NCBI GenBank assembly: GCA_036489885.1
Contig: DASXEW010000003.1
Location: forward strand, 1,922,001 to 1,986,000
Direction of reading: 5' to 3'
Length of the DNA: 64,000 nucleotides
Source: Candidatus Baltobacteraceae bacterium
GTDB lineage: Bacteria > Vulcanimicrobiota > Vulcanimicrobiia > Vulcanimicrobiales > Vulcanimicrobiaceae
The notes below the pieces were generated by a model. It worked only from the letters and a program-made list of their open reading frames with translations. It made no database searches and had not been told where the DNA came from. This document shows positions 1-64,000 of the stretch, one piece after another (the stretch's first letter is position 1; every line of letters begins with the position of its first letter). The translations under genes were made by a program, and so were the position numbers.

Positions 1-801
1 GCGTTTCGTCTCGAAGTTAATGAAGATATCGTGATAACGCTTGACGGCATCGGTCGTTCGATGGGGGCAACGCTCGTCGATCTTTCCGAAGGCGGCTGCC
101 GCGTACGTACGCGATTGTGCATTCCGTACTCGCAGCTCCAGTTCAAATGGAAAGGACCGAAAAGCCAGATCAAGCTTTACGGCGAGATGGTCGGCATTCG
201 GATCACCGAGCAGAAGACGACGGAGTTCGGCGTGCGCTTCGAGATGCCGCAGAACGAGAAAGACATTCTCGTTCAAGAGCTCCACGAAATTCAGCGCCGC
301 ATGGCCTTCAAGACCGAACCGACGGAGGGCGGCGACAGCGGTATCGGGCGCGCTAAGCGCAAAGCATATCGCGCGCCGATCCGTTTTCCCATCTCGTATA
401 AAGTCAAGGGTGGAATGCACGAGCAAGTCGCGACCGCGGCCGATCTCTCGATCGGCGGCCTGATGCTGATTACGCCCGACGCGATTCCCGAAAATACGGA
501 AGTCGAGCTTGACTTCGTGATGCCGGTCGAAGCGGTTGATTTGGGCGGCGAGCAACGCGAAGTCGTCGAGAATACACCTTTCGGGCAACGCAAAGTAAAG
601 AAGCTTGTGCCCGTTCGCCCGTTCGAACCGATTCACTGTAAGGCAAAAGTGGTAAAACGCATCGGCGCGACGGCCGAAGGCACGTCGTACGGAACATCAT
701 TTTTCGAGATGCCGGCATTCACGACCGAGGAGGTCGCACGGTTCGTGCACGCTTTCCAATTAACGCAGCTGCGTAAGGCCGCCGCTGCCGCCGACGCCTA
801 G
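1..801 (+). CDS. Tandem-PilZ domain protein (5' end outside window)
   Basis: The reading frame is open from base 1. The GTG at 31 is not the true start, because residues read from base 1 (AFRLEVNEDI...) align with residues 8 onward of the next gene. Two PilZ-like units are visible. The first has the DLSEGG motif near visible residues 27-32; the second has an RKAYR motif near residue 117 followed by DLSIGG. PilZ domains usually bind cyclic di-GMP through RxxxR and D/NxSxxG motifs, so this is probably a second-messenger receptor. It sits 10 bases upstream of a full-length paralogue. An output domain is not recognisable; a role in motility or surface behaviour is inferred only from the nearby flagellar genes. 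Only a few N-terminal residues are missing. Confidence 0.8.
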   Translation, partial: AFRLEVNEDIVITLDGIGRSMGATLVDLSEGGCRVRTRLCIPYSQLQFKWKGPKSQIKLYGEMVGIRITEQKTTEFGVRFEMPQNEKDILVQELHEIQRRMAFKTEPTEGGDSGIGRAKRKAYRAPIRFPISYKVKGGMHEQVATAADLSIGGLMLITPDAIPENTEVELDFVMPVEAVDLGGEQREVVENTPFGQRKVKKLVPVRPFEPIHCKAKVVKRIGATAEGTSYGTSFFEMPAFTTEEVARFVHAFQLTQLRKAAAAADA

Positions 802-811
802 CTCAGCACCG

Positions 812-1660
812 ATGAGCGAACCTCGGCGCCAAGCCTTCCGGCTCGACGTCAACGCTGAGATTACCGTTCGTCTTGCGGATCTCGGCCGCGACCTCAAGCT
901 GACGCTCGTCGACATCTCCGACGGTGGCGGTCGTTTACGTTCGACCACCAAACTTCCGCCGCACACGCGCGTCGCGTTTGCATGGATGGGACCGTCGCGC
1001 CAACCGATTCCGTTGAGCGGACGCGTCGTAGCCGTTCGCATGAGCGATCCGAAGACGGCCGAGTACGGCATTCAGTTCGACATGTCCGAAGCCGCCAAAG
1101 ACAAGCTTGCTCATGAGTTGGCCGAAGTGCAGCGCCGCAAAGCGTACAAGCCGGCCGATATGCCGGCGCATCAGATTGACGACGGCGATGTCGGCGGACG
1201 CGCGAAGCGGCAGGGTTACCGCGCTGCGGTCACGTTCAACGTCGTTGCGAAAGTCCCCAACAAAGACGGTCGTATCATCCCAGTGCGCGCGGAAGCGCTC
1301 GATCTTTCGATTGGCGGCATGCTGATTGCGATGCCGGGCGAATACGAGGAGGGTATCGAGACCGAGATTTCGTTCACGATGCCGGTCGGCGCCGTCGACA
1401 TGGGCGGCGAAGAAAAAGAAGTGATGGAACAAACGCCGTTCGGCGAGCGGCGCGTGAAGAAGCTCGTACCGGTTCGGCCGTTCGATCCGATCTCGTGCAA
1501 GGCAAAGATCGTGAAAAAAACCGGCAGCGCGCGCAACGGCGTGCCGACCTGGGGAATCGGATTCGCCGATCTCTCGGCATTTCTCAAAGAAGAGATCGCG
1601 CGTTTCGTCCACGCGCACCAGCTCTCTCAATTGCGCAAGGCCGCCGCGACCCAAGGTTAG
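812..1660 (+). CDS. Tandem-PilZ domain protein (paralogue of upstream gene)
   Basis: This 282-residue protein has two complete PilZ signatures: RRQAFR at residues 5-10 with DISDGG at 34-39, and AKRQGYR near 131 with DLSIGG near 168. Both c-di-GMP-binding motifs are intact in both units, so two ligand sites per chain are possible. The middle and end (VMEQTPFGERRVKKLVPVRP) are nearly identical to the upstream gene, showing a recent tandem duplication. It is soluble, with no signal peptide or membrane segment. The downstream SDR start overlaps its stop codon (TAG/GTG share one base), so the genes are probably co-transcribed. The downstream effector is unknown. Confidence 0.85.
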   Translation: MSEPRRQAFRLDVNAEITVRLADLGRDLKLTLVDISDGGGRLRSTTKLPPHTRVAFAWMGPSRQPIPLSGRVVAVRMSDPKTAEYGIQFDMSEAAKDKLAHELAEVQRRKAYKPADMPAHQIDDGDVGGRAKRQGYRAAVTFNVVAKVPNKDGRIIPVRAEALDLSIGGMLIAMPGEYEEGIETEISFTMPVGAVDMGGEEKEVMEQTPFGERRVKKLVPVRPFDPISCKAKIVKKTGSARNGVPTWGIGFADLSAFLKEEIARFVHAHQLSQLRKAAATQG

Positions 1661-2523
1661 TGCGCGGGAAGACGCTGTTCATTACCGGTGCCAGCCGCGG
1701 CATCGGGCTTGCTATTGCGTTGCGCGCGGCGCGCGACGGCGCCAACATTGCGATCATCGCAAAGACGACCGAGCCCCATCCAAAGCTGCCCGGGACGATC
1801 TTTACGGCGGCCGATGAGATCGAGCATGCCGGCGGAAAAGCGCTCCCGCTCGTGTGCGATATTCGCTTCGAGGAACAGGTCGTAGCCGCCGTCGAGAAGA
1901 CCGTCGCACGTTTCGGTGGGATCGACGTCTGCGTCAACAACGCCAGCGCAATTGCGCTTACGCAAACCGTCGATACCGAGATGAAGCGCTACGACCTGAT
2001 GAACGCGGTCAATGCGCGTGGGACGTTCGTGTGCTCGAAAGCGACGATTCCTCATTTGGCGAGGGCGGAAAATCCGCACATCTTGAACCTCGCGCCGCCG
2101 CTCGACATGCAAGCGCGGTGGTTCAGCGGTCACGTCGCCTACGCGATGGCGAAATTCGGCATGTCGATGTGCACGCTCGGCATGGCGGAAGAGCTTCGCG
2201 TGCAAGGCATCGCGGTCAATTCGTTATGGCCGCTGACGACGATCGATACCGCGGCAGTTCGTAATTTGCTCGGCGGTGAAGTTGCCGCGAGGCTCGCGCG
2301 AAAGCCCGAGATCGTCGCCGACGCCGCGATCGAGATCCTGCAGCGCCCTTCGCGCGAGTGCACGGGCAACTTCTTCATCGACGAGGAGATCCTGCGCGCG
2401 GCGGGCCTCCGGGATTTCTCGATCTACGCGAACGATCCGGCCTCATCGCCGCAGGTCGATATCTTCATCTCGGACGCGATTCAGGCTCGAATTCCGACGA
2501 AGCTCACTCCGAATAGTCGATGA
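1660..2523 (+). CDS. Short-chain dehydrogenase/reductase, HSDL2-like
   Basis: The Rossmann NAD(P)-binding motif TGASRGIG lies at residues 9-16, NNAS near 97 and the catalytic YxxxK as YAMAK. The region around it (FSGHVAYAMAKFGMSMC) matches the pattern I know from HSDL2 (hydroxysteroid dehydrogenase-like 2), where the usual catalytic serine strand reads NxxPP, here NLAPP. The GTG at 1660 overlaps the preceding stop and starts 8 residues before the glycine motif; an upstream in-frame ATG at 1495 lies deep inside the PilZ gene and is not credible. The product is 287 residues, without the SCP2 domain of animal HSDL2. The substrate is unknown. Its 3' end overlaps the convergent xth gene by 20 bases. 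Confidence 0.85.
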   Translation: MRGKTLFITGASRGIGLAIALRAARDGANIAIIAKTTEPHPKLPGTIFTAADEIEHAGGKALPLVCDIRFEEQVVAAVEKTVARFGGIDVCVNNASAIALTQTVDTEMKRYDLMNAVNARGTFVCSKATIPHLARAENPHILNLAPPLDMQARWFSGHVAYAMAKFGMSMCTLGMAEELRVQGIAVNSLWPLTTIDTAAVRNLLGGEVAARLARKPEIVADAAIEILQRPSRECTGNFFIDEEILRAAGLRDFSIYANDPASSPQVDIFISDAIQARIPTKLTPNSR

Positions 2524-3268
2524 TCACAGGAGCATGATCCGAAAAACGTTCGTCTTTGTAGATGCGCGCAGACGTTACGCGTTCGCGTAGCTCGGGCGTG
2601 ACCAGCTGATAATCGATCCGCCACCCAAGATTCTTTTCGAAGGCGTTGCGCCATCCCGACCACCAGGTGAATTGCTTACGGTCTTGATTCACCACGCGAA
2701 AGGCGTCGATCCACCCAAGCTCGCCCGTGACGCGATCGAACCAAGCGCGTTCGGGCGGCAGAAAGCCCGTCGTCGCCGCGCAAGCTCGGACGCTGAAGAC
2801 GTCGATCTCGAGGTGGGCAATATTGTAATCGCCGCAGATGATGATCGACCGCCGTTCATCGCGCATGCGTTTCAAGTCGCCGAAGAAGCGGTCGAGAAAT
2901 TCGTACTTGATCTCTTGGCGCGCGGGTCCGCTCGTCCCGGACGGAACGTACAGCGAGCAGATCGTCAATTCGGGGTAGTCGAAGCGCAGGAAACGCGCTT
3001 CATGATCGAGCAGGTCCGGGCCCAAGCCGCGCGTCACGTTGTGCGGCGCAGTCCGTGCGTAGATCGCGACGCCGCTGTAGCCTTTCTTCACCGCGTCGAG
3101 ATACACGGCGGAGTATCCGGCCAACACGGCTTCGCCCGGCAGCTGGTGCTCCTGCGCCTTGGTTTCTTGAATGCAGACGAAGTCCGGCGTTTCGGACAGC
3201 ATCCATGCAAAGAAGCCTTTGCGGGTCGCGCTCCGTATGCCGTTCGCGTTGAAGGAGATGATGCGCAC
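2504..3268 (-). CDS. xth: Exodeoxyribonuclease III (AP endonuclease)
   Basis: Class II AP endonuclease/3'-5' exonuclease of the EEP fold, acting in base-excision repair. Visible motifs are the N-terminal RIISFNANGIRS, the metal-binding QETKAQ, SLYVPSG, CGDYNIAH and the C-terminal SDHAPVIIDY with the catalytic His. I chose the GTG at 3268, which gives the family-typical start (V/M)RIISFN; a GTG five codons earlier at 3283 is also open. Neither has a clear Shine-Dalgarno site. The gene is divergent from the LigD-type polymerase gene with only about 20 bases between starts, so the two repair genes share one control region. The size (254 residues) is normal. Confidence 0.92.
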   Translation of the reverse strand: MRIISFNANGIRSATRKGFFAWMLSETPDFVCIQETKAQEHQLPGEAVLAGYSAVYLDAVKKGYSGVAIYARTAPHNVTRGLGPDLLDHEARFLRFDYPELTICSLYVPSGTSGPARQEIKYEFLDRFFGDLKRMRDERRSIIICGDYNIAHLEIDVFSVRACAATTGFLPPERAWFDRVTGELGWIDAFRVVNQDRKQFTWWSGWRNAFEKNLGWRIDYQLVTPELRERVTSARIYKDERFSDHAPVIIDYSE

Positions 3269-3288
3269 CAACGCCGAGTCCACGCCCG

Positions 3289-4215
3289 TTGACTAAGATT
3301 CCTACCGGCGAGGACGATCTCACCTTCGCGGTCGGCAAGAAACGCGTCGCGCTGACGAATCTCGGCAAGATTTTTTGGCCGAAGGACGCTTACACCAAGC
3401 GCGATCTCTTGCAGTATTATCTCGATGTTGCCAGCGTGCTGCTACCGCATCTGAGCGAGCGGGCGATGGTGATGAAGCGTTATCCCAACGGAATCGACGG
3501 CGATTTCTTCTTCATGAAGCGTACGCCGCCCAAGCGTCCGGAATGGATCACCACATGCCGGATCACACATGGCTCCGGAAACGTGATCGACTTCCCGATC
3601 ATCGACGACGCGGCGGCGCTCTTGTGGGTGATCAATCTTGGTTGTATCGATCTCAATCCGTGGTACGCGCGCTGCGATGACTACGATCGTCCCGACTACC
3701 TGCACTTCGATCTCGATCCGGTCGAAGGAACGCCGTTTGCGACGGTGCGCGAGGTTGCGCTAGCCGTGCACGGCGCTCTCGACGGATTGAAAATGCCGAA
3801 CTATGCCAAGACAACAGGGTCCAAGGGAATACATATCTACGTCCCGATCGTGCGCGGGCCGACGCAGAAGGAAGTCTGGACGTTCGCGAAAGCGCTCGCG
3901 CAAGCGATCGAAAAATCGTATCCGAAGATCGCAACTGCAATCTATAACGTCTCCAAGCGCCCACGCGGAACCGTGCTTGTCGACTACAATCAGAATCGCT
4001 GGGGCAGTACGCTGGCTTCGATATACTCGGTGCGGCCGCGTCCGCACGCCACGGTATCGATGCCGGTCGATTGGGACGAGGTCGATGGGGGCGTCGAGAT
4101 CGGGGACTTCACGCTCGCGAACGCGCGTGAGCGCATCGCAAAGCGCGGCGACCTATGGGCGCCGCTGCGTCCGCTGGCGCGCGGACGATTCGAATTGCGA
4201 ACCTTGCTCGGTTAG
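3289..4215 (+). CDS. Stand-alone LigD-type NHEJ DNA polymerase/primase domain
   Basis: This 308-residue protein is the polymerase (archaeo-eukaryotic primase fold) domain found in LigD of bacterial non-homologous end joining. Visible features are the N-terminal LTNLGKIFWP, KRYPNGIDGDFFFMKR, the metal-binding HFDLDP, TTGSKGIHIYVP and VDYNQN. It ends soon after the core, so the ATP-dependent ligase and phosphoesterase modules are absent and no ku gene is in the window. The enzyme can be expected to add nucleotides, often ribonucleotides, at breaks. TTG at 3289 is the first usable start. It is divergent from xth, which supports a repair role. Its stop overlaps the end of the convergent ClpP-like gene by four bases. 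Confidence 0.88.
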   Translation: MTKIPTGEDDLTFAVGKKRVALTNLGKIFWPKDAYTKRDLLQYYLDVASVLLPHLSERAMVMKRYPNGIDGDFFFMKRTPPKRPEWITTCRITHGSGNVIDFPIIDDAAALLWVINLGCIDLNPWYARCDDYDRPDYLHFDLDPVEGTPFATVREVALAVHGALDGLKMPNYAKTTGSKGIHIYVPIVRGPTQKEVWTFAKALAQAIEKSYPKIATAIYNVSKRPRGTVLVDYNQNRWGSTLASIYSVRPRPHATVSMPVDWDEVDGGVEIGDFTLANARERIAKRGDLWAPLRPLARGRFELRTLLG

Positions 4216-4919
4216 CGAACGATCGAGATGACCGGCGCGGGTTTCGCAAGCCCGGGCGCGGTCAGAACAGCATCGACGAGGCCTTCGTGTAAGGCTTCGT
4301 CTGCATCCAGGTACCAGTCGGTTTTGTAAAGCTTCTTGCGATAGTATTCGACGGACTTGCCGGTCCGGTTTGCATAGATCTCATATAAGCGATCTTGCAA
4401 GCGTTCCTGGAATGCCCGTTCCTCGCCGTGATCGCTCACGCGGCCGCTGCTGCGGTACCAGACCTCATGAAGCAAGAAGAACGAAGAAGCTTCCATGGTG
4501 CGGTAGTTCGCGACTTGGGCGATGACGCTGGCCATGCTCATCGCGACGCCCTCGATGTGTACGTTTACTTGCCGGCCGAGCCGGCGAAGCGACGTGATCG
4601 TCGAGACGAGCGCCAGGCCCGCGAAAACATTCCCTCCCACGCTGGAGAGAAAAAGCGTTACCGGCTTATCGGGCGCCAGGTTGAGGTGCGTGCGCAGCAA
4701 CTGTTGCTGCAGCGGGACTACGTGCTGTTCTTCTATCTCACTGTGAAAAAACAGCATCCCCTCGTCGGACGGTTCGACGGGCTCGAACGCGCGGCGTGGT
4801 ACGACGTCGAGAAGATCGCCCAAGAGCGATTCGCGCATGGTCGCGTCATCAATCTGCACGCGCGAAAGCAGCTGATCGAAGTGTAAGCGGAGATCTGCCC
4901 GAGTAGAAGAGACGGACAC
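4212..4919 (-). CDS. ClpP-like serine protease with N-terminal extension
   Basis: ClpP/crotonase-fold peptidase. From the chosen start, the catalytic serine is at about 128 (GVAMSMASV), the histidine at about 151 (LLHEVW) and the aspartate at about 201 (KTDWYL), so the triad is complete. About 50 residues precede the ClpP core, longer than a normal propeptide. I chose GTG at 4919 because GGAGG lies 7 bases upstream of it; the ATG at 4940 has no Shine-Dalgarno sequence. At 235 residues it is longer than canonical ClpP, and no clpX lies beside it. It may be a second, divergent ClpP (ClpR-like partner with active site) or a stand-alone protease. Confidence 0.82.
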   Translation of the reverse strand: MSVSSTRADLRLHFDQLLSRVQIDDATMRESLLGDLLDVVPRRAFEPVEPSDEGMLFFHSEIEEQHVVPLQQQLLRTHLNLAPDKPVTLFLSSVGGNVFAGLALVSTITSLRRLGRQVNVHIEGVAMSMASVIAQVANYRTMEASSFFLLHEVWYRSSGRVSDHGEERAFQERLQDRLYEIYANRTGKSVEYYRKKLYKTDWYLDADEALHEGLVDAVLTAPGLAKPAPVISIVR

Positions 4920-4949
4920 GAAGAGGCCTCCAGCAGACATGCTATTGCG

Positions 4950-4968
4950 CCATGGGTATTACCCACGG
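4950..4968. promoter_or_regulatory. Near-perfect inverted repeat in clpP-like leader
   Basis: The sequence CCATGGGTA-T-TACCCACGG is a 9-base inverted repeat with one mismatch, about 30 bases upstream of the likely ClpP-like start. It could be an operator for a dimeric repressor or an RNA hairpin in the leader. No regulator can be named from the sequence. Confidence 0.35.
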
Positions 4969-5033
4969 CTGATTCAATAGATTACCTGCACTCGCGTTCG
5001 CGCGCAAGTGAGGGTGACGAAGGGCCTGCTCGG

Positions 5034-7151
5034 TTATCTAACGAGGAAGCCGACCAAAAGCAGCGCGACGATATTGAGAACTTTGATCATCGGGTTGATT
5101 GCCGGTCCGGCCGTATCTTTGTAAGGATCGCCGACCGTATCGCCCGTAACCGCAGCCTGGTGCGCGATCGAACCCTTGCCTTCGTAGTGGCCGTCCTCGA
5201 TGTATTTCTTGGCATTATCCCAGGCCCCGCCACCGCTCGTCATGGCTATCGCGAGGAACAGCCCGGTGACGATTGAGCCCATCAAGACGCCGCCGAGCAT
5301 TTGCGCGCCGGTTGGACCCGGAAGCACGCCGACCGCCGCGAGAATGACGATCAGGATCGGAATCCCAACCGGGATGAGCGCGGGAACGATCATTTCCTTG
5401 AGCGCGGCGCCGGTGACGATCGAAACGGTCGTCCCGTAGTCCGGACGCGACGTACCGGCCATGATGCCGGGGTTCTCGCGGAATTGGCGACGGACTTCTT
5501 CGACGACGGAACCGGCCGCGCGTCCGACCGCTTCCATTGCAAGCGATGCGAAGAGATACGTGCAGATGCCGCCGAGGAAAAGACCGGTGAGGACGTACGG
5601 ATCGCCGATGCTGAACGAGATCGGCGTCGTCGCGCAGATTGCGCTGGGCGTCGCTTTGCACTTATCGGAAAGCTCTTGCAAGAACGCGGCAAAGAGGACG
5701 ACTGCCGCGAGTCCGGCCGAACCGATCGCGTAACCCTTCGTAACGGCTTTCGTCGTGTTGCCGACTGCATCGAGGGGGTCCGTGACTTCGCGAACCGATT
5801 CCGGAAGCTCGGCCATCTCGGCGATGCCCCCGGCGTTGTCGGTGACGGGTCCGAACGAGTCGATGGCGACGATGATGCCGGCCATCGAAAGTTGCGCCAT
5901 GACCGCAATGGCAATTCCGTACGTTCCCGCCAGCGAGTACGAAACGAGAATGCCGAAGATGATGACGATTGCGGGAAGCGCGGTCGCTTGCATCGAGATG
6001 CCGAGCCCGGCGATGATGTTCGTCGCGTGTCCGGTCGTCGATGCTTTTGCAATACTCTTGACCGGCCCAAACTGCGTGCCGGTGTAGTATTCGGTGATGT
6101 ACGTGATCAGGCCGGTGACGAGCAAGCCGACGATCGAGCAGATGAAGACGGCCGTACCACTGGGCGTTGCGCCCGCAAATTCAGTGTTCGATACGAAATA
6201 GAACGCGATCGCGGAGAGCACGCCGGCAACGATCAGGCCCATGTATAGCGCGCCCATGATGCGCGTGCCTTTGCCCGCAGATTTAGGCAGGCGAACGAAG
6301 AGCGTGCCGATGATCGACGCGACGATCGAAACTGCGCCGAGAACGAGCGGGAACGTTACCGCGGACGGTAGCGTGCTTCCGAGGACGAGGTGTCCGAGCA
6401 GCATCGCTGCGGTCGTCGTGACGACGTAGGTTTCGAAAAGATCCGCTGCCATGCCGGCGCAGTCGCCGACGTTGTCGCCGACGTTGTCCGCGATTACGGC
6501 GGGATTGCGCGGATCATCTTCCGGGATTCCGGCTTCGACTTTGCCGACGAGGTCCGCGCCGACGTCGGCGGCCTTCGTATATATGCCGCCGCCGAGACGC
6601 GCAAAAACCGAGATCAACGAGCAGCCGAATGCGAGGCCGACGAGCGCGCCGAGCGAGTTCGTGACCGGATCGGGCGAGCCGGCGTTAACCTGAAGCATGA
6701 TCCAGTAGTAGCCGCTAACCGCGAGCAGGCCGAGCCCCACGACGAGCAGTCCGGTCACCGCGCCGGAGCGAAACGCGACCGCAAGTGCGGGGGAGAGTCC
6801 GCCGCGCGCCGCTTCAGCGGTGCGCACGTTGGCACGAACCGAAACGAGCATGCCGATGAATCCGGCCGCACCAGAGAGCGTTGCCCCGATCAAGAACCCG
6901 ACGGCGGGTTGCCAACCGAGCGGAGCCGGGAGGAGCGCAATGACGATCCCGAGCACGACTGCGACGATCGCGACTGTCGTGTATTGGCGGCGCAAGAAGG
7001 CCATCGCGCCTTCCTGGATCGCTCGTGCAATCTCGAGCATCCTCGGATTTCCCTCGGGTTGCCGAAGTACCCAAGCCGTCAAAACCAAGCCGTAAACGAT
7101 GGCGAGTAATCCGGCCGCAATTCCGAGCCCGATCGCGATTGTGGGACTCAC
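5034..7151 (-). CDS. hppA: Membrane-bound proton-translocating pyrophosphatase, K+-independent type
   Basis: V-type H+-PPase that couples pyrophosphate hydrolysis to proton pumping. It has about 16 membrane segments in 705 residues, the family size. The substrate site [11 protein letters not shown] followed by [12 protein letters not shown] is intact, as is the C-terminal DNAKKYIE. The diagnostic loop reads [10 protein letters not shown]: lysine in the GNTTxA position marks the K+-independent class, where K+-dependent enzymes have alanine. I chose GTG at 7151, preceded by the purine-rich GAGGGAGAAAG, over a TTG 13 codons earlier without such a site. It is separated from the ClpP-like gene by about 114 bases. 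It would conserve energy from biosynthetic pyrophosphate. Confidence 0.95.
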
Positions 7152-7344
7152 GCTTTTTCTTTCTCCCTCATCTGTGCTGCGGACGCACAAAAACCGCCCG
7201 CGGACGCGAGCGACCTGCCGGGCTTGTCCCCCCTAAACCACTACTCCTCTCCCGATAACCTTGGGTATTGATGCCCGCGCGAAAGTTGTTGCGGGCCCCC
7301 CTTGGGGAATCGAGAAAACTTCATAATGATGATGGGCCCGGCGA

Positions 7345-7402
7345 TTTGGGGGCCCCGTGCGAAGCATGGGGGGCGCGCAGCCTGGGGCGAAGCGCCTTTC
7401 AG
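7345..7402 (+). repeat. Copy A of a GC-rich dispersed intergenic repeat
   Basis: This copy runs from a G/C-run segment (GGGGGCCCCG) through GGGGGGCGCGCAG to the core CCTGGGGCGAAGCGCCTT at 7381-7398, ending at the ATG of the ABC permease. The same core recurs at 13094, 30883 (minus), 36380, and the 5' part at 37806 (minus). Upstream, 7200-7344 holds only short G/C-rich stretches such as GCGGGCCCCCCTTGGGG near 7292; no other gene is seen there. Confidence 0.55.
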
Positions 7403-8422
7403 ATGGCACGTTTCGTAGTCGCGAGGGCATTCCGCCTCGTTGTGGTTTTGGTCGCAATTACGATCTTCAGCTTCCTATTCCTCAACCTGATCCCCGGAGA
7501 TCCGGCGACGGTACGATTGGGAGAGCACGCCACGCCCGAGCAGGTCGCCGCGCTGCGCGCTTCGTTCGGTCTGGACAAACCCTGGTACACGCAGCTCGTC
7601 ATTTATCTCGAGCACGTGGCGCATGGCGATCTCGGCATCTCGATCGACGATCAAGAGTCGGTTGCCGGAAAGCTTGCGCAATATTTTCCGGCGACGCTCG
7701 AGCTCACGTTCGGCGCGATCTGCTTTGCCGTCGTTCTCGGCGTACCCGCGGGGATCGCAGCGGCCGTGTGGCACGGCAGCATACTCGATGCGCTTACGAT
7801 GGTCGCGGTGCTGCTGGGCGTTTCGATTCCGGTCTTCTGGCTCGGTTGGATTCTCGTCTACGTCTTCGCGGTATTGCCGACGGGCCTCGGTTTGAATCTC
7901 TTTCCGATCTCGGGACGCATCGACATACAATACATGATTCCGGCGCGCACGCATCTCATGGTGATCGACGCGTTGCTGAGCGGGAACGGCGCGGCTGTGC
8001 TCGACGCGCTTTGGCATTTGATTCTTCCGGCTATCACGCTCGGGACGATTCCACTCGCAATCGTTGCAAAGATTACGCGCAGCGGGATGCTCGAAGTGCT
8101 GCAAAGCGACTACGTGCGTACGGCGCGCGCAAAGGGATTATCGGCGTCGCGCGTCATCGTCAAGCACGCGCTGCGCAATGCCTTGATCCCGATCATCACC
8201 GTCATTGGTTTGCAAACGGGCTTGCTGCTCGGGGGCGCCGTGCTGACCGAATCAATTTTTGCGTGGCCCGGCGTTGGACGGCTGGCATTCGAAGCGATTT
8301 CAAACCGTGACATGCCGGTCATCAACGGATGCGTGCTGCTGTTTGCAACCGTCTTCGTCGTCGTGAACGCGCTCGTCGATCTGCTCTACGCGGTAGCCAA
8401 TCCGCGAATACGGTACGGGTGA
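7403..8422 (+). CDS. ABC transporter permease, dipeptide/oligopeptide (DppB/OppB) family
   Basis: Inner-membrane permease of a peptide/nickel-type ABC importer (339 residues). It begins MARFVVARAFRLVVV with a first membrane helix, has the family motif FxLDKP-like GLDKPWY, about six membrane segments, and the EAA loop near residues 235-255 (DYVRTARAKGLSASRV), where it would contact the ATPase. ATG at 7403 starts the homologous region; in-frame codons back to 7268 lie in repeat sequence. No partner permease, ATPase or binding protein is adjacent, which is unusual because these genes normally come as five-gene operons. Its stop overlaps the cheB start (GTGA), so it is translationally coupled to a chemotaxis gene. 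Confidence 0.88.
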   Translation: MARFVVARAFRLVVVLVAITIFSFLFLNLIPGDPATVRLGEHATPEQVAALRASFGLDKPWYTQLVIYLEHVAHGDLGISIDDQESVAGKLAQYFPATLELTFGAICFAVVLGVPAGIAAAVWHGSILDALTMVAVLLGVSIPVFWLGWILVYVFAVLPTGLGLNLFPISGRIDIQYMIPARTHLMVIDALLSGNGAAVLDALWHLILPAITLGTIPLAIVAKITRSGMLEVLQSDYVRTARAKGLSASRVIVKHALRNALIPIITVIGLQTGLLLGGAVLTESIFAWPGVGRLAFEAISNRDMPVINGCVLLFATVFVVVNALVDLLYAVANPRIRYG

Positions 8423-9513
8423 CGACCGAATCTCGGATTCGCGTCGTCATCGTCGACGATTCGGCATTCATGCGGCATGCGCTGCGGCGCATGTTGGAAC
8501 GTGATTCTGGAATCGAGATCGTCGGCGCCGCGAAAAGCGGCGAAGAGGGCGTGGCGCTGGTCGAAACGCTTGCGCCCGAGGTCGTCACCATGGACGTCGA
8601 GATGCGCGGCATCGGCGGCTTGGAGGCGTTGCGCCGAATCGTCGCGCGAGGGCCGCAAGCTCCGCCGGTGATCATGGTGAGTGCACTAACGACGCAAGGC
8701 GCACAAACGACGCTCGATGCGCTGCACATCGGCGCCGTCGATTTCATCGCCAAGCCGCCGCCCGGGGCCGGCGTGCTGGACATTGCGGCGCTCGGCGACG
8801 AGTTGCTCGAAAAAGTGCGCACGTTTGGAACGCGACGCTCGCCGCGAAGCTTCAAATCACAGCCCCCCGTCGCGACGCCGGGGCCGCACGGAAGATCGGA
8901 ATGCGTTGCAATCGGCACCTCGACCGGTGGCCCCGTCGCGCTCTCGCGCATCGTGCCGCATCTGCCGAAAAATTTTCCGGCTCCGATCGTGATCGCGCAA
9001 CATATGCCGCCCGGATTCACTGCTGCGCTTGCGGAGCGATTGAACGCGTCGAGTGAGATCGATGTCAGTGAAGGGACGAACGGCATGCAGCTTCGCGCCG
9101 GCGCTGCAGTCGTCGCGCCCGCCGGCCAGCGCGCACGCGTCCGCCGAATAGGTAAGCAGTTCATGCTCGAATTGGAAGAAGCGGAACGCGGCGCGCTGAC
9201 TCCAAGCGTCGATGCACTGTTCGCATCCGTCGGCACACTATGTAAGCAAGGGGCGCTCGCCGTTTTACTTACCGGGATGGGCCGGGACGGCGTTGAGGGG
9301 CTGCGGGTCGTCCGGGCATCGGGTGGGTATGCAGTCGGGCAAGATGAAGCGAGCTGCGTCGTATATGGTATGCCGCGGGCCGCTGCGGAGGCTGGATTGA
9401 TCGATCGCGTATGTACACTCGACGATTTGCCCTCACTTTTATGCAGGCTGACGGGCTTAGAGGTACCTTTACAGAGGAGGGAGGGGAGCCGGCCTCCGCT
9501 GCCGGGAACGTGA
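8419..9513 (+). CDS. cheB: Chemotaxis response regulator methylesterase CheB
   Basis: Two-domain protein of 364 residues that removes methyl groups from (and may deamidate) chemoreceptors. The N-terminal receiver has acidic residues DD at 13-14 and phospho-acceptor Asp59 (VVTMDVEM). The C-terminal esterase has catalytic Ser168 in GTSTGG, His195 in AQHMPPGF and Asp290 in GMGRDG. GTG at 8419 overlaps the permease stop; an upstream in-frame start at 8329 lies inside the permease gene. CheR and the receptors are not in the window, so its partners must be elsewhere. It is followed after 32 bases by fliA, which links chemotaxis output to late flagellar gene expression. Confidence 0.95.
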   Translation: MTTESRIRVVIVDDSAFMRHALRRMLERDSGIEIVGAAKSGEEGVALVETLAPEVVTMDVEMRGIGGLEALRRIVARGPQAPPVIMVSALTTQGAQTTLDALHIGAVDFIAKPPPGAGVLDIAALGDELLEKVRTFGTRRSPRSFKSQPPVATPGPHGRSECVAIGTSTGGPVALSRIVPHLPKNFPAPIVIAQHMPPGFTAALAERLNASSEIDVSEGTNGMQLRAGAAVVAPAGQRARVRRIGKQFMLELEEAERGALTPSVDALFASVGTLCKQGALAVLLTGMGRDGVEGLRVVRASGGYAVGQDEASCVVYGMPRAAAEAGLIDRVCTLDDLPSLLCRLTGLEVPLQRREGSRPPLPGT

Positions 9514-9545
9514 GCGCCACCTAAACCGACACTAGGATTGGGCGT

Positions 9546-10391
9546 TTGACAGAGAGTCGGAATCCGCCGCAGTACGTGATCGCTGGCGTTTCGTACTCCA
9601 GGGAAGAAGCTGTAACGAAGTATCTTCACCTGGTTCGTTACGTCGCTGGTCGCATTTCAATCAATCTTCCGCCGAACGTCGAGATCAACGATCTCATCAA
9701 TGACGGTATTTTAGGTTTGATTGACGCGATCGAAAAATATGATGACGAGCGCGGCGTCAAGTTCGAAACCTACGCAATCACACGCATCAACGGTGCAATT
9801 TTGGACGCGCTCCGGGCGCTCGACTGGGTGCCGCGCGCGGTTCGTCAGCGCGCCCGTGAGGTCGAGCGGACGTACCAAGAGCTTGAAGCGGAACTGGGGC
9901 GTGCGGCGACTGAAGACGAGGTCGCGAACAAGCTCGGACTCACCCCTAAAGAGTTCGATCACACGATGCAGCGGATTCGCGGAACGGCGATCCTCTCGCT
10001 CGAGGAGTTTCTGCCCAATGAGAAGGGCTATGAGATTCCGCTGGTCGACACGCTGCGCGATCCGATCGACGAGATCAGTAAGGCGATCGAGTCACGCGAG
10101 TTGCGCGAGGCGCTCGTCAGAGCGGTCGACTCGCTCTCGTATCAAGAGCGGACCGTCATCTCGCTGTACTACTTTGAAGGCTTGACCCTCAAGGAAATCA
10201 AGGGAGTGCTCAACGTCTCCGAGTCGCGGGTCTCCCAGATTCATGCACAAGCCGTCATTCACTTGCGCACCAAACTGCGCGAGCTTCGCGGAGATTTCGG
10301 CTACCGTGAGGGCGACCCGAACGTGAAGCAGAAGTATCTGAGACGCGACCCGCCGCCTTCCGACGACCCAGGTCCTGAAACAGGGGCTTGA
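9546..10391 (+). CDS. fliA: Flagellar sigma factor sigma-28 (FliA/SigD/WhiG family)
   Basis: Sigma-70 family factor of 281 residues with the FliA arrangement. Region 2 is visible around NDGILGLIDAIEKYD and VKFETYAITRINGAILD with DWVPR; region 3 follows; region 4 has QERTVISLYYFEGLTLKEI and the helix-turn-helix VSESRVSQIH. It should direct RNA polymerase to late flagellar, motility and chemotaxis promoters of the TAAA-N15-GCCGATAA type. TTG at 9546 is preceded by AGGA. About 35 residues after region 4 (YREGDPNVKQKYLRR...) form an extra tail. No FlgM anti-sigma gene is seen in the window. Confidence 0.95.
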   Translation: MTESRNPPQYVIAGVSYSREEAVTKYLHLVRYVAGRISINLPPNVEINDLINDGILGLIDAIEKYDDERGVKFETYAITRINGAILDALRALDWVPRAVRQRAREVERTYQELEAELGRAATEDEVANKLGLTPKEFDHTMQRIRGTAILSLEEFLPNEKGYEIPLVDTLRDPIDEISKAIESRELREALVRAVDSLSYQERTVISLYYFEGLTLKEIKGVLNVSESRVSQIHAQAVIHLRTKLRELRGDFGYREGDPNVKQKYLRRDPPPSDDPGPETGA

Positions 10392-10433
10392 CGCGGACGA
10401 TACCCTTTAAGGAAGAGGAGCATTTCTTAACCC

Positions 10434-10769
10434 ATGGCCATTCGGCCGGTTGACCTTCAGGCGAACATCTTAAATGCCGCAACATCCGCAGGGGTGCAGC
10501 GTCAGGCTGAGGTTGCGGCCCAAAACTCTCAGAGTCTGGCCGGTGCGGCATTCGCTGCGAAAGCCGAAGAGCGCAGCGAAACGGTTCAGGAGACCGCTGA
10601 GGCCCTCCGCAATCGTGTCGAGGAGCGGAAAGAGCCGGGCAACCAAGAGCGTGGGCAACGCGGTAAAGCGCGTGTGCCGGGCCAACCGTTCGCGGGAATT
10701 GAGGAAGGCGTAATCGACGAGGGTGCAGCCGGAGTGGACGGCGACCACCTGATCGACTTCACGGCCTGA
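10434..10769 (+). CDS. Small hydrophilic flagellar-locus protein
   Basis: A 111-residue protein with an alanine/glutamine/glutamate-rich, probably coiled-coil, stretch at residues 20-70 and an acidic end. It starts MAIRPVDLQANIL and has Q/E/R-rich repeats. Small proteins of this look (M-x-I-x-P-x-D then coiled coil) sit near sigD in several Firmicute flagellar loci, as far as I recall, but have no known function. ATG at 10434 has GAGGAG about 12-14 bases upstream. It lies between fliA and the YlqG-like gene, so a flagellar role is inferred only from position. Confidence 0.7.
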   Translation: MAIRPVDLQANILNAATSAGVQRQAEVAAQNSQSLAGAAFAAKAEERSETVQETAEALRNRVEERKEPGNQERGQRGKARVPGQPFAGIEEGVIDEGAAGVDGDHLIDFTA

Positions 10770-10779
10770 ACCCGCTCTC

Positions 10780-12765
10780 ATGTCTGGCGTAAACTCGGCT
10801 GCCGCCGCGGCAGCTGCTGCGGCTGCGACCGCCGTTGAAGCTGCGGTTGCAATGGAATTGCAGGCGCTCGCGGCCGACGCGAAAGCGCTGCAGGCAATGC
10901 TGATGCCGGGTGATATCGTGCAAGCGACGGTGCAACCGTTCAACGGGCTCACCGACACGTTGCAGATCTTTGGCTTGCGCGTCGCTGCATCGTTGCCGCC
11001 GAACGTCTATCCCGGCGACACCCTCACCGTCGCGGTACAAGGTTTTCAGAACGATCAGGTGCTCGTCCAAGTGATGAGCAGAACGCCGTCACCAAATGCG
11101 CCTTCCGCCGCGACAACGGCAGCGCCCCTGCAAGAGCCGGACTCCGTTGAACTGACTCGCATGCCGATTCCGATCTTCGTCGGGGACGAGCCGGAATTTC
11201 CACCGCTGCCGCCTCCTCCGGTTGCGCCGAGTGAGGCAGCCGAAGAAACGCCGGCAGCCACCAGCACGCTCGCCGCCGCAGCCGCCGCCGACGAAGAAGC
11301 CGCAGCGCAAAACACGGTCGTGCAAACACCCGCGCCGACGACGCAGCAAACGGATTACGCGCAAGCGCGTCCGGAAACGCTGAGCATCGAAGCGCGGCTC
11401 GCATTTTCGCGTACGACGCCGGTACCGCCGCGCGCTCCCGCGCCGAGTACGAATGCGCCACCGGGCGCGTCGCGCACCGTTCCACCGCCGCGGCCTGCGG
11501 CAACGACGGCTTCAGGCGCGCAATCTGATGCCGCAGCATCGCGTTCGATGGCAACTTCACCGGCGGCCGGCCGAACAAATCCGCTGGCTCCGCCGATCAT
11601 CCCGCGCTCGCCGTTCGCGCCGATCATCATGCCGCGTGCCGATCTCACTGCAAAAGCCGCTCCGCAGCCCTTGCCCGGTGCGCCCGCGCAAATGCGCAAT
11701 ACAACGATGATTCCCGCATCGCAGACGCGTCCGCAGGCGGCACCGACTGCAGAAGAATTACTGCAAGATCCCGTTGCATTGTTGCGTTCGCTGCGCATTC
11801 CGCAAACACCGACGACGCTGACGTTCGCCAAGCTCGTCACGCAACAGCCCGAGCAAGTTGCGACCGCATTGCGTGCACTGGAGACGGCGCTCCCGGACAG
11901 TGACGATCCGCGTATTCTCACATTGCGGACGCTGGCCGGGTTCGTCGGCAATCTCGATCCGGAATCGCCGACCTTCACGACGCAAGTAACCTCTTATCTC
12001 TCGCACGTGATCGAAGGCCCGGAACAAAAACTCGCGATGCTCGTTGCGCAAGACCCGGTTGCGCAAGAGCCTGCGCCGCAAGCCGCCGCGGCCGCAACCG
12101 CCCCGGAAGAATCAGCGAGCGCGCCCCCGCAACCGACGACGCCGGTACCCGTGACGCCGGCACCGGCTGCACCGGAAGACTCGACGGTCGCGGCTGCGCA
12201 TTCGGCCGAACGTATCGCAGCCGTAAACGGCGACCTCAAAACGCAGCTAGTATCACTCTTGGCTTCAGCTCAACCGGACACGGCGCTGGGCGACACCGGC
12301 GTCGTGTTGGCGCGCAACGCGCTCACCGGAATCGTCGCATCGCAGCTCAGCGCGTTGAGCGCCCAGCAGAGTCAACCGGGCACGTGGTCGTTCACCGTCC
12401 CGATCATGCTCGGTCAACAAATGTATCCGGCGCGTATCAACGTTTCGCGCGACAAACCCGAAGGCAGCCGCAATAACATCAGCGGCGATGATTTTCACAT
12501 CGCGTTCATACTTGATACCAAACGACTAGGCACGATCGCCATCGATCTACACGCGGTCCAGCGTTCGGTCAGCGTTTCGGTTCGTACCGAACGGCCGAGT
12601 GCGGCAACCACGTTCAAATCCGCGCTCGCGAAGCTCGGCAAACGTTTGGAAGACATGCGTTACAACGTGAAAGCACTCGAAGCCGGAACGACCCGGGTCA
12701 AGACTCCGGAATCCGCGGCGCCTCCGCCCAGCGACTCGCTGAGCACGACGGACAAGAAAGCATGA
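10780..12765 (+). CDS. FliK-like hook-length control protein, first copy (YlqG-like)
   Basis: This 661-residue protein has an Ala-rich N-terminal helix, a long proline/alanine/threonine-rich disordered middle (about residues 100-330 and 430-480) and a folded C-terminal part. The end resembles the FliK Flg_hook domain: QQMYPARINVSRD, HIAFILDTKRLGTIAIDL and SVSVSVRTER, spaced like the beta strands of that domain. FliK is secreted and measures hook length, then switches export specificity through FlhB. A second FliK-like gene lies at 26577. The next gene overlaps by four bases and encodes an FlhB C-domain, mirroring the ylqG-ylqH pair of Bacillus. The function could differ from canonical FliK. 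Confidence 0.75.
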   Translation: MSGVNSAAAAAAAAAATAVEAAVAMELQALAADAKALQAMLMPGDIVQATVQPFNGLTDTLQIFGLRVAASLPPNVYPGDTLTVAVQGFQNDQVLVQVMSRTPSPNAPSAATTAAPLQEPDSVELTRMPIPIFVGDEPEFPPLPPPPVAPSEAAEETPAATSTLAAAAAADEEAAAQNTVVQTPAPTTQQTDYAQARPETLSIEARLAFSRTTPVPPRAPAPSTNAPPGASRTVPPPRPAATTASGAQSDAAASRSMATSPAAGRTNPLAPPIIPRSPFAPIIMPRADLTAKAAPQPLPGAPAQMRNTTMIPASQTRPQAAPTAEELLQDPVALLRSLRIPQTPTTLTFAKLVTQQPEQVATALRALETALPDSDDPRILTLRTLAGFVGNLDPESPTFTTQVTSYLSHVIEGPEQKLAMLVAQDPVAQEPAPQAAAAATAPEESASAPPQPTTPVPVTPAPAAPEDSTVAAAHSAERIAAVNGDLKTQLVSLLASAQPDTALGDTGVVLARNALTGIVASQLSALSAQQSQPGTWSFTVPIMLGQQMYPARINVSRDKPEGSRNNISGDDFHIAFILDTKRLGTIAIDLHAVQRSVSVSVRTERPSAATTFKSALAKLGKRLEDMRYNVKALEAGTTRVKTPESAAPPPSDSLSTTDKKA

Positions 12766-13085
12766 ACCGAGATCGCTTTTTCGATATGCGCAAGCCGCGC
12801 GAAGCGCGGCACGCGGCTGCGGCGTTACAGTACGACCCCGTCAAGACGAAGGCGCCGGAAGTCATCGCCGTCGGTCGCGGCATGCTCGCCGACGAGATCA
12901 CGAAGATCGCCAAACAAAACAAAATCCCGATTCACGCCGACAAAGGGCTCGTCGAAGCGCTCACCCAGCTCGAGGTTGGGGCCGTCATCCCGCGTGAGCT
13001 CTACGTCGTCGTCGCGGAAGTGCTCTCGTGGGTCTACATGCTCGACGCGAGCCACGGCGACCCGAAGGACGTAACCCCGAAGTAG
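12762..13085 (+). CDS. FlhB C-terminal-domain paralogue (YlqH/FlhX-like)
   Basis: A 107-residue cytoplasmic protein equal to the substrate-specificity domain of FlhB without the membrane part. Signatures are AAALQYDPVKTKAPEVIAVG, then ITKIAKQNKIPIHADKGLVE, and a closing RELYVVVAEVLSWVYML. The NPTH autocleavage motif of full FlhB is absent, and the segment corresponds to the part after the cleavage point. Such FlhB-C paralogues (YlqH, FlhX) occur beside flagellar genes and can partly replace the FlhB cleavage product. ATG overlaps the stop of the FliK-like gene (ATGA), so the two are translated together. Full FlhB lies at 38801. Confidence 0.85.
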   Translation: MNRDRFFDMRKPREARHAAAALQYDPVKTKAPEVIAVGRGMLADEITKIAKQNKIPIHADKGLVEALTQLEVGAVIPRELYVVVAEVLSWVYMLDASHGDPKDVTPK

Positions 13086-13093
13086 GCGTGCAG

Positions 13094-13111
13094 CCTGGGG
13101 CGGAGAGCCTT
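13094..13111 (+). repeat. Copy B (core only) of the dispersed repeat
   Basis: The sequence CCTGGGGCGGAGAGCCTT matches the repeat core seen at 7381 with few differences. It lies in the short gap before ftsY, immediately upstream of the CGAAC-N4-GTTCG site. Confidence 0.45.
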
Positions 13112-13115
13112 AGAT

Positions 13116-13129
13116 CGAACAGGAGTTCG
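13116..13129. promoter_or_regulatory. Perfect LexA-type SOS box (CGAAC-N4-GTTCG) upstream of ftsY-recA
   Basis: CGAACAGGAGTTCG matches exactly the Gram-positive LexA/DinR operator form CGAAC-N4-GTTCG, inside a longer 7-base inverted repeat ATCGAAC/GTTCGAT. It lies 27 bases before the ftsY GTG start; recA follows ftsY. The same palindrome could instead be an RNA hairpin with AGGA in the loop. LexA itself is not in the window. Confidence 0.45.
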
Positions 13130-13156
13130 ATTCCGGCTGGGGAACGTTTCTTTCCC

Positions 13157-14071
13157 GTGGGATGGATTGGGCGGCTCAAGGACGCCCTGAAGCGGACACG
13201 CGATGGCCTCGCGGGGGTCGAGACGCTGGCTGCAGCACGGCGGCCGCTGGATTCGGCATTTTGGGAAGAGCTCGAAGAGATTTTGATCGGCGCCGATTTC
13301 GGCGTGGCTACGACCGAAAAGATCCTCGACGGCCTCAAAGACGTCGCACACAAAGAGATGTGGGCGACGAGCGATCTCGTGATCGCACGCTTCAAGCGCG
13401 ACGTCGCGAATTTTCTCACGCTTTCGAGCCAATTGCATCTCGATGCGAAGCCGAGCGTCATCTTGATCGTGGGTGTCAACGGCAGCGGTAAGACGACGAC
13501 GATCGGCAAGCTCGCAACACGCTTTCGCAAAGACGGAAAGCGCGTATTGCTGGTCGCAGCCGACACGTTCCGCGCCGCCGCGGCCGATCAGCTAGAGATT
13601 TGGGCGCAACGCAGCGGTTCGGATATCGTGCGCGGACGTGAAGGCGCCGATCCGAGCTCCGTGGTGTTCGACGGTATCGCCGCAGCCAAGGCACGCAGCG
13701 CCGACATCGTCCTCGTCGACACCGCCGGTCGTTTGCAAACGAAAGTCAATCTCATGGAAGAGCTCAAGAAGATGCGGCGCATCATCGAACGCGAGCTGCC
13801 GGGTCAACCGGCTGCGACACTGCTCGTGCTCGACGGCACGACGGGACAAAACGCGATCTCGCAAGCGACGCTTTTCAATGTGGCGACGAAGCTCACGGGT
13901 GTCGTCGTCACCAAGCTCGATTCGACGGCGAAAGGCGGCGTGATCGTCGCGATCGTCGATGCGCTCGAGATCCCAATCGCGTTCATCGGCTTGGGTGAGA
14001 GCGCGGATGCGTTACAACCTTTTGAGGCCGCGAGCTTCCTCGAGGCTCTCTTCGATACGGTCCCAGCGTAG
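13157..14071 (+). CDS. ftsY: Signal recognition particle receptor FtsY
   Basis: SRP-receptor GTPase (304 residues) that docks SRP-bound ribosomes at the membrane. The N domain (about 1-95) precedes the G domain with P-loop GVNGSGKTTTIGKLA, AADTFRAAAADQL, the DTAGR motif, TKLDSTAKGG and the closing GLGESADALQPFEA. It lacks the acidic A domain seen in E. coli and contains only the N-G core. GTG at 13157 starts a normal N domain (VGWIGRLKDALKRTRDGLAG); an earlier in-frame start at 13028 lies in the FlhB-C gene. The gene sits between flagellar genes and recA, with the SOS-like box just upstream. Confidence 0.95.
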   Translation: MGWIGRLKDALKRTRDGLAGVETLAAARRPLDSAFWEELEEILIGADFGVATTEKILDGLKDVAHKEMWATSDLVIARFKRDVANFLTLSSQLHLDAKPSVILIVGVNGSGKTTTIGKLATRFRKDGKRVLLVAADTFRAAAADQLEIWAQRSGSDIVRGREGADPSSVVFDGIAAAKARSADIVLVDTAGRLQTKVNLMEELKKMRRIIERELPGQPAATLLVLDGTTGQNAISQATLFNVATKLTGVVVTKLDSTAKGGVIVAIVDALEIPIAFIGLGESADALQPFEAASFLEALFDTVPA

Positions 14072-14083
14072 AAATGAGAGTGT

Positions 14084-14097
14084 CGAACAGTTGGCAC
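14084..14097. promoter_or_regulatory. Degenerate SOS-like site and inverted repeat upstream of recA
   Basis: CGAACAGTTGGCAC keeps the left CGAAC half of the box seen at 13116 but not the right half. It lies within an inverted repeat GAGTGTC...GGCACTC (14078-14099, one G-T pair) that could also act as an ftsY terminator hairpin. Immediately downstream, TTGTCA at 14100-14105 and ATAGAG at 14123 have promoter spacing (17 bases), though the -10 match is poor. Confidence 0.3.
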
Positions 14098-14161
14098 TCT
14101 TGTCAACCAACATATCTGCGACATAGAGCTGTAAGACGCAAGACATAGGAGTAGAACAAAC

Positions 14162-15238
14162 ATGCCGCAAGACGAGCGCGCCGTCGCCCTCAACAACGCC
14201 CTGGTACAAATCGAGCGCCAATTCGGAAAAGGCGCGATCATGCGAATGGGCGAGATCACCGAAAGAATGGCGTTCGAGACGATCTCGACGGGCTCGGTCG
14301 CCCTCGATCTCGCGCTCGGGATCGGCGGCCTGCCGCGTGGGCGAATCGTCGAAATCTACGGTCCGGAATCCAGCGGTAAGACGACCCTGGCATTGCACGT
14401 GATTGCCGAAGCACAACGCGGCGGCGGCACTGCAGCGTTCATCGACGTCGAGCACGCGCTCGATCCAGCCTATGCAAAAGCGTTGGGAATTGATCTCGAC
14501 AACTTGCTCGTTTCGCAACCGGATACCGGCGAACAAGCGCTGGACATCGCTGAGATGCTCGTACGTTCGAATGCTGTCGACGTCATCGTCGTCGACTCGG
14601 TCGCCGCGCTCGTCACCAAAGCCGAGCTCGAAGGCGACATGGGCGATACGCATGTCGGCTTGCAAGCGCGGCTGATGTCGCAAGCGTTGCGCAAGCTCAC
14701 CTCGGCGATCTCACGCAGCAAGTGTGTGATGATCTTCATCAATCAGTTGCGCGAAAAAGTCGGCGTCATGTTCGGAAGTCCGGAAACGACGTCGGGCGGC
14801 CGTGCGCTCAAGTTCTACGCATCGATTCGCCTCGACGTGCGCAAACTGGAGCAGATAAAGATCGGTCAGGACGTCGTCGGGACCCGGACACGCGTCAAAG
14901 TCGTCAAGAACAAAGTCGCGCCACCGTTCCGTCAGGCCGAATTCGACATCACGTACGGACACGGGATCTCGAAGATGGGCTCGATCATCGATGTCGCACT
15001 CGAGCGCAACATCGTAGGAAAGAGCGGTTCGTGGTACACCTACGGCGATCAACGGATCGGTCAGGGACGCGAAAACGCCAAGGCGTTCCTCGAAGAGCAC
15101 ACCGATATTGCGGACGAGATCGCAACGAAGATCCGCGAAGCGCTCAAGACGCCCGTCTCGACGAACGGCGCGAACGGCGCGAACGGCGCGAACGGCACGA
15201 ACGGCGTCGCCGTCGGTGCATCCGCAGAGTCAGACTAA
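14162..15238 (+). CDS. recA: Recombinase RecA
   Basis: ATP-dependent strand-exchange and LexA co-protease filament protein, 358 residues. Walker [10 protein letters not shown] is at 67-75, followed by [10 protein letters not shown], the Walker B region [12 protein letters not shown], the L1/L2 loops ([19 protein letters not shown] and [20 protein letters not shown]) and [14 protein letters not shown] at 14162 has AGGAGT 9 bases upstream. The C-terminal tail is a run of Asn-Gly-Ala/Thr units encoded by five copies of a 9-base repeat, instead of the usual acidic tail, though it ends ASAESD. It is followed at once by recX, its usual regulator partner. Confidence 0.97.
15162..15206 (+). repeat. 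Five-copy 9-base tandem repeat in the recA 3' end
   Basis: The unit CGAACGGCG is repeated five times (the fourth ends in A instead of G), coding for Asn-Gly-Ala or Asn-Gly-Thr in the RecA tail. Such direct repeats can change copy number by slippage, so tail length may vary among strains. Confidence 0.85.
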
Positions 15239-15254
15239 GCGCCCTTCCGCTTAC

Positions 15255-15680
15255 GTGTCGGCGCTGCGTTCGTTAGCGCAGCGCCGTCTCACGGAGGCGC
15301 AGCTCTGGTCGCGTCTCGAGCGCAAGGGCTTCCAAGACGACGAGATCGCTGATGCGGTTGCTCGCTGCAAACGCGATGGCTACCTCGATGACAAGCTTTA
15401 CGCAGAGCTATACGTCACCGGTACGCGCAAGGCCGTCGGCGACGCGCGCATGGTTGCAGCGCTCACGGCGAAGGGCATCGATCGTGAGGTTGCATTCGTT
15501 TCCGTGCAGCGCGGGCCGCTCGATGAACGCACGCGCTGCAATGCAGCGCTCGAAACGCTGCAGCGACGCCGGCCCGAGATCAGTTATCCTTCGGCAGCGC
15601 GGTCGCTCGAACGTCTCGGCTTCCCGGCCTCGTTGATTTACGCGATTCTGCGCGAACGAATTGGGTCCGGCGGCATGTGA
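15255..15680 (+). CDS. recX: RecA regulator RecX
   Basis: RecX binds RecA filaments and limits their growth. The 141-residue product shows three-helix repeat features: ALRSLAQRRLTEAQLWSRLERKGF, then AVARCKRDGYLDDKLYAELYV and ARMVAALTAKGID. The GTG at 15255 begins just before the first repeat; an in-frame GTG at 15216 within recA is an alternative and would give translational overlap. The position 3' of recA is the standard arrangement. The stop overlaps the start of the response-regulator gene (GTGA), which may couple that gene to SOS-linked transcription. Confidence 0.88.
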   Translation: MSALRSLAQRRLTEAQLWSRLERKGFQDDEIADAVARCKRDGYLDDKLYAELYVTGTRKAVGDARMVAALTAKGIDREVAFVSVQRGPLDERTRCNAALETLQRRRPEISYPSAARSLERLGFPASLIYAILRERIGSGGM

Positions 15681-16390
15681 CAGCGGGCACTCCCATTGAC
15701 ATGGGAGCCATCCGCATTCTTCTGGCTGAAGACGACGATGCAATTCGTACGCTGCTCGATCATCATCTGAGCAGTGAAGGTTTCCGGTGTGCTCATGCGA
15801 GCGATGGGATCAGCGCACTCGGCACGGCGCGCGACGGAGTCGATCTTGCAATCCTCGACATCGGTCTTCCACGACTCGACGGTCTGGAAGTCGCACGGAT
15901 GTTGCGGCGGGAAGGGCGGCGCGTTCCGATTCTCATGCTGACCGGCCGCAGCGACGAAGTCGATCGCATCGTCGGCTTCGAGATCGGTGCGGACGATTAC
16001 GTTACCAAGCCTTTCTTGCCGCGAGAGATAGTGGCGCGCGTGCGTGCGATTCTGCGGAGAACCGGGATTGCGTTCGAGGACAGTCCTCGCACGTTACGTT
16101 TCGGACGCCTCGTCATCGACGAGGGTGCACGTGAAGCGCGCGTCGACGGCGCCGACGTTGGGTTGAAACCGCGAGAATTCGCGCTCCTCCTCGAGCTGGC
16201 GTCGAACGCCGGTGTCGCGCTTTCGCGCTCGATGTTGCTCGAGCGCGTATGGGGCTTCGACTATGACGGCGACGAGCGTACGGTCGACGTACATGTCCGG
16301 CGCTTGCGCGCGAAGATCGAAGAGCAGCACATGATCGAAACCCCAATCGCGACCGTCCACGGCTACGGTTACAAGTTCGCGCGAGCGTGA
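15677..16390 (+). CDS. Response regulator, OmpR/PhoB family
   Basis: DNA-binding two-component regulator of 237 residues. The receiver has EDDD at 18-21, phospho-acceptor Asp61 (LAILDIGLP), and Lys111 (YVTKPF). The C-terminal winged helix includes LKPREFALLLELASNAG, SRSMLLERVWGFDYDGDERTVDVH and VRRLRAKIEE. GTG at 15677 overlaps the recX stop; ATG at 15701 just before the receiver is an alternative start. The cognate kinase follows with a one-base overlap. The regulon and signal are unknown. Confidence 0.93.
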   Translation: MTAGTPIDMGAIRILLAEDDDAIRTLLDHHLSSEGFRCAHASDGISALGTARDGVDLAILDIGLPRLDGLEVARMLRREGRRVPILMLTGRSDEVDRIVGFEIGADDYVTKPFLPREIVARVRAILRRTGIAFEDSPRTLRFGRLVIDEGAREARVDGADVGLKPREFALLLELASNAGVALSRSMLLERVWGFDYDGDERTVDVHVRRLRAKIEEQHMIETPIATVHGYGYKFARA

Positions 16391-17496
16391 TGCCGGCGCG
16401 CCGCTTCCTCACAAAAGCCGGTTTCGCGCGCCGCCTTGCGCCGATGCTCGAGCGGCGCCGCGTTCCGTTGCTGGTCATTCGGCTTCGCGAAGTCGAGCGC
16501 GTTGCTTGGCTGCAGGGCCGCGCCTCGGCGCGCCGCCTCGAGAAGCGAGCCTGCGCGGTTCTCGCCGATGTTGCGCATCAACGGCTGCGCACCAGCGACT
16601 TGCTGGTTCACGAGCGCAACAGCGAGATTTTCTCAATTGCCCTACGCGAGCGCAGCGACGACGAGACCATCTCCGCGGAAGATTGCCGCGGCGCCCTCGA
16701 GCGCACGACTGCGGCGTTCGCACGCGCGTTGCCGATTGCAGTCGAAACCGGCTGGACTCTGCTTAGTCCGGGTGAGGTGAGCCTCGATCTGGCGACGGCA
16801 TCGGCGCTCGAGCGCGGCGCGCACGAACGCCAGCGCCTCGATTTCTTTTCCACCGTCGCGCACGAAATGCGCTCGCCGCTCGGGGCGATTCGCGGCTATT
16901 TGCAGACGCTGCTCGAGGAGCCGCTCGATCCCTCGAGCTCGCGGCGTTTTCTCGAGATCGCGCGTAACGAGACGTTGCGCTTGGGGCGCATGGTCGACGG
17001 AATGTTCGCTGTTTCGCTGCTCGATCTCGAATACGGAGCCGGGCCGCCCCTCTCACAGGAGCGACGTACGTTTCCGCAAGACGCCCTTGACGCGGCGCTC
17101 GCCGCGCTTGCGCCGCGCGTACGCGAGCGGTGCGGCGATGTCCGGCACGCGCACATGCCGGCCTGCCCGGTAGCAATCGCGTTCGATCATCTCGTGCAGA
17201 TTTTCATCAACGTCATCGGAAACGCGCTCGAACACGCGGGCGAGCACCGGCACGTGACCGTATGGAGCGCTCGGCGCGCACGCGAGGTCGAGGTCGGCGT
17301 CGACGATGATGGTCCCGGTATCCCGCTCGACGAGCGTGAATCGATCTTTACGTTCGGTTATCGTGCGCGTAGCGCCGGAGCCGGCCTCGGGCTTGCGGTT
17401 GTTCGTCGTCTGCTCGAACATGTCGGCGGCAGCGCGTGCGCAACCGAGTCTCCGCTTGGTGGCGCGCGCATCGTGATTCGCATTCCAACGGGATAA
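16390..17496 (+). CDS. Soluble sensor histidine kinase with degenerate GGDEF-like N-terminal domain
   Basis: This 368-residue kinase has no membrane segment. Residues about 1-125 look like a GGDEF fold: VPLLVIRLREVERVAWLQGR, then KRACAVLADVAHQRLRTSDL, then LLVHERNSEIFSIAL where active cyclases have the GGDEF loop; here it reads RNSEIF (about 77-82), so catalysis is lost. HisKA follows with His158 in FFSTVAHEMRSPLG, and the ATPase has NVIGNALEHA, DDDGPGIP and GAGLGLAV. ATG at 16390 shares one base with the regulator stop. The GGDEF-like part may sense a nucleotide or mediate pairing; this is inference from pattern, and a PAS/GAF reading is less convincing. Confidence 0.88.
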   Translation: MPARRFLTKAGFARRLAPMLERRRVPLLVIRLREVERVAWLQGRASARRLEKRACAVLADVAHQRLRTSDLLVHERNSEIFSIALRERSDDETISAEDCRGALERTTAAFARALPIAVETGWTLLSPGEVSLDLATASALERGAHERQRLDFFSTVAHEMRSPLGAIRGYLQTLLEEPLDPSSSRRFLEIARNETLRLGRMVDGMFAVSLLDLEYGAGPPLSQERRTFPQDALDAALAALAPRVRERCGDVRHAHMPACPVAIAFDHLVQIFINVIGNALEHAGEHRHVTVWSARRAREVEVGVDDDGPGIPLDERESIFTFGYRARSAGAGLGLAVVRRLLEHVGGSACATESPLGGARIVIRIPTG

Positions 17497-17526
17497 TCAC
17501 CGGCTGCGCGGAAACGTAGTATTCCG

Positions 17527-18843
17527 ATGCGGAACGGTATTATCCGCGTCGCGTCGCTCGTGTGCGTCGCGACTTTGCTGATAGCTCCACTTGGTGTCCG
17601 GGCGCTCGAGCAAGATACGCTGGCTCGCGCTGCGGTTGACTATCGCAACCCTTCGAATCCGAAGCTCGAGGCGATGTTCCGAGCCGCGCTGCTCAATACG
17701 TCGAAGCAGATCACGATGGCGCAGGACGGGACCGCATACATCAAGACCGGCGATATTCCGGCCGAATGGTTGCGGGACGCCAGCGCCGAGTCGCGCCCGT
17801 TTCTGTATTTCGCCAAGGACGATCCGTCGACGCAGAAATTGCTTCGAGCGGTCATCGCGCGCATGGGTAAATACCTGCAAGTCGATCCCTACGCCAACGC
17901 CTTCACGCTTGACTACCGGGTGTGGGAAGAAAAATTCGAGCTCGATTCGCTCGCGTACCCACTGATCTTGGCGTGGACGTATTGGAAGGTCACCGGCGAC
18001 GCAACGATCTTCACCGACGATTTCTCAAAAGGACTCGATCGCGCGCTCGATACGATGGAGCGCGAGCAAGATCATCCGCGCAACTCGCACTACACGCATC
18101 GTGAGCTCAAAGACGGCAAGGGAAATCCCGTCAAGTACACGGGGATGATTTGGACGGGTTTCCGTCCCTCCGATGATGCGTGCGTCTACAATTACTTGAT
18201 TCCGTCCGAGATGATGGCGGTCGTCGCGCTCGGCGAGATCGAAGAGATCGAGCGCGTCGTCTATCGCAATCTGATCAAAGCCCAGCGCGCGAAAGCGTTG
18301 CGAACGGAAGTCAACAACGGGATCCAGGAATACGGCCTGGTCTTCATGCCGAACTACGGCTATGTTTACGCGTATGAAGTCGACGGACTTGGTCACGCCG
18401 TGTTGATGGATGATGCCAACATCCCGAGTTTGCTTTCGGCGCCGTACATCGGCTATACGAAGCCGACCGGCACGGTCTATGAGAACACGCGGCGCTATCT
18501 GCTTTCGAAAGACAATCCCTACTACTACACCGGGACGGTCGCGCACGGAATCGGCAGCGCGCATACCAGTGACGGCTGGGTGTGGCCGCTCGCGCTTGTG
18601 ATGCAGGGACTCACGTCGACGAACGATGCGGAGAAACGCGACGTTCTCAACGAGCTGCTGGCTTCGGATACCGGCGATCACGTTCTGCACGAATCGTTCA
18701 ATCCGAACGATCCGACAAAATTCACGCGGGCCGATTTTGGCTGGCCCAACGCGTTGTTCAGCGAGTTTGTGATGACGTCGTTCGACGGAGTCAAACCGTT
18801 GCCGACCTCTCCGACCGGCGATCTCGAAATCCTCGGCGAATAG
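17527..18843 (+). CDS. Secreted glycoside hydrolase family 125 (exo-alpha-1,6-mannosidase type)
   Basis: This 438-residue protein has an N-terminal signal peptide (about 1-26, ending near VRA). GH125 motifs are clear: TGDIPAEWLRDASAES, TGMIWTGFRPSDDACVYNYL, MDDANIPSLL, GIGSAHTSDGWVWPLAL, MQGLTS and a closing HESFNPND with FTRADFGWPNALFSEF. Characterised GH125 enzymes release alpha-1,6-linked mannose with inversion. Here it would act outside the cytoplasm on mannans or N-glycan-like material. ATG at 17527 starts the signal peptide. It lies between a two-component pair and purA without other sugar genes; it could be regulated by the upstream kinase system, but nothing shows this directly. Confidence 0.9.
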   Translation: MRNGIIRVASLVCVATLLIAPLGVRALEQDTLARAAVDYRNPSNPKLEAMFRAALLNTSKQITMAQDGTAYIKTGDIPAEWLRDASAESRPFLYFAKDDPSTQKLLRAVIARMGKYLQVDPYANAFTLDYRVWEEKFELDSLAYPLILAWTYWKVTGDATIFTDDFSKGLDRALDTMEREQDHPRNSHYTHRELKDGKGNPVKYTGMIWTGFRPSDDACVYNYLIPSEMMAVVALGEIEEIERVVYRNLIKAQRAKALRTEVNNGIQEYGLVFMPNYGYVYAYEVDGLGHAVLMDDANIPSLLSAPYIGYTKPTGTVYENTRRYLLSKDNPYYYTGTVAHGIGSAHTSDGWVWPLALVMQGLTSTNDAEKRDVLNELLASDTGDHVLHESFNPNDPTKFTRADFGWPNALFSEFVMTSFDGVKPLPTSPTGDLEILGE

Positions 18844-18849
18844 CGCCGG

Positions 18850-20133
18850 GTGAGTCAAAACGGAAGCCGCGGTCTCGTGACCGTCATCGTCGGCATGCAG
18901 TGGGGCGACGAGGGCAAGGGCCGGGTCGTCGATATGATGGCCCGCGACGCGAATATCGTGGCGCGCTTCGGTGGCGGCGACAACGCTGGTCACACGCTAG
19001 TGGTCGAGGGCCTGAAATTGGCCCTGCGGATCGTCCCCTCGGGCGTCCTGGTCCCGGGGGTCGAGATGTTCGTGGGCGGGGGGACGGTCGTGTCGCTCTC
19101 TTCATTGATAGAAGAGCTCGATCGGCTCAAGGACCTCGGCGTCGATCTCTCCCGGATCAAGATCTCCGACCGGGCTCACATCGTCTTTCCTTATCACATC
19201 CTCGCAGACCGCGCCGGCGAGGCCGCGCGCGGAAGCGGCGCGATCGGGACGACCGGGCGCGGCATCGGGCCGGCCTATGTCGACAAGGTCGGACGCCAGG
19301 GGATCACGTTCGGTGATTTGCGGCAGCCGACGGTGCTCGCCGACAAGCTGCGCTTCAACTTGATGTCGCGTGCGGCGGGACTCGCGTCGGCGGGGACCCT
19401 GCCCAGCGAAGAAGACCTCATCGCTCAGACGCTCGCCTTCGCGCAGCGACTCGGACCGCACATCGTCGACGGTGTCGTCTACATTCATGATGCGCTGGCA
19501 AACGGGAAGCGCATCCTGGCCGAAGGCGCGCAGGCAACGATGCTCGATATCGGATTTGGAACCTATCCGTTCGTGACGAGCTCGCACACGATCGCGGGTG
19601 CGGCAACGATCGGATTAGGAATCGGTCCTAAAGCGATCGGGCGTGTGATCGGAATCGCAAAAGCATACTGCTCGCGGGTCGGCGCAGGACCGTTCCCCTC
19701 AGAGTTGCACGATGAACTCGGGGAACGATTGCGCCGCGACGGCGGCGAGTTTGGCACCGTGACGGGCAGACCGCGCCGCTGCGGATGGTTCGATGCAGTC
19801 GTCGGGCGCTACGCAGTTCAGGTAAATGGCCTCGATTCAGTCATCCTCACCAAACTCGACGTACTGAGCGGACTCGATCGGATCGGCGTCGTGACCGAAT
19901 ACCGGCGGGGAGAACGCGAAGCCGGCATCTCGGCCCTCGGCGATCCCAGCCTGGAGGTCAAGATCGAATGGTTCGAGGGCTGGAAAACCGACATCGGCGG
20001 TGCGCGTTCGCTTGTGGACCTTCCAACGGCCGCACGCCGCTACGTCGATGCACTGGAAAAGATGTTGGGCGTGCCGGTCGACGGAGCTTCCGTCGGGGCG
20101 GAACGCGCGCAGTTCGCCGCAGCCTCCTCCTAG
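18850..20133 (+). CDS. purA: Adenylosuccinate synthetase
   Basis: GTP-dependent conversion of IMP and aspartate to adenylosuccinate, the first committed AMP step. The 427-residue chain has GMQWGDEGKGR near 15-25, GGDNAGHTLV, GSGAIGTTGRGIGPAY, GPFPSEL, TGRPRRCGWFD and KLDVLSG. GTG at 18850 begins a normal-length protein. It is the last gene before the fliF leader and closes the housekeeping island that splits the flagellar genes. The stop is inside a perfect 12-base palindrome CCTCCTAGGAGG (20126-20137). Confidence 0.97.
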   Translation: MSQNGSRGLVTVIVGMQWGDEGKGRVVDMMARDANIVARFGGGDNAGHTLVVEGLKLALRIVPSGVLVPGVEMFVGGGTVVSLSSLIEELDRLKDLGVDLSRIKISDRAHIVFPYHILADRAGEAARGSGAIGTTGRGIGPAYVDKVGRQGITFGDLRQPTVLADKLRFNLMSRAAGLASAGTLPSEEDLIAQTLAFAQRLGPHIVDGVVYIHDALANGKRILAEGAQATMLDIGFGTYPFVTSSHTIAGAATIGLGIGPKAIGRVIGIAKAYCSRVGAGPFPSELHDELGERLRRDGGEFGTVTGRPRRCGWFDAVVGRYAVQVNGLDSVILTKLDVLSGLDRIGVVTEYRRGEREAGISALGDPSLEVKIEWFEGWKTDIGGARSLVDLPTAARRYVDALEKMLGVPVDGASVGAERAQFAAASS

Positions 20134-20319
20134 GAGGTCCTCGCAGACCCGGCCGACCCAGCCGACCAAGCAGAAACTTGACCGTAGAGGCACTAGGTAT
20201 GGAAGACGGACGGCGAAGCCGATACCCGTACCATAGGTCGCGCAAGGACGTTCGACCCATTTCGCCACGGTGGGCTGCTCCGCGGGTTTCCTTTTCAGGA
20301 ACCCGTTAATAGGTGTCAT
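20134..20319 (+). other. 186-base fliF leader, no gene recognised
   Basis: No open frame of note. It holds the right half of the purA-stop palindrome, a GGTATGG...GTACCATAG region around 20197-20235 that can pair partly (TATGG/CCATA), and a hairpin at 20283-20305 (CGGGTT-T-CC / GGAACCCG, loop TTTTCA) about 15 bases before the fliF start. There is no T tract, so a terminator is unlikely. The length and pairing suggest a structured 5' UTR; I could not match it to a known riboswitch. Confidence 0.4.
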
Positions 20320-21999
20320 TTGGATCGGTTGACGACCTCGTGGCAAGACATCTCTGCTCGCGCACGGGATTTTTTCGGAAGTCTCAGTTCGGGACAACGT
20401 CTCGCCGCCGGATTTATCGGCATCGCGCTCGTCATTGGAATTGGTGCGTGGTCAGTGTTTTACGGGCCACTGCACAAGGAACCGTATGCGGTTCTGTTTT
20501 CAAATTTGAATCCTGACGATTCTGCGTCGATAATCCAAAAACTCAAGGACGATAAGGTTCCGTACGTACTTACTGACGGCGGAGCGACGGTCAAAGTACC
20601 GCAAGCGAATTTGTACGATGAGCGCGTACAAATTGCAGGTTCCAATCTGCTCAAGGGCGGCGGAACCGGTTACGAGCTGTTCGATAAAACGAACCTCGGC
20701 ATGACCGACTTTCAAGAGAAAGTCGCTCTGACGCGTGCGGTGGAAGGCGAATTGCAGCGCACGATTGACGGACTTTCGTCCGTGCAATCCTCGCGCGTGC
20801 ACATCGCCAAGCCCGACGAAACGCTGTACAGTTCGGTCCAAGCACCGACGACGGCATCCGTTGCCGTGAAACTGAAGCCGGGTCTGAATCTCGACTCGGA
20901 ACAAGTTTTGGGCATCACGGATCTCGTATCGTATGCGGTTCCGGGTCTGAAGCCGGAAAACGTCACGATCGTCAACCAAGACGGCAACATTCTCGTGCCA
21001 CGCGCGACGGCGGGATCCAACGTCGCCGAGCAACAAGCCACCGCGCTGCAGCTGACGCAAGAGCAGTTGATCGCGAAGGAACGCTACGAAGCGAACCTTC
21101 AGGAAAGCATTCAAGGAATGCTCGATCAAACGCTCGGACCGCATCGCGCAGCCGCACGCGTTGCAGTCGACATGAATTTCGACACGACGACGTCGGACAG
21201 CCAAACGTATGCGCCGACCGGAACGGTTCGTTCCGAGCAAACCGAGCGCGAATCGTATAACGGCCAAGTTCCGAATCGTTCGCCGGCAGTCGGCGTCCCG
21301 GGCACGACGACTAACGTCATCGGGACGTATCAAGGTTTGCAAACGGCACAAAACGGCCGTTACAACCGCAACAAGACAACGCGCAATTACGAAATCACGC
21401 AGACGAATACCAAGCACATTCTCGCGCCCGGTAAAGTGACGCGCTTGAGTGTGGCCGTGCTCGTCAACGTTCCGAACGCAGCGCCGGTTACTGCGGGTGC
21501 GAATGTACCGTACGCCGTCGCAGCCACGGACGTTGCGAAAATCCGCAACGTCGTCTCCGCAGCCGCCGGCATCGATCCGACGCGCGGCGACATCGTGTCC
21601 GTAGAAGCGGTTCCGTTCAATCCTGCCGTCGTTGCAGAAGCCCCGCGGCCTGGCTTGATCCAGATCAGACCGACGGTCTTCGGAATCCCGGCACAAGCGC
21701 TCATCATCCTCGGGTTCCTCGCGCTGCTCGTAGCGGTCGGCGCGGGCGCGCTCGCCGTACGGCGCCGCCGTCCGGCCTTCCATCCGCCTGAGGAGCTGCC
21801 GACGTTCGACTCGACGTTGGCGGAAGAGCTGCCTCCATTCCAAGAGCATCCGATGCTCGATCAGCCACCGGGACTGGCCGCGCCGATTCGATCTGCTGCT
21901 GACCTCACACGCGAGCAGATGATCGAATACGTCACGACGGTCGCTCAAGAAAATCCGGAAAGTATCGCTAAATTGCTCAAGCTGTGGATGGCGGAATAA
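20320..21999 (+). CDS. fliF: Flagellar MS-ring protein FliF
   Basis: Forms the MS ring in the inner membrane on which the motor is built. The 559-residue protein has a first membrane helix at about 30-50 (LAAGFIGIALVIGIGAWSVF), the YscJ/FliF ring-building domain (YAVLFSNLNPDD, then GYELFDKTNLGMTDFQEKV, LQRTIDGLSSVQSSRVHIA), a periplasmic beta-collar region and a second helix near 455-475 (ALIILGFLALLVAVGAGAL). The end (LTREQMIEYVTTVAQENPES) is the FliG-binding part. TTG at 20320 is preceded by AGGTG. It overlaps fliG by one base (TAATG). The rod genes flgB, flgC and fliE, which normally precede fliF, are missing here. Confidence 0.95.
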   Translation: MDRLTTSWQDISARARDFFGSLSSGQRLAAGFIGIALVIGIGAWSVFYGPLHKEPYAVLFSNLNPDDSASIIQKLKDDKVPYVLTDGGATVKVPQANLYDERVQIAGSNLLKGGGTGYELFDKTNLGMTDFQEKVALTRAVEGELQRTIDGLSSVQSSRVHIAKPDETLYSSVQAPTTASVAVKLKPGLNLDSEQVLGITDLVSYAVPGLKPENVTIVNQDGNILVPRATAGSNVAEQQATALQLTQEQLIAKERYEANLQESIQGMLDQTLGPHRAAARVAVDMNFDTTTSDSQTYAPTGTVRSEQTERESYNGQVPNRSPAVGVPGTTTNVIGTYQGLQTAQNGRYNRNKTTRNYEITQTNTKHILAPGKVTRLSVAVLVNVPNAAPVTAGANVPYAVAATDVAKIRNVVSAAAGIDPTRGDIVSVEAVPFNPAVVAEAPRPGLIQIRPTVFGIPAQALIILGFLALLVAVGAGALAVRRRRPAFHPPEELPTFDSTLAEELPPFQEHPMLDQPPGLAAPIRSAADLTREQMIEYVTTVAQENPESIAKLLKLWMAE

Positions 22000-23105
22000 T
22001 GGAGCTCACGGAAGGTCCTATTATCAAAGTAGGCGCGTCGGCGGTGCCGGCCGCCCCGACCTCCGCGGGAGGCCTCGAGCTCGATCATGGGCTCACGTCT
22101 CTTGCGCTCGAGATTCCAGGACCCGAAAAAGCGGCGATCTTGATGATCACGCTGGGTCTCGAACTCTCCTCGACGATCTTCAAATTCTTACGACAAGACG
22201 AAGTCGAGCGCGTCGTTCTCGAAATCGCGAAAATCTCGACGGTTCCGATCGAGAAACGCGACGCCGTCATTCAAGAAGCGTACCAACGCGCTATCGCGCT
22301 GAAGTACATCAACGAAGGCGGCATCGAGTACGCCAAGGAGATCCTGGAGCGGTCGTTCGGCACGGGTCAAGCCGACGACATGACCAACAAGCTGTTCGCG
22401 GCGCTCAAGCACGGCAATCCGCTCGAGCTCATCAAGAACGCCGAGCCGGGTCAGCTGCTCGAGTTCATCCAAGACGAACATCCACAAACGATCGCGCTCA
22501 TCTTGGTCTACATGGCTCCGGAACAAGCCGGCGCCGTGCTTTCGCAGCTCACACCGGAGCTGCAGTCCGAAGTCGCGATGCGTATCGCAATTCTGCAGAA
22601 GACCGCACCGGAAGTGCTCGAACAGCTCGACGAGTTGCTCGGACGGCGTCTCACGCTCACCGGCGGAGACTTCACGAAAGCCGGCGGCGTGCAGTCACTG
22701 GCGCAGGTCATGCAATACGTCGACCGCGAGACCGAGCGCAACATTCTGGAGGGACTCTCGAAACGCGATCCCGAGATTGCGACCGAAGTCAAGAACCTGC
22801 TGTTCGTCTTCGAAGACATCATCAATCTGGACGATCGTTCGATCCAGCGTGTCCTCAAAGAAGTCGACGGCAAAGATCTGGCACTTGCGCTCAAGACCGC
22901 AAACGACGATCTGCGGGCTCTTATCTTCAAGAACATGTCGTCGCGTTCGTCACAGACGCTGCGCGAAGAGATCGAATTGCTCGGACCGACGCGCATGCGC
23001 GACGTCGGTAAGGCGCAGCAAACGATCGTCGACGTGATTCGCACGTTGGAAGAGCAAGGCACGATCGTCATTGCCCGCGGCGGCAAGGAAGACCAGCTGG
23101 TTTAA
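21999..23105 (+). CDS. fliG: Flagellar motor switch protein FliG
   Basis: C-ring component that couples to the stator and transmits the switch. From ATG at 21999 (TAATG overlap with fliF) it has 368 residues. The N domain contacts FliF (GPEKAAILMITLG), the middle domain has the EHPQT motif as DEHPQTIALIL and the C domain has torque helices with charged residues (LDDRSIQRVLKEVDGKDLALAL; FKNMSSRS). About 40 extra N-terminal residues precede the usual start. It lies in the order fliF-fliG-fliH-fliI-fliJ typical of many flagellar operons. Confidence 0.96.
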   Translation: MELTEGPIIKVGASAVPAAPTSAGGLELDHGLTSLALEIPGPEKAAILMITLGLELSSTIFKFLRQDEVERVVLEIAKISTVPIEKRDAVIQEAYQRAIALKYINEGGIEYAKEILERSFGTGQADDMTNKLFAALKHGNPLELIKNAEPGQLLEFIQDEHPQTIALILVYMAPEQAGAVLSQLTPELQSEVAMRIAILQKTAPEVLEQLDELLGRRLTLTGGDFTKAGGVQSLAQVMQYVDRETERNILEGLSKRDPEIATEVKNLLFVFEDIINLDDRSIQRVLKEVDGKDLALALKTANDDLRALIFKNMSSRSSQTLREEIELLGPTRMRDVGKAQQTIVDVIRTLEEQGTIVIARGGKEDQLV

Positions 23106-23108
23106 TCG

Positions 23109-23987
23109 ATGGGTCGCGTCGTCAAAAATCCAACAGCCAGTGAGGAGCGATATGTCGTCGCTCCTCCGCATGCAAGCGGCTTGGGGAATGGGAAGACAGC
23201 GGATGAGGTACTGTACGCAGATACCGTCGAGACGCACGTCGAGCCGGAACCCGTATTCCCGGCTCCGGTAGAAGCGGAGCCGATCGATTGGCCATCGCTG
23301 CATCATCAGGCCGGCGAGCTTTTACAAAGCGCAACGGCGGATGCCGAAGCGATTCTCTCCGAAGCACATACGCGTTTGCGTACTATCGTCGAAAGCGCGC
23401 AAACCGGTGCAGCGGAAATAACGCAAGAAGCACGCAGTCAAGGCCATGATTCCGGCTATCGCGAGGGCGTCGCGAAGGCCGAAACCGAGATGGAAGAGAT
23501 GCTTACGACGATGCGAGGCTTGATCGACATGGCTCGCGTCGAGCGGCACAAGATCGTCGAAGGCGCGGAGCCTGAGATCGTAAGGCTTGCGATGGGCATC
23601 GCCGAGAAGATCCTGCACAAGTCGATCGAGACCGATCGCGACGTCGTCGTCGCAATCACCAAAGCGGCGATCGCAGAGCTCGTCGATCGTGAATCGATTA
23701 CGGTGCGCGTCAATCCGATCGATCTCGAGCGGATGAAGCAGCATCGCGACAGCATGCTCGCGCTCGGTGAGACGAAACATATGCGTGTCATTGAAGATCA
23801 ACGCGTCGATCCGGGTGGCGTCGTTGTCGAAACCGAAGCCGGTTCGCTGGATGCGAAAATCGAGACGCAGGTCGAAGAAGCCAAACGCGTTCTGCGAGTC
23901 GAGGGTGGCGAGTTCTTGGTCGAGCATTCACCCGACTCGCTGCGCGGCAATGGTTCGGGAGCCGTAACCGCCCCGCCCGAGTCGTAG
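23109..23987 (+). CDS. fliH: Flagellar assembly protein FliH
   Basis: Regulates the FliI export ATPase and links it to the C ring. The 292-residue protein has a variable N-terminus, an alanine/glutamate-rich coiled-coil stalk at about 70-150 (EAILSEAHTRLRTIVESAQ) and a C-terminal FliH/V-ATPase E-subunit-like domain: IVRLAMGIAEKILHKSIE, VVAITKAAIAEL, VRVNPIDLERM and DPGGVVVETEAGSLDAKIE. ATG at 23109 follows fliG by 3 bases, and fliI follows after one base, so translation is tightly coupled. Confidence 0.93.
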   Translation: MGRVVKNPTASEERYVVAPPHASGLGNGKTADEVLYADTVETHVEPEPVFPAPVEAEPIDWPSLHHQAGELLQSATADAEAILSEAHTRLRTIVESAQTGAAEITQEARSQGHDSGYREGVAKAETEMEEMLTTMRGLIDMARVERHKIVEGAEPEIVRLAMGIAEKILHKSIETDRDVVVAITKAAIAELVDRESITVRVNPIDLERMKQHRDSMLALGETKHMRVIEDQRVDPGGVVVETEAGSLDAKIETQVEEAKRVLRVEGGEFLVEHSPDSLRGNGSGAVTAPPES

Positions 23988-23988
23988 C

Positions 23989-25338
23989 ATGACAACGACC
24001 CTCGAGCATGACGCGGACGAAATCAGCGTTCGTCCATTCTCAGCCGATCGTTATCTCGCCGACGTTCATTCGACCGAGCTGATCCGCCATAACGGAAAGG
24101 TCAACCAAGTCATCGGCGTCGTGATCGAAAGTCACGGCCCGTCGATGTCGGTCGGTGAAACCTGCGAGATTCTCTACAAACGGATGGATGCACCGGTAAT
24201 CGCCGAGGTCGTCGGATTCCGCGATAATAAAGTTCTGCTGATGCCGCTGGGTGAGCTCGGCGGGATCGGAGCAGGCGCTGAAGTCAAAGCGCTCAATCGT
24301 CCGCTCAGCGTCGCACTCTCGCCGCAGCTTCTCGGTCGCGTTCTCGATGGTCTCGGCCGTCCGATCGATGACCGCGAGGAGATCATCGCCGAGCGGCGCG
24401 TGCCGACAACGTCTCAACCGCCCGATCCGCTCGCGCGTCCGCGCGTCACCGAAGCGTTACCGCTCGGGATTCGCGCGATCGATGGTTTACTGACGTGCGG
24501 CAAAGGACAGCGTGTGGGTATCTTCTCGGGAAGCGGCGTCGGAAAATCGACCGTGCTCGGAATGATTGCGCGCAACACGACGGCCGACGTCAACGTCATT
24601 GCGCTCGTCGGCGAGCGCGGCAAAGAAGTTCGCGATTTTATCGATCGCGATTTGGGTGAAGAAGGCTTGCGCCGCAGCGTCGTCGTGGTTGCGACGAGCG
24701 ATCAGCCTGCGCTCATTCGCATCAAGGCCGCGATGGTCGCGACCACGATCGCCGAGTATTTCCGCGATCAGGGTCTCGACGTCATGTTCATGATGGATTC
24801 GGTCACGCGTTTCGCAATGGCGCAGCGCGAGGTCGGTCTTGCGATCGGCGAGCCGACGACGACCCGCGGCTACACGCCGTCGGTTTTCGCGCAGTTGCCA
24901 AAGCTGCTCGAGCGCGCCGGCACGTCAGCCAACGGAACGATCACCGGACTCTACGCAGTACTCGTCGACGGCGACGACATGAACGAGCCCGTAGCCGACG
25001 CGGTTCGCGCGATTCTTGACGGGCACATCGTGCTCTCGCGCGCACTTGCCTCCGCCAACCACTATCCCGCGATCGACGTGCTTCAAAGCGTCTCGCGCGT
25101 CATGCCCGACGTCACGGATGCCGCGCATCAATCCGCAGCCTCGGCGGTTCGCGATATTCTCGCAACGTACAAAGAAGCTGAAGATCTGATCAACATCGGT
25201 GCGTACGTTTCAGGATCGAATCCGCGCATCGACCTAGCTATCTCAAAGATCGAATCCATCCGTCATTTTCTGCGTCAAGGGATCCGCGAAGCATCCGGGT
25301 ATCAAGAGGCGCTTCGGAGCCTCTATGCGGTCGCGTAG
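23989..25338 (+). CDS. fliI: Flagellum-specific ATPase FliI
   Basis: F1-beta-like ATPase that energises or primes flagellar protein export. The 449-residue chain has the N-terminal barrel, DGLGRPID, Walker A GSGVGKST within GIFSGSGVGKSTVLGM, ALVGERGKEVRDF, Walker B FMMDSVTRFA, and the FliI-type GEPTTTRGYTPSVFAQLPKLLERAG. Its length is typical. It lies between fliH and fliJ with spacings of 1 and 3 bases. Confidence 0.96.
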   Translation: MTTTLEHDADEISVRPFSADRYLADVHSTELIRHNGKVNQVIGVVIESHGPSMSVGETCEILYKRMDAPVIAEVVGFRDNKVLLMPLGELGGIGAGAEVKALNRPLSVALSPQLLGRVLDGLGRPIDDREEIIAERRVPTTSQPPDPLARPRVTEALPLGIRAIDGLLTCGKGQRVGIFSGSGVGKSTVLGMIARNTTADVNVIALVGERGKEVRDFIDRDLGEEGLRRSVVVVATSDQPALIRIKAAMVATTIAEYFRDQGLDVMFMMDSVTRFAMAQREVGLAIGEPTTTRGYTPSVFAQLPKLLERAGTSANGTITGLYAVLVDGDDMNEPVADAVRAILDGHIVLSRALASANHYPAIDVLQSVSRVMPDVTDAAHQSAASAVRDILATYKEAEDLINIGAYVSGSNPRIDLAISKIESIRHFLRQGIREASGYQEALRSLYAVA

Positions 25339-25341
25339 TCG

Positions 25342-25797
25342 ATGGCACGCTTCGTTTTTAGACTCGCTCCCGTCTTGCGACAGCGCGAACGCATCGAAGA
25401 ACAAAAGAAGCAGCTCCTCGCGCGCGAACAGCGCGTTCTCGCCGACGCCGAAGCGCGCCGCGAGATGCTACGCACCCGCCGCGAAAACCTCGCGCGCGAG
25501 CTCATCGCCGAGCATCGCAAGCTCGATGCCGAAGGCTTGCGACTCGCATACGGACATCTGGATTTCCTCGCACGCGAGATCACGGGGGCCGACTATCACG
25601 TCGCCGCATGCCAACAAGCCGTCGAGCGCGCACGCGCGGTTCTCGTCCGAGCGACCAAGGATCGTAAGATCCTCGATCGCCTGCAAGAGCGTCAGCGCGA
25701 AGCGTTCAAAGTCGAACAGCTTCGCCTCGAGCAGCGCGAGCTCGACGACGACAACGCACGCCGTTACCATCGCGCATCGCAGTCAGCCCATCACTAG
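25342..25797 (+). CDS. fliJ: Flagellar export chaperone FliJ
   Basis: A 151-residue, almost wholly alpha-helical coiled-coil protein rich in Arg, Glu, Gln and Leu, the FliJ pattern (FRLAPVLRQRERIEEQKKQL at the start and repeated EQLRLEQREL at the end). FliJ fits into the FliI ring like the gamma subunit of F-ATPase. The identification rests on pattern plus its position directly after fliI. Confidence 0.9.
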   Translation: MARFVFRLAPVLRQRERIEEQKKQLLAREQRVLADAEARREMLRTRRENLARELIAEHRKLDAEGLRLAYGHLDFLAREITGADYHVAACQQAVERARAVLVRATKDRKILDRLQERQREAFKVEQLRLEQRELDDDNARRYHRASQSAHH

Positions 25798-25809
25798 GGA
25801 GTTTAGGTC

Positions 25810-26457
25810 ATGATCGTCACTCGTCAGCGCCCCAAAAAGAAATTCAACCCACGCAAGCTCATTTTGCCGTTGGTTGCGGTCCTTGCATTGGGGTTCGCGC
25901 TGTGGTGGCCGCCCTCGCAAAAACGGATCACCGGCTTCGTTACGAACGGACCTCTGAATCCGATCGTGGCCCGCGTCGGCGCGTTTTTCACGCCGTACCT
26001 CGCGCCGCTTCACTTCGCGGCGCAAGAACAGGTCATCGCGGACCGCAACCGTCAGATCGAAGGGCTGGGCGGCGAGATCGAGAGCCAGCGTAAGGACATG
26101 GCGTCCAAAGACGCGCAGATCACGGCGCTGCAATTCCAAATCAAGCAGATGCAATCGGCTGCCTCCAAAGCTGCCGAGTCATCGCCTTCGCCTGCGCCCC
26201 GTATCGTTTCCGCGAATGGCGAGCCACCGGCGCCGGCCGCGACGAGCTCGACGACCGACGATCCGAAGCATGCCGCCCAAGTCTGGGCGACGATGGACCC
26301 GGAACAAGCCGCTGCGGTCGCACAAAAGCTTCCCGTCGATTATACGGCCAAGGTTTTGGCACTCATGAGCAATGATGCTGCCGGTCAACTGCTCGGGGCC
26401 CTGCCACCGGACTACGCTGCGAAGGTCTCGCAAGTCTCGAGCCCCGTTCCCCAATAG
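25810..26457 (+). CDS. MotE-like membrane protein with MgtE N-terminal domain (YlxF/FlbB family)
   Basis: A 215-residue protein with a basic start, one membrane helix at about 17-35 (KLILPLVAVLALGFALWW), a periplasmic coiled coil at about 75-115 and a Pro/Ser/Ala linker. The C-terminal MgtE-N-like domain reads AAQVWATMDPEQAAAVAQKL then KVLALMSNDAAGQLL. MotE/YlxF proteins stabilise or chaperone stators such as MotC and sit between fliJ and fliK, exactly as here. ATG at 25810 follows GGGAGT. It is the last gene before the structured fliK leader. Confidence 0.85.
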   Translation: MIVTRQRPKKKFNPRKLILPLVAVLALGFALWWPPSQKRITGFVTNGPLNPIVARVGAFFTPYLAPLHFAAQEQVIADRNRQIEGLGGEIESQRKDMASKDAQITALQFQIKQMQSAASKAAESSPSPAPRIVSANGEPPAPAATSSTTDDPKHAAQVWATMDPEQAAAVAQKLPVDYTAKVLALMSNDAAGQLLGALPPDYAAKVSQVSSPVPQ

Positions 26458-26473
26458 CCGGGGTTAACCGGGG

Positions 26474-26502
26474 CTAAGGCCGGCGGGCTATCCGGCCGAT
26501 GA
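26474..26502 (+). promoter_or_regulatory. Possible sigma-28-type promoter ahead of fliK
   Basis: CTAAGG at 26474 and GCCGATGA at 26495-26502 resemble the sigma-28 elements TAAA and GCCGATAA; the spacing is one or two bases longer than the enteric consensus. A related pair occurs ahead of motA (32690-32717), also with AAGGCCG directly after the -35-like part. The region also folds as a hairpin GGCCGG/CCGGCC, an alternative explanation. Confidence 0.3.
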
Positions 26503-26508
26503 GCAAGT

Positions 26509-26529
26509 TAGGCGGAGTTGATCCGCCTA
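26509..26529 (+). terminator. Perfect hairpin in fliK leader (attenuator or terminator candidate)
   Basis: TAGGCGGA-GTTGA-TCCGCCTA is an 8-base perfect stem with a 5-base loop, followed by GGTTTGCTTTGG with a weak T-rich stretch. It sits 48 bases before the fliK start, after a first hairpin at 26478-26497. It may attenuate read-through from fliJ-motE into fliK. Confidence 0.4.
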
Positions 26530-26576
26530 GGTTTGCTTTGGCATACCCAATCTCGATCAAGAGAGGGGGTGAAATA

Positions 26577-28289
26577 TTGAACACAAGTCTCCAAAATTTA
26601 TTCTCACTAACACCAACACAAACGCAATCCGCCGGCAGTGCGCTGAGTGGATCACCGTTGTTTGGCCAAAAATCAAATGGCACGAACATCGGCGATCACA
26701 TGTTCGGTCAACTGTTGTCGGCACAATTGCAAGGTTCGAAGTCATCCTCGCTCGGTAGCAGCCCGCCTGGTTCCGCGCAGCTTTCGACGCTTACGTCGCA
26801 GCTGCAAACGCAAATCACGCAGATGCTCAAGAGCGGAATGTCGCTCGAACAAATTGCGCAGCAGCTCGGAGGATCGCTCACCTCGACTATTTTGGCTCAA
26901 CTGCAGTTGCAGGGAGTCAACGTATCGGGTTTGCGCAGTTCTCTGACGCAAATGATCTCTCAAGCATTAGGGCCTCCGTCTAATGGGCCGCCGGATCAAA
27001 CGGCGGCGCAAATGGCGTCTTCCTTAGTGCAGAGGTTCACGCAAATAGCCAACGCACTGACGACGACGGTCAGCGCATACGCAACGGGGCAGCAGCACGA
27101 CAGCCTGGGAACATCCTCGGACGCAAACGCGGGAGGAAGCTCAGCCCCAAATCAAACCGCGGGAATCGTACAGTCCGCACTCGTTGCGTTACAGCAGTCC
27201 GCCGTAAACGGCTCGGCGTCCGCCGCTTCAGCGGCAACGCTCGGCTCGCAGAGCGGAGGGCCCGCCGCACCACCCGCACCGTGGGTGTCTTCGTCGGGAC
27301 CGCTTGGCAATAGCGACACTACAACGAACGGCATGGCTACGCAGACGATGCATCCGCAAAACGCATCAGCTGCCATTCCTCAAAACTCGGGCGGACCAAC
27401 CGTCACGGCCAATCCTTCCTTGACAATGCAAGGAACTGGTGCGGATACCGTGATCGGGCGGATTCTCGCGCGGGCTGCAAACGTCGCAGCCGATCAAGCC
27501 AACTCCGGTAGTAATCCATCCAGTTCGACCGACACGCCCAACTCGACCGCGACTCTGCAGCCGCAGATCGCAGTTTCGGGAGCGGCGTCGGGGTCAGGTG
27601 GCGCGATGAGCGATTCGCTCACGGCGTCGCTGCTGCAATCGTTGCAGAACGCGATCAACTCGATCCCGCAACAAAAGAGCGATTCATCCACTACGGCGGA
27701 TTCGTCGGCTCCGGTCGCGGGAGTAGGGGGCGCGCAGGCGTCGACGTTGCTGGCAAGCGCTTCGTTTGGCGGATTGTCGCCTCTGGTTTCAACCGCAGGC
27801 AACACTCCGACAACCGCTGCACAATCGCAGACTCCGGCACAAGTGCCGGTCGATCCGAATGCGGTCGTCGACCAAGTACTCCAAGGCATCAGCATGCGCA
27901 CGCTTTCCGATGGTTCGCAAACCCTTCGGATGCGCTTGGTGCCCGAATCACTTGGTAGCGTAACCGTAAGTCTCCAAGTTCAAGGTAGCTCAGTGAATGC
28001 AACGCTAGTCGCACAAAACACGGACGTGCGCGACGCATTGCTAGCCAATCAGCAGATGCTGACGCGATCGCTGGCTGATGCCGGTCTGAAGCTCGCGGGC
28101 TTCACCGTCAACCTCGCAAACCAAGGATTCCAACAACAACAGCAAGCGTATCAACCGCGCTTCGGAACGACCCGGCGATTCGTCGGCGTTACGACCAGCT
28201 CGGACGACGACACGATTGCATCAGTACCCAGTTACGGTCCACGGTCTTCGCAGCTCGCTGCGATGCAGTGGCTGAACGCACTCGCTTAG
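26577..28289 (+). CDS. fliK: Flagellar hook-length control protein FliK (second FliK-like gene)
   Basis: A secreted ruler protein of 570 residues. The long N-terminal and middle part is rich in Ser, Ala, Gln, Thr and Asn (disordered), while the Flg_hook C-domain is clear: MRTLSDGSQTLRMRLVPESL then GSVTVSLQVQGSSVNATLVA, with the PESLG motif of the family and RDALLANQQMLTRSLADAGL after it. TTG at 26577 has an excellent ribosome site (GAGGGGGTGA) and gives MNTSLQNLFSL; the in-frame codons back to 26499 lie in hairpin leader sequence. Its place before flgD matches B. subtilis and many others. Confidence 0.92.
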   Translation: MNTSLQNLFSLTPTQTQSAGSALSGSPLFGQKSNGTNIGDHMFGQLLSAQLQGSKSSSLGSSPPGSAQLSTLTSQLQTQITQMLKSGMSLEQIAQQLGGSLTSTILAQLQLQGVNVSGLRSSLTQMISQALGPPSNGPPDQTAAQMASSLVQRFTQIANALTTTVSAYATGQQHDSLGTSSDANAGGSSAPNQTAGIVQSALVALQQSAVNGSASAASAATLGSQSGGPAAPPAPWVSSSGPLGNSDTTTNGMATQTMHPQNASAAIPQNSGGPTVTANPSLTMQGTGADTVIGRILARAANVAADQANSGSNPSSSTDTPNSTATLQPQIAVSGAASGSGGAMSDSLTASLLQSLQNAINSIPQQKSDSSTTADSSAPVAGVGGAQASTLLASASFGGLSPLVSTAGNTPTTAAQSQTPAQVPVDPNAVVDQVLQGISMRTLSDGSQTLRMRLVPESLGSVTVSLQVQGSSVNATLVAQNTDVRDALLANQQMLTRSLADAGLKLAGFTVNLANQGFQQQQQAYQPRFGTTRRFVGVTTSSDDDTIASVPSYGPRSSQLAAMQWLNALA

Positions 28290-28300
28290 GAGCAGCAACA

Positions 28301-28804
28301 ATGGCAGGAGTCGGAACAACGGCTCAGAGCCCGCTCGTAACCCAAACCAGCACCACGCCGGGACAATCCGGCACTGGTCAAACGTTGGGTGCGACGGCAT
28401 TTCTCTCGCTGCTGACGACTGAGCTTCAGAATCAAGATCCACTCAATCCGATGGACTCGACGCAGTCCGTCACCCAGCTCGCACAGTTCCAGGCGCTGCA
28501 ATCGCAAGTTACGCTGGCAGACTCGTTCCAGAGTTTCCAGAACAACTTCTCGATTTCGCAGGCGGCCAGCCTGATCGGGCTTACGGTGGCGGTCAACACG
28601 ACCGACGGAGCCGGCAACACGAGCACGCAGACGGGTATCGTCTCGGGCATCCAGATTGTCAATGGTACTCCGGAGTTCGCGTTGACCAGTCTTAGCACTG
28701 GACAAATCATCACCGGTTCGGACGGAAGCCCAGCGCTTTACCAGATGAACCAGATCACTGCGGTCGTTCCAACCGGAAGCTCGAGCACGAGCAGCGGCGG
28801 CTGA
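28301..28804 (+). CDS. flgD: Flagellar hook cap/scaffold protein FlgD
   Basis: Needed for hook assembly as the hook cap. The 167-residue short form begins with a flexible secretion region, then GATAFLSLLTTELQNQDPLN, the conserved PMDSTQSVTQLAQFQALQ and SQAASLIGLTVAV. It lacks the tudor/Ig-like extension of enteric FlgD, common in this operon type. ATG at 28301 has GGAG 9 bases upstream; an upstream in-frame start lies in fliK. It is followed after one base by the TIGR02530 gene. Confidence 0.93.
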   Translation: MAGVGTTAQSPLVTQTSTTPGQSGTGQTLGATAFLSLLTTELQNQDPLNPMDSTQSVTQLAQFQALQSQVTLADSFQSFQNNFSISQAASLIGLTVAVNTTDGAGNTSTQTGIVSGIQIVNGTPEFALTSLSTGQIITGSDGSPALYQMNQITAVVPTGSSSTSSGG

Positions 28805-28805
28805 G

Positions 28806-29213
28806 ATGGATCCCAAGATCCCTGAATCTATCAGTATCATTCCACCGAGTACTGCGCCGATACGCCCGCAGGGCATACCGGTTCAGATTCCGCCTACCAC
28901 GACGACCGGACCATCATTTCGTGACGTCCTCACGCAACAAGGCGTCACGTCTGGAGCCGGTCTCAAGTTTTCTGCGCACGCAATGCAACGATTGCAATCG
29001 CGGAATATCACGCTCTCCCAGGACGACGTCCAAAAGATGAACGTGATGGCGGACAAAGCGGCCTCGAAGGGCGCACAACAGTCGCTCTTCATGGTGCACG
29101 ACGTCGGAATGATCGTCTCGATCAAAAATCGCACCGTCATCACGGCGGTCGATCCCGATTCGATGCGAGAGAACGTATTCACAAACATCGATTCCGCGGC
29201 GGTGATCAAGTGA
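28806..29213 (+). CDS. Flagellar operon protein, TIGR02530 family
   Basis: A 135-residue protein with the family signature LKFSAHAMQRLQSRNITLSQ, the middle KMNVMADKAASKGAQQSLFM and DVGMIVSIKNRTVITAVD. These proteins occur between flgD and flgE in Firmicute, Thermotoga and related flagellar operons; they are thought to aid hook assembly but have no settled function. A Pro/Ile-rich N-terminal part of about 45 residues looks unstructured. The stop overlaps a possible GTG micro-ORF (29210-29305). Confidence 0.9.
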   Translation: MDPKIPESISIIPPSTAPIRPQGIPVQIPPTTTTGPSFRDVLTQQGVTSGAGLKFSAHAMQRLQSRNITLSQDDVQKMNVMADKAASKGAQQSLFMVHDVGMIVSIKNRTVITAVDPDSMRENVFTNIDSAAVIK

Positions 29214-29317
29214 TCGCCTCGCAAAAAGCACAATTCAAGGGCGGACCGCATGTCGGATGCCCTTGCCGGAGCGGGGATGGATTGAACCGCGCCGGAGTTC
29301 ACTAACGAAAGGGCAAG

Positions 29318-30817
29318 ATGCCAACCGATTCGCTATTTACAGCAGTATCGGGTCTGAACGCCTATCAAAACGCGATCGACGTTATCTCCAATAACATCGC
29401 TAACGTCGGCACGACAGGATTCAAAGATCAGAACATTACGTTCCAAGATCTTCTGTATCAGACCCAGGCGTTCGCAACCGCTCCATCTCAAACGCTGGGC
29501 GGCACGGACCCGCAAAACGAAGGTCTCGGCGTGAAGACCGCGACCATCGACAACAACTTCTCACAAGGCGGCTTCCAGACCACGGGAATCAACACCGATC
29601 TCGCGATCAACGGCTCGGGATTCTTCATCCTCGGTGCGGTTGACGGCTCCGGTTCGCCGGTGTACACGCGCGACGGGCACTTCGGAATCAACTCCAACGG
29701 TATTCTGTACGATCCGTCGAGCGGCTTAGCCGTCGATGGGTACACGGCAAATTCCGCGGGCGTCGTCAATGCCAATGGCGCACCTTCGACGATTCAGATT
29801 CCGCTCGGCCTGAAATCGCAGGCAGTCGGCACGGGCTTCGGAACGAAGACCGGTCCGACGGGCGACACCGAGTTCGACGTTCAGTTCGGTGGAAATCTCG
29901 ATCAGACGTTGTATCTCCAAGCCAATACGGGAGCTGCAACACCGGTCACGATCTCCACGACGGTCTATGATTCCCTTGGTAACTCGCACCTCATCAACGT
30001 AACGTTCACGCCCGTCACTTCGGGTGAAGTCACGGGATTCGGCACGGGCCTCGACCCAGCCACGACGCAAGTCAACAACACGGCAGCCGCGGCGACGTCC
30101 GTTGGTACGGAATGGGAATACCAGATCACCGGTGGCGATCCGACGGATCCGCTGACGGCTGAGCTTGCTGCCAATCCAGCCTCCGCCACGGGCTTCGTGT
30201 TCTACGATCAGAACGGACAGTTCATCAACACGACCCAGACTGCAGCCGGAACGGGCGCGACGCACGTGGCCGGATCGCAAGCCGCGCAAAATCAGGGTAA
30301 CCTGCTCACCATCGCCAACTGGGGTTCGCCGGCCAACAACTCGGCGCCGACGACCGCAGCAACTCCGGCGGCAATTGCCCTCAGCTTCGCGGACATGAGC
30401 TCGCTTGCGGGTTCTTCAACGGCAACGACGGTCTCGCAAAACGGCTACGGTCAAGGAACGCTGTCGAACATCACGATCGGCCAGAACGGCGCGATTACGG
30501 GTTCGTTCAGCAACGGCCAGTCGCAGACGTTGGCGCAGCTCGTTCTCGCCACGTTCCAGAACGACCAAGGTCTCAACAACATCGGAAACAGCCAGTTCAC
30601 ATCCAGCGCAAACTCGGGCTTGGCACAAATCAATGTCCCGGGTAATGGACAGCTGGGGACTATCGTCTCGGGTTCGCTTGAAGAGTCGAACGTCGACCTC
30701 TCCAACGAATTCGTGAAGATGATCGAAGCGCAAAGCGCGTTCACTGCAAACTCAAAGAGCATCAGTGTCGCACAGCAGAACGATCAGACGGTTCTAAACC
30801 TGATCCCAGGCGGCTAG
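29318..30817 (+). CDS. flgE: Flagellar hook protein FlgE
   Basis: Builds the hook. The 499-residue protein has the N-terminal rod/hook motif LFTAVSGLNAYQNAIDVISN then NIANVGTTGFKDQNITFQDL, and the C-terminal SGSLEESNVDLSNEFVKMIE then AQSAFTANSKSISVAQQNDQ, which form the inner helical core. The central part (about 150-400), rich in Gly, Thr and Asn, is the variable surface domain. ATG at 29318 has AAAGGG just upstream. A strong hairpin follows the stop. Confidence 0.95.
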   Translation: MPTDSLFTAVSGLNAYQNAIDVISNNIANVGTTGFKDQNITFQDLLYQTQAFATAPSQTLGGTDPQNEGLGVKTATIDNNFSQGGFQTTGINTDLAINGSGFFILGAVDGSGSPVYTRDGHFGINSNGILYDPSSGLAVDGYTANSAGVVNANGAPSTIQIPLGLKSQAVGTGFGTKTGPTGDTEFDVQFGGNLDQTLYLQANTGAATPVTISTTVYDSLGNSHLINVTFTPVTSGEVTGFGTGLDPATTQVNNTAAAATSVGTEWEYQITGGDPTDPLTAELAANPASATGFVFYDQNGQFINTTQTAAGTGATHVAGSQAAQNQGNLLTIANWGSPANNSAPTTAATPAAIALSFADMSSLAGSSTATTVSQNGYGQGTLSNITIGQNGAITGSFSNGQSQTLAQLVLATFQNDQGLNNIGNSQFTSSANSGLAQINVPGNGQLGTIVSGSLEESNVDLSNEFVKMIEAQSAFTANSKSISVAQQNDQTVLNLIPGG

Positions 30818-30843
30818 TTCGCTAGTCCTCTAGGGGGTTGATG

Positions 30844-30872
30844 AGCGGCTGGGCCAAGATGGCCCGGCCGCT
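30844..30872 (+). terminator. 12-bp hairpin after flgE
   Basis: AGCGGCTGGGCC / GGCCCGGCCGCT pairs over 12 positions (one G-T) around the loop AAGAT and is followed by TTGTCGTTT. It is 26 bases after the flgE stop. The stem is strong but the T tract is poor, so it may be a partial terminator or an mRNA-stabilising element. Confidence 0.5.
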
Positions 30873-30882
30873 TGTCGTTTGG

Positions 30883-30930
30883 AAGGCGCTCCGCCCCAGG
30901 CTCCGCGCGAGGGGGCCCATAACAACAAAA
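30883..30930 (-). repeat. Copy C of the dispersed repeat (minus orientation)
   Basis: Read on the minus strand it gives ATGGGCCCCCTCGCGCGG and then the core CCTGGGGCGGAGCGCCTT (30883-30900). This matches copy A at 7345-7402 in both the G/C-run part and the core. It lies in the flgE to glycosyltransferase gap. Confidence 0.55.
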
Positions 30931-30945
30931 GAACCAAAATTTAAA

Positions 30946-32463
30946 ATGTTGGATCTTCCCGAGCCGCCCAACGGCTGGCCGCAGCGGCGTGCCGGTGTGA
31001 GCCTCTGCATGATCGTCCGCGACGAGGAGCGTTTTCTGGGTGATGCGCTCGCGAGCGTGCGCGGCGTCGTAGACGAAATTTGCATCGTCGACACCGGGTC
31101 GAAGGACGAGACGCTCGAGATCGCTCGCAAAGCGGGTGCGCGAATTCATGAGATCTCGTGGGAAAACAATTTTGCGAAGGCGCGCAACGCCGCGCTCGCG
31201 CTAGCGACCCATCGCTGGATTCTCGTTCTCGATGCGGACGAGCGGCTCTCACCGCGTTCGCGCGAAATCGTTAAAGAGCTGGGCGCTCAAAGCGCGCATC
31301 TGACCGGGCTGTGGACGCGAATTTTTAATTTCACCGAAGACTACAAGGGAACCGGTGCGATGTCGAACATGCTCGTGCGGTTCTTCCCAAACGACGAACG
31401 CATCCGTTATCGCAATCCGATTCACGAGTTTATCGCACTCGATGGCAACGAAACGGGGATGCCTGCAAAAGTCTCGCCGATCGAATTAATCCATTTCGGA
31501 TATCGCGACGATGTCATGCTCGAGCGCAAGAAACACGAGCGCAACATGGAGATCGCGGAGGCGGCACTGCGCGATGCACCCGATGACGCGGTCAATTGGT
31601 ATAACTACGGAACCTCGGCAATGCTCGCCGACAACACGTCGCCCGCGATATCGGCGCTCGAGCGCATGCGGGAGCTGGTGGAGATTCGTCAGCGCGAGCG
31701 CGTCGATGCCCGCGTTCCAAGCTTTGTTCCCAACGGGTTGTGTCTGCTGGCCGGTCTCTATCTCAAGAACGGTGTGGTCGCAAAAGCCGAAGCCGTCGTT
31801 CGCGAAGCGCTGAAATACTCGCCCTCACTCGCCGACGCGCATTTCGTCTTGGGGAAGTGCTTCGTCGCACAACGTCGATTTGCCGAGGCGCGCGAAGCAT
31901 ATGCGGCCGCGATCGAAGACGGGAAAGAAGCGCATCGTCAACCGCTCGTCGACAACGAAGTCTTTCTCTGGAAGTCGCACTCCGAGATCGGCGCGACGCT
32001 CATGGAGGAACGCGGCTACGAGCTCGCGATCAAATGGTTCGATCTCGCGCTCGCCGCGCGGCCGAAGGTGCAGCCTGTTCGACTCAATCGCGCGCGTTCG
32101 CTCGAAGGGCTCGGGCGGTTCGGCGAAGCCGAGGTCGCGTTCTCCGAGGTGTGGTCGGACGACGGCGACGTCGCTGCGGCCAATGAGTACATGAATTTTC
32201 TCTTGCGGCGCGGCGAGGACCGGAAAGCGCTCGCATTCATCGAGGCGAACGCGGAGCGGTTGCCTCCGGAGTTCCGGCTTATCATGTACGGGTCGGCCGC
32301 GGCGATCGCATCGCGGTCGGGACTAAATGGGACGGAGCACTACCTGGACCTGGCAGTGGGCATTGAGGGGGTCGACCATCATCGGGCTCGGCTACGCGGG
32401 CTGTTCCAGCACCTCGGTGAGGTGCGGGCGCTCGAGCTGCTGGAAAGGAAGTCTGAGGCATGA
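30946..32463 (+). CDS. Family 2 glycosyltransferase with TPR-rich C-terminal half
   Basis: This 505-residue protein starts with a GT2 (GT-A) domain: SLCMIVRDEERFLGDALASV, EICIVDTGSKDETLEIA, then WILVLDADERLS with the DxD-type DAD. The second half is helical TPR-like repeats (for example LCLLAGLYLKNGVVAKAEAV and LADAHFVLGKCFVAQRRFAE). GT2-TPR enzymes such as SunS-like proteins glycosylate peptides or proteins. Its place between flgE and flbD suggests modification of hook or flagellin, but no sugar-nucleotide genes are nearby. ATG at 30946 begins the fold; the upstream frame is repeat sequence. It overlaps flbD by four bases. Confidence 0.88.
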   Translation: MLDLPEPPNGWPQRRAGVSLCMIVRDEERFLGDALASVRGVVDEICIVDTGSKDETLEIARKAGARIHEISWENNFAKARNAALALATHRWILVLDADERLSPRSREIVKELGAQSAHLTGLWTRIFNFTEDYKGTGAMSNMLVRFFPNDERIRYRNPIHEFIALDGNETGMPAKVSPIELIHFGYRDDVMLERKKHERNMEIAEAALRDAPDDAVNWYNYGTSAMLADNTSPAISALERMRELVEIRQRERVDARVPSFVPNGLCLLAGLYLKNGVVAKAEAVVREALKYSPSLADAHFVLGKCFVAQRRFAEAREAYAAAIEDGKEAHRQPLVDNEVFLWKSHSEIGATLMEERGYELAIKWFDLALAARPKVQPVRLNRARSLEGLGRFGEAEVAFSEVWSDDGDVAAANEYMNFLLRRGEDRKALAFIEANAERLPPEFRLIMYGSAAAIASRSGLNGTEHYLDLAVGIEGVDHHRARLRGLFQHLGEVRALELLERKSEA

Positions 32464-32660
32464 TCCCCCTGAGGCGCCTGAACAACCAGCCGATCATCGT
32501 CAATTGTGACCTGATCGAGTCAGTCGAGTCGACCCCGGATACCGTGGTCACCCTGACCTCGGGAAACAAGCTGATCGTCCGCGACTCGCTCGACGAGGTC
32601 CGCAAGCGGGTCATCGAGTTCAAACGCGCGATTTACGGGCCGGCGCCTGGGGCGTCGTGA
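32460..32660 (+). CDS. flbD: Flagellar protein FlbD (SwrD)
   Basis: A 66-residue protein with the family motif MIPLRRLNNQPIIVNCDLIE, then TVVTLTSGNKLIVRDSLDEV. In B. subtilis the homologue SwrD raises motor torque. It overlaps the glycosyltransferase stop (ATGA) and precedes motA and motB, the usual place. It is a cytoplasmic protein without a membrane segment. Confidence 0.92.
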   Translation: MIPLRRLNNQPIIVNCDLIESVESTPDTVVTLTSGNKLIVRDSLDEVRKRVIEFKRAIYGPAPGAS

Positions 32661-32689
32661 GCCCGCGCACCCGCTCTTTTAAGCCTCCG

Positions 32690-32771
32690 TCAAGGCCGAG
32701 GGTGCCCTAGCCGATATTGAGGAAGAGGGGCTTCGGAGCCCCCGGACTTTCCTTTTCGAAAGGTCGCTGCT
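32690..32771 (+). promoter_or_regulatory. motA leader: possible sigma-28 promoter and two hairpins
   Basis: TCAA at 32690 and GCCGATAT at 32710-32717 resemble a sigma-28 promoter and share the AAGGCCG context with the fliK leader. Downstream, GGGGCT-TCGG-AGCCCC (32727-32742) and CCTTT-TCG-AAAGG (32751-32763) form hairpins; the second contains AAAGG, the likely ribosome site 7 bases before the motA TTG. This could let motor genes be expressed separately and limit translation. Confidence 0.35.
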
Positions 32772-33605
32772 TTGGATCTCGCGACGATTCTCGGTCTTGT
32801 ACTTGCTTTTGGATGCGTCATACTGTCGGCCTTTATCGGCGGTATCGATATGCGCATTCTCTACGAGCGCTACGAGGCGTTCATTTTGGTGTTTGGTGGT
32901 ACGCTCGGTGCGTCCATCATCTCGTTTCCGTTGCGAACGTTCCTGAACGGCATTTTGACGGGATTCCGCACCGCATTTTTCGAGCCCGAGCACCACGAGC
33001 GTCAGACGATCCAAACGCTCGTAACGTTTGCCGAAAAAGCGCGCCGCGAAGGTCTCCTCGCGCTTGAGACCGAGGCCGCAGAAGTTCAAGACGACTTCAT
33101 GCGCAAGGGAATTCAGCTCGTCATCGACGGGCGCGACACCGAGATTATCCGCAAGATCCTCGAAACCGAAGTTTCGCTCATGCAAGAGAAGGGTGCCAAA
33201 GCCGAAGCGGTCTTCATGACGATGGGCGGCTACTCGCCGACGCTTGGTATCATCGGTACGGTTCTCGGACTGATCGGCATGCTCAAGGGTTTGGCTGCCG
33301 CGAGCAGCGGCGGAAACGTCACCGGTTCGATCGGTAACGCAACCGCGCAAGCTTTCGTCGCAACGTTCTTTGGTATTTTGCTTGCGAACCTCGCGTGGCT
33401 CCCGATTTCTGCGAAGATCAAAGAGCGCAATACGCAATCGCTGTTGCTGCGTGAGATTCAAATCGAAGGCATCCTCTCGATTCAGGCCGGCGACAATCCG
33501 CGTCTGCTCGAAGAGAAATTGCACGCCTACCTGCCGGCCGATGCGCACGAACCCGAAGAGCAGCCTGCTGCCGAAGGCGCCGAACCGGCCGGATCGCAGG
33601 CCTAA
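32772..33605 (+). CDS. motA: Flagellar stator protein MotA
   Basis: Proton- or sodium-conducting stator subunit with four membrane segments in 277 residues: about 5-25 (ILGLVLAFGCVILSAFIGG), 33-50, and the pair near 160-215 with MGGYSPTLGIIGTVLGLIGM and FVATFFGILLANLAW. The cytoplasmic loop has conserved charges (ARREGLLALE). A Glu/Pro/Ala-rich tail follows. TTG at 32772 has AAAGG upstream. motB follows directly with no gap. Confidence 0.95.
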   Translation: MDLATILGLVLAFGCVILSAFIGGIDMRILYERYEAFILVFGGTLGASIISFPLRTFLNGILTGFRTAFFEPEHHERQTIQTLVTFAEKARREGLLALETEAAEVQDDFMRKGIQLVIDGRDTEIIRKILETEVSLMQEKGAKAEAVFMTMGGYSPTLGIIGTVLGLIGMLKGLAAASSGGNVTGSIGNATAQAFVATFFGILLANLAWLPISAKIKERNTQSLLLREIQIEGILSIQAGDNPRLLEEKLHAYLPADAHEPEEQPAAEGAEPAGSQA

Positions 33606-34433
33606 TTGCCGGCAATTAAATCTGCGGCTCGCGCCCACGAGTCGCGCCTAAAGAAACGGGCGACGGAAGAAAAGCTCGAGACCGCAGGTATGATGCGGTG
33701 GCTTCTGACGTACGCCGACATGATCACGCTGCTCTTGGCCCTGTTCATCATCTTGTTCTCGATCTCCACGATCAACAAGGTCAAGCTGCAGCGGCTAGTC
33801 CACGATATCTCGGGCGGTTTCAACTCGATCGACGCGATCAACAATCCGCCCGAAGGTGGCGGACTCGAGCACGCCCAGCCGTCGAAAGAGCTGGAGCAAG
33901 AAGCGCAGATCATCAAGACCTACATCCAATCCAAGCAGCTCCAAAATCAGGTCAAGGTTCAAATGACGAGTGAGGGGCTCGTCATCTCGCTGCTGACCGA
34001 TAAGGCTCTCTACGACAGCGGCAGCGCTAACCTGCGGCCCGAAACCGTCGGTTTACTCGAGGAAGTTGGCTCAGTTTTGAAGCGCACGGAACCAACCGTG
34101 CGGGTGGAAGGCTATACGGACAACACGCCAATCCACACGTCGCTCTACCCGACGAATTGGGAGCTTTCTGCTGCGCGCGCAGCGGGTGTTACGCGTTTCC
34201 TAGTCGAGAAGGGCTACATCGATCCGCATAAGATCTCGCTTGCCGGATACGGGGAATTCCACCCGACCCATCCGAATGGCGATGCGAACGGCCAACAGTT
34301 GAATCGCCGCGTTGACATCGTTGTCGTCAACGCCACGGCCGTACTCGGAAAAAAGTTAATCGCGCCCGGTCAGGCAACGTCCATACCGGTCGCGGCAAAG
34401 AAAACCATCACCACTAAAACAAAGGGGCAATAA
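33606..34433 (+). CDS. motB: Flagellar stator protein MotB
   Basis: The plug-bearing stator subunit of 275 residues. One membrane helix at about 31-55 carries the essential Asp38 in LLTYADMITLLLALFIILF. A linker leads to an OmpA-like peptidoglycan-binding domain: LRPETVGLLEEVG, VEGYTDNTPIHT and NWELSAARAAGVTRFLVEKG then NRRVDIVVV. TTG at 33606 directly follows the motA stop. The presence of a tyrosine before the aspartate (TYAD) does not by itself settle whether the ion is H+ or Na+. Confidence 0.95.
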   Translation: MPAIKSAARAHESRLKKRATEEKLETAGMMRWLLTYADMITLLLALFIILFSISTINKVKLQRLVHDISGGFNSIDAINNPPEGGGLEHAQPSKELEQEAQIIKTYIQSKQLQNQVKVQMTSEGLVISLLTDKALYDSGSANLRPETVGLLEEVGSVLKRTEPTVRVEGYTDNTPIHTSLYPTNWELSAARAAGVTRFLVEKGYIDPHKISLAGYGEFHPTHPNGDANGQQLNRRVDIVVVNATAVLGKKLIAPGQATSIPVAAKKTITTKTKGQ

Positions 34434-34438
34434 CCGCC

Positions 34439-35428
34439 GTGTCGATGCTCTCGCAAGAAGAGATAGACGCCCTTGTAAAGCAGCTAGCCGCGCCCGAAGC
34501 CGAGCACGGCGCCGTTGACGGTCGGAAGATCAAATCATTTGACTTTCGTTACAATAAACGGCTCGAGAAATTCTCAACCAACCAGCTGCAGACACTTCGG
34601 ACTCTTCACGATAACTTCACCCGACTGCTGAACAACTCGCTTTCTGTCTATTTGCGCACGCGCGTTGAAGCGACGGTGACGTCGATCGAGCAAATCAGCT
34701 ACGGCGACTTTATCGCCGGCATATCGCTGCCGTCGATCCTCGCGATCTTCTCGATGGATCCGCTTCCCGGAAGCGGCATCGTGCAAGTCGATCTCAATCT
34801 CGTGTTCTCGATCATCGATCGCCTGCTCGGCGGTCCCGGTTGGTTCCCGCAGAAACTTCGCGATCTGACCGACATCGAGCGGACGCTGATGCAGCGTTTC
34901 ATGGCGCGCATGCTCAACAGCTATCGCGAGTCGTGGAACTATCTTTTGACGCTGTCGCTGAAGATCGAAGCGCTCGACTCTAATCCGCAGTTTATTCCGC
35001 GTATCATCCCGCTCGACCAAATCGTCGCATATGTCTCGTGCGAGCTGAAGGTGGGCGATATGACGGGCGTCATGAATTTCTGCCTGCCCTATCTCGTGCT
35101 GCAGTCGATCGGACCGCAGCTGAGCGATTTCCAGTGGTCGCCGTCGGTCGTCGCCGGCCGCGGTATGACGGAAGAAGACATCCATCAGCTGGCGCGCAAC
35201 GTCGAGCGCGCGGAAGTCGATTGCACGGTCGAACTCGGCCAGACGATCGTCTCACTGCGCGATCTGATGTCGCTGGCGCCTGGCGACCTGATCCTGTTCG
35301 ACAAGGAAACGTCGACGCCGTTGGTCGCAAAGGTCAACGGGATGGAAAAATTCGAGGTTTTTGCCGGCACCTATAAGGACCGGCTGGCCGTACAGGTCGC
35401 AAGTATAAAAGAGGACGAGAATGAGTAG
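34439..35428 (+). CDS. fliM: Flagellar motor switch protein FliM
   Basis: C-ring switch protein of 329 residues that binds CheY-P. The N-terminus has the CheY-binding segment MLSQEEIDALVKQL, the middle domain has KRLEKFSTNQLQTLRTLHDN and GGPGWFPQKLRDLTDIERTL (GGxG motif), and the C-domain is SpoA-like (LGQTIVSLRDLMSLAPGDLI). GTG at 34439, or ATG two codons later, starts it. It overlaps fliY by eight bases. Confidence 0.95.
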   Translation: MSMLSQEEIDALVKQLAAPEAEHGAVDGRKIKSFDFRYNKRLEKFSTNQLQTLRTLHDNFTRLLNNSLSVYLRTRVEATVTSIEQISYGDFIAGISLPSILAIFSMDPLPGSGIVQVDLNLVFSIIDRLLGGPGWFPQKLRDLTDIERTLMQRFMARMLNSYRESWNYLLTLSLKIEALDSNPQFIPRIIPLDQIVAYVSCELKVGDMTGVMNFCLPYLVLQSIGPQLSDFQWSPSVVAGRGMTEEDIHQLARNVERAEVDCTVELGQTIVSLRDLMSLAPGDLILFDKETSTPLVAKVNGMEKFEVFAGTYKDRLAVQVASIKEDENE

Positions 35429-36365
35429 TATGCCGGACGGGCAGCTGGATTCGGTCGCCGGCGAGATGATGGCCTCGGCCGCGCAGGTGCTTTCTGCGCT
35501 GGTCGATCGGGGTGTTACGGCCGGCGCAACGTCGTCGTCCGTCAGCGAATCCTCGCTGCGCGTCGAAGAAGATTGGGTCGCGACCAAGACCGACATTCCG
35601 TCGCTTAGCGCCGGGTTTATCTGCCGTTATCCAAAGGCTGATCTCGCAAAGATCGTCGCCCTGATGGTCGGCGCCGAACCGGGTGGCGAGATGGACGCCA
35701 TGCAGCTCTCGATCGTCGCGGAAACCGTCGCGCAGATCTCAAGCGCTATGGGCGAGCACCTCGCCCAAGCCCTGGGCAACTCGACGGAGGGCATCGTCTC
35801 CGGCGTCGTCGGCGATACGGGCAGTTTCCCGCCGCCGCCCTTCACCACGTACGAGGCCGAGCTCGAGATCACGGGTGAATTCCCGGTCGCAGTGCAGGTC
35901 GATTTCGACGGCGTTGCGCTCTCCAAGCTTGGGGCCGCCGAGAAGCCGGCCGCTGCACCGTCAGCCGCCGCTGCTGCACCGGCAGCACCTCTGCCTCGTG
36001 CCGCCGCGCCGGCTGCCGCCGAGCCTCCGCGACGCCAGGCCCCGACCGCTCCGGCCAAGCCGGCGCAATTCGCGAATATGGCCCCGACCGGCGTTACGAC
36101 CGCCGCGCCCGGCCACTCGAATCTCGATCTCGTCCATGACATCCCGCTGCAAATCAGCGCGGTCTTGGGCCAAACCTCGCTCGCGCTGCGTGACGTCGTT
36201 GCCATGCAAGCGGGGAGCGTGTTCGAGCTCGACAAGCTCTCGGCCGATCCGATCGATCTGTTCGTTAACAATATCTTGATTGCTCGCGGCGAGGTTGTCG
36301 TCGTCGATGACAAGTACGCTGTAAAGATCAGCGAACTCAACCCGTTACAGCACGAACGCGCTTAG
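35421..36365 (+). CDS. fliY: Flagellar motor switch protein FliY (CheC-like plus FliN domain)
   Basis: A 314-residue protein joining a CheC/FliM-like middle domain (about 1-165, MQLSIVAETVAQISSAMGEH), an Ala/Pro-rich linker (about 170-225) and a C-terminal FliN/SpoA domain (DIPLQISAVLGQTSLALRDV then DPIDLFVNNILIARGEVVVV). In B. subtilis FliY replaces FliN and dephosphorylates CheY-P. The CheC active-site E-x2-N motif is not evident here (ETVAQ), so phosphatase activity is doubtful; CheC at 42416 has two good sites. Confidence 0.92.
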   Translation: MSSMPDGQLDSVAGEMMASAAQVLSALVDRGVTAGATSSSVSESSLRVEEDWVATKTDIPSLSAGFICRYPKADLAKIVALMVGAEPGGEMDAMQLSIVAETVAQISSAMGEHLAQALGNSTEGIVSGVVGDTGSFPPPPFTTYEAELEITGEFPVAVQVDFDGVALSKLGAAEKPAAAPSAAAAAPAAPLPRAAAPAAAEPPRRQAPTAPAKPAQFANMAPTGVTTAAPGHSNLDLVHDIPLQISAVLGQTSLALRDVVAMQAGSVFELDKLSADPIDLFVNNILIARGEVVVVDDKYAVKISELNPLQHERA

Positions 36366-36379
36366 CTTTGGCTAAGCCG

Positions 36380-36397
36380 CCTCGGGCGGAGCGCCTC
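36380..36397 (+). repeat. Copy D (core only) of the dispersed repeat
   Basis: The sequence CCTCGGGCGGAGCGCCTC matches the repeat core with few changes. Its GGAG is about 10 bases before the fliO ATG and probably serves as the ribosome binding site. Confidence 0.4.
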
Positions 36398-36401
36398 TCG
36401 T

Positions 36402-36746
36402 ATGGAACTTTCCGTTTGGATTCGAGCGATTACAGCGCTCGCACTCGTTGCGTTGTTGCTCTACGGCATGTTTTGGGCGTTGCGTTTCCTTTCGCAGGGG
36501 CGTCTCGCGGCGCTGGGACGCTCGCGTCTCGCGGTCGTCGTCGAATCAACGTTCCTCTCGCAGAATACGGCCGTGCACGTCGTAAAAGTCGCGCGCCGCT
36601 ATTATCTGGTCGGCGCCAGCAACGGTCACGTCGCATTGATCACGGAGCTGCCCGCCGACGAGGTCGAACTGGTGATCGAATCCCAGCGCCACGCAGTCAA
36701 TCTCCAATCCGAGCGCATCAGCGCGATTTTCAGACGCCGTAAATGA
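36402..36746 (+). CDS. fliO: Flagellar biosynthesis protein FliO
   Basis: A 114-residue export-apparatus assembly factor: a short periplasmic start, one membrane helix at about 8-30 (ITALALVALLLYGMFWALRF) and a small cytoplasmic beta domain (VESTFLSQNTAVHVVKVARR, YLVGASNGHVALITEL). FliO stabilises the FliP ring. The weak sequence pattern is supported by the position directly before fliP, with a four-base overlap. Confidence 0.85.
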   Translation: MELSVWIRAITALALVALLLYGMFWALRFLSQGRLAALGRSRLAVVVESTFLSQNTAVHVVKVARRYYLVGASNGHVALITELPADEVELVIESQRHAVNLQSERISAIFRRRK

Positions 36747-37531
36747 GACGCTTGCTCTACATCCTGTGGCCGTCGATCGCGATGATTCTCATCGCGCTCA
36801 CGGCGCATCCGGCCATGGCGCAAAGCGTCCCCGGTCCCAGCAATCCCATCGTTCCGATTCCGTCGATAAACCTAGGCGTATCGCCGTCGTCCAAGCCGCA
36901 GCAAGTTGCAATGTCGTTGCAGATATTGCTGCTGCTGACGATTTTAACGCTCGCGCCCTCGATGCTCGTGCTCGTGACGTCGTTTACGCGCATCATCATC
37001 GTCCTCTCGTTCGTGCGCACGGCTATGGGCACGACGACGGTCCCTCCGACGCAGGTGCTTGTCGGTTTGGCGCTGCTGCTGACGTTCTTTGTGATGCGCC
37101 CGGTCGCCGTCGACATCAACAAAAACGCGCTGCAGCCGTATCTGGCCAACAAGATCAGTCAGGGCGTCGCGCTGGATAGGGCGCAAGTTCCCCTGCGCGC
37201 CTTCATGTTCAAGCAAACCCGCGAAAAAGATATCGCGTTGTTCTACACGCTTTCGAAGGACCCGCGCCCGGCGAAACAAGCGGATGTTCCGACGTATTTG
37301 CTGGTCCCGGCGTTCGTGATCAGCGAGTTGAAGACGGCCTTTGAGATCGGGTTTGCGATTTATATTCCGTTCATCGTGATCGACATGGCGGTCGCCTCGA
37401 TCTTGCTCTCGATGGGCATGATGATGATCCCACCGATCACGATCTCGCTGCCGTTCAAGATTCTCGTATTCTTGCTCGTCGACGGCTGGAATCTGACCAT
37501 TCAAGCGCTCTTTGCGAGCTTCCACACGTGA
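36743..37531 (+). CDS. fliP: Flagellar export-gate protein FliP
   Basis: Core of the FliPQR export gate. The 262-residue protein has a cleavable signal peptide (about 1-27, ending HPAMA), membrane helices starting at LQILLLLTILTLAPSMLVLV, the motif SFTRIIIVLSFVRTAMGT, and the C-terminal LVPAFVISELKTAFEIGFAI with DMAVASILLSMGMMMIPPIT. ATG overlaps the fliO stop, and its own stop overlaps the fliQ GTG. Confidence 0.96.
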   Translation: MRRLLYILWPSIAMILIALTAHPAMAQSVPGPSNPIVPIPSINLGVSPSSKPQQVAMSLQILLLLTILTLAPSMLVLVTSFTRIIIVLSFVRTAMGTTTVPPTQVLVGLALLLTFFVMRPVAVDINKNALQPYLANKISQGVALDRAQVPLRAFMFKQTREKDIALFYTLSKDPRPAKQADVPTYLLVPAFVISELKTAFEIGFAIYIPFIVIDMAVASILLSMGMMMIPPITISLPFKILVFLLVDGWNLTIQALFASFHT

Positions 37532-37797
37532 ACTTTGCAGACGCCATGACCCTGGGGCGCGACGCGCTCCTCGTCACGATGATCATCTGCGCGCCGGCCC
37601 TCGTGCTCGGGTTGATCACGGGTCTCGTCATCTCGCTGATGCAGGCCGTCACTCAGGTCCAGGAACCGACCCTGGCCTTTATCCCCAAGATCCTGGTGGT
37701 GGGGTTGACCATGCTGTTTTTCGGGCCGTTCATGCTGGCCGTCGTCACCGACTTCATGCGCCGGGTAATCCTGATGATACCCGGGTTCGTGAGGTGA
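37528..37797 (+). CDS. fliQ: Flagellar export-gate protein FliQ
   Basis: An 89-residue two-helix membrane protein of the export gate: FADAMTLGRDALLVTMIICA, then GLVISLMQAVTQVQEPTLAF (the conserved Q-x-Q-E-x-T-L-x-F motif), and the second helix LVVGLTMLFFGPFML. GTG at 37528 overlaps the fliP stop (GTGA). The usual contiguous fliR is displaced here by a 212-base gap. Confidence 0.95.
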   Translation: MNFADAMTLGRDALLVTMIICAPALVLGLITGLVISLMQAVTQVQEPTLAFIPKILVVGLTMLFFGPFMLAVVTDFMRRVILMIPGFVR

Positions 37798-37805
37798 CCC
37801 AGTTT

Positions 37806-37860
37806 AACGGCGCTCCGCGCCCCCCACGCTAACGCGCGGGGCCCCAAAAGCGCTCGGCCC
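37806..37860 (-). repeat. Copy E of the dispersed repeat (minus orientation)
   Basis: Read on the minus strand, TTTTGGGGCCCCGCGCG, AGCGTGGGGGGCGCGGAGCG aligns with 7345-7382 of copy A (TTTGGGGGCCCCGTGCG, AGCATGGGGGGCGCGCAGC). The CCTGGGGCGG core is shortened. It begins 8 bases after the fliQ stop. The rest of the gap (37861-37990) holds no gene. Confidence 0.5.
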
Positions 37861-37990
37861 GTCACCGTGTGATTCGGGGCACGGTTCTCGCACCGGCCTC
37901 GCAACAACCCAATTGCCATAATTTAACGGTTGGTGACCCTATTCGACGAGGCAGCGGGGTACCGGATGGCCTAAATCCCCCGAGATGCCA

Positions 37991-38008
37991 CCGCGAGGAT
38001 TAGCGCGG
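37991..38008 (+). promoter_or_regulatory. Hairpin enclosing the fliR ribosome site
   Basis: CCGCG and CGCGG pair around the loop AGGATTAG, which contains the AGGA Shine-Dalgarno motif about 10 bases before the fliR TTG. The hairpin would hold the ribosome site in a loop and may set the low FliR dose needed (one per gate). Confidence 0.35.
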
Positions 38009-38009
38009 C

Positions 38010-38792
38010 TTGATTAATCTTTTTGGCCTGCACACCGCCGAGCTCGAAACGTTCTTTCTCATATGGGTGCGTTGCTCGACGATGGTCATGATCATGCCGA
38101 TTTTCGGTACTTCGTCGATCCCCGGACTCGTGCGCGTTGCGCTGGGTCTGGTCATCAGCTTTGCTGTCGCCGGTACCGTGCATCCGTTGCGTGTGCCGCT
38201 CGACTTCGACGGTTTTGCGGTCGGGATACTGTGCCAAGCCATCATCGGCGTGCTCTTCGGATTCGTGACGCAGCTGATCTTCATGGGCATCCAGTTCGCC
38301 GGCGAGATTCTCGACGTGCAGATCGGTTTTGCGGTCGCGAACATTCTCAATCCGACGACGCAGCAACAAGTTACGATTATCGGCGAGCTCGAGCTCGCAA
38401 TCACGACGCTGATCTTTCTCGTCACGAATTCGCACTTGCTGTATTTCCAGGGCATGGCCGGATCGTTCAGTCTCTTACCGTTGCCATGGGCGGAGATATC
38501 GCAAGGCACCCAAGATTCGATCGCGCTGTTCTTCACGCAAGCCTTGCTGATCATTTTTAAAATAGCGGCGCCGGCCTCGATCACGCTGTTTCTCGTCAAC
38601 GTCACGCTAGCGTTCATGGCACGCGTCGCGCCGCAAATGAACATTTTCGTCGTCGGGTTTCCAATTCAGATTAGCGTCGGCCTGATCATGCTCATCATTT
38701 GCTTGCCGCTCATGGGTTACGCGCTGCCCGATTTGTTCAGTCAGGTTCCACGGCAGATCGATACGCTGATGCGCAGCTTGGCGCCGGCTTAG
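38010..38792 (+). CDS. fliR: Flagellar export-gate protein FliR
   Basis: A 260-residue, six-helix membrane protein. Recognisable parts are FFLIWVRCSTMVMIMPIFGT, FGFVTQLIFMGIQFAGEILD (the conserved Q-x-A-G-E), FFTQALLIIFKIAAPASITL and ARVAPQMNIFVVGFPIQI (the APQMNxF-x-x-G-FP motif). TTG at 38010 is the start. flhB follows after 8 bases. Confidence 0.95.
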   Translation: MINLFGLHTAELETFFLIWVRCSTMVMIMPIFGTSSIPGLVRVALGLVISFAVAGTVHPLRVPLDFDGFAVGILCQAIIGVLFGFVTQLIFMGIQFAGEILDVQIGFAVANILNPTTQQQVTIIGELELAITTLIFLVTNSHLLYFQGMAGSFSLLPLPWAEISQGTQDSIALFFTQALLIIFKIAAPASITLFLVNVTLAFMARVAPQMNIFVVGFPIQISVGLIMLIICLPLMGYALPDLFSQVPRQIDTLMRSLAPA

Positions 38793-38800
38793 GTACGTAG

Positions 38801-39868
38801 ATGGCAAGACCTGAACAGACCGAAAAGGCAACTCCAAAGCGCCGCGGCCAAGCACGAAGCCAGGGGCGCGTTGCAAAATCCGTCGAGGTCGCGCCGGCCA
38901 TGGTGTTTATTGCGGCCATAATGATCCTGCACTTCGGCTTCATGTCTTGGCTCGGGCACATCTACAGCCTGATGCTCGTGAGCATCTCGCACGTCGGTAC
39001 GCATCAGCCCGTCAACATCTTTTCTGCCTGGGTGATGTTCCGCGAGGGTTTTGCGCCTCTCGCCGGGCTGCTCACGATGATCTTCTCGGTCGCGCTCTTG
39101 CTCGGCGTGCTCGGCAACGTCTTACAGTTCGGCTTTATGTTTTCGCTGGGCAGCATCAAACCGAAATTCTCGAAGCTCAATCCGCTCAACGGTCTGAAAA
39201 GCGTCCTGCTCTCGAAGCAAACCGCCGTCCAGCTCGCCAAGCAGCTGATCAAGCTGTTTGCTGTGGCGTTCATCATCTTCGGAGTGGTCCACAGCCAAAT
39301 CGCGACGATCTTCAATGCGGCGCGCAACTCGCCGCACGATTGGATCATCGTCATCGAGAACATGATCTACTCGATCGCGCTTCGATTCAGTCTGTTCTTG
39401 CTCGCGATGGCTCTTCTCGACTTGGTCTATCAACGCTGGCAGTTCGAAGATTCGATGAAGATGACCAAGGCCGAAGTCAAGGACGAGATGCGCTCGGCCG
39501 AAGGCTCGCCGGAAGCAAAACAGGCCGTCAAAGCGCGTCAGCGCGCCGCAGCCCGCAAACGCATGATGACCGCCGTTCCCAAAGCGACCGTCGTCGTCAC
39601 CAACCCGACGCACTTCGCGTGTGCGTTGGAATGGGACGAGATCGCAATGGAAGCGCCGGTGCTGACCGCAAAGGGCGCTGATCTCATGGCGCGCCGCATC
39701 CGCGAGCTAGCCAAAGAACACGACATCCCAATCGTCGAGAACGCGCACTTGGCGCGCACCCTTTACTACAAGGTCGAGCTCGATCACCCGGTGCCCTCGG
39801 AGCTGTACGCTGCAACGGCACAAGTGATCGCGTTCGTCTACCGTCTCAAACGGAAGACCATCGCGTAA
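38801..39868 (+). CDS. flhB: Flagellar export specificity switch FlhB
   Basis: A 355-residue protein with a cytoplasmic start rich in Lys and Arg (TEKATPKRRGQARSQGRVAK), four membrane helices between about 30 and 215, and a cytoplasmic domain. The autocleavage motif is intact as NPTH at 268-271 (VVVTNPTHFA), where cleavage after Asn switches export from hook to filament proteins. The C-domain parallels the separate paralogue at 12762. It precedes flhA by 20 bases. Confidence 0.96.
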   Translation: MARPEQTEKATPKRRGQARSQGRVAKSVEVAPAMVFIAAIMILHFGFMSWLGHIYSLMLVSISHVGTHQPVNIFSAWVMFREGFAPLAGLLTMIFSVALLLGVLGNVLQFGFMFSLGSIKPKFSKLNPLNGLKSVLLSKQTAVQLAKQLIKLFAVAFIIFGVVHSQIATIFNAARNSPHDWIIVIENMIYSIALRFSLFLLAMALLDLVYQRWQFEDSMKMTKAEVKDEMRSAEGSPEAKQAVKARQRAAARKRMMTAVPKATVVVTNPTHFACALEWDEIAMEAPVLTAKGADLMARRIRELAKEHDIPIVENAHLARTLYYKVELDHPVPSELYAATAQVIAFVYRLKRKTIA

Positions 39869-39888
39869 TGCGGAAGGAACGATACTAA

Positions 39889-42045
39889 ATGGCGGCTTCT
39901 CGAGCACCCGTCCCGGCGGCGAAGGGGTCCAGCGTTATGGACCGGCTCAGCCAGACTTCGGGAATGTGGATTGCGGCCGCGACGGTCTTGATCATCGGCT
40001 TGATGATCGTTCCGATCCCGCCGGAACTCCTCGATCTGTTGCTGACGCTGAACATCACGGCAGCCGTCTTAATTTTGCTCACGACGCTGTACACGGAAAA
40101 CGCGCTCAGCTTCAGTGTCTTCCCGACGTTGCTCTTGATCATCACGTTGTTCCGCTTGTCGCTCAACATCAGCGGAACGCGCTTGATTCTGCTGCACGCC
40201 TATGCCGGACGTGTCATCGAGTCGTTCGGTAACGTCGTCGTCGGCGGAAACTATGCCGTCGGTATCATCATCTTCGCGATCTTGATCATCATTCAGTTCG
40301 TGGTCATCACCAACGGCGCCGGGCGCGTCGCGGAAGTCGCGGCCCGCTTCACGCTCGACGCAATGCCCGGTAAGCAGTTGGCGATCGACGCCGACCTCAA
40401 CGCGGGCTTGATCACCGAAGCCGATGCCCGGCAACGCCGTCGCGACATTCAGCGCTCGGCCGACTTCTACGGCGCCATGGACGGTGCATCGAAATTCGTG
40501 CGCGGCGACGCGGTCGCCGCCGTCATCATCGTCTTCGTTAACATCATCGGCGGCTTTTTCGTCGGAATCTTGCAGCAGGGCTTGACCCTCGTCCAAGCTT
40601 TGCAACGCTTCACGCTCCTGACCGTCGGCGAAGGCATCGTCACTCAGATACCCGCGCTGTTGATGTCTACCGCGACCGGTATCATCGTCACGCGTGCCGC
40701 GTCGGAGATGAACTTCGGCAACGAGTTCACCCGCCAGATCATTCAAGAGCCACGCGCGATCGCGATTACGTCGGTTCTCTTGGTCGTCTTTGGTTTCTGC
40801 GGACTTCCGCCGCTCTGGATGTTCCTGATGGCCGGCATCATGTTCGTGATCTTCTTGCGCCAGCGCGGCTTGCAAAAGAAGGGCTTGCTGCCCCGCGGAG
40901 ACGGCTCCGTCCCTGCACTCTCAGGTGGACCGAACGCTCCCGGCGTGCAACCCGGCGTCACGGCGCAGCCCGCCGTCAAGCCTGCCGAGTCGGTCGTTCC
41001 GTTGCTCTCGTACGATCCGATGGAGCTGGAGATCGGCTTCGGTTTGATCCCGCTCGTCGACGTCGCGCAAGGTGGCGACTTGCTGGAACGGATCACGATG
41101 ATTCGCCGGCACGCCGCGCGCGAGCTCGGTATCGTCGTCCCGCCGATTCGCGTGCGCGACAATCTGCAGCTCAAGCCGTCGACGTACGTGATCAAGATAT
41201 ATGGTTTGGAAGTCGCCCGTGCGGAAGTCATGGTCAGTCGCTTGCTCGCGATGAACCCGGGCACCGCTACGCAGCCGATCGAAGGTATCCCGACGACGGA
41301 ACCAGCGTTCAACTTGCCGGCGCTCTGGATTCCGGAAAGCGGACGCGGCGACGCCGAAATGGCGGGATATACCGTCATCGATCCAACCAGCGTCATCGCA
41401 ACGCACCTCACCGAAATCATCAAGTCGCATGCGCCGGATTTGCTCGGACGTCAAGAGACGAGCTCGCTGCTCGACAACGTCAAGCAGCACTACCCGGTCG
41501 TTATCGAAGAGCTTATTCCCAACTTGCTGACGGTTGGCGAAGTCCAACGCGTTCTGCAGAATCTCTTGCGCGAGCGAATTCCGATTCGCAACCTGCTCTT
41601 GATTCTGGAATCGCTCGCAGACGGCGCTCGACAGAGCAAAGATATCGACTACCTCACGGAGCGCGTCCGTGTGGCGCTCGCGCGGCATATCTGTGCCGAG
41701 TACTCCGAAGACGGCTTACTGTCGGTCATCACCGTCGATCCGCGTCTCGAGACGCTGCTCGGTGAAGCGGTGCGCCGCGGCGAGGACGCCTACGCGTTGC
41801 TCGATCCGCAAACCGTCGCGAAAATCTACACGTCGCTCACCAAGCAGATTCAGGCAGCCCAGGCCGCCGGTTTGCATCCGATCGTGTTGTGCTCGCCGAC
41901 GATTCGTCTGGCGCTCAAGCGCCTTACCGAACGAGCAGCGCCGTCGCTGGTCGTGCTCTCATACTCTGAGATCGCGCCGGGTCTGCGAGTCGAATCGATC
42001 GGACAGATCTCGACAGTTGACGAGCCGGAGCCCGTCGCAACGTGA
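39889..42045 (+). CDS. flhA: Flagellar export-gate protein FlhA
   Basis: The large (718-residue) proton-coupled export component. It has eight membrane helices in the first half, the FHIPEP-type region VITNGAGRVAEVAARFTLDA then MPGKQLAIDADLNAGLITEA and RRRDIQRSADFYGAMDGASK, and a four-subdomain cytoplasmic part from about 345 (LEIGFGLIPLVD, then YEVKIYGLEV-like YVIKIYGLEVARAEVM). The C-terminus overlaps cheY by four bases. flhF and flhG, which often follow flhA, are absent and replaced by chemotaxis genes. Confidence 0.96.
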   Translation: MAASRAPVPAAKGSSVMDRLSQTSGMWIAAATVLIIGLMIVPIPPELLDLLLTLNITAAVLILLTTLYTENALSFSVFPTLLLIITLFRLSLNISGTRLILLHAYAGRVIESFGNVVVGGNYAVGIIIFAILIIIQFVVITNGAGRVAEVAARFTLDAMPGKQLAIDADLNAGLITEADARQRRRDIQRSADFYGAMDGASKFVRGDAVAAVIIVFVNIIGGFFVGILQQGLTLVQALQRFTLLTVGEGIVTQIPALLMSTATGIIVTRAASEMNFGNEFTRQIIQEPRAIAITSVLLVVFGFCGLPPLWMFLMAGIMFVIFLRQRGLQKKGLLPRGDGSVPALSGGPNAPGVQPGVTAQPAVKPAESVVPLLSYDPMELEIGFGLIPLVDVAQGGDLLERITMIRRHAARELGIVVPPIRVRDNLQLKPSTYVIKIYGLEVARAEVMVSRLLAMNPGTATQPIEGIPTTEPAFNLPALWIPESGRGDAEMAGYTVIDPTSVIATHLTEIIKSHAPDLLGRQETSSLLDNVKQHYPVVIEELIPNLLTVGEVQRVLQNLLRERIPIRNLLLILESLADGARQSKDIDYLTERVRVALARHICAEYSEDGLLSVITVDPRLETLLGEAVRRGEDAYALLDPQTVAKIYTSLTKQIQAAQAAGLHPIVLCSPTIRLALKRLTERAAPSLVVLSYSEIAPGLRVESIGQISTVDEPEPVAT

Positions 42046-42419
42046 GCAAGAAGCGCGTTCTCGTCGTTGACGACGCCGTCGTCATGCGAATGATGATCAA
42101 AGACATTCTTTCCAAGAATGGATACGACGTGGTGGGAGAAGCGCAGAACGGGGCCGACGCCGTCGAGAAATACAAGGCCTTGCGTCCTGACGTCGTGACG
42201 ATGGACATGGTGATGCCGGGCGTGGACGGAATCGGCGCGGTGAAGCTGATCATCGCCGAAGATCCCAATGCCAAGATCATCATGTGCACGTCGATGGGAC
42301 AAGAAGCGTTGCTCAAAGAGGCGCTCGATGCCGGAGCGAGTACGCGGCTTACCAAGCCGTTCCGCCCAGCTGAGATCCTCGACGTGATCGGCAAGTTGGT
42401 GGACGGCGCAGAAGCGTGA
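42042..42419 (+). CDS. cheY: Chemotaxis response regulator CheY
   Basis: A 125-residue single receiver domain: DD at 10-11, phospho-acceptor Asp55 (VVTMDMVMP), Thr/Ser 83-84 (MCTSMGQEA) and Lys105 (LTKPF). It resembles the Firmicute type with the MGQ-x-x motif. Phosphorylated CheY would bind FliM and change rotation. GTG overlaps the flhA stop, so it is expressed with the export genes. Confidence 0.95.
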   Translation: MSKKRVLVVDDAVVMRMMIKDILSKNGYDVVGEAQNGADAVEKYKALRPDVVTMDMVMPGVDGIGAVKLIIAEDPNAKIIMCTSMGQEALLKEALDAGASTRLTKPFRPAEILDVIGKLVDGAEA

Positions 42420-43021
42420 GCGATCTGCTGCGGCTGACCGACTTGCAAATCGATGCGCTCAAAGAAATAGCGAACATCGGTGCTGGTCATGCAGCCACAG
42501 CCCTCTCGCAGCTGCTCAATACCACGATCAAGATGGAAGCACCGCGCGCCGAAGTCATTCGGTTCGGCGAGGTGTATTCGCGCGTAATCGACGCGCGCGT
42601 CTACGCAGTCTTGCACGTCTACGTCCGGGGCGGCGTACCCGGGCATTTGGTCGTCATGTTCGATCATCAGGATGCGCTCGATTTCGTCGGAATGTTTCTC
42701 AAGCGCGTCGGCGGTGATCTGCAGCTTTACGATGCCGTCGTGGAAACGACGCTCAAAGAGCTTGCCAACATCGTTGCGTCCTCGTATCTGAGCGCGGTCG
42801 TTCAGCTCACCGGCAAGAACATGATTCCGTCGGTCCCAGTCATATCGTACGGTTCGCTTCAGGCGACGTTCGAAGCGCTGATGCCGAACTCGCCGCAGCG
42901 CGACGTTCTGTTCGTCGAGTCGACCTTTCTCGATCGCGGTGCGAAGATATGCGGTCATCTCGTCTTCGTTCCGGAGGCGGGTTCGCTCGAACCGCTCCTG
43001 GCTGCGTTCGGCGTCGGGTGA
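42416..43021 (+). CDS. cheC: CheY-P phosphatase CheC
   Basis: A 201-residue protein with both CheC active sites: D-x3-E-x2-N in DALKEIANIGAGHAATALSQ and E-x2-N in TLKELANIVASSYLSAV. CheC removes phosphate from CheY and often acts with the deamidase CheD; no cheD is seen in the window. GTG overlaps the cheY stop, and its own stop overlaps the cheA GTG. Confidence 0.94.
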   Translation: MSDLLRLTDLQIDALKEIANIGAGHAATALSQLLNTTIKMEAPRAEVIRFGEVYSRVIDARVYAVLHVYVRGGVPGHLVVMFDHQDALDFVGMFLKRVGGDLQLYDAVVETTLKELANIVASSYLSAVVQLTGKNMIPSVPVISYGSLQATFEALMPNSPQRDVLFVESTFLDRGAKICGHLVFVPEAGSLEPLLAAFGVG

Positions 43022-44721
43022 ACGAAGAGCCGTTCGATCGAGCCGAGCTTCTCCGGTATTTCAAAGATGAGTCGGAGGAGCTGCTTCAGCAGATCGACGC
43101 AGATCTGCTCAAGCTGGAGCCGCTTGCGGCCTCCGCGCGCTCCGACCCCGAGACGGTCAACTCACTCTTTCGTGCGCTGCACACGATCAAAGGCAGCGCC
43201 GGCATGCTCGAGCTTGGCGACGTCGCCACGTTTGCGCATAAACTCGAGAACGTCTGCGACCTGGTCCGCAACGGCCGTCTTCCGATTTCGAGCGTTCTTA
43301 TTGAGATACTGTTCGAAGGGCGTGACTTGCTCACGGCTCTCATTCGCGCCGGAACCGACGGTACGCCGGCGACACGCAGCGGTGCCGGTTTCGCGGAGCG
43401 TCTCGAGACGGTCGTTCTGCGCCACACGCGCTCGGAAGATGAAGAAGCGCAGCACGTTACCGCCGATCCCGCGACGGCGAGCGCAGGCAAAGCCCGTCCA
43501 CGGACGATCCGCGTCGACATCGCACGGTTGGACGTGCTGCTCGACCTGGTCGGTGAGCTCGTTATCACCAAGAACCGGATCATGCAGATCAGCACGATGC
43601 TGACGCGTGGCGAAGCCGCCGATGCCGCTAAACTCGTGGCACAGCTCAATACCGCGGCCGCCCTTTTGGCGCGCACGAGCACCGATCTTCAAGAAGCCGT
43701 CATGCACTCGCGCATGGTTCGCATCGCGGGAGTGTTCGAACGCTTCCCGCGGGTCGTTCGCGATCTCGCAAAGTCACGCGGCAAAGAAATCGAGCTGGCG
43801 ATCGAGGGCGCCGAAACGGACCTGGACAAGACTATCGTCGACGAGATCGGCGAACCGCTGATGCATCTCGTGCGCAACTGCGTCGATCACGGAATTGAAT
43901 CGCCCAAACGCCGCCGTGAATGCGGGAAGGATCCGGTCGGAAAGATCGAGCTGCGCGCCGCTCACGAAGGGAATAGCGTCGTGGTGCAGATTCGCGACGA
44001 TGGCGGCGGGGTCGATTTGGATCGCGTAAGAGAACGCGGGCTTGCACTCGGACTTATCGCAGCGGATGCGGTTCAGACCGAACGCGACCTTTTGGAATTG
44101 TTGTTCGTCCCCGGTTTCTCCACAGCGCGGACGGTCAGCGAAATCTCGGGACGCGGCGTCGGCATGGATGTCGTGCATCGCGCGATCGGCCGTCTTTCCG
44201 GAACGCTTGAAATAGCCTCGCGGCCTGGTGAGGGGACAACCTTCACGATTCGGCTGCCGCTCACGCTCGCGATTCTCGGCGCATTGCTGGTGCGCATTGC
44301 GGGCGAGCTCTACGCGATTCCGATCGACGCGGTTGGCGAGTCGTTGCGCTTGGATGCGAGTGAGATCGCGCGCAGCCAAAGCGGCGAGTCGATCGTTCAT
44401 CGCGACCGCTTCTTGCCGGTGATCCGCGGCGCAGAATTCTTCGAGCTTAGCAGCAGAGGCCGCGAAAGCGGGAGCGTGCTCGTCGTCGTACTCCGCGCAG
44501 CCGATCGTGAAGTCGGCCTCGTCGTCGACGAGTTCGTCGGCGACCAGGAGATCGTCGTCAAACCACTTTCCGAACTGGTCGGTCCGATCGCCGGGATCGC
44601 GGGCGGTACGATCCTCGGAGATGGCTCGATCGCACTGATTCTAGATCCGAACGCGCTCGTGAGCGAAGTTCATCGCGGGCCCGGATCGGTCGTTATTTCC
44701 GGAGCCATGCCCCAACGATGA
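43018..44721 (+). CDS. cheA: Chemotaxis histidine kinase CheA lacking the P2 domain
   Basis: This 567-residue kinase has P1 with phospho-His55 (FRALHTIKGSAGML), then only about 45 residues of linker before the P3 dimerisation helices (IARLDVLLDLVGELVITKNR near 168-187). P4 has NCVDHGIESPKRR, IRDDGGGVD, SGRGVGMDVV and GEGTTFTIRLPLTLA; P5 is the CheW-like C-terminus. The CheY-binding P2 domain (normally about 100 residues) is missing. GTG at 43018 overlaps the cheC stop; an earlier in-frame start lies in cheC. Confidence 0.95.
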   Translation: MNEEPFDRAELLRYFKDESEELLQQIDADLLKLEPLAASARSDPETVNSLFRALHTIKGSAGMLELGDVATFAHKLENVCDLVRNGRLPISSVLIEILFEGRDLLTALIRAGTDGTPATRSGAGFAERLETVVLRHTRSEDEEAQHVTADPATASAGKARPRTIRVDIARLDVLLDLVGELVITKNRIMQISTMLTRGEAADAAKLVAQLNTAAALLARTSTDLQEAVMHSRMVRIAGVFERFPRVVRDLAKSRGKEIELAIEGAETDLDKTIVDEIGEPLMHLVRNCVDHGIESPKRRRECGKDPVGKIELRAAHEGNSVVVQIRDDGGGVDLDRVRERGLALGLIAADAVQTERDLLELLFVPGFSTARTVSEISGRGVGMDVVHRAIGRLSGTLEIASRPGEGTTFTIRLPLTLAILGALLVRIAGELYAIPIDAVGESLRLDASEIARSQSGESIVHRDRFLPVIRGAEFFELSSRGRESGSVLVVVLRAADREVGLVVDEFVGDQEIVVKPLSELVGPIAGIAGGTILGDGSIALILDPNALVSEVHRGPGSVVISGAMPQR

Positions 44722-45188
44722 CGACAACAGCCGACACGCGGCAGATCGTCGTGTTCGCGTTGCAAAGCAACGAATTCGGTATCGACATCGGGCAGGTTCG
44801 TGAGATCGACCGGTTGGTGCCGATAACGCGCGTGCCGCGCGTTCCCGCACATGTCGAAGGGATCATCAACTTGCGTGGCCAGCTCGTGCCCATCGTGGAC
44901 TTGCGCACGCGCCTGGGCATGCCGCATGCTGCCCCGACCAAAATGGCGCGCATCATCGTCGCCGAAATCGGGCCTCGCAGCATCGGTATGATCGTCGATG
45001 AAGTCCGTGAAGTCGTTCGTATCCCGACGGATCAGATCGAACAAAGCGAAGGGGTGCTCGAAGGGCTCGCAAACGAGTTCATCGGCGCTCTGGCGAGAAT
45101 CGATGAGCGCTTGATCATTCTGTTGGACGTGGAAAAGGTGCTCGGACCGGAGGCACCCACCGTTCTGACGGATAAAGAAAGCGTGTGA
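44718..45188 (+). CDS. cheW: Chemotaxis coupling protein CheW
   Basis: A 156-residue SH3-like adaptor linking CheA to chemoreceptors: VVFALQSNEFGIDIGQVREI, RVPRVPAHVEGIINLRGQLV then PIVDLRTRLGM, and IVDEVREVVRIPTDQIEQS. ATG overlaps the cheA stop and the stop overlaps the next small gene. No receptor gene is in the window. Confidence 0.95.
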   Translation: MTTTADTRQIVVFALQSNEFGIDIGQVREIDRLVPITRVPRVPAHVEGIINLRGQLVPIVDLRTRLGMPHAAPTKMARIIVAEIGPRSIGMIVDEVREVVRIPTDQIEQSEGVLEGLANEFIGALARIDERLIILLDVEKVLGPEAPTVLTDKESV

Positions 45189-45430
45189 TGCAGACGCCGA
45201 CCGAACACGTGCAAGGAAATGGCGTTCCGCCCGAATCCAACGCGGCGCGGGATGCGACGCTGCGCCGTACGCTCTTCTGGCTTGGCGTAGCCGGCGTTTC
45301 GGCTGCAGTGACGTTCGTCGTCATCCGTTCCGCGCTGCGGCGTCCGCCTGCTGATCCGACAACACAACGGATCGAGGCGTTGATCGACGAGGCGAATCGG
45401 CTCCTGCGGGCCCTCGAAGAACAAAAATAG
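45185..45430 (+). CDS. Small single-pass membrane protein in the chemotaxis operon
   Basis: An 81-residue protein with a hydrophilic N-terminus, one membrane helix at about 30-48 (LFWLGVAGVSAAVTFVVIR) and a charged C-terminal helix (IEALIDEANRLLRALEE). Start is GTG at 45185 overlapping the cheW stop, or ATG one codon later. I do not recognise a family. The operon position suggests a link to chemotaxis or simple read-through. Confidence 0.65.
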   Translation: MMQTPTEHVQGNGVPPESNAARDATLRRTLFWLGVAGVSAAVTFVVIRSALRRPPADPTTQRIEALIDEANRLLRALEEQK

Positions 45431-46782
45431 AGATCGGCAGCGAACACGACGTTCGCTTCACCGACCTGCTCGCAAACGGTCAGGGCGTCGGTAGAGTAGA
45501 TTCGCAAGTGGTCTTCGTATGGGGACCGCTGCCGGACGAGCGCGCCCGCATTCGCATCACTGAGATGAAGAAATCGTATGCGGTCGGCGAGCTGATCGAA
45601 ATCATCGAGTATTCGCCGCAACGAGCGACGCCGTTTTGTCCCGTCTTCGGAACGTGCGGCGGATGCCAAGTGCAGCATCTCTCATATCCGGCCCAGCTTG
45701 CGTGGAAGTCACGGCTGGTTCGTGATGCGCTCGAACGCATCGGTGGATTCTCAGGCGTGCAGGTCGCTCCGGCGGTCGGCATGGATCAGCCGCGCGGCTA
45801 CCGCAACAAAATGGCGCTCGTCGTAGAGCGGTTAAACGAGCGCGTCGCATTCGGCTTCTATCAGATGCGCAGTCACGCGTTTGTCTCGATCGATGCGTGT
45901 CCCGTCGTCTTGCCGCAGCTCGATGCGGAGATCGCCGCGCTGCGGCAGGCAGCCGATGATTCGAAACTCGGCGGCGCTTTCGCAAACGTCAAGCACGTGA
46001 TCGCACGGGCGGGGGCATCGACCGGTGAAAGCGTGACCGCCCTGACGACGCAGGAGCCTTCACCGCAAATCGCTTCGGCGGCGGCGGAGTTGGCAAAACG
46101 TTTGCCCGGCACGAAAGGGATAAGCAACTCGTTCTCACCGCCGAGCGCAAATGCGATTCTCGGACGGAAACAGCGAGTTGTATGGGGCGAAAGCGAGATG
46201 GAAGAGCGCATCGCGCTGCCGGCCGGTTCTGAGGTCCGCTATCGCGTCTCGGCGGCTTCGTTTTTTCAAATCAACACCGCGATGGTTGGGCGATTGTTCG
46301 AGAAACTCGCGCAGCTACCGAAGCCTAGCAACGTCGTCGATCTGTATTGCGGTGCCGGAACGTTCTCGATTTGGTTCGCACTCGGTGGCGCGACCGTGAC
46401 GGGAATCGAAGAGAATCCCGCCGCGATTCGTGAAGCGAAGGACAACGCGATCCTGAACGGGGTCGCGAACAAGACGCAATTCCTGTGCGGCCGTGTCGAG
46501 TCACTCCTCGGAAAGCCCGAGGGTCGCAAGGCGCTACGAGCAGACCTTGCTTTTCTCGATCCGCCGCGAAAGGGCAGCGACGTGCAGACGCTCGATGCGC
46601 TTGCGGCGGCACGGATCCCGGCCATCTGGTATCTGTCCTGCAATCCCGCGACGTTGGCGCGCGACCTCGCGCATCTGCGTACGGCCGGATACGTGCTGGA
46701 AGAGACGACCCCGTTCGACTTCTTTCCGCAGACGGGTCACGTCGAGACGCTTGCTCGCGTGCGAAGGCAGGATGCTGCTTAG
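45427..46782 (+). CDS. rlmD: 23S rRNA (uracil-C5)-methyltransferase, RlmD/RlmCD type
   Basis: SAM-dependent m5U methyltransferase with an N-terminal TRAM domain, a 4Fe-4S cluster (CPVFGTCGGC) and the catalytic domain: FFQINTAM, DLYCGAGTFS, FLDPPRKG and the nucleophile in YLSCNPATLARDL. The TRAM strand EIGSEHDVRFTDLLANGQGV is encoded from 45430, but the first ATG/GTG/TTG in frame is GTG at 45508, which would delete most of TRAM. An ATA codon at 45427, overlapping the previous stop, is the only plausible early start; an assembly error is the other explanation. The exact target uridine is not decided by sequence alone. Confidence 0.85.
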   Translation: MEIGSEHDVRFTDLLANGQGVGRVDSQVVFVWGPLPDERARIRITEMKKSYAVGELIEIIEYSPQRATPFCPVFGTCGGCQVQHLSYPAQLAWKSRLVRDALERIGGFSGVQVAPAVGMDQPRGYRNKMALVVERLNERVAFGFYQMRSHAFVSIDACPVVLPQLDAEIAALRQAADDSKLGGAFANVKHVIARAGASTGESVTALTTQEPSPQIASAAAELAKRLPGTKGISNSFSPPSANAILGRKQRVVWGESEMEERIALPAGSEVRYRVSAASFFQINTAMVGRLFEKLAQLPKPSNVVDLYCGAGTFSIWFALGGATVTGIEENPAAIREAKDNAILNGVANKTQFLCGRVESLLGKPEGRKALRADLAFLDPPRKGSDVQTLDALAAARIPAIWYLSCNPATLARDLAHLRTAGYVLEETTPFDFFPQTGHVETLARVRRQDAA

Positions 46783-46801
46783 GGAGAATTCGCCTTAGCT
46801 T

Positions 46802-47095
46802 ATGGCCAGCCCCGATCTTGACGTCCGCTACGTTGCAAAGCTTGCTCGCATTGCCCTAACCGACGACGAGGCGCGCACCTATGGTGCGCAGCTCGCCGAC
46901 ATCCTGGGCCATGTTGCCGCGCTCAATGAGCTCGATACCTCGGATGTAGCAGCGACGGCGCAAGTGATCGAGTCACGCAACGTCGAGCGCGAGGATTCGC
47001 CGGCGCTCTGCTTGACACGCAGCGAAGCGTTGGCTGGCGCTCCCCGCGAGCAGGGCGGATACTTTCGCGTGCCGCGCATCATCGGTGAATCATAA
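46802..47095 (+). CDS. gatC: Aspartyl/glutamyl-tRNA amidotransferase subunit C
   Basis: A 97-residue subunit that holds GatA and GatB together. The family pattern is VRYVAKLARIALTDDEARTY and LADILGHVAALNELDT, ending with the GGYFRVPRI motif. ATG at 46802 begins it, and its stop overlaps the gatA ATG (TAATG). Together gatC-A-B forms the complex that converts misacylated Glu-tRNA(Gln) and/or Asp-tRNA(Asn). Confidence 0.95.
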   Translation: MASPDLDVRYVAKLARIALTDDEARTYGAQLADILGHVAALNELDTSDVAATAQVIESRNVEREDSPALCLTRSEALAGAPREQGGYFRVPRIIGES

Positions 47096-48582
47096 TGGCT
47101 GATTCGCTGATCGAGATGACCGCCGCCGAGACGGCGCGCAAGGTCAATGCACGCGAACGCTCGGCGCGCGAGATCGCCCTGGCGACGTTCGAACGCGTGC
47201 GCCGAACCGACGGCGAGGTCGGCGCATTCCTTACGCTAACGGAAGACCTTGCGCTCGCGCACGCAGATCGAGTCGATGAACGCATTGCAGCGGGCGAGAG
47301 CCTTCCGCTTGCCGGAGTGCCGCTTGCCGTCAAAGACAACATGTGCCTGCGTGGTACGCAGACGACCGCGGGTTCGAAGATATTGCTCGGTTGGAATGCG
47401 CCATACACGGCAACGGCCGTGCAGCGCATCCTCGACGCGGGCGCGATCCCAATCGGCAAGACGAATCTGGACGAGTTTGCTATGGGCAGCTCGTGCGAGA
47501 ATTCGGCGCTCGGCGTTACTCGCAATCCGTACGATGCGCAGCGCGTCCCGGGCGGAAGTTCCGGCGGCAGCGCAGCAGCAGTGGCGAGCTACGAAAGCAC
47601 GATCGGTCTCGGCAGCGATACCGGCGGTTCGATTCGTGAGCCGGCGGCGTTTTGCAATATCGTCGGATTCAAACCGACGTATGGGCGCGTCTCGCGCTAC
47701 GGATTGATCGCCTTTGCATCGAGTCTCGATCAAATCGGGCCGCTGACGCGGAGCGTCGAGGATGCGGCGCTCGCGTATGACGCAATTGCGGGCGTCGATC
47801 CGATGGACGCAACCAGCGTTGACGTTCCGCATGAGAGCACCGCGACGAGCTTGCGCCAGGATCTCAAAGGCCTCCGCGTCGGCATCGTCAAGGAATACCG
47901 CGCGAAGTCGCTTGGCCCGGCCATCGATGAAGTTTATGCCAAAGCGTACGCCGACCTCGAGACGCTCGGCGCCGAGATCGTCGAGATCGGGTTGCCGACG
48001 GCGGATTATGGGATCGCGACATATTATTTGATCGCGCCCGCGGAGTGCTCGTCGAATCTCGCGCGTTTCGACGGCGTGCGCTACGGATTGCGCGTCGAAG
48101 GCAACGACATGGCTGAGACCTACGACCGCACGCGCGCGGCCGGTTTCGGTCCGGAAGTCAAACGCCGTATCTTGATCGGTACGCACGCGCTTTCGAGCGG
48201 CTACTATGATGCGTATTATTTGAAGGCGCAAAAGGCGCGCACGAAAATCGCGGCTGATTTCGAAAATGCCTTCGGAGCCTGCGACGTCATCGCAGCACCG
48301 GCGGCCGCATCTCCGGCGTTCCGCCTGGGCGCGAAGAGCGACCCGTACAGCATGTATCTGATGGACTACTATACGATCCCGGTATCGCTTGCGGGCTTAC
48401 CTTCGATCTCGGTCCCATGCGGTTGGGCGCGTCCGGACGACGGCGCGGAAGAAATGCCGCTCGGCTTGCAGCTCACCGCGCCACTCTTCGGCGAGAGGCT
48501 GCTGCTCGGTGCAGCACATGCGTATGAAATCGCGACGAAGCATGCGAAGAAACACGCTCCGCGCATCGGCGTGAGGGCATAG
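47095..48582 (+). CDS. gatA: Aspartyl/glutamyl-tRNA amidotransferase subunit A
   Basis: Amidase-signature glutaminase subunit of 495 residues. The Ser-cisSer-Lys triad regions are visible: the lysine in AGVPLAVKDNMC, the GGSSGGSAAAVA loop and the nucleophile in LGSDTGGSIREPA. It supplies ammonia to GatB. ATG at 47095 overlaps gatC, and gatB follows after 2 bases. Confidence 0.96.
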   Translation: MADSLIEMTAAETARKVNARERSAREIALATFERVRRTDGEVGAFLTLTEDLALAHADRVDERIAAGESLPLAGVPLAVKDNMCLRGTQTTAGSKILLGWNAPYTATAVQRILDAGAIPIGKTNLDEFAMGSSCENSALGVTRNPYDAQRVPGGSSGGSAAAVASYESTIGLGSDTGGSIREPAAFCNIVGFKPTYGRVSRYGLIAFASSLDQIGPLTRSVEDAALAYDAIAGVDPMDATSVDVPHESTATSLRQDLKGLRVGIVKEYRAKSLGPAIDEVYAKAYADLETLGAEIVEIGLPTADYGIATYYLIAPAECSSNLARFDGVRYGLRVEGNDMAETYDRTRAAGFGPEVKRRILIGTHALSSGYYDAYYLKAQKARTKIAADFENAFGACDVIAAPAAASPAFRLGAKSDPYSMYLMDYYTIPVSLAGLPSISVPCGWARPDDGAEEMPLGLQLTAPLFGERLLLGAAHAYEIATKHAKKHAPRIGVRA

Positions 48583-48584
48583 TC

Positions 48585-50072
48585 GTGGCGATTGCATCCG
48601 AGAGCGTCCGCACAAAATACCAGGCCGTGATTGGGCTCGAGTGTCACGTTGAGCTCAAGACCGCGACAAAGATGTTCTGCGGGTGCAAGAATGAGTTCGG
48701 CGGCGAACCGAACACGAAGGTTTGTCCGGTTTGTCTTGGCTTCCCCGGCGCACTACCCGTGCCGAACAAGAAAGCGATCGAGCTGACGATCAAGGCGGGT
48801 CTCGCGTTTGGGTCGGAGATCCCGCGTTTCTCGAAATTCGATCGCAAGAACTATTTCTATCCCGACATGCCAAAAGATTATCAGATCTCGCAGTACGACA
48901 TGCCGCTCTGCAAGGGCGGCGTCGTCGAGTTCTGGCTCGAGAACGGTGCGCGCGGCGAGTGCCGTCTCACGCGCATCCATCTCGAAGAAGACACGGGCAA
49001 GTCGACGCATGCCGGATCCAGCGACGGTCGCCTTGCGGGCAGTACGTATTCGCTGGTTGATTTCAATCGCGCCGGCGTTCCGCTCATGGAGTGTGTATCG
49101 GAGCCGGATTTGCGCACGGCCGAAGAGGCCGTCGGGTATCTCGAAGCGCTCAAGCGAACCTTCGTGCAGCTCGGCGTTTCCGACGTCAAGATGGAAGAAG
49201 GCTCGTTGCGTTGCGATGCCAACGTTTCGATCCGTGCCACCGGAAGCACGACGCTCGGCACGAAGGCCGAGATAAAGAATATGAATTCATTCAAGTCGGT
49301 ACGGCTTGCAATCGAATCGGAGATCGCGCGTCAGATCGAGCTCCTGGAGTCGGGTAACCGTGTGACGCAAGAAACGCGTGGTTGGGACGAGAGTTCCGGC
49401 ACGACGCATTCACAGCGATCGAAAGAAGAAGCGCACGACTACCGGTACTTTCCGGACCCGGATCTCGTGCCGCTCGAATTCGAAGCGGCCTGGATCGAGG
49501 AGCTGCGTTCGACGCTACCGGATCCACCGTTCAAGCGCTACGTCCGCTACGTCGACCAATACGAACTGCCGACAAAGAATGCGGCGCAGCTCGTGGAGAA
49601 CCCGGCCTGGGAAGTGTTGCTCGATGGTGCGGTGCGTCGCGGCGTCAAGCCGAAAAGCTACGCGAACCTGCTCTTAGGCGACGTTGCGAAGAAACAAAAT
49701 GAAGATGGCCTAAGCGAGCCGGCAGCGACCTTTACAATCCCGGCGTCGTCCGAGTTCGTCAAGCTGATCGAGAATGGAACGATCACCTCCAAAGCGGCGA
49801 AGGAGATGTTTCCGCGCATTTGGAGCGGCGAGATCACCGATCCGGCGGAGTACGTCAAGCGTGAAGGGCTGGCGCAGTCGAGCGATCGCGACGAGATCAA
49901 GAAATTCGTCGATGAGGTCATCGCAACCAACGCCGATGCGGTCGCGGAAATTCGCAAAGGCAAAGAACGTGCGCTGCAGTTTCTGCTGGGCCAAGTCATG
50001 AAAGCGAGTCGCGGGAAAGCCAATCCTGCCCTCGTCAACGAGCTCTTGCGGGAGGCGATTGGCAGCGGCTAG
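48585..50072 (+). CDS. gatB: Aspartyl/glutamyl-tRNA amidotransferase subunit B
   Basis: The kinase/transamidase subunit of 495 residues. Motifs are IGLECHVELKTATKMFCGC with zinc-type cysteines (CGC and CPVCLGFPG), KNYFYPDMPKDYQISQYDMP and HLEEDTGKS, with the C-terminal YqeY-like tRNA-binding domain (GQVMKASRGKANPALVNELL). GTG at 48585 starts it. Its end overlaps the mutS2 TTG by 14 bases. Confidence 0.96.
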   Translation: MAIASESVRTKYQAVIGLECHVELKTATKMFCGCKNEFGGEPNTKVCPVCLGFPGALPVPNKKAIELTIKAGLAFGSEIPRFSKFDRKNYFYPDMPKDYQISQYDMPLCKGGVVEFWLENGARGECRLTRIHLEEDTGKSTHAGSSDGRLAGSTYSLVDFNRAGVPLMECVSEPDLRTAEEAVGYLEALKRTFVQLGVSDVKMEEGSLRCDANVSIRATGSTTLGTKAEIKNMNSFKSVRLAIESEIARQIELLESGNRVTQETRGWDESSGTTHSQRSKEEAHDYRYFPDPDLVPLEFEAAWIEELRSTLPDPPFKRYVRYVDQYELPTKNAAQLVENPAWEVLLDGAVRRGVKPKSYANLLLGDVAKKQNEDGLSEPAATFTIPASSEFVKLIENGTITSKAAKEMFPRIWSGEITDPAEYVKREGLAQSSDRDEIKKFVDEVIATNADAVAEIRKGKERALQFLLGQVMKASRGKANPALVNELLREAIGSG

Positions 50073-52401
50073 CGCTCTGTGCGACGCACGCACGTGCGAG
50101 GTTCTGGATTGGGCCGCGATTTGCGAGCGTCTGGCCACGCACACGCACAGCGATCGGGCCACCGTCTGGGCGCGACATCTCTCGCCGCAAGCGAATTTTA
50201 ATGCGGCGAAAATAGCGCTCGAAGAAACAACCGAGATGCGTACGTTGGTCGGCGAAGGCTTTTCGCTCGCGCGCGTCATCGAAACGCAGGAAGCCGTGGC
50301 CACGGCGAAGCGAGGCGCGGCAATCGCACCGCTCGATCTTCGTGCAATCGGCAACGGAATCGCAGCCGGGAACGCCGCCGTTCGCCGTGTTCGCGAAGCC
50401 GGGGGTGAGCGGCTCGTTTCCCTGTGCGCGGGCTTCATCCCGATGCCCGACGTGGCCAAGCGTATCGATAACGCAATCGGCGAGCGCGGCGAAGTACTCG
50501 ATCGCGCATCGCCTGAGCTTACGCGGCTTCGACGCGGGATCGCATCAGCCGGCGCCGACGCCCGCGAACGCACGACGGCAATTGCCCGCTCGCAACGGTA
50601 CCGCTCGATGCTGCAAGACGACGTCGTTACCGTCCGTGACGGCCGCTTTGTCGTTCCCGTCAAAGCCGAATTCGCGGGCACGTTCAAGGGGATCGTGCAC
50701 GATTCGAGCTCGAGCGGACAGACATACTTCGTGGAGCCGCTTGAAGCGCTCGATGCGAACAACCGGTTGCGCGCGCTGCGTACGCAAGAGGAACACGAGG
50801 TCGCCCGCATCCTTGCGGAGCTTTCACAGCTCGTCGGAATGCATGCCGATGATATCGAGCGTGACGCGGAGATTTACGCGTTCCTCGATCTGGTGCACGC
50901 GAGAGCGCGACTGGCGCAGATGCAACGCGCCGAACCACCGCAGCTCGAGGATGCCAAAGTTCTTGCTATCGATGACGGCAGACATCCGCTTCTCGGCGAA
51001 CGCGCAGTCGCGCAATCCTTACGCCTCGACGATCAAACGCGGATGCTGCTGATCAGCGGCCCCAACATGGGCGGTAAGACCGTGACGCTCAAGATGAGCG
51101 GCCTGTTCGTGTTGATGGCGTATTGCGGGATGCACATCCCGGCGGGGCCGCAAAGCACGATCGGCCGGTTCGAGCGCATTTTTTCCGACATCGGCGACGA
51201 GCAGTCGATCGCTCAGAATGCATCCACGTTTTCGGAGCACTTGCGGCGTTATGCCGAGATTCTGCGCGGAGCGGGTCCACACGCGCTCGTGCTCGTCGAC
51301 GAAATCGGTGGCGGGACGGAGCCGAGCGCCGGCGCGGCCCTTGCGGTTGCGATTCTCGAGCGCTTACTTGCGCTCGGTGCGTTGATCGTCGCGACGACAC
51401 ACGCAGGCGAGCTCAAACTCTTTGCGCACGACACGCCGTACGTTCGCAACGCCAGCGTGCGTTTTGACCCCCAGACATATGCGCCGACGTATCAGCTGGA
51501 ACTGGGCGCGCCCGGACAGTCGCTCGCGTTTCCGCTAGCGCGTGCCATGCATGTCGATCCGGCCGTCGTCGACCGCGCGGAAACGATTCTGAGTACGAAT
51601 GAACGCGACTACGATCGGGCCCTCGCAGACCTTGCGCAAATCAATGCCGCTGCTGCAGCCGAGCGCGATGCGGTCGGGCGCGAGCGCGCACGGCTCGCAG
51701 CGCTCGAGACCGAAGCACAGCGGCGCAACGACCAGCTCGAAAGCGAACGCCGCAGCTTCGCGCGCGACGCCGATCAACGTTTGACGGCAGCGCTTCGCGA
51801 GTTCGTTCGCGATCTCGAACGGCGTTCGGACGAGCGTAAGCGCGCGAAGGTCACGCCCTCGCAAAGTGCGGCACTCGGACGCGCGATCGATCAACTCCAT
51901 CGCGACCTTGGAATTGATGCGCGAGGACACGAGCGTGAGCGCGCCGAGAACGTTCGCGTCGGCGACCGGGTTACGGTCGGAAGCCTTGAGCAAGAGGGCA
52001 CGATCGTCGCACTCGATGACGATGGTGGTTCGGCGGTCGTGCAAATCGGGCCGATGCGCACGACCGTGCAAAGGGACGATCTGCATCCGGCAGCCGTAGC
52101 GCGCCCCAAACGCACGCAGTCGAGCAGTTCGCCCAACCTCGAAGTCGCCTCCCGTGCCATGCCGGAGATCGACGTGCGCGGCAAGCGACTTTTGGAGGCG
52201 CAGCCGCTCGTCGAGCGATGGTTGGATGAAGCACAGCTCGTGGGGCATTCGCCGTTGCGCCTGATTCACGGGAAAGGGACGGGTTTGCTCGGACGAGGAT
52301 TGCAAGAATTGTTGCGAACCTATCCGAACGTGCGGAGCTTTCGTTACGGTAATGAGAATGAGGGTGGAAGCGGCGTGACAATCGTCGAGCTACGGGCATG
52401 A
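50059..52401 (+). CDS. mutS2: Endonuclease MutS2
   Basis: A 780-residue DNA/ribosome-acting ATPase. The core and lever domains come first, then Walker A GPNMGGKTVTLKMSGL and DEIGGGTEPSAGAALA, a long coiled coil (about 500-620), and a C-terminal Smr nuclease domain with IDVRGKRLLEA and HGKGTGLLGRGLQE. The Smr LDLR-like motif reads IDVR. MutS2 suppresses recombination and has been linked to collided-ribosome rescue. TTG at 50059 overlaps gatB; tyrS overlaps its stop by four bases. Confidence 0.95.
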   Translation: MAAASALCDARTCEVLDWAAICERLATHTHSDRATVWARHLSPQANFNAAKIALEETTEMRTLVGEGFSLARVIETQEAVATAKRGAAIAPLDLRAIGNGIAAGNAAVRRVREAGGERLVSLCAGFIPMPDVAKRIDNAIGERGEVLDRASPELTRLRRGIASAGADARERTTAIARSQRYRSMLQDDVVTVRDGRFVVPVKAEFAGTFKGIVHDSSSSGQTYFVEPLEALDANNRLRALRTQEEHEVARILAELSQLVGMHADDIERDAEIYAFLDLVHARARLAQMQRAEPPQLEDAKVLAIDDGRHPLLGERAVAQSLRLDDQTRMLLISGPNMGGKTVTLKMSGLFVLMAYCGMHIPAGPQSTIGRFERIFSDIGDEQSIAQNASTFSEHLRRYAEILRGAGPHALVLVDEIGGGTEPSAGAALAVAILERLLALGALIVATTHAGELKLFAHDTPYVRNASVRFDPQTYAPTYQLELGAPGQSLAFPLARAMHVDPAVVDRAETILSTNERDYDRALADLAQINAAAAAERDAVGRERARLAALETEAQRRNDQLESERRSFARDADQRLTAALREFVRDLERRSDERKRAKVTPSQSAALGRAIDQLHRDLGIDARGHERERAENVRVGDRVTVGSLEQEGTIVALDDDGGSAVVQIGPMRTTVQRDDLHPAAVARPKRTQSSSSPNLEVASRAMPEIDVRGKRLLEAQPLVERWLDEAQLVGHSPLRLIHGKGTGLLGRGLQELLRTYPNVRSFRYGNENEGGSGVTIVELRA

Positions 52402-53585
52402 CGCCACAAGAGGCAACGGAGCTTCTCGTCGACGGTTGCGAGCATGTCGTCTCACGCGAGGAGCTGCAGAAGCGCCTCGAGAGCGGAGCGCGCCTTCACG
52501 TTAAATTCGGGATCGATCCGACCGGAAGCGAGCTGCATCTCGGGCATGCGGTGGTGCTACACAAGATGCAGCAGTTCGTCGAGCTCGGACATCGCGTCAC
52601 GCTCTTGATCGGCGACTACACTGCGCGAATCGGCGATCCGTCGGGACGAGCGGATTCGCGGCCGGCCATGAGCGGCGAGCAAATCGACGCGAATATGAAA
52701 ACGTATCGCGAGCAGTCCGGGCGCATTCTCGATCTGGAGCGCACCGACCTCATGTACAACTCGACGTGGCTGGCGCCGCTGACGACCGTCGATTGGATCC
52801 GGTTGCTTTCGAAGTCAACGGTTGCGCAGATCCTCGAACGTGAAGATTTCAAGAACCGCTACGCGAATCGCACGCCGATCTCGCTCCACGAGCTGTTATA
52901 TCCGGTCGCGCAGGCCTACGACAGCGTCGCGATGGTTGCCGACGTCGAGCTTGGCGGCGACGATCAACTGTTCAATTTTCTGCTTGCGCGCGATTATCAA
53001 GTCGACGTCCAGCAGACGCCGCAAGTTTGTATGACGATGCCGATCCTGGAAGGGACCGACGGCGTGCGGCGGATGGGGAAGTCGCTCAACAACTTTATCT
53101 CGTTGATCGAGCCGCCCGAAGAGCAGTTCGGAAAGATGATGCGTCTGCCCGACGATCTCGTCCCGCGCTACGCTCGCCTGGCGGCCTTCTGGTCTTCGCA
53201 GCAGGTTGCAGAGCTGCAGGCCGACATTGCGGCCGATCGTGTTCCGCCGATCGACGCAAAGAAGCGCGTCGCCGAAGCCATCGTGGCGAAGTATCACGGC
53301 GCCGACGCCGCCCGCACTGCACGCGAGCGCTTCGAGCAGACCGTTCAGCGCCGCGAGCTTCCGTCCGAGATGCCGACACTCGCAGCCGGCGCCGACCGCA
53401 AGCTCGTAGATTTGATCGTGCGGGCCGGATTTGCGGATAGCAAACGTGCGGCCGAGAGGCTCATCGCTCAAGGCGGTGTGCGCATTGACGGAAATGCGGT
53501 CAGCGACCCTGCCCTAGGACTCGACTCGAGAGAAAGCTTCGTCTTGTCGGTCGGGGCGCGCCGGTTTGTGCGCGTCGTGCGCTAG
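52398..53585 (+). CDS. tyrS: Tyrosyl-tRNA synthetase (TyrS2/TyrZ type)
   Basis: Class I synthetase of 395 residues. The HIGH motif is HLGH at 47-50 (GSELHLGHAVV), and the KMSKS loop reads RMGKSLNN, a variant that keeps the second lysine. The C-terminus is an S4 RNA-binding domain (RAAERLIAQGGVRIDGNAVS). ATG overlaps the mutS2 stop (ATGA). Its 3' end overlaps the convergent hslO gene by four bases. Confidence 0.94.
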   Translation: MTPQEATELLVDGCEHVVSREELQKRLESGARLHVKFGIDPTGSELHLGHAVVLHKMQQFVELGHRVTLLIGDYTARIGDPSGRADSRPAMSGEQIDANMKTYREQSGRILDLERTDLMYNSTWLAPLTTVDWIRLLSKSTVAQILEREDFKNRYANRTPISLHELLYPVAQAYDSVAMVADVELGGDDQLFNFLLARDYQVDVQQTPQVCMTMPILEGTDGVRRMGKSLNNFISLIEPPEEQFGKMMRLPDDLVPRYARLAAFWSSQQVAELQADIAADRVPPIDAKKRVAEAIVAKYHGADAARTARERFEQTVQRRELPSEMPTLAAGADRKLVDLIVRAGFADSKRAAERLIAQGGVRIDGNAVSDPALGLDSRESFVLSVGARRFVRVVR

Positions 53586-54466
53586 CGGATCCGCTCCGCC
53601 AAGTCACTGACCTCGTTTGCCGACAGTTTCCAGACGCGCTTGCAGAATTCGCAGGTCGCCTCCGTCGTCGGCTGTTCCTGCGCGATTTTGACCAGCTCAT
53701 CGTGACCGAGTCCGAGAAGTGCGGTCTCGACCTTTTCGCGCGTGCAACGGCAGGCGAAGATTACGTCGTACTCGCGTTGACGCTTCGTGGGCATCCCGGC
53801 GGCAATGCGCTCGATCATGGCTTCGGGTTCAGCTCCGGCCAGGATCTGCGACGTGATCGCGTCCATCGCGTTGGCATTGTACTCGAGCCGCCCGATCGTT
53901 TCGTCGTCGGCGCCCGGGAGAACGTGCGCGATGACGCCACCCGCCGCACGCACGCCGGACTGATCGAGATGTACGCCGACCGCGACGACGCTCGGCACTT
54001 GTTCCGAGTATGCGAAGTACGCCGCAACGTCGGAGGCGATCTCGCCTGTGATGAGGTTCACTATACCGGTGTAGGGCTGACCAACTTCGTATGATTTAGT
54101 TACAAGCAGTTTGCCGCGCCCGACAAGCTCTGCGACGTTGAATCGTCCGTCGCTTGTCGGCGGAACGTCGGCTTTGGGATGATGCGCGTACGCTCGTGCG
54201 CCAACCGTATGGTCAGGAAGCATCATAACCTCAGCGACGATGCCGCCGATCGTGCCGCTGCCTGACACTTGTAAAGAAAGCCGCTCGCGTCCCTTGAGAT
54301 TGGCACCGACAAGGGCCGCGGCAGTGACGAGACGACCGATCGCGACCGAAGCTGTTGGGGATGTGTCGTGACGCTTGCGCGTCTCGGCAACGAGCTGTGT
54401 TGTGATCCCAGCGACCAGGGCAACGGTTCCGTCCGCTGCGCTTGCCGTAACGAGTCGGTCGCGCAC
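53582..54466 (-). CDS. hslO: Redox-regulated holdase chaperone Hsp33
   Basis: Hsp33 becomes active as a chaperone upon oxidation, releasing zinc. The C-terminal switch has the four cysteines in CRC and CEFC spacing (FACRCTREKVE and TTEATCEFCKRVWKL). The N-terminal part has DRLVTASAADGTVALVAGIT and MMLPDHTVGARAYA. GTG at 54466 gives the family-like start VRDRLVTA; upstream in-frame codons to 54523 look non-coding. It is convergent with tyrS and divergent from hup. Confidence 0.92.
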   Translation of the reverse strand: MRDRLVTASAADGTVALVAGITTQLVAETRKRHDTSPTASVAIGRLVTAAALVGANLKGRERLSLQVSGSGTIGGIVAEVMMLPDHTVGARAYAHHPKADVPPTSDGRFNVAELVGRGKLLVTKSYEVGQPYTGIVNLITGEIASDVAAYFAYSEQVPSVVAVGVHLDQSGVRAAGGVIAHVLPGADDETIGRLEYNANAMDAITSQILAGAEPEAMIERIAAGMPTKRQREYDVIFACRCTREKVETALLGLGHDELVKIAQEQPTTEATCEFCKRVWKLSANEVSDLAERIR

Positions 54467-54599
54467 TTTTCTTTGTTTCGAAGGCGACGTCAAAAAGCCC
54501 GCAGGGCAGGAGCGCCCACGCACGCTTCGTATACGACTCAGGCGGAGCGCGGGGTACGTCGCGAAGCGTTCATCGTCACGGCGTGTTAGGAGTTGTCAG

Positions 54600-54920
54600 T
54601 TGACGAAAGCCGATCTCATCGATTCACTTTCCGGCGAGTTCGAAGTTTCCAAACGCAAAGTCGGCGACATGATTGACAAGCTGCTCGAAGAGATTACGAG
54701 CGCGCTCAAAGCCGGCGACAAAGTTCAATTGATTCCGTTCGGAAGTTTTGTGATTCGCGAACGTCGCCGCCGCGAAGGACGCAATCCGAAAACGGGTGAG
54801 GCAATCGTTATTCCCGCGCGTCGCGTTCCGGCATTTCAGCCCGGCAAGTCCCTCCGCGAAGCGGTCGGCGGCGTTCGCCGCAAAGCGGTCGCGTCCAACG
54901 GGAAAGCCGCCGCAAAGTAA
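54600..54920 (+). CDS. hup: HU-family nucleoid protein
   Basis: DNA-bending HU/IHF-type protein of 106 residues: TKADLIDSLSGEFEVSKRKV, then LKAGDKVQLIPFGSFVIRER and the DNA-binding arm GRNPKTGEAIVIPARRVPAF with GKSLREAV. TTG at 54600 has AGGAG 7 bases upstream, whereas the longer in-frame ORF from 54375 overlaps hslO and is not credible. A short Lys/Ala tail follows. A perfect inverted repeat and tRNA-Pro lie just downstream. Confidence 0.93.
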   Translation: MTKADLIDSLSGEFEVSKRKVGDMIDKLLEEITSALKAGDKVQLIPFGSFVIRERRRREGRNPKTGEAIVIPARRVPAFQPGKSLREAVGGVRRKAVASNGKAAAK

Positions 54921-54940
54921 GGGGAACTCGGCCGTTCATC

Positions 54941-54958
54941 GCGTAGGCTCGCCTACGC
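54941..54958. repeat. Perfect inverted repeat at the tRNA-Pro 5' end
   Basis: GCGTAGGC-TC-GCCTACGC is an 8-base perfect inverted repeat whose last base is the first base of the tRNA. A two-base loop is too tight for a full RNA hairpin, but a shortened stem is possible. It may terminate hup transcripts (without a T tract) or mark a processing site. Confidence 0.45.
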
Positions 54959-55034
54959 GGGCGGTAGCGCAGCTTGGTAGCGCACCAGTCTGGGGGACTG
55001 GGGGCCGCAGGTTCAAATCCTGTCCGCCCGACCA
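54958..55034 (+). tRNA. tRNA-Pro (anticodon GGG)
   Basis: A full cloverleaf: acceptor CGGGCGG/CCGCCCG, D arm with AGCGCAGC..TTGGTAGCGC, anticodon stem CCAGT/ACTGG with loop CTGGGGG giving anticodon GGG, variable GGGCC and T arm with TTCAAAT. The CCA end is encoded (55032-55034). It decodes CCC and CCT proline codons. Confidence 0.96.
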
Positions 55035-55041
55035 TCTTGGG

Positions 55042-55068
55042 AAGAGCCCGCAAGCATGCGGGCTCTTT
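55042..55068 (+). terminator. Rho-independent terminator after tRNA-Pro
   Basis: AAGAGCCCGC and GCGGGCTCTT form a 10-bp stem with loop AAGCAT, the second arm ending in TCTTTCGCT. It lies 8 bases after the tRNA CCA end. Confidence 0.75.
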
Positions 55069-55073
55069 CGCTG

Positions 55074-55100
55074 TCCCTCGACTTCGCTCGGGATGACAAG
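55074..55100. repeat. CCCTCGACTTCGCTCGGGATGACA-type short repeat
   Basis: The string CCCTCGACTTCGCTCGGG then ATGACA is of the kind I have seen repeated between genes in many environmental bacterial genomes. Only one copy was noticed in this window, so its repeat status here is recollection, not shown. Confidence 0.35.
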
Positions 55101-55126
55101 AGGAGGGAAGCACGAAGCGCCGGGGC

Positions 55127-55996
55127 ATGACGCCGGAACAAATCCGAGAAGGCTTTCTCAAGAGGCGCTACATTGCCGGCGACGAGTTCACGACGGCATT
55201 TCAGCTGATGCTCGCGCTCGAAAAGCCGCTCCTGATCGAAGGGCCGGCCGGCGTCGGTAAGACCGAGAGTGCGAAAGTGCTCGCGGACGTCCTTGGCACG
55301 AAGCTGATCCGTCTGCAGTGCTACGAAGGCCTCGACGCCGCCAGCACGTTGTACGAGTGGAATTATCCCAAGCAGCTCCTGCGCATTCGCTTGACGGAAA
55401 ACGAAGACGTGTCCGCCGATGCGCGCGAGGCTCAGATCTTCGGCGAAGAGTTCATGCTGCGACGTCCGCTGCTCGAGGCGATTTTACAAGATCGGGCTCC
55501 GGTGCTCTTGATCGATGAGATCGATCGGTCCGACGAAGCCTTCGAAGCGTTTCTGCTCGAAGTGCTCGGCGAATTTCAAGTCACGATTCCCGAGCTCGGG
55601 ACCGTTCGCGCAAAAGAGCGCCCGGCCGTCATCATTACCTCAAACCGGATGCGCGAGCTTTCCGACGCGCTGCGGCGGCGTTGCCTCTACCTATGGCTCG
55701 ATTACCCCGACTTCGAGCGCGAGATTCAGATTCTCACGACACGCATTCCCGATATCGACGCTCGTCTCGCAAAGCAGATCGCAACGTTCATGCGCTTCCT
55801 GCGCGATCAACCGCTCCAGAAAGTCCCGGGCGTTGCGGAAGCGCTCGATTGGGGGATGGCGCTCGTCAAGCTGCACCGCAGCGCACTCGACGAAGCCACG
55901 CTCGAGCTTACGCGCGGCTGCGTCATCAAAGTACAGGAAGACTGGGAATTTCTGCGTTCACATCGCGACCGTTATCTCTCCGCGCTTGGAGCCTGA
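55127..55996 (+). CDS. MoxR-type AAA+ ATPase (CoxD-like)
   Basis: A 289-residue AAA+ protein: Walker A GPAGVGKTESAKVLAD near 39-53, Walker B VLLIDEIDRSDEAFEAFLLE, sensor-1 VIITSNRMRELSDALRRRC and the LDYPDFEREIQIL motif. CoxD/MoxR proteins act with VWA partners to mature metal enzymes such as CO dehydrogenase. The downstream VWA gene overlaps by 11 bases. No coxMSL genes are in the window, so the client is unknown. Confidence 0.9.
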   Translation: MTPEQIREGFLKRRYIAGDEFTTAFQLMLALEKPLLIEGPAGVGKTESAKVLADVLGTKLIRLQCYEGLDAASTLYEWNYPKQLLRIRLTENEDVSADAREAQIFGEEFMLRRPLLEAILQDRAPVLLIDEIDRSDEAFEAFLLEVLGEFQVTIPELGTVRAKERPAVIITSNRMRELSDALRRRCLYLWLDYPDFEREIQILTTRIPDIDARLAKQIATFMRFLRDQPLQKVPGVAEALDWGMALVKLHRSALDEATLELTRGCVIKVQEDWEFLRSHRDRYLSALGA

Positions 55997-57056
55997 TTCC
56001 GGAACGCTGAGCGGACGGGTAACGGTTTTTTGCCGCTATCTTCGCGAACGTGGATTTCGCATCGGGATCGGCGAGACGCAAGATGCTTTGCGTGCGATCG
56101 AGACTACCGGCGTCGAGGATCGCGCGCGATTTCGAGCGGGTTTGCGCGCGGTCATCTGCGGCAAGCGCGGCGAACTTCTCATCTTCGATCAAGTCTTCGA
56201 AGCATTCTTTGGCGATCGCGAACTGCTCGAACGCGAATACCTGCGGCCCTCGCCGGAGGTCGAAGCCCTGCCCATACACGAGGATTGCGATCAAGACCGC
56301 AATCCGAATTGGGAGGCGCTCGTCGCAAAATACAGCGCCGCGGCCGGGCGCTCGGAGCCTCCGGCAATCGCGCGCGAACAAAGCGGCGACCTACAGCGTT
56401 CGGTCGATGCCCTCGTGCGCACCGTCGCGCTCGGACACTCGCGCAGATGGAGGCCGCAGGCCCGTGGTGAGCGCTTCGATTTGCGTGGAACCTTACGTGC
56501 GAGCTTGCACTCGGGTGGCGACCCGGTACGCGTGCGTCACCTCGGTCACCCGCGACGTAATCCACGCTTCATGCTCGTCATCGACGGCAGCCGATCGATG
56601 ACGGAGCACGCTGAAAGGATTCTGCAATTTGCGCATGCGCTCGTACGCCGCAGCCGCCGTGCACGCGTCTTTGTATTCAGCACGGAGTTGCGTGAGATCA
56701 CGCACGAGCTGCGCCGTTCGAAGCTGCCGGATCTCGGCGAAGCGTGGGGCGGCGGTACCCGCATCGGCGCGACCTTGCGACAGTTTGTGCGCAGGTTCGG
56801 CGCCTCGCTCAATGATGATACCGTGACGTTCGTATGCAGCGACGGTTTGGATTTCGGTTCGCCGGACGTGTTGGCTGAGGCCGCTGCTGAGTTGCACCGG
56901 CGCTCGGCGGCATTTATTTGGGTTAATCCTGACGCGGGCGTTCCGGGCTATGTTCCCGCGACGCTCGGGATGCGCGCCGTCTTACCGTTTACGAACGCGC
57001 TAGTCAGCACGACCGAGCTGCCGAAGCTCGCAACGATCGTGCGACGAGCGCTCTAG
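55986..57056 (+). CDS. VWA-domain protein, CoxE-like
   Basis: A 356-residue protein. The N-terminal part (FCRYLRERGFRIGIGETQDA) matches CoxE-type VWA proteins, and the VWA fold has the MIDAS start VIDGSRSM with later TFVCSDGLDFGSPDVLAEAA. TTG at 55986 is the best-placed start; there is no clear ribosome site, so coupling to the moxR gene is likely. An earlier in-frame start lies well inside that gene. It ends 2 bases before the convergent lipoprotein gene. Confidence 0.82.
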   Translation: MEPDSGTLSGRVTVFCRYLRERGFRIGIGETQDALRAIETTGVEDRARFRAGLRAVICGKRGELLIFDQVFEAFFGDRELLEREYLRPSPEVEALPIHEDCDQDRNPNWEALVAKYSAAAGRSEPPAIAREQSGDLQRSVDALVRTVALGHSRRWRPQARGERFDLRGTLRASLHSGGDPVRVRHLGHPRRNPRFMLVIDGSRSMTEHAERILQFAHALVRRSRRARVFVFSTELREITHELRRSKLPDLGEAWGGGTRIGATLRQFVRRFGASLNDDTVTFVCSDGLDFGSPDVLAEAAAELHRRSAAFIWVNPDAGVPGYVPATLGMRAVLPFTNALVSTTELPKLATIVRRAL

Positions 57057-57058
57057 GT

Positions 57059-58126
57059 CTAGGGATTCCCCTCCTGCCAATTGACGTTGGGGAGTCCTTG
57101 ACCATACGGGTTGCCCGTTCCGACCAATATCCAGATGGTCGTATGCGAGTAGATCGGAATCTGCGCGGGCAGTCCAAGGAAGGCCTGATACGTGCTCGAT
57201 TGGGTCACGCATGGCGTGACGACGGTATTTACGCTCGTCGTTCCGCAAGCGGAGTATGAGTTGTAGTTTGCAGGTGTCGACGTGTAGATCTGAACGGGTC
57301 CGCTTAGCGGCCCGAAGCTGTTCGCGCTAAACGAGATTCCCCAAATGTCGAAGAAGGTTTGCAGCGTGAACGGTGATGCATAGTTGCACAACTGTGTCGG
57401 CGGATTGCCACTGGCAGCGCCGCAGTTCTGCGGAGTATTGTAGGCGGTCTCAACATGGATCATGCCGCTGTTGTCGTGCGCGTGCATGTCGTAGTAACAA
57501 TCGGCGTAATAGCTCTGGTTCAGAACGCCGTTGATGTTATCGCTGGGTGGATCCGGATTGACCATGCCGACGCCGGCAGGTATGCCGAGCTCCTGTCCGT
57601 TGTAGAACACGCCCAAGAAGAAATGGACGTGATAGTCATTCGACATGGAGGCTGCGCACGGAACGCCGTCGACGACTCCATTGTTTACCGGGCCTTGGCC
57701 GCCACCGCTTGATGTAGCTCCCTGATCCCCCGGCTCGAGATTTCCGCCGTGCATGTAGCCGCGGCTATCGGGCGCCGTGTTGATGACGAGCAGCGGATTG
57801 ACATTCCCATTCGTCTGGCCGTCCCCGACTTGAAGAGTCGTCGTCGAGGGCGTCGGCGTTGCTGGCGGCGGAGTCGGCGTTGGGGTTGGACTCGGCGTTG
57901 CGCCCTTCGGCGTCGCCGTTGGTGTTGGCGAGGGGGTTGCGCCGACGGGGGTCGGCGACGGCGTCGCACCTACCGGGGTTGCTGTAGGCGCAACGGTTGG
58001 AGCAACCGGATTTCCGGGTGCGCTCGGCGCGCTCGGAGTGCTTCCTCCTCCGCCGCCGCACGCAACGAGAAGTCCGATTCCGGCGACGAATGAAAATGCG
58101 GCAAGGATCTTCGATAGTTTTCGCAT
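57059..58126 (-). CDS. Lipoprotein with PT-rich linker and conserved His-motif domain (copy 1)
   Basis: A 355-residue lipoprotein: signal peptide MRKLSKILAAFSFVAG then lipobox LLVAC with Gly-rich start GGGGG, a Pro/Thr/Ser linker with repeated GATPSPTP units, and a C-terminal domain of about 220 residues. That domain holds DYHVHFFLGVFYNGQ, IPAGVGMV, CYYDMHAHDNSGMIHVET, FTLQTFFDIWG and paired cysteines. I recall similar HxH...NG..vPaGiG...HtHD.SGxIHxE...FFDIWG proteins in other phyla, without known function. ATG at 58126 starts the signal peptide; the longer frame is non-coding. The conserved histidines suggest metal binding. Confidence 0.85.
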   Translation of the reverse strand: MRKLSKILAAFSFVAGIGLLVACGGGGGSTPSAPSAPGNPVAPTVAPTATPVGATPSPTPVGATPSPTPTATPKGATPSPTPTPTPPPATPTPSTTTLQVGDGQTNGNVNPLLVINTAPDSRGYMHGGNLEPGDQGATSSGGGQGPVNNGVVDGVPCAASMSNDYHVHFFLGVFYNGQELGIPAGVGMVNPDPPSDNINGVLNQSYYADCYYDMHAHDNSGMIHVETAYNTPQNCGAASGNPPTQLCNYASPFTLQTFFDIWGISFSANSFGPLSGPVQIYTSTPANYNSYSACGTTSVNTVVTPCVTQSSTYQAFLGLPAQIPIYSHTTIWILVGTGNPYGQGLPNVNWQEGNP

Positions 58127-58180
58127 GGTCAGGTACAGCGTAGTCTGGCCTGGCGCAATCAACGAGTCGCTTGCAGCCCC
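58127..58180 (-). promoter_or_regulatory. Leader of lipoprotein copy 1, shared with copy 2
   Basis: Read toward the gene, GGGGCTGCAAGCGACTCG, then GACTACGCT and a start context CCATGCG are also found, with the same spacing, ahead of copy 2 (59193-59244). No Shine-Dalgarno sequence is seen in either. The shared block may hold the promoter and a regulator site. Confidence 0.45.
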
Positions 58181-58211
58181 ATTTTTCTGGGACTTAAGAA
58201 CCAAGCCAGCG

Positions 58212-59192
58212 CTACGGATCCCCTTCAACCCAATTGATATTGGGAAGGCCTGAACCCGACGATCCAGCTGGATTTGGTGTGCCGATGACAAACCAGTACA
58301 CGGAGTGCGAATAGATCGGCTGCGCTTCGAGCTGTGAAAGCGAGCCGGTGTACGGCGCGTATGACGTCGACGTCGTAGAACACGGCACGATCACGTCGTT
58401 AGAGCTCGCTCCGCACGCTGAGTACGAGTTGTAGCCCGCAGGCGTCGTGTAGATAAGCACCGGGCCGGTCAGCGGGCCAAAGTTGGATGTCGTGACGTTG
58501 ATGCCCCAGATGTCGAAGAATGTTTTCAACGTGTAGGGCGCGGCGTAGTTGCATTCTTGCGTCGGCGGATTTCCGCTGGCGGCACCGCAGAGTTGCGGGG
58601 TATTGTATGCCGTCTCGACGTGAATCATGCCGCTATCGTCGTGGACGTGCATGTCGTAATAGCAGGACGCAGTCCAGCTTTGATTCGGAACGGCTCCCGC
58701 CGTTGGCCCAGGCACCGGATTGCCGTTGTACACGTACTGATTGGGCGGATACGGGTCTACCATGCCAACGCCGGCTGGTACGGATACTTGTTGTCCGTTG
58801 TAGATAATGCCGACGAAGAAATGCACGTGGTAGTCGCCGGACATTGACGATGCGCACGGGATTCCGTCAACCGCGCTTCCTTGGCCGCCACCAGCCGATG
58901 TCGCGCCACTTTGTCCCGGCATGAGATTGCCACCGCCGCTATAGCTGTGCGTATTCTGCGCCGTCGAAATCAACAGCGATTGCGCGCTGCCGTTTGTCTC
59001 ACCGTAGCCCACGCCGATCGTCGTCGCCGCCGGAGCCGGCGTCGACGTCGGACCTTGTGAGGGACCCGCCGGGTTCGATCCCCCCGGAGTGGTCGGCGCG
59101 CTCGAACCGCCGCCTCCTCCGCCGCAAGCGGTAAGGAGTGCGATTCCTATAGACAAGCCAAATGCAAGAAGAGACTTCGGCGGCTTTCGCAT
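58212..59192 (-). CDS. Lipoprotein with conserved His-motif domain (copy 2)
   Basis: A 326-residue paralogue of the downstream gene: signal peptide MRKPPKSLLAFGLSIGIA, lipobox LLTAC, GGGGGG, a shorter linker, and the same domain with DYHVHFFVGIIYNGQ, VPAGVGMVDPYPP, CYYDMHVHDDSGMIHVET, TLKTFFDIWG and paired cysteines. It lacks the PT repeats of copy 1. The two genes are 85 bases apart in the same direction, and the shared leader shows duplication of gene plus control region. An outer-surface metal- or ligand-binding role is inferred. Confidence 0.85.
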   Translation of the reverse strand: MRKPPKSLLAFGLSIGIALLTACGGGGGGSSAPTTPGGSNPAGPSQGPTSTPAPAATTIGVGYGETNGSAQSLLISTAQNTHSYSGGGNLMPGQSGATSAGGGQGSAVDGIPCASSMSGDYHVHFFVGIIYNGQQVSVPAGVGMVDPYPPNQYVYNGNPVPGPTAGAVPNQSWTASCYYDMHVHDDSGMIHVETAYNTPQLCGAASGNPPTQECNYAAPYTLKTFFDIWGINVTTSNFGPLTGPVLIYTTPAGYNSYSACGASSNDVIVPCSTTSTSYAPYTGSLSQLEAQPIYSHSVYWFVIGTPNPAGSSGSGLPNINWVEGDP

Positions 59193-59244
59193 GGTTACCA
59201 GAGCGTAGTCCTAGCCGGAAGCGCGAGCGAGTCGCCGTTAGCCC
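59193..59244 (-). promoter_or_regulatory. Leader of lipoprotein copy 2
   Basis: Toward the gene it reads GGGCTAACGGCGACTCG, then GGACTACGCT, then ACCATGCG, aligned with copy 1. The rest of the 106-base divergent gap to the RNase H gene includes TATAT near 59245. Confidence 0.4.
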
Positions 59245-59298
59245 TATATGCGTGGTAACAACAGGTCGTCGCGCGCGTGACTTTCGAACCAATACTCG

Positions 59299-59706
59299 GT
59301 GAAGGCGACACTCTATGCCGACGGCGGGTCTCGCGGAAATCCGGGGCCGGCGGCCTACGGAGCCGTGCTTTTCGATCAGGGCGGCGAGACGCTGTGCGAG
59401 GTCTCCGAGTTTATAGGAATCTCCACGAATAACGTCGCGGAGTGGTCCGGCCTGATCGCCGGCTTAGAGGCCGCGCTCGAGCTTGGTGTAGATGAGATCG
59501 AGGTCCGGCTGGATAGTGAGCTCGTGGTTCGGCAGCTTTCGGGAGCGTACCGCGTCAAACAACCGCACTTGATCCCGTTGCATGCGAAGGCCAAAACTCT
59601 GTTGCGCCGCTTTCCGTATGCGCACGTCGCGCACGTTCGTCGAGAGTTCAACAAAGAGGCGGACAAGCTCGTCAATCAGGTTCTCGACGCTCACAAGGGC
59701 AAGTAG
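59299..59706 (+). CDS. Ribonuclease HI family protein
   Basis: A 135-residue RNase H fold protein: YADGGSRGNPGPAAYG with the first Asp, NNVAEWSGLIAGLEAAL with the Glu, VRLDSELVVRQLSG with the second Asp and REFNKEADKLVNQVL with the last Asp. It matches the short bacterial RnhA-like form that cleaves RNA in RNA-DNA hybrids. GTG at 59299 is followed by KATLYADGG. Confidence 0.92.
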   Translation: MKATLYADGGSRGNPGPAAYGAVLFDQGGETLCEVSEFIGISTNNVAEWSGLIAGLEAALELGVDEIEVRLDSELVVRQLSGAYRVKQPHLIPLHAKAKTLLRRFPYAHVAHVRREFNKEADKLVNQVLDAHKGK

Positions 59707-59712
59707 CGCCCC

Positions 59713-60363
59713 ATGAATCGCTCCCCGGTCATTCCCTTGGCAATCACCGTGCTCGCGATCGCATCGGTCGTGATTGGTTGGATGATTTATTGGCCCATCG
59801 AATCATCGCGCTATGCCGCCACCCGCACGGTTGAACGCTCGAAGTCAGTTATCCGCATGACATACACGGTGACGCACGAGCAGGGGCCGATTGCGCGCGA
59901 GAGCCTGACGTTCACCAACGTCAACGGCAAAGCCGAAGTCGCGTACGAAGGGATGAATCGTCCCGGCACCGCGATCGCCCGCTTTAAGCTGCCCGTCTCC
60001 GGGTTCACTGTTGCGTCTCTGTTCGGTGAAGCCGTGCACGACGGCGTCTGGGATCTGCGGACCATGCCGCCGCGCGGCGATACGACAACCTCGTACACGA
60101 TCGCAATCTACCAGTTGACCGACAATCAAAGCGGCGGCCATACCTTCACATTCACGGATCCGCATTATTGGGCGACGACCGCCGGACATCAATACCATAT
60201 TCATCTCGAGAAGGACAAACCGGTGCCGGATCTTCTGACGCTGCGCAGCACATCGCTTGCCGAGCCGCGCTACGGCTTGATCGTCCACGATTTTAAAGCG
60301 TTCGATCCTCCGGGGTTGCGCGCAACCTTGGCTGCAGCACGAGCAAAACTACGCGCAGCATAA
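59713..60363 (+). CDS. Membrane-anchored protein of unknown function
   Basis: A 216-residue protein with an N-terminal membrane anchor (about 6-27, VIPLAITVLAIASVVIGWMI) and a mostly beta extracytoplasmic domain containing VIRMTYTVTHEQG, FTFTDPHYWATTAGHQYHIH and a C-terminal helix. The HQYHIH string is notable but its meaning is unclear. It follows the RNase H gene by 6 bases and precedes the deacetylase gene. I do not recognise a family. Confidence 0.75.
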   Translation: MNRSPVIPLAITVLAIASVVIGWMIYWPIESSRYAATRTVERSKSVIRMTYTVTHEQGPIARESLTFTNVNGKAEVAYEGMNRPGTAIARFKLPVSGFTVASLFGEAVHDGVWDLRTMPPRGDTTTSYTIAIYQLTDNQSGGHTFTFTDPHYWATTAGHQYHIHLEKDKPVPDLLTLRSTSLAEPRYGLIVHDFKAFDPPGLRATLAAARAKLRAA

Positions 60364-60374
60364 CGCTAACGTCC

Positions 60375-61079
60375 GTGGCGGCTGCGGTCCTGGGTGGAGC
60401 AGCGTACGCGGCGTATCAGGCGGTGCAGCATCCGCGGAGCAGATTTTTCGGGGACACGTTCACCGGTCTTGCGCCCGGGCGCCGGATCGTTGCATTGACG
60501 TTTGACGACGGACCCAACGGCGAGGACACGCGCGCCATTCTCGATGTGCTGGGCGAAGAAGACGTGCACGCGACGTTTTTTCTCGTTGGTAAAGCCGCAG
60601 CCGAGCAGCCCAAGACATTGCAGCGCATGGTTCGTGAGCGTCACGCCCTCGGAAATCATACGTGGGATCACGCGCACTTGAACCTACGCTCGCGAGCCGG
60701 CATCGCGCATCAACTTCAGCGAACCGACGACGCAATCTATGCGGCAACGGGGACGCGGACGTGGCTTGCGCGCCCGCCCTTCGGTGCGCGAAGCTTTCTT
60801 GTCCTCGATGAGCTGCAGCGCTTGGGCTATACGTGTGTCTTGTGGTCGACGCCGCTAGCGCGCGAGTGGGAATTTCCCGGCGCCGCTGCGATCGCTCGTC
60901 GAATCTTACAACGAAGCGGCGACGGATCGATCATCGCGCTCCATGACGGCAACCGGGGAAGGCGGGCAGATCGGCAGGACGTGGTGCAGGCCGTCCGCAT
61001 GATCGTGCGGGGCCTGCGGCAACGCGGCCTTACGTTCGTAACGATTCCGCACATGCTTGCACTGGAGGCATTGCAATAG
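60375..61079 (+). CDS. Polysaccharide deacetylase (NodB/CE4)
   Basis: A 234-residue CE4 enzyme: TFDDGPNGEDTRAILDVLG (catalytic Asp pair), GNHTWDHAHLN (metal His pair), RPPFGARS, LWSTPLAREWEFPG and IIALHDGNRG. It would remove acetyl groups from N-acetylated sugars in cell-wall or exopolysaccharide material. A short hydrophobic start (AAAVLGGAAYAAYQAV) may be a signal or anchor. GTG at 60375 is the likely start. Confidence 0.9.
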   Translation: MAAAVLGGAAYAAYQAVQHPRSRFFGDTFTGLAPGRRIVALTFDDGPNGEDTRAILDVLGEEDVHATFFLVGKAAAEQPKTLQRMVRERHALGNHTWDHAHLNLRSRAGIAHQLQRTDDAIYAATGTRTWLARPPFGARSFLVLDELQRLGYTCVLWSTPLAREWEFPGAAAIARRILQRSGDGSIIALHDGNRGRRADRQDVVQAVRMIVRGLRQRGLTFVTIPHMLALEALQ

Positions 61080-61112
61080 CGGGAGGTTTCCTGGGTACCG
61101 CAAAGACGCGAC

Positions 61113-61688
61113 ATGAAAATGCGTAGGCTCCTCACCGCACGACTCGATCTGATCCCGGTCGACGACGAAAACGCTCGGAATCTTTGGCGCGTCCTGCAGC
61201 AGCCGAACCTGCGCGAGTTCCAAGATATTCCGCGCATCTCAGTCGAGGAATTCGAGCGGCAGGTGCGCACGCGTCCTACTCGCTTCGGTCCAGGTGCAAT
61301 CGGGCGATTTGAATGGCTGATTCGCGAGCGGCAGAGCGGTGCCGACGCTGGGTGGGTTTCGGTGCGCATCAACGATCGCACGCGCGACCATGCCGAGCTG
61401 GGGTACAGTTTGCTCACCACCGCGCGTCGCAAAGGCTATGCGCGGGAAGCGCTACGTGCTTTGGTCGACGAGATTTTTGCCGTGACGGAATTGGCTGAGT
61501 TGCACGCCTGCACCGTACCCGAAAACCTTTCGTCGCGGCGTGTGCTCGAAGGCTTGGGCTTCACGGAGACGCGGCTGCTTCATGGCGGAGCCCTCGTGCG
61601 GAACCGGCGCGTCGACATCATCCTCTATATCTTCACGCGCGCGCAACAGCTCGAAGAGCTCAAATCGCGGCAACGGGTCGTCGGTTAA
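61113..61688 (+). CDS. GNAT-family N-acetyltransferase (RimJ/RimL-like)
   Basis: A 191-residue acetyltransferase: LLTARLDLIPVDDENARNLW, then WLIRERQSGADAGWVSVRIN, AELGYSLLTTARRKGYAREA (acetyl-CoA motif A), and SSRRVLEGLGFTETRLL. This is the pattern of RimJ/L-type ribosomal-protein or small-molecule acetylases. Substrate unknown. The downstream lipoprotein gene begins 28 bases later. Confidence 0.87.
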   Translation: MKMRRLLTARLDLIPVDDENARNLWRVLQQPNLREFQDIPRISVEEFERQVRTRPTRFGPGAIGRFEWLIRERQSGADAGWVSVRINDRTRDHAELGYSLLTTARRKGYAREALRALVDEIFAVTELAELHACTVPENLSSRRVLEGLGFTETRLLHGGALVRNRRVDIILYIFTRAQQLEELKSRQRVVG

Positions 61689-61716
61689 GGGGCAGCCGAC
61701 CGGGAAAAAGGTGGTC

Positions 61717-62091
61717 ATGATCCTCAGGCTGACCACGCTGCTCGCGCTGGCTTCGATCTTGTCCTCGTGTGGCGTCGCTCACACGCCGGAACGCCTTGCG
61801 GATCTAACGACGCGCGCGCTCTACGAGGACAATCATGACGCCGCCGTCGCCAATTTCGATGAGCGCTTAAAGTTGCGCGTCACACGCGAACAGGTCGGCG
61901 CGATCTCGGATCAGATGCACTCCCTCGGCCGTTATAAGGGTCTGAGCACGCTCCACGCCGACGATCCCGGGCGTTTTCGATACAAGGCGAACTTCGACCG
62001 CGGAACCATGATCGTCATGGTGATGATAAATCCGGCCGGCCATATCGCTGCATATCGCGTCAAGTCAGCCGGCCGACTTCAATCCGAGTAA
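61717..62091 (+). CDS. Small lipoprotein, DUF3887-like
   Basis: A 124-residue lipoprotein: signal peptide MILRLTTLLALASILSSC with lipobox LSSC, then a small alpha/beta domain: LTTRALYEDNHDAAVANFDE, LGRYKGLSTLHADDPGRFRY, and MIVMVMINPAGHIAAYRV. The pattern resembles DUF3887 domains, which occur fused to hydrolases or alone. ATG at 61717 begins the signal peptide; the longer frame in the GNAT gene is not used. It overlaps the end of the convergent larC-like gene by 32 bases. Confidence 0.8.
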   Translation: MILRLTTLLALASILSSCGVAHTPERLADLTTRALYEDNHDAAVANFDERLKLRVTREQVGAISDQMHSLGRYKGLSTLHADDPGRFRYKANFDRGTMIVMVMINPAGHIAAYRVKSAGRLQSE

Positions 62092-62710
62092 CGTTCGGCA
62101 TCGGAAAATCGCTGCGGCCGGCGCCGTAGCCGCTTAATTCAACATGCAGATCCGGACGAAATCCGGGCCGCTCGACGAGCGTCGAAAGAATCGCTGCACC
62201 GGTTGTCGTGACCATCTGTTTGCCGCTGGTCAAGCTGAGGTCGTTTGGAAACGCCGAGCAGAAGCAACGCTCGATGCCAAAGAGATCGAGTGCAATGCAC
62301 GTCGCCGCGATATCGATGATCGCGTCAATTTGACCGATGGGATGAAAGTGCAACTGCCCCTCGGCGCGCGCTAAGCGCTCCGCAATAGTCGTTGCCAGGT
62401 CCACTTGCGGTTTCGATAGCCGCGAGCACTTGAAGATGTCGATGACTTCGGAGAGCGTGCGACGTCCGGGCGGATGCCGATGCGCTTCCGTATGTTCGAA
62501 GTGATCGTCCTCACCCGGAATGACGACATCGATGTACGTTGCCGCGACTCCGCGGCGTTGCGTGCGCTCGCGCACAATTGACCACCCGTCGACTGGAATC
62601 GTCTCGAGCATCTTGACGATTTCATCAAGATTCGCGCCTGCATCGACAAACGCGCCTAAAAGCATGTTGCCGCTGGCGCCGCCGATCAAGTCAAAAAACG
62701 CTGCGCGCAC
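62060..62710 (-). CDS. LarC-like nickel-pincer cofactor protein, N-terminal half only
   Basis: A 216-residue protein matching the LarC1 part: AAFFDLIGGASGNMLLGAFV, the His-rich EHTEAHRHPPGRRTLSEVID, LHFHPIGQIDAIIDIAAT and SGYGAGRSDFPMPNVTRIEV. LarC normally has about 400 residues and inserts nickel into the pincer cofactor of lactate racemase; the C-terminal half is absent here. The usual GDM after GxSG reads GNM. GTG at 62710 has AGGGA 8 bases upstream and is preferred to the TTG at 62731. larA, larB and larE are not seen in the window. Confidence 0.82.
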   Translation of the reverse strand: MRAAFFDLIGGASGNMLLGAFVDAGANLDEIVKMLETIPVDGWSIVRERTQRRGVAATYIDVVIPGEDDHFEHTEAHRHPPGRRTLSEVIDIFKCSRLSKPQVDLATTIAERLARAEGQLHFHPIGQIDAIIDIAATCIALDLFGIERCFCSAFPNDLSLTSGKQMVTTTGAAILSTLVERPGFRPDLHVELSGYGAGRSDFPMPNVTRIEVGRLT

Positions 62711-62801
62711 CTGAGAAATCCCTGGGTGCAAATCTCATCCTGCTCTTAGACCATTTGAGGCCATTCTGGGAGCCCGAACAGTTAATAGAGACAGGTAAGC
62801 A

Positions 62802-64000
62802 ATGATGAAAATACTTGAACGTCCTCATACCAACGGCCACACGAAAGTTAGTTTTTCGCCAATTCCGCCTAAACGGCGTTGGCACCGCTCTTATACGATA
62901 CTCCTTGCGGCGTTCGCGATCATCGCGCTAATCGCCGGGTCGTGGGCTGTTTTCCGCCCTCGCGCTGCCACCGCCGTCCTCACACAGCCGGCAACACAGG
63001 GAACGCTGACGCAGAGCGTTACGGCAACGGGTACCGTTAATCCACAAGACACGGTAAACGTCGGTACACAAGTCTCGGGAACTATCTCCCAACTCTTCGT
63101 CGACTACAACTCGAAGGTGAAGAAGGGCCAGGTTCTCGCGAAAATCGATCCGACGAGCCTACTAGCAGCTCTTCAGTCGGCACGTGCCTCGCTCTCGCAA
63201 TCGCAAGCCCAGGCTACCGCAGGCGCGGATAATGCCAACGGCTCTCAGTCATCGGTTGCGGCTGCGCAAGCCAACGTCGCTGCCGATCAGCAAGCCATCG
63301 CCTCCGCGAAAGCTCAGATCGCAAAGGCGCAGAGCGCAAGCGCGCTCGCACAGCAAACCGTCTCACGCGACAAGCAGCTTCTCGGTCAGGGATTCATCTC
63401 CCAAAGCCAATACGATACGGATAGCTCGAACGCAGTCGCCGCGCAGTCAGCGTTGCAAGCCGCACAAATAGCGGTAACGCAGGCCCAAGCGCAAGAGACT
63501 GCTCAAGTAGCCACGACGGCTGCGGATGCCGCGCAAGCGCAAGGTGCGCAATCGACCGCAGCCGCGAGCCAAGCCGGAATCGGCATTCAGGAAGCACAGG
63601 TCGCGCAGGCCGCGTACAACTTAAACAACAGCGTCATCACATCGCCGGTCGACGGCACGGTGATCGCGCGTGACATATCGGTCGGGCAGACCGTTGCGGC
63701 CGGCCTACAAACGCCGACGTTGTTCTCGATCGCCAAAGACCTTACGAAGATGGAAGCCGATCTGCAAGTCGGCGAACCGGACATCGGCAACGTGCAGGCG
63801 GGCGACTCGGTTTCCTTCACGGTCCTCGCATACCCCACCCGAACGTTCACGGGCACGGTAACGCAGGTTCGCAAGAACCCGACGACCGTCTCGAACGTCG
63901 TCACCTACACAACCGTCGTCGACGTCAACAACCAAGACGGCGCGCTGCTCCCGGGCATGACGGCGAACGCAACGATCGACGTCGCTTCGGTGAAAAACGC
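62802..64000 (+). CDS. HlyD/MacA-type periplasmic adaptor protein (3' end outside window)
   Basis: An open frame of about 399 residues reaches the edge. It starts MMKILERPHTNGH with a basic stretch and a membrane helix at about 33-51 (ILLAAFAIIALIAGSWAVF). The adaptor follows: a barrel-lipoyl region (TQPATQGTLTQSVTATGTVN, GQVLAKIDPT), a long Ala/Gln coiled coil (about 120-265) and the second lipoyl half (VITSPVDGTVIARDISVGQT). This is the RND/MacAB/HlyD adaptor design; a partner ATPase or RND pump is likely to follow beyond the window. ATG at 62802 is used, with ATG at 62805 an alternative. Confidence 0.9.
   Translation, partial: MMKILERPHTNGHTKVSFSPIPPKRRWHRSYTILLAAFAIIALIAGSWAVFRPRAATAVLTQPATQGTLTQSVTATGTVNPQDTVNVGTQVSGTISQLFVDYNSKVKKGQVLAKIDPTSLLAALQSARASLSQSQAQATAGADNANGSQSSVAAAQANVAADQQAIASAKAQIAKAQSASALAQQTVSRDKQLLGQGFISQSQYDTDSSNAVAAQSALQAAQIAVTQAQAQETAQVATTAADAAQAQGAQSTAAASQAGIGIQEAQVAQAAYNLNNSVITSPVDGTVIARDISVGQTVAAGLQTPTLFSIAKDLTKMEADLQVGEPDIGNVQAGDSVSFTVLAYPTRTFTGTVTQVRKNPTTVSNVVTYTTVVDVNNQDGALLPGMTANATIDVASVKN

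Follow-up and report, generated by a model that had tools for sequence, protein, structure and literature searches.

Two neighboring genes in the window (the whole 64,000-nucleotide stretch of DNA analyzed here) encode paralogous lipoproteins, P0002 and P0001, whose C-terminal domain is a member of a large, unnamed family of bacterial proteins described in none of the public family libraries searched. Four histidines and one glutamate of this domain are lost together in a set of natural copies that keep the conserved residues of the fold. These five residues are retained in both lipoproteins and are candidate ligands of a metal ion. Gene neighborhoods in several branches of the family contain genes for copper chaperones, heavy-metal efflux pumps or mercury resistance.

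The lipoprotein pair

P0002 and P0001 are both complete and are encoded in tandem, in that order, on the minus strand (Table 1). The initial annotation had described twin paralogous lipoproteins at this position, and its coordinates proved correct. The motifs it quoted (HVHFF, NGQ, PAGVGM, CYYDMHxHDxSGMIHVE and FFDIWG) are all present in both proteins, which also have the histidines of the conserved motifs in common. Each protein has an N-terminal signal and a lipobox ending in cysteine (MRKLSKILAAFSFVAGIGLLVAC and MRKPPKSLLAFGLSIGIALLTAC), as predicted for bacterial lipoproteins by sequence. The TTG start assigned to P0001 by the open reading frame finder, which gives a protein of 410 residues, was dropped in favor of the ATG at 58126, which yields a typical signal peptide and the lipobox LVA-C23.

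Table 1. Coordinates of the two lipoprotein genes and their features in the window.
Feature	Coordinates	Strand	Basis
P0002, HTHD/HxE-family lipoprotein of 326 aa, first of the two tandem genes	58212..59192	-	lipobox LTA-C23; family profile E 5.2e-41
P0001, 355-aa paralogous lipoprotein with Pro/Thr repeat linker, 85 bp downstream of P0002	57059..58126	-	lipobox LVA-C23; family profile E 2.3e-40
P0002 signal peptide and lipobox cysteine, residues 1-23	59124..59192	-	sequence
P0001 signal peptide and lipobox cysteine, residues 1-23	58058..58126	-	sequence
P0001 low-complexity Pro/Thr/Ala linker from lipid anchor to domain	57839..58042	-	sequence; mostly gap in P0002
P0002 H122-V-H124 (family positions 39 and 41)	58821..58829	-	alignment to family
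P0002 M-H182-V-H184-D-D-S-G-M-I-H191-V-E193 (family positions 77, 79, 86 and 88)	58614..58652	-	alignment to family
P0001 H166-V-H168 (family positions 39 and 41)	57623..57631	-	alignment to family
P0001 M-H215-A-H217-D-N-S-G-M-I-H224-V-E226 (family positions 77, 79, 86 and 88)	57449..57487	-	alignment to family

P0001 and P0002 are 64% identical, with dN of 0.26 and dS of 1.93 over the aligned codons (dN/dS about 0.14). These values indicate that their resemblance has been held by selection on both proteins, rather than reflecting chance or a recent duplication. Thus, both proteins are under purifying selection and the duplication is old. Six extracellular cysteines are common to the pair (residues 157, 210, 235, 247, 294 and 306 of P0001; residues 113, 177, 202, 214, 260 and 271 of P0002). 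The insertions of the two proteins share two extra cysteine pairs, which suggests two further disulfides particular to this branch.

The lipoprotein pair ends against a convergent gene that resembles a VWA-domain protein. A MoxR-type AAA ATPase gene and this gene (together CoxD/CoxE-like by eye) occupy positions 55127–57056 on the plus strand and converge on the pair. A LarC-like open reading frame, also identified by eye (nickel-pincer cofactor synthesis), is located at 62060–62731 on the minus strand, and the sole tRNA found in the window, tRNA-Pro (ggg), is at 54958–55034 on the plus strand.

An unnamed domain family and its predicted fold

A profile search of GTDB contigs identified at least 558 loci of the HTHD/HxE domain family. 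P0002 and P0001 match the A3 profile of diverse members with E-values of 5.2e-41 and 2.3e-40, respectively, with both being rows of that profile themselves. Among the matches listed, the GTDB record titles name Eremiobacterota, Gemmatimonadaceae, Caballeronia, Paraburkholderia, Trinickia, Alicyclobacillus and Pseudonocardia, as well as metagenome-assembled genomes labelled Chthonomonadaceae and Polyangium, titles that may be wrong. Members are also encoded in plasmid records of Gemmatirosa, Mycolicibacterium, Streptomyces, Pseudarthrobacter, Acidovorax and Anoxybacillus, where they are annotated as "hypothetical protein" with one exception, named skfF. Hence, the look-alikes in other phyla without an assigned function, of which the initial annotation spoke, are real. 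Archaeal and Chloroflexi relatives may exist as well. The family is near-universal in the taxonomic family of the window (59 of 61 genomes) and sporadic elsewhere, with members in 7 of 121 genomes of the order of a Pseudonocardia genome, 6 of 121 of the phylum of a Gemmatimonadaceae genome, and 6 of 150 of the order of a Caballeronia genome. The nearest members of the window's lipoprotein clade are from the same phylum, and a third member is encoded elsewhere in the same genome (G000:C1:758087-758512).

No match to a characterized family, which would have spoken against the initial annotation, was obtained. P0001, P0002 and 38 diverse relatives gave no match above the cut-off in searches of Pfam, NCBIfam and PDB sequences, and comparison of the predicted fold gave no significant match. 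An HMGL-like Pfam match of P0001 (E 0.018) was discarded as below the cut-off and far under the curated score. Matches to the SslE lipoprotein metalloprotease (NF037973; 13.2 and 9.5 bits against a curated cut-off of 3000 bits) involve only the signal and linker, and weak selenolipoprotein matches in NCBIfam are confined to the same regions. Literature searches turned up no relevant report of the motif or of a family matching it. No relatives were found in viral contigs or phage records, and a viral origin was therefore dropped.

The AF2 model of P0002, based on 76 sequences (pLDDT 74, pTM 0.77), gave meaningless Foldseek matches, and a compact member, L125, was folded instead (pLDDT 89, pTM 0.86). 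The L125 model consists of strands at residues 38–48, 51–53, 77–82, 118–121, 124–126 and 140–145, shorter extended pieces at 66–67 and 69–70, and one helix (90–97). The first strand carries the HxH motif, and a turn connects the short strands on or beside which the HTH/HxE motifs are found. Foldseek comparison of this model with the PDB gave no match below an E-value of 0.001. Many of the best matches are beta-grasp domains (E at least 0.12, for a model with pLDDT of 89), and the fold may, with low certainty, be beta-grasp-like. The weak resemblance to the transcobalamin beta domain (5no0), the "putative metal binding" protein RUMGNA_00854 (3u7z) and SAMP1/MoaD/Urm1 lies in the order of strands with one central helix. 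Target-normalized TM-scores against these short targets are 0.42–0.58; however, the Foldseek E-values are about 0.1–0.8 and the sequences do not match.

Five residues lost together

Together, all retrieved loci yielded 169 distinct domain copies, and these were aligned to the family profile. Histidine at positions 39, 41, 79 and 86 and glutamate at position 88 are found together in 140 of these copies, and all five are retained in P0002 (H122, H124, H184, H191 and E193) and P0001 (H166, H168, H217, H224 and E226). Lipoproteins of Burkholderiaceae (L105–L141, e.g. L110:4476-5486) contain two domains, an N-terminal one without this five-residue site and a C-terminal one with it, and thus represent a natural active/inactive domain pair. 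The 25 degenerate copies in the alignment are the first domains of these proteins. In the intact copies, 20 columns show conservation of 90% or more, and of these the degenerate copies lose only H39, H41, H79, H86 and E88. Intact copies were defined by these five residues, whose presence in 140 of 140 is therefore by construction, but this selection does not account for precisely these five of the 20 columns being lost. The replacements are tyrosine at 39 and 41, valine, aspartate or alanine at 79, mostly arginine at 86 (the histidine is retained in 3 of 25) and mostly aspartate at 88. The remaining 15 conserved columns are retained in 20–25 of the 25 degenerate copies, with H43, D80, the two family cysteines and W104 present in all 25 and H77 in 20. 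As the residues of the fold are kept, this joint loss indicates that the five residues work as one unit, although it may represent a single evolutionary event since the degenerate copies belong to one lineage.

The two family cysteines are both present in 142 copies, both absent from 21, and found singly in 1, the pattern expected for a disulfide. Most simply, the alignment would be explained by a single His4-Glu metal site within a domain braced by a disulfide, and we consider it highly probable that the five residues bind a metal. The ligand set is reminiscent of cupin and germin metal sites (HxH...E...H), which also combine several histidines and one glutamate with an HxH motif. However, the order of motifs in our family is HxH, then HxH, then HxE, and no cupin was found in Pfam scans up to an E-value of 10 or among the 50 Foldseek matches listed.

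The initial annotation had suggested either a surface metal centre or a metal-dependent enzyme. The joint loss of the four histidines and the glutamate, and the metal context of other subfamilies (see below), indirectly support the centre, and nothing found favors an enzyme over binding. The strict invariance of the five residues, together with the neighboring H77 and W104, would fit a catalytic His4-Glu centre (oxidase, hydrolase or dismutase-like) acting on an extracellular substrate as well as it fits binding, and one subfamily, in hut operons, sits among enzymes. We nevertheless regard catalysis as unlikely, since the domain is small, matches no enzyme family or fold, and occurs in many unrelated contexts, of which those on actinobacterial plasmids are resistance islands that encode transporters and regulators. 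Still less probable is a purely structural role, in which the five residues would bind a metal (e.g. zinc) for stability only and the real function would be to bind a ligand or protein through another part of the domain. The additional, site-less copy retained by Burkholderiaceae, with its fold residues intact, does imply that the fold can be of use without this site, yet this same survival argues against a metal needed only for structure. Moreover, site-less copies were found only beside an intact copy and the site is nearly always retained in full-length domains that stand alone, which indicates that the site matters for function.

Gene context and proposed role of the domain

The canonical members from Eremiobacterota, most of which have an N-terminal membrane anchor by sequence, are linked to a SCO1/SenC gene. 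In 28 of 38 cases, this gene is 0.7–3.5 kb away, where about 1% would be expected per gene by chance, although the genomes share ancestry. Their recurrent neighborhood consists of genes for a TonB-dependent receptor, an epimerase, a TlpA-like thioredoxin, SCO1/SenC and an ECF sigma factor, with Nramp in several; Nramp, TlpA-like and multicopper-oxidase genes are near some of these members. SCO1 linkage was also tested for the window pair and rejected, as SCO1 is within 5 kb of none of the 52 listed non-canonical copies (0/52). Neighbor scans of the pair and its lipoprotein subfamily revealed no consistent metal-gene neighbors. The SCO1/SenC copper chaperones (PF02630) are likewise extracytoplasmic, but differ from the domain family in sequence, with no PF02630 match for P0001, P0002 or 38 family members in Pfam. 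The ligands of SCO1 are provided by CxxxC plus a histidine, whereas the candidate ligands here are four histidines and one glutamate.

On actinobacterial plasmids, a P-type ATPase or merA/merB is located within 6 kb of the family member at 9 of 11 loci; a tenth has CopC and one has none of these. No P-type ATPase, mer or CopC annotations are present in five control stretches (250 kb in total) of the same plasmids. The sixth control stretch, from Curtobacterium pC1a, is full of metal genes, and this plasmid is therefore not independent evidence. On two Pseudarthrobacter plasmids (L150 and L151), an unnamed family gene directly follows merA-merB in mercury-resistance operons. Copies on Comamonadaceae plasmids come after DUF305 and HiPIP genes. 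Family members on plasmids adjoin genes of copper islands (DUF305, CopC or multicopper oxidase), from whose products they differ by Pfam, and represent the unnamed "hypothetical protein" of those islands. On the Anoxybacillus plasmid pDSM15939_1 (L148:4396-6432), the domain is fused to the C-terminus of an ABC permease annotated as skfF, in a skf sporulation-killing-factor operon. Neighbor scans of chromosomal actinobacterial members, and of mixed other members, showed no common theme, so that support for a metal context in Actinobacteria comes from the plasmid loci.

A second single-domain subfamily, which includes the third copy in the window's own genome, is found beside a WYL regulator, with hutH, hutU and hutI in several genomes (L197, at G000:C1:752087-764512, L201, L205, L206 and L210). 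Branched-chain amino-acid ABC genes adjoin the own-genome copy. A WYL regulator together with hut genes does not obviously point to metals, and these neighbors would fit a domain that binds a non-metal or metal-chelate ligand, such as free or metal-complexed histidine or imidazole, but such a ligand is very improbable for the family, as this evidence is confined to the hut subfamily and the SCO1, P-type ATPase and mer contexts need no histidine catabolism.

Overall, gene context points to extracytoplasmic metal handling, with copper first. We propose that P0001 and P0002 are lipid-anchored, extracytoplasmic proteins, whose small, disulfide-braced and beta-rich C-terminal domain would hold one transition-metal ion outside the cell through the four histidines and the glutamate. 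Copper would be the most likely metal, with a chance that we judge to be about even. At the cell surface, the domain would buffer or deliver the bound metal rather than act as an enzyme, a choice toward which the evidence leans slightly. In the related gene sets, the metal may be taken up or passed on beside SCO1-type chaperones or heavy-metal efflux pumps. As a whole, this explanation of a cell-surface buffer or delivery protein with a His4-Glu site, probably for copper, is evenly balanced in our estimation. The same role as in the linked subfamilies is plausible for the window pair because P0001 and P0002 retain all five residues. The window subfamily without metal neighbors, the hut subfamily, and the themeless neighbors of chromosomal actinobacterial members stand against a copper buffer.

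More tentatively, the domain may define an unrecognized and widespread extracytoplasmic family for copper, or another soft or borderline metal, with a beta-grasp-like fold bearing a mononuclear His4-Glu site, found with SCO1 in Eremiobacterota, on actinobacterial metal-resistance plasmids, and as one subfamily of surface lipoproteins. Within one bacterial family, almost all genomes encode the domain, which is also scattered over several other phyla, including on mycobacterial resistance plasmids, and has neither a family model nor an assigned function in the libraries searched. Mutagenesis can start from the five residues singled out by the naturally site-less copies, and the neighboring SCO1 and P-type ATPase genes suggest which metal to test first. 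The role of hundreds of "hypothetical proteins" can thus be put to a direct test.
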